DNA of 15,793 bases, from positions 1 through 15,793 of the forward strand of contig JAFZPS010000018.1 of NCBI GenBank assembly GCA_017550205.1, given 5' to 3'. The notes under the pieces were generated by a model, which ran no database searches, had not been told where the DNA came from, and worked only from the letters and a program-made list of their open reading frames with translations. The translations under genes were made by a program, and so were the position numbers. This DNA comes from Bacilli bacterium (GTDB lineage: Bacteria > Bacillota_I > Bacilli_A > RF39 > UBA660). This document shows, in pieces, positions 1 to 15,793 of the stretch; within the stretch, counting starts at the first letter, position 1, and every line of letters begins with the position of its first letter.

Positions 1-25
1 TGATACGAATCTTCTCTGTTGACAT
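1..25 (-). CDS. rpsJ: start of a probable ribosomal protein S10 gene (partial)
   Basis: Only the first eight codons lie in the window. Read on the minus strand they give MSTEKIRI, followed by the window edge. This resembles the conserved N-terminus of ribosomal protein S10 in Bacillota (M-x-x-x-KIRIRLKA). An excellent ribosome binding site (GGAGG, about 32-36) sits 6-7 bases before the ATG. The single Arg codon is CGT, the form typical of highly expressed genes, whereas most genes here use AGA. The strong promoter and structured leader upstream fit the first gene of the S10 ribosomal protein operon. The identification rests on eight residues plus this context and is therefore tentative. Confidence 0.5.
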
Positions 26-143
26 TTTAAATCCTCCCTTCGCCTATATCTAGTATAGACTTGCTCCGAACGAATAACCCGATAACCAATTAGCAACTCT
101 TCCTGGTGTATCGACAACCTCGCACATCTAAGCAGTCACACGT
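26..143 (-). promoter_or_regulatory. structured 5' leader of the putative rpsJ operon
   Basis: About 117 bases separate the predicted transcription start (near 142) from the ATG. The stretch is much richer in G and C than its surroundings. Visible stems are TTGCT/AGCAA (61-65 with 92-96), enclosing a 26-base stem-rich segment, and CTATA/TATAG (44-48 with 54-58, five-base loop) just ahead of the ribosome binding site. Ribosomal protein operons are commonly autoregulated through such leaders. In E. coli the S10 leader is bound by L4. Control by L4 here is inference; what I see is the length, the composition and the stems. Confidence 0.5.
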
Positions 144-148
144 ATTTA

Positions 149-205
149 ATTATATCATATTAATTAATAAATGCAACACTTTTTTTAATTTTTTTCTTTT
201 ATATC
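149..205 (-). promoter_or_regulatory. strong promoter with UP-like element, putative rpsJ operon
   Basis: On the minus strand a TTGCAT -35 box (171-176) is followed by a 16-base spacer and a perfect TATAAT -10 box (149-154). The -10 box is preceded by TGA, giving an extended TGnTATAAT motif. Immediately upstream of the -35 box (about 177-205) runs a series of A-tracts on this strand, as in UP elements contacted by the RNA polymerase alpha subunit. The combination suits a highly expressed ribosomal operon. Confidence 0.7.
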
Positions 206-209
206 AACA

Positions 210-238
210 AAAAGAGAGATTCTTGACATCTCTCTTTT
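210..238 (-). terminator. rho-independent terminator
   Basis: An 11-base perfect inverted repeat (210-220 with 228-238, AAAAGAGAGAT and its complement) has a 7-base loop and ends in a T-run on the minus strand. It begins at the stop codon of the upstream minus-strand gene and separates that gene from the putative rpsJ promoter. The symmetric A/T ends mean it could also work from the plus strand. Confidence 0.8.
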
Positions 239-1059
239 TACTCTATTTTTGAACTCACAAAGTAATATTTATCTCCTGACTCCTTATAAATTTGTTTATA
301 AGTATCATATTTATCCCATGTCAATTCATCATCTAATGATACTATTTCTACCATTTCTCCTGTTTTTTCATAAGTCTTATAATAATCATATGATAGTTTT
401 GAACTATATTTATCTAGTTTTCCATAAGCTACTTTCGTATAAATATATAATTCATCATTCTTTTTAAATGCTTTTATTGTTTTAGTAGCAATTCTTTCTT
501 TTTGTAGTCCGTTTTTTCTACCATCACACCCGCCTATTATATGTATATTATTATCTTCATCTATTGTGATTGCATATGAATCATAGCCATATTCTCCTAC
601 AGTTAAACTTGTTTCACCTTTATTATTCTTTATATCATCGATAGTTAAGGTTGTATCTTTAATATACTTATTTAATGCTTTATTTAAATCATCTATTGTG
701 ATAGTAGCAGTTATTTGTCTTGTGGAAGAAATACACCATGTGATTTGGTCATCTTCTAGACCATTGATTGCTGTAAGTACTAATCTATAATTATCAATTG
801 AATCTATTTTAAAATCATTATATTTATCAGTACCACTGATATTGTTAAAGTCATTTATAGCATTCTTTACTATTTCATTATCTAAGTCTAATTCTTCTTC
901 TTTTTCTTTATTTTCTTTTTTCTTTGATGTTTCAGATATTGTTGAAGCCATTTTTTCTAATTCTTTATCTTGCATATATATATAAGCAAATATTACTCCT
1001 ACTATAATTAATAATATTACTATTATTATTGTAGTAAGAGATGATTTTCTCCTTCTCAC
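238..1059 (-). CDS. membrane-anchored extracytoplasmic protein of unknown function
   Basis: I do not recognise the family. The protein has a basic N-terminus (RRRK), then one hydrophobic segment of about 22 residues (TTIIIVILLIIVGVIFAYIYM), a charged lysine/glutamate-rich linker, and a soluble domain of roughly 200 residues rich in Asp, Lys, Tyr and Ile. It contains isolated cysteines (in TWCISS and GGCDGRK). The topology suggests a signal anchor with the C-terminal domain outside the cell. I chose the GTG at 1059 because AGGTG lies six bases before it, the same spacing seen for clpP. An in-frame GTG at 1068 would overlap that ribosome binding site. The gene follows dinB by 38 bases with no terminator between, so the two are probably co-transcribed. 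No function can be assigned. Confidence 0.7.
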   Translation of the reverse strand: MRRRKSSLTTIIIVILLIIVGVIFAYIYMQDKELEKMASTISETSKKKENKEKEEELDLDNEIVKNAINDFNNISGTDKYNDFKIDSIDNYRLVLTAINGLEDDQITWCISSTRQITATITIDDLNKALNKYIKDTTLTIDDIKNNKGETSLTVGEYGYDSYAITIDEDNNIHIIGGCDGRKNGLQKERIATKTIKAFKKNDELYIYTKVAYGKLDKYSSKLSYDYYKTYEKTGEMVEIVSLDDELTWDKYDTYKQIYKESGDKYYFVSSKIE

Positions 1060-1097
1060 TAATATCACCTACTATAATCACATTTTAGCACATTTTT

Positions 1098-2321
1098 TTA
1101 TTCTATGAAACTCTTTTTTGATTTAGATTTACTAATTAATTCTAATGAGGCTGGTTTAATAATTGATTTACCAAACTTATTATTAATATCATCTATAGTC
1201 TTTTGAATATTATCTTCTTTTTCAGCTTCTATAGATTCATCAAATAGTGAGATTTGTTCTTCTTTAGTATTTGTTAGGTTTGCAAGTCTTGCTCCTATTA
1301 GTCTTATTTCATCTTCTTTATAATTATTATCAAATACTTCATAAATCTTTTTTAGTATTTCTTTTGTATTATTAGTTGGTTTATTTAAAGTAGCTTGGGC
1401 ACTATATGTATTAAAACTACTATTCTTAAAGATTACTGCTACTGTTTTAGTATATAATTTTTTACTTCTTAGTTCTCTTGTTATTTCTTCAGTTTGTCTA
1501 AATAGTATTTCTTTTAATCTATCTCTATCAGTTGTGTTGTATGGAAGAGTCTCAGATACACTTATACTTTGATTCTTACTAGTCTTTACTTCTACTTTGT
1601 CTTCGTCTAATCCACGAGAAGCATTGTATAAATATCTTCCTTGAGCTTTAAAGTGTCTTTCTAAGAACTTTAAGTCTTTTTTTGCTAGATCTCCTATTGT
1701 GTAGATACTTAGTTTATTTAATTCTTTCTTAGTACTTTTTCCACACATGAATAAGTCTCCTACATCAAGAGGCCATAACTTAGATACTATTTCATCTTTA
1801 TATAAAGTATGAACTTTATTAGGTTTTTCAAAGTCACTAGCCATTTTTGCACATAGTTTATTATTTCCGATACCTACATTTACTGTATAACCAAATTTTT
1901 CTTTTACTTCGTCTTTAATTTTATAAGCTAGTTTCTCTAGATCCTTATATATATAGTTCATTCCTGTCATATCTAGGAAGCATTCATCTACTGAATACTG
2001 TTCTAGTTTAGGAGAATATTGCGATAAGTAATTCATTAATTCTCTAGATTTCTCATAATAATATTTATAATATGGAGGGTATACTTCTAGATTGGGGCAT
2101 TTCTTTTTAGCCATGTATATTGGTTCAGCTGAAACTACTCCTAGTTTCTTAGCTACAGGAGATTTAGCAAGGACAATACCATGTCTACTCTTCTCATCTC
2201 CACCTATTACTGAGGGTACTTCTCTTATATCCTTTTTTTCTCCATGTTTAAGTAAATAAACTGCAGTCCATGAAAGAAATGCATTATTTACATCTATATG
2301 AAATATAAACCTTTCTTGCAT
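1098..2321 (-). CDS. dinB: DNA polymerase IV (Y-family, error-prone)
   Basis: This is a Y-family translesion DNA polymerase of 407 residues, which copies past damaged bases with low fidelity. The N-terminus FHIDVNNAFLSW matches the first catalytic motif, with metal-binding Asp10. SVDE at 110-113 supplies the catalytic Asp112-Glu113 pair. The helix-hairpin-helix thumb and little-finger regions follow. QISLF at 356-360 is a good beta-clamp-binding motif, so the enzyme should be recruited to the replication clamp. The first motif reads DVNNAF rather than the enterobacterial DMDxFF form, a variant also found in Clostridia. The ATG at 2321 has GAGGTG upstream. The promoter contains an SOS-box-like palindrome (separate entry), which fits induction by DNA damage. 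Paralogues of the same family (for example UmuC/UvrX-like) cannot be fully excluded. Confidence 0.9.
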   Translation of the reverse strand: MQERFIFHIDVNNAFLSWTAVYLLKHGEKKDIREVPSVIGGDEKSRHGIVLAKSPVAKKLGVVSAEPIYMAKKKCPNLEVYPPYYKYYYEKSRELMNYLSQYSPKLEQYSVDECFLDMTGMNYIYKDLEKLAYKIKDEVKEKFGYTVNVGIGNNKLCAKMASDFEKPNKVHTLYKDEIVSKLWPLDVGDLFMCGKSTKKELNKLSIYTIGDLAKKDLKFLERHFKAQGRYLYNASRGLDEDKVEVKTSKNQSISVSETLPYNTTDRDRLKEILFRQTEEITRELRSKKLYTKTVAVIFKNSSFNTYSAQATLNKPTNNTKEILKKIYEVFDNNYKEDEIRLIGARLANLTNTKEEQISLFDESIEAEKEDNIQKTIDDINNKFGKSIIKPASLELISKSKSKKSFIE

Positions 2322-2338
2322 GGAATCACCTCAATTAC

Positions 2339-2367
2339 ATTATAGAACATTTTTTCGAATAGTTCAA
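2339..2367 (-). promoter_or_regulatory. dinB promoter with LexA/DinR-type SOS box
   Basis: On the minus strand TTGAAC (2362-2367) and a perfect TATAAT (2339-2344) are separated by exactly 17 bases. Within the spacer and touching the -10 box, 2344-2357 reads CGAAAAAATGTTCT. It matches 12 of 14 positions of the Bacillus DinR/LexA operator CGAACRNRYGTTYC. A repressor bound there would block polymerase. The promoter is directly visible; the operator assignment is inference from the match and from the gene it controls. Confidence 0.65.
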
Positions 2368-2441
2368 TCTAAAACTATGTATACTTTCTGTTTACATATA
2401 TTTTAATCAATTTATTTCATAATGTTAATTGGAGGTATACT

Positions 2442-2693
2442 ATGAATAAATATGAGTTTAATATATATGAACAAATTTCTAGAAATATAAAGAAATATAG
2501 AAACTTAGCAGGTATTACTCAAGCAGAACTTGCTGAACGTGTTGGGGTTAGTCATGAATTCATTAGAAGAAACGAATCTAAGAAAGGTAAGAAGTCTTTC
2601 TCAGTAGATACTGTATGGAAAATATCAGTAGCTTTAAATATTGATCCTGGTAAGTTATTTGAAATAGATATGGATGAATTAATAAACCAATAA
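2442..2693 (+). CDS. small Cro/C1-type helix-turn-helix regulator
   Basis: This 83-residue protein is essentially one XRE-family DNA-binding domain. A helix-turn-helix occupies about residues 24-45 (TQAELAERVGVSHEFIRRNES), followed by the supporting helices SFSVDTVWKISVALNIDPGKLFEID. There is no partner domain, so it probably binds DNA as a dimer. GGAGG lies 6 bases before the ATG. It is transcribed divergently from dinB, with 120 bases between, and converges on the AAA ATPase gene. The target is unknown; autoregulation or control of the adjacent divergent promoter is possible. It does not look like a phage fragment, because its neighbours are chromosomal. Confidence 0.85.
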   Translation: MNKYEFNIYEQISRNIKKYRNLAGITQAELAERVGVSHEFIRRNESKKGKKSFSVDTVWKISVALNIDPGKLFEIDMDELINQ

Positions 2694-2694
2694 A

Positions 2695-2716
2695 AAAAAG
2701 GACTAAGTCCTTTTTA
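2695..2716. terminator. bidirectional terminator between convergent genes
   Basis: AAAAAGGAC (2695-2703) pairs perfectly with GTCCTTTTT (2707-2715) across a 3-base loop, with A/T runs on both sides. It lies just after the regulator's stop codon and overlaps the stop codon of the minus-strand ATPase (2714-2716), so one hairpin serves both genes. Confidence 0.85.
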
Positions 2717-3988
2717 TTTTGTATCATTTAAGCAGAATACTGCATATACTGGGATATATCTTATATCCTTTTTAGTTGCGAAATTATTCTCAGTTATTCT
2801 ATATGCACTTGTTACTGTGAATTTTTTCATAAATACAGCTAATGATTTTGCTTTAGAATTAGTCTTTGTAGTTAATTCTATAGGAATAATTTGACCATTT
2901 CTATTTTGAATTACAAAGTTAACTTCAGCTTTTCCTTCAGATTGGTAGTAATATAAACTAAATCCTGCATCTGATAATGTTTTAGCTATATGGTTTTCAT
3001 ATAATACTTCTTTTAAGTTTTCATCACTTATTAGTTTCTTTTTAGTTAGATGCATTGCAGTATAAAGTAATCCTTCATCAGCATAGAATAGTTTAAAACT
3101 ATCCTTATCTTTACAACTACTTAGAGGAGATTTAACTTCTTTTATTTTGAAACTTCTATATACTAATTGATTATTAACTAAATAATTAATAGTACTTTCA
3201 TATTCTTTAGCTCTTTTACCAGCACCCATAAGTCCATATTGGAATTTTTTATTTTCTTTTTGTAACTGTTCTGGAATAGAATCTAATACTTCTATACCTC
3301 TAGGTATATCTATTAATATAGTATTTAGGGATACTTCATTTTTATATACATTAATAATTTTTTGTTTAATAGCATCTAATTCATATTCATCTTTTTCATC
3401 TAAAGATGCTTCTACTACTTCAGGTAATCCTCCTGTAGTTAGATATTCTTCAAATAATTCTAAGGCTACTTTATGGAATGGATTAGTTTTTCTTTTTTCA
3501 AAAGATTCTTTAATTAGATTAGCTAAACTTGTTTCATCTTTAGCCCAAAGATATTCTTCAAAGTCCATTTCATACATAGCTTTAAATTGTAGTTCTTCAC
3601 CTTTAAATTCACTTAATTTATCTTTAGTAGTTATTATAGCTATAATATGATATTTACTATGTTCACTACCGAATATCTTTAATCCTTTAATTATATCTAA
3701 ATCATTAACGTTATCTATTACTATTAAAGTATCATCTTTTAGAATAGTTTCTCCTGTTAGAGTAGATAATCTTAATATTAGTTTTTCAGTAGATCTTTCT
3801 TTTTGAAATACTTCTTTTAATTCTTTATTATTTTGAGAATTAATATATACAGTATTTTTATATTCTTTTTTACCAAATGATAAAGCTGAATATGTTTTAC
3901 CTATTTGTTTTGCTCCATATATAATTAATGGTTTTCTAATTACATCTTTCTTCCATTTTTGTAAGTATAAATCTATTTTACGTTCCAT
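2714..3988 (-). CDS. AAA ATPase with degenerate DUF4143-like C-terminal domain
   Basis: This 424-residue protein belongs to the large bacterial family that joins an N-terminal AAA ATPase (AAA_14 type) to a C-terminal DUF4143 domain; its role is not known. Walker A is GAKQIGKT at residues 25-32 and Walker B is LIVIDN at 88-93. In this copy the hydrophobic strand ends in DN rather than the usual DE. The C-terminal part resembles the PD-(D/E)XK nuclease fold, with EVNF near 355 and PIEL at 369-372. Asn replaces the expected Asp and Thr follows where a Lys would be expected, so nuclease activity is unlikely. GGAGG precedes the ATG. The gene has its own promoter and stands alone, facing the small regulator. 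Confidence 0.8.
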   Translation of the reverse strand: MERKIDLYLQKWKKDVIRKPLIIYGAKQIGKTYSALSFGKKEYKNTVYINSQNNKELKEVFQKERSTEKLILRLSTLTGETILKDDTLIVIDNVNDLDIIKGLKIFGSEHSKYHIIAIITTKDKLSEFKGEELQFKAMYEMDFEEYLWAKDETSLANLIKESFEKRKTNPFHKVALELFEEYLTTGGLPEVVEASLDEKDEYELDAIKQKIINVYKNEVSLNTILIDIPRGIEVLDSIPEQLQKENKKFQYGLMGAGKRAKEYESTINYLVNNQLVYRSFKIKEVKSPLSSCKDKDSFKLFYADEGLLYTAMHLTKKKLISDENLKEVLYENHIAKTLSDAGFSLYYYQSEGKAEVNFVIQNRNGQIIPIELTTKTNSKAKSLAVFMKKFTVTSAYRITENNFATKKDIRYIPVYAVFCLNDTK

Positions 3989-4021
3989 TTATTGTATCCT
4001 CCTTACATATTTTCTAAAATA

Positions 4022-4050
4022 AGTATACTTTTTAATCAAAAAAAAGTCAA
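4022..4050 (-). promoter_or_regulatory. promoter of the AAA ATPase gene
   Basis: TTGACT (4045-4050) and TATACT (4022-4027) on the minus strand are separated by exactly 17 bases, a near-consensus housekeeping promoter about 34 bases before the start codon. Its -35 box overlaps the T-run that follows spo0A. A short AGTC/GACT stem there (4045-4048 with 4059-4062) is the only terminator-like structure for spo0A and is weak. Confidence 0.75.
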
Positions 4051-4060
4051 ATAAAAAAGA

Positions 4061-4834
4061 CTAGTTTGTTACTAAAGGTTTATTATAATCTAGTCTCATC
4101 TTATCTGCTATTGTAACAATAAATTCTGAATTAGTTGGTTTAGCTTTATCGATATCTACACTATGTCCAAAGATATCTTCCATTAGATCCCAGTTACCTC
4201 TATTCCAACTTACTTCTATTGCGTGTCTTATAGCTCTTTCAACCCTTGAAACAGTCGAATCAAACTTCTTAGCTATTTCAGGATATAATTCTTTTGTTAT
4301 ACCTCCTGCGATATCAGGTTTTTTATATACTAAAGTAATTCCTTCTCTAATATAATGGTAGCCTTTTATATGAGATGGTACTCCTAATTCATGTAGTGTT
4401 TTTGTAATTGTGATTTGTAGGTTATTATGAAACAAATCCAAAGATTCTCCTTTAGTAGATTTTCTAGTTAAAGCTTTTACTTTATTATATAAATCATCTA
4501 ATTCAAATGGTTTAATCATAAAGTAACTAGCTCCTAAAGATGCTACTTTGCTTATCATATCTTGTGTATTATATGAAGTTAATACAATTACTTTCTTATC
4601 TATCTCATTATTATATAAGTATTCAAGTACTGCGATACCATCTTTCTTAGGCATTACTAAATCTAATACCATAATATCAAACTCATTAGAGTGTTTATTT
4701 ATTACTGATATTGCCTCTTCCCCATTACTTGCTTCTAGTACTACTTCTACATCTTCTACATCTTTAAAATAACGCTTAACCATACCAACTAAACTTTCGT
4801 TATCATCGACAACGAATAATCTTGTTTTGTTCAT
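4061..4834 (-). CDS. spo0A: sporulation master regulator Spo0A
   Basis: This response regulator controls entry into sporulation and other stationary-phase programmes. The N-terminal receiver domain (about 1-120) has the acidic pocket Asp10-Asp11, phosphoacceptor Asp58 in MVLDLVMPKKDG, Thr86 in VLTSYN and Lys108 in MIKPFE. The C-terminal Spo0A-specific DNA-binding domain (about 140-257) shows the conserved stretches LGVPSHIKGYHYIREGI, TVSRVERAIRHAIEVSW and KPTNSEFI. Length (257 residues) and domain order match the family, and all key residues are present, so it should be functional. The ATG has GAGAGGAG upstream. Two exact Spo0A boxes lie upstream, suggesting autoregulation. It is transcribed separately from tpiA, whose terminator lies about 70 bases upstream. 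Confidence 0.97.
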   Translation of the reverse strand: MNKTRLFVVDDNESLVGMVKRYFKDVEDVEVVLEASNGEEAISVINKHSNEFDIMVLDLVMPKKDGIAVLEYLYNNEIDKKVIVLTSYNTQDMISKVASLGASYFMIKPFELDDLYNKVKALTRKSTKGESLDLFHNNLQITITKTLHELGVPSHIKGYHYIREGITLVYKKPDIAGGITKELYPEIAKKFDSTVSRVERAIRHAIEVSWNRGNWDLMEDIFGHSVDIDKAKPTNSEFIVTIADKMRLDYNKPLVTN

Positions 4835-4866
4835 TTTTTCTCCTCTCTATTTTACCGCGCACTATA

Positions 4867-4922
4867 ATTATATAATATGTCGAATAATAATTAAAGATAA
4901 AAAAAGGACAAGTTTTGTCGAA
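4867..4922 (-). promoter_or_regulatory. spo0A promoter region with two Spo0A boxes
   Basis: A perfect TATAAT -10 box lies at 4867-4872 on the minus strand; the -35 region is poor (TTTAAT near 4890-4895). Two exact copies of the 7-base Spo0A box TGTCGAA are present in the same orientation, at 4878-4884 and 4916-4922. The first falls between the -10 and -35 regions, where bound Spo0A would interfere with polymerase. The second lies upstream, inside the loop of the tpiA terminator. The poor -35 box suggests that an activator or alternative sigma factor takes part. Confidence 0.65.
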
Positions 4923-4929
4923 CATGTCC
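4899..4929 (-). terminator. terminator of the pgk-tpiA operon
   Basis: On the minus strand GGACATG (4929-4923) and CTTGTCC (4912-4906) form a 7-position stem with one mismatch around a 10-base loop, followed by seven Ts (4905-4899). It sits 11 bases after the tpiA stop codon. Confidence 0.75.
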
Positions 4930-4940
4930 AATATTGTATA

Positions 4941-5621
4941 CTAATTTAATTTATCTAAGAATTCTTGTAGTTTATCAGGTTTTAAACTAAGTCCTCCAAG
5001 TAAATATCCATCTATTAAACTTATAGTTTTTAATGTATCAATATTATCATTATTAGCACTTCCACCATATAATACTTTATTATTAGGTAAGATTGATTTA
5101 ATTAGAGTAAATACTTCTTCTATTTCAGAGTTTGTTGGAATAATACCTGTACCTATAGACCATATTGGTTCATAAGCAATTATTATGTTAGAACTATCTA
5201 TATCATTTAAAATAGATAATTCTTCTTTTAATACTTCTTTATATGTATTATTCTCTCTTTCTATTTTAGATTCTCCTATACAAAGAATTGGAGTAATATC
5301 ATTTTCTAGTAATTTAATTACTTTTTCTTTTATATCTTCGTTTGTTTCTTTTTGATATTCTCTTCTTTCAGAGTGTCCTACTATAGAATACTTAACTCCA
5401 TAACTTTTTAACTCTCTAGCAGATATTTCTCCAGTAAATGCTCCATTATCAGTTTTAGATACATTTTGTGATCCTAGAAGTAATCCATCTACTAAAGGTA
5501 TATTTAAGTATGTAGGACATAATATTAGTGTACTATTAGTATTAATTTTTTTTAAATTATCTAAGTAACTTATAAATTCATTTTTATCTAAATTACTTTT
5601 ATTATTCAGAGCTACTATCAT
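4941..5621 (-). CDS. tpiA: triosephosphate isomerase
   Basis: The enzyme interconverts dihydroxyacetone phosphate and glyceraldehyde 3-phosphate in glycolysis and gluconeogenesis. Catalytic residues are in place: Asn6 and Lys8 (LNNKSN, equivalent to the usual NWK), His83 in VGHSERR and Glu151 in AYEPIWSIGTG, the last leading into the flexible loop. YGGSAN and GGLSLKP provide the phosphate-binding ends. At 226 residues it is about 25 shorter than typical enzymes, and the Trp of the NWK motif is Asn. It is a divergent but apparently intact version. The ATG at 5621 has AAAGGAG upstream, and the gene overlaps the end of the glycosyltransferase gene by 20 bases, so the two are translationally coupled. 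It closes the operon that begins with pgk. Confidence 0.95.
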   Translation of the reverse strand: MIVALNNKSNLDKNEFISYLDNLKKINTNSTLILCPTYLNIPLVDGLLLGSQNVSKTDNGAFTGEISARELKSYGVKYSIVGHSERREYQKETNEDIKEKVIKLLENDITPILCIGESKIERENNTYKEVLKEELSILNDIDSSNIIIAYEPIWSIGTGIIPTNSEIEEVFTLIKSILPNNKVLYGGSANNDNIDTLKTISLIDGYLLGGLSLKPDKLQEFLDKLN

Positions 5622-6852
5622 TGAATTTCTCCTTTATACTTTTAGCTATTTTAGATACAAGTCCAAATCTATTTTCTTTCTTTTTAGAATTTATAGCTCT
5701 TCTATAGACAGTTAATACTCTATCTGCATAGAATTTAGAACTATATGTTTCTGATTGTATCCTAGCTTGTCTATTTAATCTTTCTAATTCTTTCTTATTT
5801 TTATATAATCTTTCTATTTGATTTATATATTCTTCTTCAGTTTCAAAGAATACTCCATTTAAATCTTCTGTAACCATACTTTCAAATGCTTCATCTTTCA
5901 TACATACTGGAGTTATATTAGAAGCCATAGCTTCTATTACTGTTAAGCCTTGAGTTTCTGTTTTAGAAGCAGTTACAAATAGATTAGCCACATGATAGTA
6001 ATATGGAATATCACTCCATTTAGCTTTACCTGTGAATATTATGTTTTTAGATAAACCTAATTTTTTAGATAATTCTTCATATTTTTCTTTATCAGGTCCA
6101 TCTCCCACTATAATTAATTTCATATTCTTATGTTTCTTAATTAATTCTTTTTGACAGTTTAATAAGAATTCAACATTCTTTTCTTCTGCAAGACGTCCTA
6201 CAAATAATAAGACAAAGTCTTTTTTATCTAGTTTTAAATTCTTTCTTAGATCATCTATATCTTTTGGATTTTGATTTTCTTTAAAGAATCTTTCTACTTC
6301 TATACCTGTAGGTATAATATTAATATTTTTATCAAATTTATATTTTTCTTTAAATAATTTATAGATCTTATTAGTTGGTACTATAAGTTCAGTAGCTGTA
6401 GTATCACAATAGAACTTAGTTAAGTATTCTATTAATTTTTTACTTGGTTTATCAAAATATCCTTTAGTTATATAGTAGATATAATCTTCATACATAGTGT
6501 GATATGTATGAACTAATGGGATATTATATTGTTTAGCAAGAATTCTTGCGAATGTTCCTATAGCAAATTCTGTTTGAGAGTGGATTACATCTAGTTTCCA
6601 ACTCTTTATTTTATTTATAGCTCTTACTGGGTAAATACTAGTAAATCTAGAATCATATATACCTGTTGGAATACCAGGTACTCTTAGAACTCTTTCTTTT
6701 TCATCATATTCATATTTAAAACTTTCAAGATTAGCTGTTACTACATATACTTCATGTCCTTGTGCTTCTAAAGCTTTTTTAAGCATTACTTCACTAGTTA
6801 CTAATCCACTAATATATGGAGTATATGCTTCTGAAAATATACCTATTCTCAT
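5602..6852 (-). CDS. GT4-family glycosyltransferase, probably glycolipid-forming
   Basis: This 416-residue GT-B-fold retaining glycosyltransferase has an N-terminal acceptor domain opening with MRIGIFSEAYTPYISGLVTS. The C-terminal nucleotide-sugar domain has VGRLAEEKN (218-226), GDGPDKEKY (250-258) and the E-x7-E motif, Glu299 and Glu307 in ETQGLTVIEAM. The N-terminal opening, VHTYHTMYEDYIYYI and PTGIEVERFF resemble diacylglycerol alpha-glucosyltransferases of Gram-positive bacteria and Acholeplasma, which make membrane glycolipids and lipoteichoic acid anchors. No signal peptide is seen; these enzymes are usually peripheral on the inner leaflet. Its start overlaps the flippase-like gene by four bases (ATGA), which supports a shared pathway. 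The sugar and acceptor are inference; a PimB-like mannosyltransferase is an alternative. Confidence 0.85.
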   Translation of the reverse strand: MRIGIFSEAYTPYISGLVTSEVMLKKALEAQGHEVYVVTANLESFKYEYDEKERVLRVPGIPTGIYDSRFTSIYPVRAINKIKSWKLDVIHSQTEFAIGTFARILAKQYNIPLVHTYHTMYEDYIYYITKGYFDKPSKKLIEYLTKFYCDTTATELIVPTNKIYKLFKEKYKFDKNINIIPTGIEVERFFKENQNPKDIDDLRKNLKLDKKDFVLLFVGRLAEEKNVEFLLNCQKELIKKHKNMKLIIVGDGPDKEKYEELSKKLGLSKNIIFTGKAKWSDIPYYYHVANLFVTASKTETQGLTVIEAMASNITPVCMKDEAFESMVTEDLNGVFFETEEEYINQIERLYKNKKELERLNRQARIQSETYSSKFYADRVLTVYRRAINSKKKENRFGLVSKIAKSIKEKFNDSSSE

Positions 6853-7850
6853 TTGTCCACCTTCTTTTCAAAATTAAATACTAAGGCTCCTATAATTACT
6901 CCTACATAATAAGTAATAAATCTCCATAATAAGAGTACTGCGGATAATTTATGTCCAGTTATAAAGTTTCCAAAGAATCTAGTGAAACCATACTCAATAC
7001 CTCCACTAGCTCCTGGAATAGGAACAAATCCACCTATAATATAAACATATGCTGAAGCAGTTATAGTACTATTAATATCTAAACTAGTAAAGTCTTTCAT
7101 ACTATATAGAATAAATAATGGAACTATATATAAACATAATAAACTAATTATATTTAATACTACTCCTCCTACAAATAATTTCTTTCTTTTTCTTAATTCT
7201 TTGAATCCTTCATGGTAATCAGAGAATTTTTGTTTAATATCTTCTTCATCAACTTTTCTTTTTAATTTTTTTAATACTTTAATACTTAATTCACTTAGTT
7301 TATTAGTTACTCTTTTACTTCTAGAAATTAGTATTAATACTACTACTACAAATACATTTATAGCAAATCCTAATAATACTAGTAATTGTAGGATCCTTAC
7401 TTTAGGAAATATAGGAAATAAGAAGTTATTTATTACTGCTAAACTTCCACATATAACTAAAGCTATTTGATAGAAGATAAAACTTTGTATTGTTTGATTT
7501 GTTGCTTTTGCTATAGGAATATCATGTTCCATTAACATATATACTTCCATAGGTTGTCCACCTGTTGAGAAAGGTGTTACTCCATTAAAGAATTGTGTAA
7601 TTATATTATGTTTAATAGCTTCTTTTAAACTAAGTTTTTTCTTATCATTAGTTATCTTATAATTAACATATCCTTTTATTACTATAAATAAAGCATAAAA
7701 AAGAATAGCCAATAATATATACTTAATATCTATTTTAGTTAGAATATCAACTATATCATTAAAGTCATCTTTTAGTACTATATATAATACAATACCAGTA
7801 ATAATTAATAATAGAATTGTATTCTTCTTTATGTTTTTAATTATATTCAT
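6849..7850 (-). CDS. flippase-like integral membrane protein (LPG-synthase TM / YbhN family)
   Basis: This 333-residue polytopic protein has roughly seven to eight hydrophobic segments, with a charged cytoplasmic loop near residues 175-230. Two family motifs are clear: TPFSTGGQPMEVYML near 95 and GGFVPIPGASGGIEYGF near 275. They are typical of the domain shared by the membrane half of lysylphosphatidylglycerol synthase (MprF) and the YbhN/AglD2-like proteins. MprF's cytoplasmic catalytic half is absent, so it does not aminoacylate lipids itself. Proteins of this type are proposed to move lipids or lipid-linked sugars across the membrane. Four-base overlaps on both sides (ATGA) tie it to the GNAT-like gene and the glycosyltransferase, so a role in placing the glycolipid on the outer leaflet is a reasonable inference. 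Confidence 0.85.
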   Translation of the reverse strand: MNIIKNIKKNTILLLIITGIVLYIVLKDDFNDIVDILTKIDIKYILLAILFYALFIVIKGYVNYKITNDKKKLSLKEAIKHNIITQFFNGVTPFSTGGQPMEVYMLMEHDIPIAKATNQTIQSFIFYQIALVICGSLAVINNFLFPIFPKVRILQLLVLLGFAINVFVVVVLILISRSKRVTNKLSELSIKVLKKLKRKVDEEDIKQKFSDYHEGFKELRKRKKLFVGGVVLNIISLLCLYIVPLFILYSMKDFTSLDINSTITASAYVYIIGGFVPIPGASGGIEYGFTRFFGNFITGHKLSAVLLLWRFITYYVGVIIGALVFNFEKKVDK

Positions 7851-8326
7851 GATATCATCCTTTGACTATTTTCTTTTTCTGGTTCTTCTTTTAGAAGTAT
7901 TATATTTCCATCTATTTCTCCAAGATTTTCATATCCTCTTAATTCTAAATAATTAATCATACTGTCATCACCTTTAGGTATAGGTATAAATACTTCTTCC
8001 ATACCTAATGTTTTTAGTGCATAATCAGTAGCTAATAGAGATGTTTCTCTTCTTTTATTACCTGTAGTTATTGGGGTAATTTTGCATTGCTTTATATCTT
8101 TTTCTAAAGATATATAACAACAATCTATTATTTTATCATTTTTTTCAGTGACTAAAATTCTATCTAATTCATTATTATTAGAGTTATAGTATTCTTCTTT
8201 AGAAATATTTTTTCTAATTTCCATAATGATTTCAGATGGTTTATCTGTGCATTCATTTTCTTCTTCAAATACTTTTATTTTCTCAAGTTGTGAATTATCA
8301 TATGGATCTAACTCAAATATATTCAA
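7847..8326 (-). CDS. degenerate GNAT-fold protein of unknown function
   Basis: This protein of about 159 residues has a C-terminal half that looks like a GNAT acetyltransferase fold: the strand DCCYISLEK, the strand KITPITT, a helix RRETSLLATDYALKTLGMEEVFIPI, and NYLELRGYENLG as the usual terminal 'GF' strand. The acetyl-CoA-binding signature (R/Q-x-x-G-x-G/A) is replaced by TTGNKRRET, so catalysis is doubtful. I place the start at the TTG at 8326, because AGGTG lies six bases before it, as with clpP. An in-frame GTG at 8335 abuts the pgk stop codon but has no ribosome binding site of its own. It is the second gene of the operon and overlaps the flippase-like gene by four bases. The function is unknown. 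Confidence 0.7.
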   Translation of the reverse strand: MNIFELDPYDNSQLEKIKVFEEENECTDKPSEIIMEIRKNISKEEYYNSNNNELDRILVTEKNDKIIDCCYISLEKDIKQCKITPITTGNKRRETSLLATDYALKTLGMEEVFIPIPKGDDSMINYLELRGYENLGEIDGNIILLKEEPEKENSQRMIS

Positions 8327-8335
8327 CTTAATCAC

Positions 8336-9508
8336 CTACTTAATAATTTCTATACCTGGTAATTTCTTCCCCTCTAAGTATTCTAATGTAGCTCCTCCAC
8401 CTGTGGAAGCATGATACACTTTATCTTTTAGTTTTGCAGTAGTAGCTGCTGCTACTATATCTCCTCCACCTAAGATTGTTTTTATATTATTATCAACTAT
8501 ATATTTTAATAGTTTATTTGTACCTACTTTATATTTAGAAAATTCATATACTCCTAATGGTCCATTCCAAATAACTATTTTAGCTTTCTTTAGAATAGAT
8601 TCAAATAGTTTTATTGTTTTTTCTCCAATATCTAATCCCATCTCATCAGTGCTAATATTATCAATAGATTTTAATCTATATTTCTCATCATTAGTGTATT
8701 CATTAGTTACTGCAAAATCTACTGGTAAAACTATTTTATCTTTATACTTAGATAATACTTTCTTACAGAAATCTATGTTTTCTTCATCAAGTAAAGATTT
8801 GCCTATTTCATAACCTTCTGCTTTTAAGAATGTGAAAGCCATTCCTCCACCAATAAGTATTTTATCTGCTTTAGTAACAAGATTTTCAATAACACCTATC
8901 TTATCACTAACTTTAGCTCCTCCTAGTACTACTACAAATGGATGGGCTGGTGTATCTAGTTCTTTTAAAGCATTTAATTCTTTTTCTATTAAGAATCCTA
9001 CTCCGCTAGGTAAATGAGTGGCAATACCTACATTAGATGCATGAGCACGATGCGCAGTACCAAATGCATCATTTATAAATACATCTCCTAAACTAGCCCA
9101 ATATTTACCAAGTTCAGGATCGTTTCCACTTTCTCTTTTACCATCTAAATCCTCGTATCTAGTATTTTGAACTAGTAATACATCACCACATTCCATACTG
9201 TTTACTGCATCTTCTAGTTCTTCTCCTCTTGTTTCTTCACTAAATAGTATATCTTGTTTCAATAGTTCTGCTAAACGAGATGCTACTGGTGATAAATCAT
9301 TTTTCTTTAAATCTGCTTCTTCTTTTACTCTTCCTAGATGAGACATTAATATTACTTTGCAGTCTCTATCTAAGCAATATTTAATAGTTTCTAGTGCTCC
9401 TTTAATTCTAGTATCATCTACTATCTTACCGTCTTTAATTGGAACATTAAAGTCACATCTAATTATTACTTTTTTACCGTCTAAATCTAAATCTTTTATT
9501 GTTTTCAT
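8336..9508 (-). CDS. pgk: phosphoglycerate kinase
   Basis: The enzyme transfers phosphate from 1,3-bisphosphoglycerate to ADP, the first ATP-forming step of glycolysis. Its length (390 residues) is normal. Conserved motifs are RCDFNVP (17-23), SHLGR (56-60), the NDAFGTAHRAHAS segment, GGAKVSDKIGVI, WNGPLGVYEF and the C-terminal GGGDIVAAA and STGGGATLEYLEGK nucleotide-binding stretches. The ATG is preceded by AGGAG. It is the first gene of a five-gene coupled operon ending in tpiA, with its own promoter just after the gap terminator. Gap and pgk are therefore neighbours but separately controlled. All catalytic residues look intact. Confidence 0.98.
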   Translation of the reverse strand: MKTIKDLDLDGKKVIIRCDFNVPIKDGKIVDDTRIKGALETIKYCLDRDCKVILMSHLGRVKEEADLKKNDLSPVASRLAELLKQDILFSEETRGEELEDAVNSMECGDVLLVQNTRYEDLDGKRESGNDPELGKYWASLGDVFINDAFGTAHRAHASNVGIATHLPSGVGFLIEKELNALKELDTPAHPFVVVLGGAKVSDKIGVIENLVTKADKILIGGGMAFTFLKAEGYEIGKSLLDEENIDFCKKVLSKYKDKIVLPVDFAVTNEYTNDEKYRLKSIDNISTDEMGLDIGEKTIKLFESILKKAKIVIWNGPLGVYEFSKYKVGTNKLLKYIVDNNIKTILGGGDIVAAATTAKLKDKVYHASTGGGATLEYLEGKKLPGIEIIK

Positions 9509-9531
9509 GGAAAATTCTCCTATCTATTTAA

Positions 9532-9540
9532 ATTATACCA
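9532..9540 (-). promoter_or_regulatory. extended -10 promoter of the pgk operon
   Basis: TGGTATAAT on the minus strand is a perfect extended -10 element 23 bases before the pgk start codon. The expected -35 position holds only a T-run from the gap terminator, so recognition probably depends on the extended element. Confidence 0.65.
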
Positions 9541-9552
9541 TTTTTCTATATA

Positions 9553-9576
9553 AAAAAAAAGGATTTCTCCTTTTTA
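9553..9576 (-). terminator. terminator of gap
   Basis: On the minus strand AAAAAGGA (9575-9568) pairs with TCCTTTTT (9563-9556) over a 4-base loop and runs on into further Ts. The stem starts inside the gap stop codon (9574-9576). Confidence 0.8.
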
Positions 9577-10578
9577 TTTAGTCATTAAGTATTTAGCTGT
9601 TCTAACCATTTGAGCAGTATAACTCATTTCATTATCATACCAAGATACAACCTTAACTAATTGGCGCCCATCTACTTCTAAAATATTAGTAGAAAGTCCA
9701 TCAACTAGAGAACCACAACGTCTACCAATTACGTCACTAGATACGATTGGATCCATAGTAAATTCCATTGTTTCATTAGTATGTGCTTTTAATACTTCAT
9801 TAATTTCTTCAGCTGTAGTGTTTTTCTTTAATTCTAGAGTTAAGTCTACAACAGAACCAGTAGGTACTGGTACTCTCATAGCAATACCATCTAATTTACC
9901 AGCTAAGTTAGGACAAACTAATCCGATTGCTGAAGCTGCTCCAGTAGAAGCTGGAACAATATTTGCTGCACATGCTCTACCACGACGTGCTAAATGTCCT
10001 TTTTTATGAGCTATATCAAGTGAAGCTTGGTCATTTGTATAAGCATGAACTGTAGTCATATAACCTTTAACAATTCCAAATTCTTTATCTAATACATTAA
10101 CTACTGGTGCTAGACAGTTTGTAGTACAAGAAGCTGCACTAATAACTTTTTCATCTCCAGTTAAAATTTCATGGTTAACATTATAAACTATTGTTTTTAA
10201 ATCTCCTTTAGCTGGTGCTGAAATAATAACATGTTTAGCTCCTGCTTCAATATGTTTATTTGCATCTTCTAATTTAGTAAATAAACCAGTACATTCAAAT
10301 ACTACATCGATATCTAAATCTTTCCAAGGCAATACTGCTGGGTCTTTTTCAGCATATACTCTTACCTTTCTATTTCCTACTACTATGTAGTCTCCATCTG
10401 CACTTATCTCATCAATTCTGTAATTTCTATGATTTGTATCATATTTTAATAAATAAGCTAATTGTTCTGCATCAGTTAAGTCATTGATAGCTACTACTTC
10501 AAATTCAGGATTTTCTTCCATTAATCTAAAACATAATCTACCAATTCTACCAAAACCATTGATTGCTACTTTTATCAT
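9574..10578 (-). CDS. gap: glyceraldehyde-3-phosphate dehydrogenase
   Basis: The enzyme oxidises and phosphorylates glyceraldehyde 3-phosphate with NAD to 1,3-bisphosphoglycerate. The Rossmann motif is NGFGRIGR (7-14), followed by INDLTD, consistent with NAD preference. The catalytic Cys151 lies in SAASCTTNCLAP and His178 in TTVHAYTND. STGAA, MRVPVPTG and SWYDNEMSYTAQMVR complete the substrate and cofactor sites. Length (334 residues) is standard. Its codon usage includes more CGT, GCT and GGT than neighbouring genes, as expected for high expression. AGGGAG precedes the ATG. It has its own terminator, and a TATAAT sequence lies about 20 bases upstream of the start, so it forms a single-gene transcript. 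Confidence 0.98.
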   Translation of the reverse strand: MIKVAINGFGRIGRLCFRLMEENPEFEVVAINDLTDAEQLAYLLKYDTNHRNYRIDEISADGDYIVVGNRKVRVYAEKDPAVLPWKDLDIDVVFECTGLFTKLEDANKHIEAGAKHVIISAPAKGDLKTIVYNVNHEILTGDEKVISAASCTTNCLAPVVNVLDKEFGIVKGYMTTVHAYTNDQASLDIAHKKGHLARRGRACAANIVPASTGAASAIGLVCPNLAGKLDGIAMRVPVPTGSVVDLTLELKKNTTAEEINEVLKAHTNETMEFTMDPIVSSDVIGRRCGSLVDGLSTNILEVDGRQLVKVVSWYDNEMSYTAQMVRTAKYLMTK

Positions 10579-10598
10579 TAAATCATCTCCCTAATATT

Positions 10599-10651
10599 AT
10601 TATACATTATTATTATTAATTTAAATAAAAAAAATAAAGAAATAGTGTCAA
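10599..10651 (-). promoter_or_regulatory. probable gap promoter region
   Basis: A perfect TATAAT lies at 10599-10604 on the minus strand, but no good -35 box stands 16-18 bases upstream. A perfect TTGACA at 10646-10651 is too far away to pair with it and has only TTATTT at the right spacing. The stretch between is nearly pure A/T. Which elements are used is uncertain. Confidence 0.45.
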
Positions 10652-10655
10652 ATCT

Positions 10656-10690
10656 TTGGAAAAAATTTTTCTTTTTTCTAATAATATAGT
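10656..10690 (+). promoter_or_regulatory. possible promoter of the 25-codon ORF
   Basis: TTGGAA (10656-10661) is followed 17-23 bases later by overlapping -10-like sequences (TAATAA at 10679-10684, TATAGT at 10685-10690). Neither pairing is close to consensus, so this is a weak call. It rests mainly on the strong ribosome binding site and ORF downstream. Confidence 0.35.
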
Positions 10691-10761
10691 AGAGGGTAGT
10701 TTGAAGATGCTTTTCCTTTCGAAGGCCAGTGGGTTTGGTTGAATGGTAAGGAGGTGAAATT

Positions 10762-10839
10762 ATGACTATTAGAGAGAAATCTTTATATGCCATTATCTTC
10801 CTTCTATTTATTTTAATAGGAATACTATTATTTAAATAG
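10762..10839 (+). CDS. 25-residue hydrophobic peptide, candidate type I toxin
   Basis: A short ORF starts with MTIREKSLY, continues with an unbroken hydrophobic segment of about 16 residues and ends ILLFK. That is one membrane-spanning helix with a charged N-terminus and a single terminal Lys. It is preceded by AAGGAGGTG with 7 bases to the ATG, one of the best ribosome binding sites in the window, which argues against chance. The size and pattern recall holin-like or Fst/TxpA-like membrane peptides of Gram-positive type I toxin-antitoxin loci, but I see no certain family match. In the same transcript, 10705-10714 (AGATGCTTTT) is exactly complementary to 10842-10851, just after the stop. TTCCTT at 10713-10718 could pair with the ribosome binding site. 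A converging small RNA covers the 3' end. The toxin role is inference. Confidence 0.55.
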   Translation: MTIREKSLYAIIFLLFILIGILLFK

Positions 10840-10915
10840 AAAAAAGCATCTGAAAATGATTTTTCAGATGTCTAACTTAATGGAAAGGTGTCTGGAGTAT
10901 CAGACTGTCCTCTCT
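10839..10915 (-). ncRNA. candidate small antisense RNA converging on the 25-codon ORF
   Basis: On the minus strand a promoter (next entry) predicts a start near 10915 and a terminator hairpin ends near 10839, giving an RNA of about 77 bases. It has two visible stem-loops: CAGTCTG/CAGAC around 10890-10905, and the terminator. It would be fully complementary to the region after the plus-strand ORF, as in convergent type I antitoxins such as RatA or the par RNAII. No reading frame is evident in it. The alternative is that this is merely the 3' untranslated end and terminator of the kinase gene upstream. Confidence 0.4.
10846..10870 (-). terminator. terminator on the minus strand
   Basis: A perfect 10-base stem, CATCTGAAAA with TTTTCAGATG (10861-10870 with 10847-10856), has a 4-base loop and is followed on the minus strand by C and six Ts (10845-10840). 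It can end both the candidate small RNA and read-through from the kinase gene. On the plus strand it has no T-run. Confidence 0.75.
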
Positions 10916-10921
10916 ACTTAT

Positions 10922-10950
10922 ATTGTATTATATTTGTTTACTTTTGTAAA
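10922..10950 (-). promoter_or_regulatory. promoter of the candidate small RNA
   Basis: TTTACA (10945-10950) and TACAAT (10922-10927) are separated by exactly 17 bases on the minus strand, immediately after the kinase stop codon. No protein-coding gene follows before the terminator at 10846-10870, so the promoter points to a short RNA. Confidence 0.55.
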
Positions 10951-10952
10951 TA

Positions 10953-12608
10953 TTATTCATGGAAATAACTTCCACCTATGAATTCTCTTATAGTTGCATC
11001 TTCTGGGATACAATCTGCTGAGATTGGTAAGAATAATCTTAAGAAATTAATTAATCTTTTAGCATCTTCATAGTATGGAGAATCTGATTCTACTGAATAT
11101 AATAATGGCTCTACATATGTTTTTAATACACCTATTTCATATATAGCAGCAGAATTTATGATAGCATCATTCTCATCTTGATATGGGAAAATCCATTTTT
11201 CTTCACCTTTTCTTACATTACCCCAATGTGATAATGTGTGTTCTACTGAGTAACCTCTTGTTCTATTATCCCTTACTATTCTTCTTAATAATCTATTATC
11301 ACTTGTGGATATACGATTATGATTATCAATATTTAATTCAGTTAATGGAGAAATATAAATCTTATATTTTCTATCTCTAGGTATATTAGTTAATACTTTA
11401 TCATCTAAAGCATGTATTCCTTCGATTATTAATATATCATCGTCTCCTAATTGTAGGTCATTTCTAAATTCTTTTTCTCCTAGAGTAAAGTTAAATGTAG
11501 GAATAAGTATTTTTTCACCTTTTAATAATTCTCCTACTTGAGTATCAAATAGTTTTAAATCTACTGCTTCTAAGCATTCAAAATCATATTTACCATCTTC
11601 ATCTTTAGGAGTATCTACTCTTTCTACAAAATAATCATCCATACTTAGTGCTTTTGGATGTAGTCCAAAAGATTCTAAATACATTGATAATTTACGTGAT
11701 GTAGTTGTCTTACCTGAAGATGATGGTCCTGCTAGTAAAACTATTTTTATTCTATCTCTTTTACTATTAATATCTTTAGCTATATCTAATAATCTACTAC
11801 TTTGTAGAGTTTCATCTATTTTTATTAAATCATTAATCTTTCCACTAGATACAACTCTATTTAAATCAGCAGATGTTGCTACATTCATTAATTTAGCCCA
11901 TTCTTTATATTCTGTATATGCATCAAACATACCTATATGATGTTTATATTTAGGTATTTTATCATTTATATAAACAGTTGGAAATCTTAATACAAAACCA
12001 TTTGTTTTTAGATAAGTTAAATCAAAATCTTTAACTTGTCCTGTAGACATAGGCATTGGATTAAAAAAGAAATTATATATATTACCTAATCTATAGATTG
12101 AAACATAACTATTAGTATTATATTTCATAGTTTCTGCTTTTACTTGATCACCTATTTCTTTAAAATAATTAATTGCTTCTATTCTATCTACAGTTAATCT
12201 TGTAATAGGCATATCTTTTTTAATTATTTCTTTCATTTCATTTTTAATTAATTCAAGTTTTTCTTCAGTTAGTTTGAATGTAGTTAAGAAATATATTCCT
12301 TTATCTATAGAGTGTTGGATAATAACATTAGCTTGTTTTCCAAATAATCTTTTTACGGCATATAAAAGAATAAATGTTAAAGCATTAACATGTGTTCTAT
12401 TACCCTCGCAAGAAGTTAAATCCAAGAATTCTATTTCACAGTTTTCTTTTAATCTATAAGATAATTCACATATACGATTATTAACTCTTGCTAAAAGAAT
12501 TGGATATTTATGTTCATCCTGATGTTCTGAATAAATTTCTTGAAGTGTAACATCTTTTGTATACTTATATTTTTGACCGTTTATAATAACTTCAATAGTA
12601 TCTATCAC
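10953..12608 (-). CDS. uridine kinase-like nucleoside kinase with ThrRS-like N-terminal domains
   Basis: This protein of 551 residues belongs to a Bacillota family. It joins an N-terminal TGS-like domain (about 1-65) and a threonyl-tRNA-synthetase second-domain-like region (about 66-200) to a C-terminal P-loop kinase of the phosphoribulokinase/uridine kinase type (about 285-500). Walker A is GPSSSGKTT (294-302), followed by LSMDDYFV and LIIEGIHAL, typical of uridine kinases. The synthetase-like part reads GNRTHVNALTF, lacking the His pair of the editing site, and there is no aminoacylation core, so it is not a tRNA synthetase. Phosphorylation of uridine or cytidine is the likely reaction, and the role of the N-terminal domains is unknown. 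The start is GTG at 12608 with GGGGTGG upstream. It is divergent from clpP. Confidence 0.85.
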   Translation of the reverse strand: MIDTIEVIINGQKYKYTKDVTLQEIYSEHQDEHKYPILLARVNNRICELSYRLKENCEIEFLDLTSCEGNRTHVNALTFILLYAVKRLFGKQANVIIQHSIDKGIYFLTTFKLTEEKLELIKNEMKEIIKKDMPITRLTVDRIEAINYFKEIGDQVKAETMKYNTNSYVSIYRLGNIYNFFFNPMPMSTGQVKDFDLTYLKTNGFVLRFPTVYINDKIPKYKHHIGMFDAYTEYKEWAKLMNVATSADLNRVVSSGKINDLIKIDETLQSSRLLDIAKDINSKRDRIKIVLLAGPSSSGKTTTSRKLSMYLESFGLHPKALSMDDYFVERVDTPKDEDGKYDFECLEAVDLKLFDTQVGELLKGEKILIPTFNFTLGEKEFRNDLQLGDDDILIIEGIHALDDKVLTNIPRDRKYKIYISPLTELNIDNHNRISTSDNRLLRRIVRDNRTRGYSVEHTLSHWGNVRKGEEKWIFPYQDENDAIINSAAIYEIGVLKTYVEPLLYSVESDSPYYEDAKRLINFLRLFLPISADCIPEDATIREFIGGSYFHE

Positions 12609-12629
12609 AATACCACCCCTATTCTTATA

Positions 12630-12638
12630 TTTTAGTAT
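12630..12638 (-). promoter_or_regulatory. extended -10 promoter of the kinase gene
   Basis: TGTTATACT on the minus strand matches the extended -10 form TGnTATAAT with one change, a little over 20 bases upstream of the kinase start. No good -35 box is visible. Exact borders are approximate. Confidence 0.5.
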
Positions 12639-12709
12639 AACATATTTTGTCTAAATATAATATGAATAAATTTATTATTTGACACTATACTATATTATAG
12701 GTGAATAAT

Positions 12710-13285
12710 ATGAATTTAATTCCAATTGTTTTAGATAAAGAAGATGATGGTGAAAGAAGTTATGATATATACTCTATTTTATTAAAAAATAGAATTATAT
12801 TTATATCTGGAGAGATTGATGATACTTTGAGTAACTTAGTAGTAGCACAACTATTATATTTAGATTCTTTAAGTCATGAAGATATATCTTTATATATTAA
12901 TTCTCCTGGAGGAAGTGTTACTTCAGGTCTAGCCATTTATGATACTATGAACTTTATTAAAAGTGATGTTAGTACTATATGTTATGGAATATGTGCTAGT
13001 ATGGCAGCACTTTTATTATCTAGTGGACATAAAGGTAAAAGATATATTTTACCTAATGCAGATGTTATGATACATCAAGTTTTAGGTAGAAGTGAAGGCC
13101 AAGCTAGTGATATTAAGATTGCTACTGATAGGATATTAAATCTAAAGAATAGACTTAATACAATACTATCTAAAAATACTAATAAACATATTAAAACTAT
13201 AGAGAAAGATACTGATAGGGATAATTATTTAAATGCAGAAGAATCTTTAGAATATGGACTTGTTGATAAGATAATAAAAAAATGA
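12710..13285 (+). CDS. clpP: ATP-dependent Clp protease proteolytic subunit
   Basis: This serine peptidase forms the double-ring chamber that works with ClpX or ClpC to degrade unfolded and regulatory proteins in the cytoplasm. The catalytic triad is Ser97 (GICASMAA), His122 (MIHQVLG) and Asp171 (DTDRDNYL). The N-terminus [25 protein letters not shown] is the classic ClpP start. I therefore chose the ATG at 12710, which has AGGTG six bases upstream, over the in-frame GTG at 12701, which lies inside that ribosome binding site. Its length of 191 residues is normal. SEGQASDI, where many ClpPs have GQGQATDI, and loss of some Gly residues make it somewhat divergent. Its neighbour whiA converges on it, as in the Bacillus whiA-crh-clpP neighbourhood. 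No clear CtsR operator is seen. Confidence 0.95.
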
Positions 13286-13304
13286 ACATTAATTGTTCAT
13301 TTTT
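13278..13304. terminator. bidirectional terminator shared by clpP and whiA
   Basis: AAAAATGAACA (13278-13288) and TGTTCATTTTT (13294-13304) form a perfect 11-base stem with a 5-base loop and A/T runs on both ends. The clpP stop (13283-13285) lies in one arm and the whiA stop (13289-13291) in the loop. Confidence 0.9.
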
Positions 13305-14221
13305 CTAAACTTATCTGCTAAATCTTTTAGTTTCTTTAATCTATGATTTAAACCTGATTTAGTTATTGGTTTATTTGTTTCTAAAGAGATAATTTCTGCT
13401 AGTTCTTTTAGAGACGTTTCTGGATATTTTTTTCTATACTCTAAAGCTTCTTTTACTTTATCATCTAATAGAACTAAACCTTCATTTTCTTCTATTACTT
13501 CTATATCTTCTAATTGTGATGTAGCATTTTCAATAATTTTATCCATGTTTGCTTGTTCACAATTATTTAATCTATTAGTTTTATTTTTCTTATCACGATA
13601 TACTCTTACATCTTCATAATACATTAACGCTTTATTAGCACCTAGTATTTTTAAGAAGTCGCTTATTTTTTCTGCTTCTTTTATATAAATCATGTATCCT
13701 TTATCTCTATTAAGTATTTTGGCATTTAAATCAAATATATTTAATAGTTTTTGAACGAATACTGATTCTTCTGGTTTATTTATTAATAATTCCATGTGAT
13801 ATCTTGATTTCTTAGGATCATTAATACTTCCACTACCTAGGAATACTCCTCTTAGATAACCTCTTATTTCTTCATTAGCTCCTACTATATAGTTAGGAAC
13901 TGTATCTAAGTATTTATTATCTTCTTTTATGCCTAGTGTTTTTAATAGTTTGTTTAAATCATCTTTTATTGTGATTTGATATAGAGTATTCTTACTAAAG
14001 TTTAAGTTTTCTATTTCATCTACTTTAGGAGTAATATCAAATATATCTTTAATTGAGTTTATTACTCTTTCTACAATAAAATTATTTTCTGTAGTCATAG
14101 TTATCTTATCTTTAGAAATAGTTGAATTATTTCTAATATATCCTGAAAGTTCAGCGATTAGTTCACTTTCAGTACTTTCTATTCTAGTTATTTCTTCTTT
14201 TATAGTTACTGTGAATGACAT
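13289..14221 (-). CDS. whiA: WhiA, DNA-binding regulator
   Basis: WhiA controls cell division and chromosome segregation in Bacillota and sporulation septation in actinomycetes. The 310-residue protein has an N-terminal domain related to LAGLIDADG homing endonucleases (about 1-200, including ELSGYIRNNSTI and GYLRGVFLGSGSINDP), without the acidic catalytic residues of active endonucleases. A C-terminal helix-turn-helix follows (about 265-300, SLKELAEIISLETNKPITKSGLNHRLKKL). It starts one base after the yvcK stop, with only a weak ribosome binding site (GAGAAAG), so translation is probably coupled. It is the last gene of the lgt-yvcK-whiA operon. Confidence 0.95.
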   Translation of the reverse strand: MSFTVTIKEEITRIESTESELIAELSGYIRNNSTISKDKITMTTENNFIVERVINSIKDIFDITPKVDEIENLNFSKNTLYQITIKDDLNKLLKTLGIKEDNKYLDTVPNYIVGANEEIRGYLRGVFLGSGSINDPKKSRYHMELLINKPEESVFVQKLLNIFDLNAKILNRDKGYMIYIKEAEKISDFLKILGANKALMYYEDVRVYRDKKNKTNRLNNCEQANMDKIIENATSQLEDIEVIEENEGLVLLDDKVKEALEYRKKYPETSLKELAEIISLETNKPITKSGLNHRLKKLKDLADKFRKMNN

Positions 14222-14222
14222 A

Positions 14223-15179
14223 TTACTTTCTCATTAAATATGAAAAGATTACTGAACTTAGTTTCAGACTATCGTGTTTTAATGTATTGTCTTTATCAAT
14301 AATCATTAAATCTTCTTCTATTAACTCAGTACCAATTTTCTTTATTTCATCATAATCTATTAATACTGGGTCTTTTTGTTCCTCTGTTTCATATTTTTTT
14401 GCCATTTTTTCTGATATTTTTGTATTACTTGCGATAACTACATCTACTTTTCTTTTATCTAAATATTTATTTAATAATTTAACATGATCACCTACTGTGA
14501 AACCATCTGTTTCTCCTGGTTGAGTTACTATATTAGATAGATACATTATAGGAGCTTTAGCTGTGTTTAAAGCTTCTTTTACTTCTTTACACATAATATT
14601 TGGAAGTACACTAGTAAATAGACTACCCATACTGAATATTATTAAATCTGCTTTTTTAATTTCTGTTAGTACTTCAGGTAATACTTTAGGTTCATGTTTA
14701 TAGTAAATTTTTACTATTTTTTTAGGCCATAAAGTTATTTCTTCTTCACCTTCTACAATATTTCCTTCTTCATCTTTACCCATTAGAGTAAGATCAGAAT
14801 CTTCTGAGATAGGCAATACTTTATGACGTACATCCAGTAATTTACTTAAGTGAGCTATTGAATCTGTTAGAGAACCTGTGATATCTAACATAGCGGTTAG
14901 TATTAAGTTACCTACAGCATGTCCATCTAAATCACTTGAAGTCTTGAAACGATATGACATCATATCTTTAATAGCTTCATCTGTTTGACTTAGATTAGTA
15001 ACTACTTTTCTAATATCTCCTACTGCTGGAGTATGGAATTCTTCTCTTAATCTACCAGTTGATCTACCATTATCACTTACTGTGATAACTGCAGTTATAT
15101 CTACTGGGAAGTCTTTTAATCCTCTTAATAGGAAACTCATTCCTGTTCCTCCACCCATTACTACTACTTTTTTATACAT
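14223..15179 (-). CDS. yvcK: YvcK/CofD-like protein (gluconeogenesis factor)
   Basis: YvcK is needed for growth on gluconeogenic carbon sources and for normal cell shape in Bacillus; it binds UDP-sugars such as UDP-GlcNAc and affects wall-precursor flow. The 318-residue protein has the nucleotide-binding loop GGGTGMSFLLRGL (9-21), SDNGRSTGRLR (35-45), the TPAVGDIRKV segment and the GHAVGNL and SMGSLFTSV motifs shared with the CofD family. Coenzyme F420 synthesis is not expected in this organism, and the yvcK-whiA pairing identifies the Bacillota form. AGGTGG upstream of the ATG overlaps the lgt stop codon, showing tight coupling. Confidence 0.95.
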   Translation of the reverse strand: MYKKVVVMGGGTGMSFLLRGLKDFPVDITAVITVSDNGRSTGRLREEFHTPAVGDIRKVVTNLSQTDEAIKDMMSYRFKTSSDLDGHAVGNLILTAMLDITGSLTDSIAHLSKLLDVRHKVLPISEDSDLTLMGKDEEGNIVEGEEEITLWPKKIVKIYYKHEPKVLPEVLTEIKKADLIIFSMGSLFTSVLPNIMCKEVKEALNTAKAPIMYLSNIVTQPGETDGFTVGDHVKLLNKYLDKRKVDVVIASNTKISEKMAKKYETEEQKDPVLIDYDEIKKIGTELIEEDLMIIDKDNTLKHDSLKLSSVIFSYLMRK

Positions 15180-15187
15180 ACTTCCAC

Positions 15188-15793
15188 CTACTTTTCTATA
15201 AATATTTTCTCCTCCTTGTATAGTTTATTACTTTTTATATTCTTAAAAAGTAAATATATTCCAACTATGCAAAGAATTATTGAAATTATTTGTGCTACTT
15301 TTAAATTTCCGATTAGTAAGGAATCACTTCTAAATGTTTCTATGATACATCTTTCTATACCATACCATATAAAGTATATTCCTGTTAATTGGCCTACTCT
15401 TAAGGATTTAATCTTTCTTACTATTAGTAATATTATAAATCCTAATAATGAGAATACTGATTCATATAGGAATGTTGGTTCTCTATAGAAACCATCTATA
15501 TACATTCCATCTATTATGAATTTAGGTAAATGTAGTCCTTTTAAGAAAGATAAGTCTACTATTCTTCCATAAGCTTCCCCATTAAAGAAATTACCCCATC
15601 TACCAATACTTTGAGCAATTATTACTCCTACTACTAGTATATCTAATAAAAGAAGAAAATTCATCTTTTTTTTCTTACAATATACAAATAAGAATATAAG
15701 TGCAGATATTATTCCTCCATGAATAGCTAATCCACCATTCCATATTTCTAATATTTCTATTGGATTAGATAAATAATAATCTAAATTGAATAA
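15188..15793 (-). CDS. lgt: prolipoprotein diacylglyceryl transferase (N-terminus outside window)
   Basis: This integral membrane enzyme transfers diacylglycerol from phosphatidylglycerol to the lipobox cysteine of prolipoproteins, the first step in lipoprotein maturation. The reading frame is open to the window edge; 201 codons are present and an estimated 60-70 N-terminal residues are missing. The visible sequence begins in the family motif region WNGGLAIHGG (about 15715-15745), followed by the signature GRWGNFFNGEAYGR, which carries the essential Arg, Asn and Glu. Near the C-terminus lies GIERCIIETFRSDSL with its conserved acidic and Arg residues. Five or so hydrophobic segments are visible. 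It is the first visible gene of the lgt-yvcK-whiA operon; its promoter lies outside the window. Confidence 0.95.
   Translation of the reverse strand, partial: LFNLDYYLSNPIEILEIWNGGLAIHGGIISALIFLFVYCKKKKMNFLLLLDILVVGVIIAQSIGRWGNFFNGEAYGRIVDLSFLKGLHLPKFIIDGMYIDGFYREPTFLYESVFSLLGFIILLIVRKIKSLRVGQLTGIYFIWYGIERCIIETFRSDSLLIGNLKVAQIISIILCIVGIYLLFKNIKSNKLYKEEKIFIEK

Follow-up and report, generated by a model that had tools for sequence, protein, structure and literature searches.

An intergenic locus beside a kinase gene in the window, by which is meant the whole 15,793-nucleotide stretch of DNA that was analysed, probably encodes a type I toxin-antitoxin system of a previously undescribed family, a reading in which we infer transcription, toxicity and antitoxin action from the DNA. 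This reading is supported by the sequence of the locus, by its conservation, by covariation, and by selection on its open reading frame (ORF). As predicted, the plus strand would produce an mRNA of roughly 225 nt that encodes a 25-residue, single-helix membrane peptide, and a second, convergent transcript of about 75 nt, the antisense RNA, would end just past the stop codon of this message, being by its position the exact complement of the mRNA 3′ UTR. The locus is also predicted to have a long stem formed by the 5′ leader of the mRNA with its own 3′ UTR, a feature absent from the first-pass annotation of this DNA. The parts of the locus are collected in Table 1.

Table 1. Parts of the candidate toxin-antitoxin locus, in window coordinates
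Feature	Position	Strand	Basis
Candidate peptide-mRNA promoter, TTGGAA-18-AATAAT	10656..10685	+	Pattern match, at chance level taken alone
5′ arm of closing stem, in mRNA leader	10690..10716	+	Predicted pairing to 10882-10916 when 10690-10925 is folded
Shine-Dalgarno (SD) sequence, AAGGAGGTG	10748..10756	+	Sequence; predicted to be mostly paired in the window copy
ORF for 25-aa hydrophobic peptide, candidate toxin	10762..10839	+	Translation, profile matches, pS versus pN
Antisense terminator, directly 3′ of the ORF stop	10841..10870	-	Hairpin 10870-10847 plus T tail; conserved placement
Predicted antisense RNA of about 75 nt, candidate antitoxin	10840..10915	-	Interval between promoter and terminator
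3′ arm of closing stem, in mRNA 3′ UTR	10882..10916	+	Complementary to the 5′ segment of the predicted antisense RNA
Antisense promoter, TTTACA-17-TACAAT	10922..10950	-	Pattern match; same hexamers and spacing in relatives

The 25-codon hydrophobic ORF with its SD sequence, and the minus-strand promoter and terminator with T tail that the first-pass annotation had described, are all present in the window, and the ORF translates as MTIREKSLYAIIFLLFILIGILLFK. Promoter patterns occur at chance level in positions 9800-12000 (14 found, compared with 14.5 expected in shuffled sequences), and terminator patterns number 2 compared with 0.4 expected, so it is their conservation in other copies that raises the window promoter and terminator above chance. 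For example, the window-type antisense promoter, with both hexamers and a spacing of 17, is found in copies L111, L112, L115, L116 and L137 and partly in L114, and TTGGAA or TTGGGA followed by CTAATAATATA also lies upstream of copies L112, L113, L115 and L116, and of L137 with one change. In many copies a minus-strand −10-like box is seen by eye outside the 3′ arm, with a small hairpin of variable sequence between them. Since no plus-strand terminator was found in the peptide region of the window, we infer the 3′ end of the peptide mRNA; a plus-strand T run lies farther downstream in only 35 of 50 copies.

In a sample of 288 genomes from a single order of uncultured Bacilli, a profile of the peptide matched 107 at E<=0.01 and 96 at E<=1e-4, with none to 13 matches per genome; Candidatus Onthousia faecavium (genome G023; L025) is among the positive genomes. 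Matches at E<=1e-4 were also obtained in 17 of 395 genomes of a class sample and in 7 of 392 of a phylum sample, all of them already positive in the order sample. At the profile sensitivity used, the family was thus seen in this one order only. DNA searches of whole genomes placed the element at other sites in G001, G002 and G003, and further DNA searches found relatives of the element in 8 of 59 genomes (E<=1e-5) and in 9 of 99 genomes (E<=1e-6).

Comparisons between copies used 50 loci, made up of 19 ORF copies and 32 best-scoring ones (not a random draw) minus L118, which has a short flank. L150, where the match lies inside a longer frame as judged by eye, was omitted; L154, L155, L158 and L160 repeat places already covered, L137 was read and lies outside the 50, and L119 and L120 are outside the analysis. 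A set of 18 copies excludes L111, L113, L114, L117, L118 and L148, which are cut by contig ends or degenerate, and a set of 45 copies used for pairing tests excludes L163, L168, L172, L181 and L188, in which an end, the start or the frame is lost. In L117 and L148 the ORF is likewise broken or lost and the 3′ part is retained. Some copies are arranged in tandem, including a near-identical pair in L144 (G051; positions 451-666 and 768-981) and three copies in L152 (G098; positions 1011-2122), one of which has a different type of arm from the commoner type found in the other two. The presence of multiple copies per genome, tandem copies and broken ORFs is as expected of toxin loci.

Two observations concern the surroundings of individual copies. 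In genome G024, L140-L142 (L122, L128 and L132) have about 384 bp of upstream flank in common at 86-90% identity, and each adjoins a divergently transcribed gene for a paralogous protein (369-372 aa, with an N-terminal hydrophobic stretch), so the neighbour gene and the element may have been copied together in this genome. In addition, L137 (G001) and L114 (G003) have, by eye, the same downstream flanking gene sequence, and this site therefore looks inherited; the 5′ part of the element is missing from L114.

Among 15 copies with 78-base ORFs, out of the 18, pS was 0.49 and pN 0.20 (105 pairs), and dN/dS of the window copy ranged from 0.10 to 0.53 against the 14 others. These values indicate that the peptide ORF is under purifying selection, and the change seen in this conserved ORF is mainly synonymous. 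Residues M1, R4, E5, I12, L14 and L15 are invariant in a peptide alignment of 16 rows. The window peptide consists of one hydrophobic stretch, with a best 15-residue hydropathy of 3.42, and the same quantity averages 3.56 across the 50 peptides (lowest, 0.97).

Selection of this kind fits any useful peptide, and toxicity is a presumed property here, so the ORF might instead encode a non-toxic small membrane peptide, such as a regulator of a membrane complex, that is tuned by an antisense RNA outside of any toxin-antitoxin system. We regard this as unlikely, though it is the strongest of the alternatives, since a peptide whose matches number anywhere from 0 to 13 in a genome, which occurs in tandem and broken copies, and has a window copy at a site shared with no other is unlike a housekeeping partner protein. 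A toxin-antitoxin locus is the preferred reading of the peptide gene.

The second component of the proposed locus, the antisense RNA, is marked by its terminator. When terminators were scored as a plus-strand A run followed by a stem of at least 6 pairs, with shuffled sequences scored alike, 46 of 50 copies had a minus-strand terminator immediately 3′ of the stop codon, compared with 2.3 expected in shuffles, and the four copies without one are degenerate. This A-run rule replaced an earlier one based on the longest hairpin, which gave 41 of 50 and missed the real hairpin in several copies. The flank of the window copy has no sequence in common with the other 49 copies at E<=1e-8, and together with the recurrence of the terminator this argues that the terminator belongs to the element. 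The convergent layout that had been proposed, with an antisense RNA over the 3′ UTR of the peptide message, thus travels as a unit. The predicted antisense RNA folds (positions 10840-10916) with a z score of −5.1.

The peptide mRNA is itself predicted to be highly structured. Plus-strand positions 10690-10925 fold at −70.9 kcal/mol, far better than shuffled sequences (z −4.7), a result of base pairing between the 5′ leader and the 3′ UTR. In the 18 copies, pairing of each leader with its own 3′ arm averaged −39.8 kcal/mol compared with −27.7 kcal/mol for swapped arms, and in the 45 copies −40.9 compared with −31.6 kcal/mol, in a swap control that ignores the relatedness of the copies. In 9 of 18 rows the leader pairs best with its native 3′ arm; in L140-L142, all from one genome, the own arm pairs less well than several foreign ones.

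Compensatory changes offer support of a second kind for this closing stem. RNAalifold predicted 64 pairs from the 45-copy alignment, 35 of which changed on both sides, and 15 of 29 pairs had two-sided changes in a tool-made alignment of the 18 copies in which the outer helix was left unaligned. Across the 27 pairs of the closing stem, 1048 of 1215 cells were paired, compared with 965 (maximum, 990) when the 3′ halves were dealt anew among copies 300 times, and two-sided changes numbered 90, compared with 30 (sd 7.6, maximum 53) in the 300 dealt sets; the structure tested was derived from the same alignment, and dealing, like swapping, ignores relatedness. The number of closing-stem pairs with any two-sided change was 19 of 27 (dealt mean, 11.6), a count that the best dealt set equals. 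Six copies (L151, L152, L153, L156, L159 and L170) carry the other arm motif, and across arm types the leader pairs worse than within them, with the 3′ arm and with the 5′ half of the terminator alike. Therefore, three segments of the element change together.

Taken with the layout of the two RNAs, this structure suggests how the locus would work. The SD sequence of the message would be mostly paired and the 5′ leader would close the message by pairing with the 3′ UTR of the same mRNA, and the antisense RNA would most likely bind the 3′ UTR and lead to decay of the double-stranded RNA, by RNase III on analogy with TxpA/RatA. When the antisense RNA is in short supply the message would survive, and once it is opened or trimmed the peptide would be made and would harm the membrane. 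It is also possible that the mRNA carries, in its 5′ leader, an imitation of its own antitoxin, so that the message would be closed in cis and destroyed in trans by the real antisense RNA; the leader and the antisense RNA have similar 5′ sequences and would target the same site in the 3′ UTR. We advance this imitation tentatively, as a proposal that could fall either way.

Competition of the leader and the antisense RNA for the same 3′ UTR is also what would be expected of an activating antisense RNA, one that takes the 3′ UTR, frees the leader from the closing stem and permits translation. The predicted accessibility of the SD sequence, expressed as unpaired probability over positions −15 to −7, argues against it. 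For the full mRNA this value was 0.30 in the window copy and averaged 0.20 over 45 copies, and with the 3′ UTR covered the mean was 0.14; none of the 45 copies rose by more than 0.15, and 6 fell. Activation is accordingly most improbable; the unraised accessibility in these predictions fits a decay-type antitoxin such as RatA, the mode of action preferred here.

The position of the window copy beside the kinase gene bears on two further explanations. The adjoining kinase has close relatives (best identity, 91%), and the element was absent beside the kinase in the 21 kinase loci that were read. In all 80 kinase loci, BLASTN with the region yielded nothing beyond short, scattered matches (best E, 0.002), and tblastn with the peptide at E 50 gave weak matches only. 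In L001 and L003 the kinase stop codon is followed at once by a hairpin and T run of its own, and by eye the window has none there. An element that is repeated, has inverted ends and is missing from this site in L001 and L003 could be a small element, either transposable or of the structured-RNA kind, that carries the ORF only incidentally. This is more doubtful still than an activating antisense RNA, since the ORF is under purifying selection, the arms stay paired through compensatory changes, and the same minus-strand terminator recurs at the stop codon.

Because the element replaces the kinase hairpin in the window, transcription of the kinase would continue into the antisense RNA and stop at the antisense terminator, which probably also ends the kinase mRNA. 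The alternative offered in the first-pass annotation, an unrelated small membrane peptide next to the kinase's own terminator, draws on this same lack of another kinase terminator here, and it can be set aside because the terminator recurs with the ORF at sites that have no flank in common with the window. As a separate observation, positions 10915-10953 of the window show that the kinase stop codon adjoins the antisense promoter directly, with no terminator between them, so read-through from the kinase could add to the antisense RNA. Elsewhere in the window, two genes were observed by eye: one for an 83-aa helix-turn-helix-like regulator (2442-2693, plus strand) amid mainly minus-strand genes, and one for a 257-aa response-regulator protein (4061-4834, minus strand), which resembles the sporulation regulator Spo0A. 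A read-through into the antitoxin similar to that considered for the kinase has been suggested for parEF0409 (PMC7472228).

Among known type I systems, the closest in layout are TxpA/RatA, BsrG/SR4 and BsrE/SR5 of Bacillus subtilis, which are reported to combine a small hydrophobic toxin with an antisense RNA at the mRNA 3′ end, as is proposed for the locus described here. The placement of the predicted antisense RNA over the 3′ end, as in TxpA/RatA, is shared by the 46 copies that carry the terminator. The txpA SD sequence is described as paired and unchanged by RatA binding, with decay occurring via RNase III (PMC7430163). According to the same source, the B. subtilis antisense RNAs are 222, 180 and 163 nt long, compared with about 75 nt predicted here, and TxpA, BsrG and BsrE have 59, 38 and 30 aa, compared with 25 aa here (PMC7430163). 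A further difference from the B. subtilis systems is the 5′-3′ closing stem that mirrors the antisense RNA.

IsoA of Helicobacter pylori lies over the 5′ portion of its target mRNA, unlike the antisense RNA predicted here, which lies over the 3′ UTR and has its terminator just past the stop codon. The feature shared with AapA/IsoA (PMC6733600) is a toxin mRNA closed between its 5′ and 3′ ends, by prediction and covariation in the present case. The likeness extends to SD-masking hairpins, several copies per genome and support from covariation, and the 5′-3′ interaction of AapA is reported to silence the primary transcript until its 3′ end is trimmed (PMC6733600).

The first-pass annotation had likened the locus to TxpA/RatA, BsrG/SR4 and Fst/RNAII, and the comparison stands for the RatA-like antisense placement and fails for Fst in its details. 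Convergent promoters, an mRNA of about 230 nt, a short antisense RNA and an SD sequence in a hairpin, as described for the Fst/par systems of the pAD1 family (PMC7472228), are common to both. Membership in the Fst/par family was rejected on three features: the bidirectional terminator described for Fst (PMC7472228) is absent, as a T-rich plus side was seen in none of the 46 terminators; direct repeats that would allow the antisense RNA to pair with the translation start are also absent, since in the window its pairing with the leader and start codon does not exceed chance (z −0.27; mean z of leader pairing −0.98 in 45 copies, with 7 of 45 below −2); and the PXXXG(C) motif occurs in 0 of 50 peptides. 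The best reading is therefore of a locus that is RatA-like in antisense placement, AapA-like in its 5′-3′ closed mRNA, and not Fst.

No convincing match to the locus or its peptide came from Rfam, Pfam, NCBIfam or PHROGs. At the gathering score, Rfam returned nothing in the window or in 15 loci, and three low-scoring hits close to the ORF (E 0.16 to 4.2) were taken as chance. No Pfam or NCBIfam model reached its cut-off for nine peptides of the family, PHROGs gave only matches of E>0.3 for 2 of 4 peptides, and the weak matches in these three collections (E of 0.055 at best, with no hit reaching a curated cut-off in cases where there is one) were likewise taken as chance. In phages and plasmids, searches for distant DNA relatives gave short matches, none spanning 80% of the query, and tblastn with the peptide gave nothing at E<=10. 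Three exact patterns, which fit the commoner arm type and not the window copy, had 0 matches each in viral contigs. A covariance model of the antisense RNA, with no more than 7 pairs, was set aside.

A search of literature titles and abstract openings, in a comparison that did not include T1TAdb and the Fozo 2010 survey, found no such family named, and the literature searched yielded nothing on toxin-antitoxin systems in this order of uncultured Bacilli. The claim of novelty rests on this search and on the lack of an Rfam, Pfam, NCBIfam or PHROGs family. The type I toxins of clostridia are reported to share no sequence relationship with other known toxins of this type (PMC6563280).

Type I toxin-antitoxin families are reported to be hard to find by homology and to be known from few phyla (PMC12390103), and the family described here is frequent in one order of uncultured Bacilli. 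It provides a natural set of many copies, some of them in tandem with different arms (L152), that can serve as a testbed for the evolution of antisense specificity. If the leader does imitate the antitoxin, arm motifs that change together in the leader, the antisense terminator and the 3′ arm would give copies in the same genome their own specificity. The family would also allow the silencing of one message in cis and in trans to be studied.
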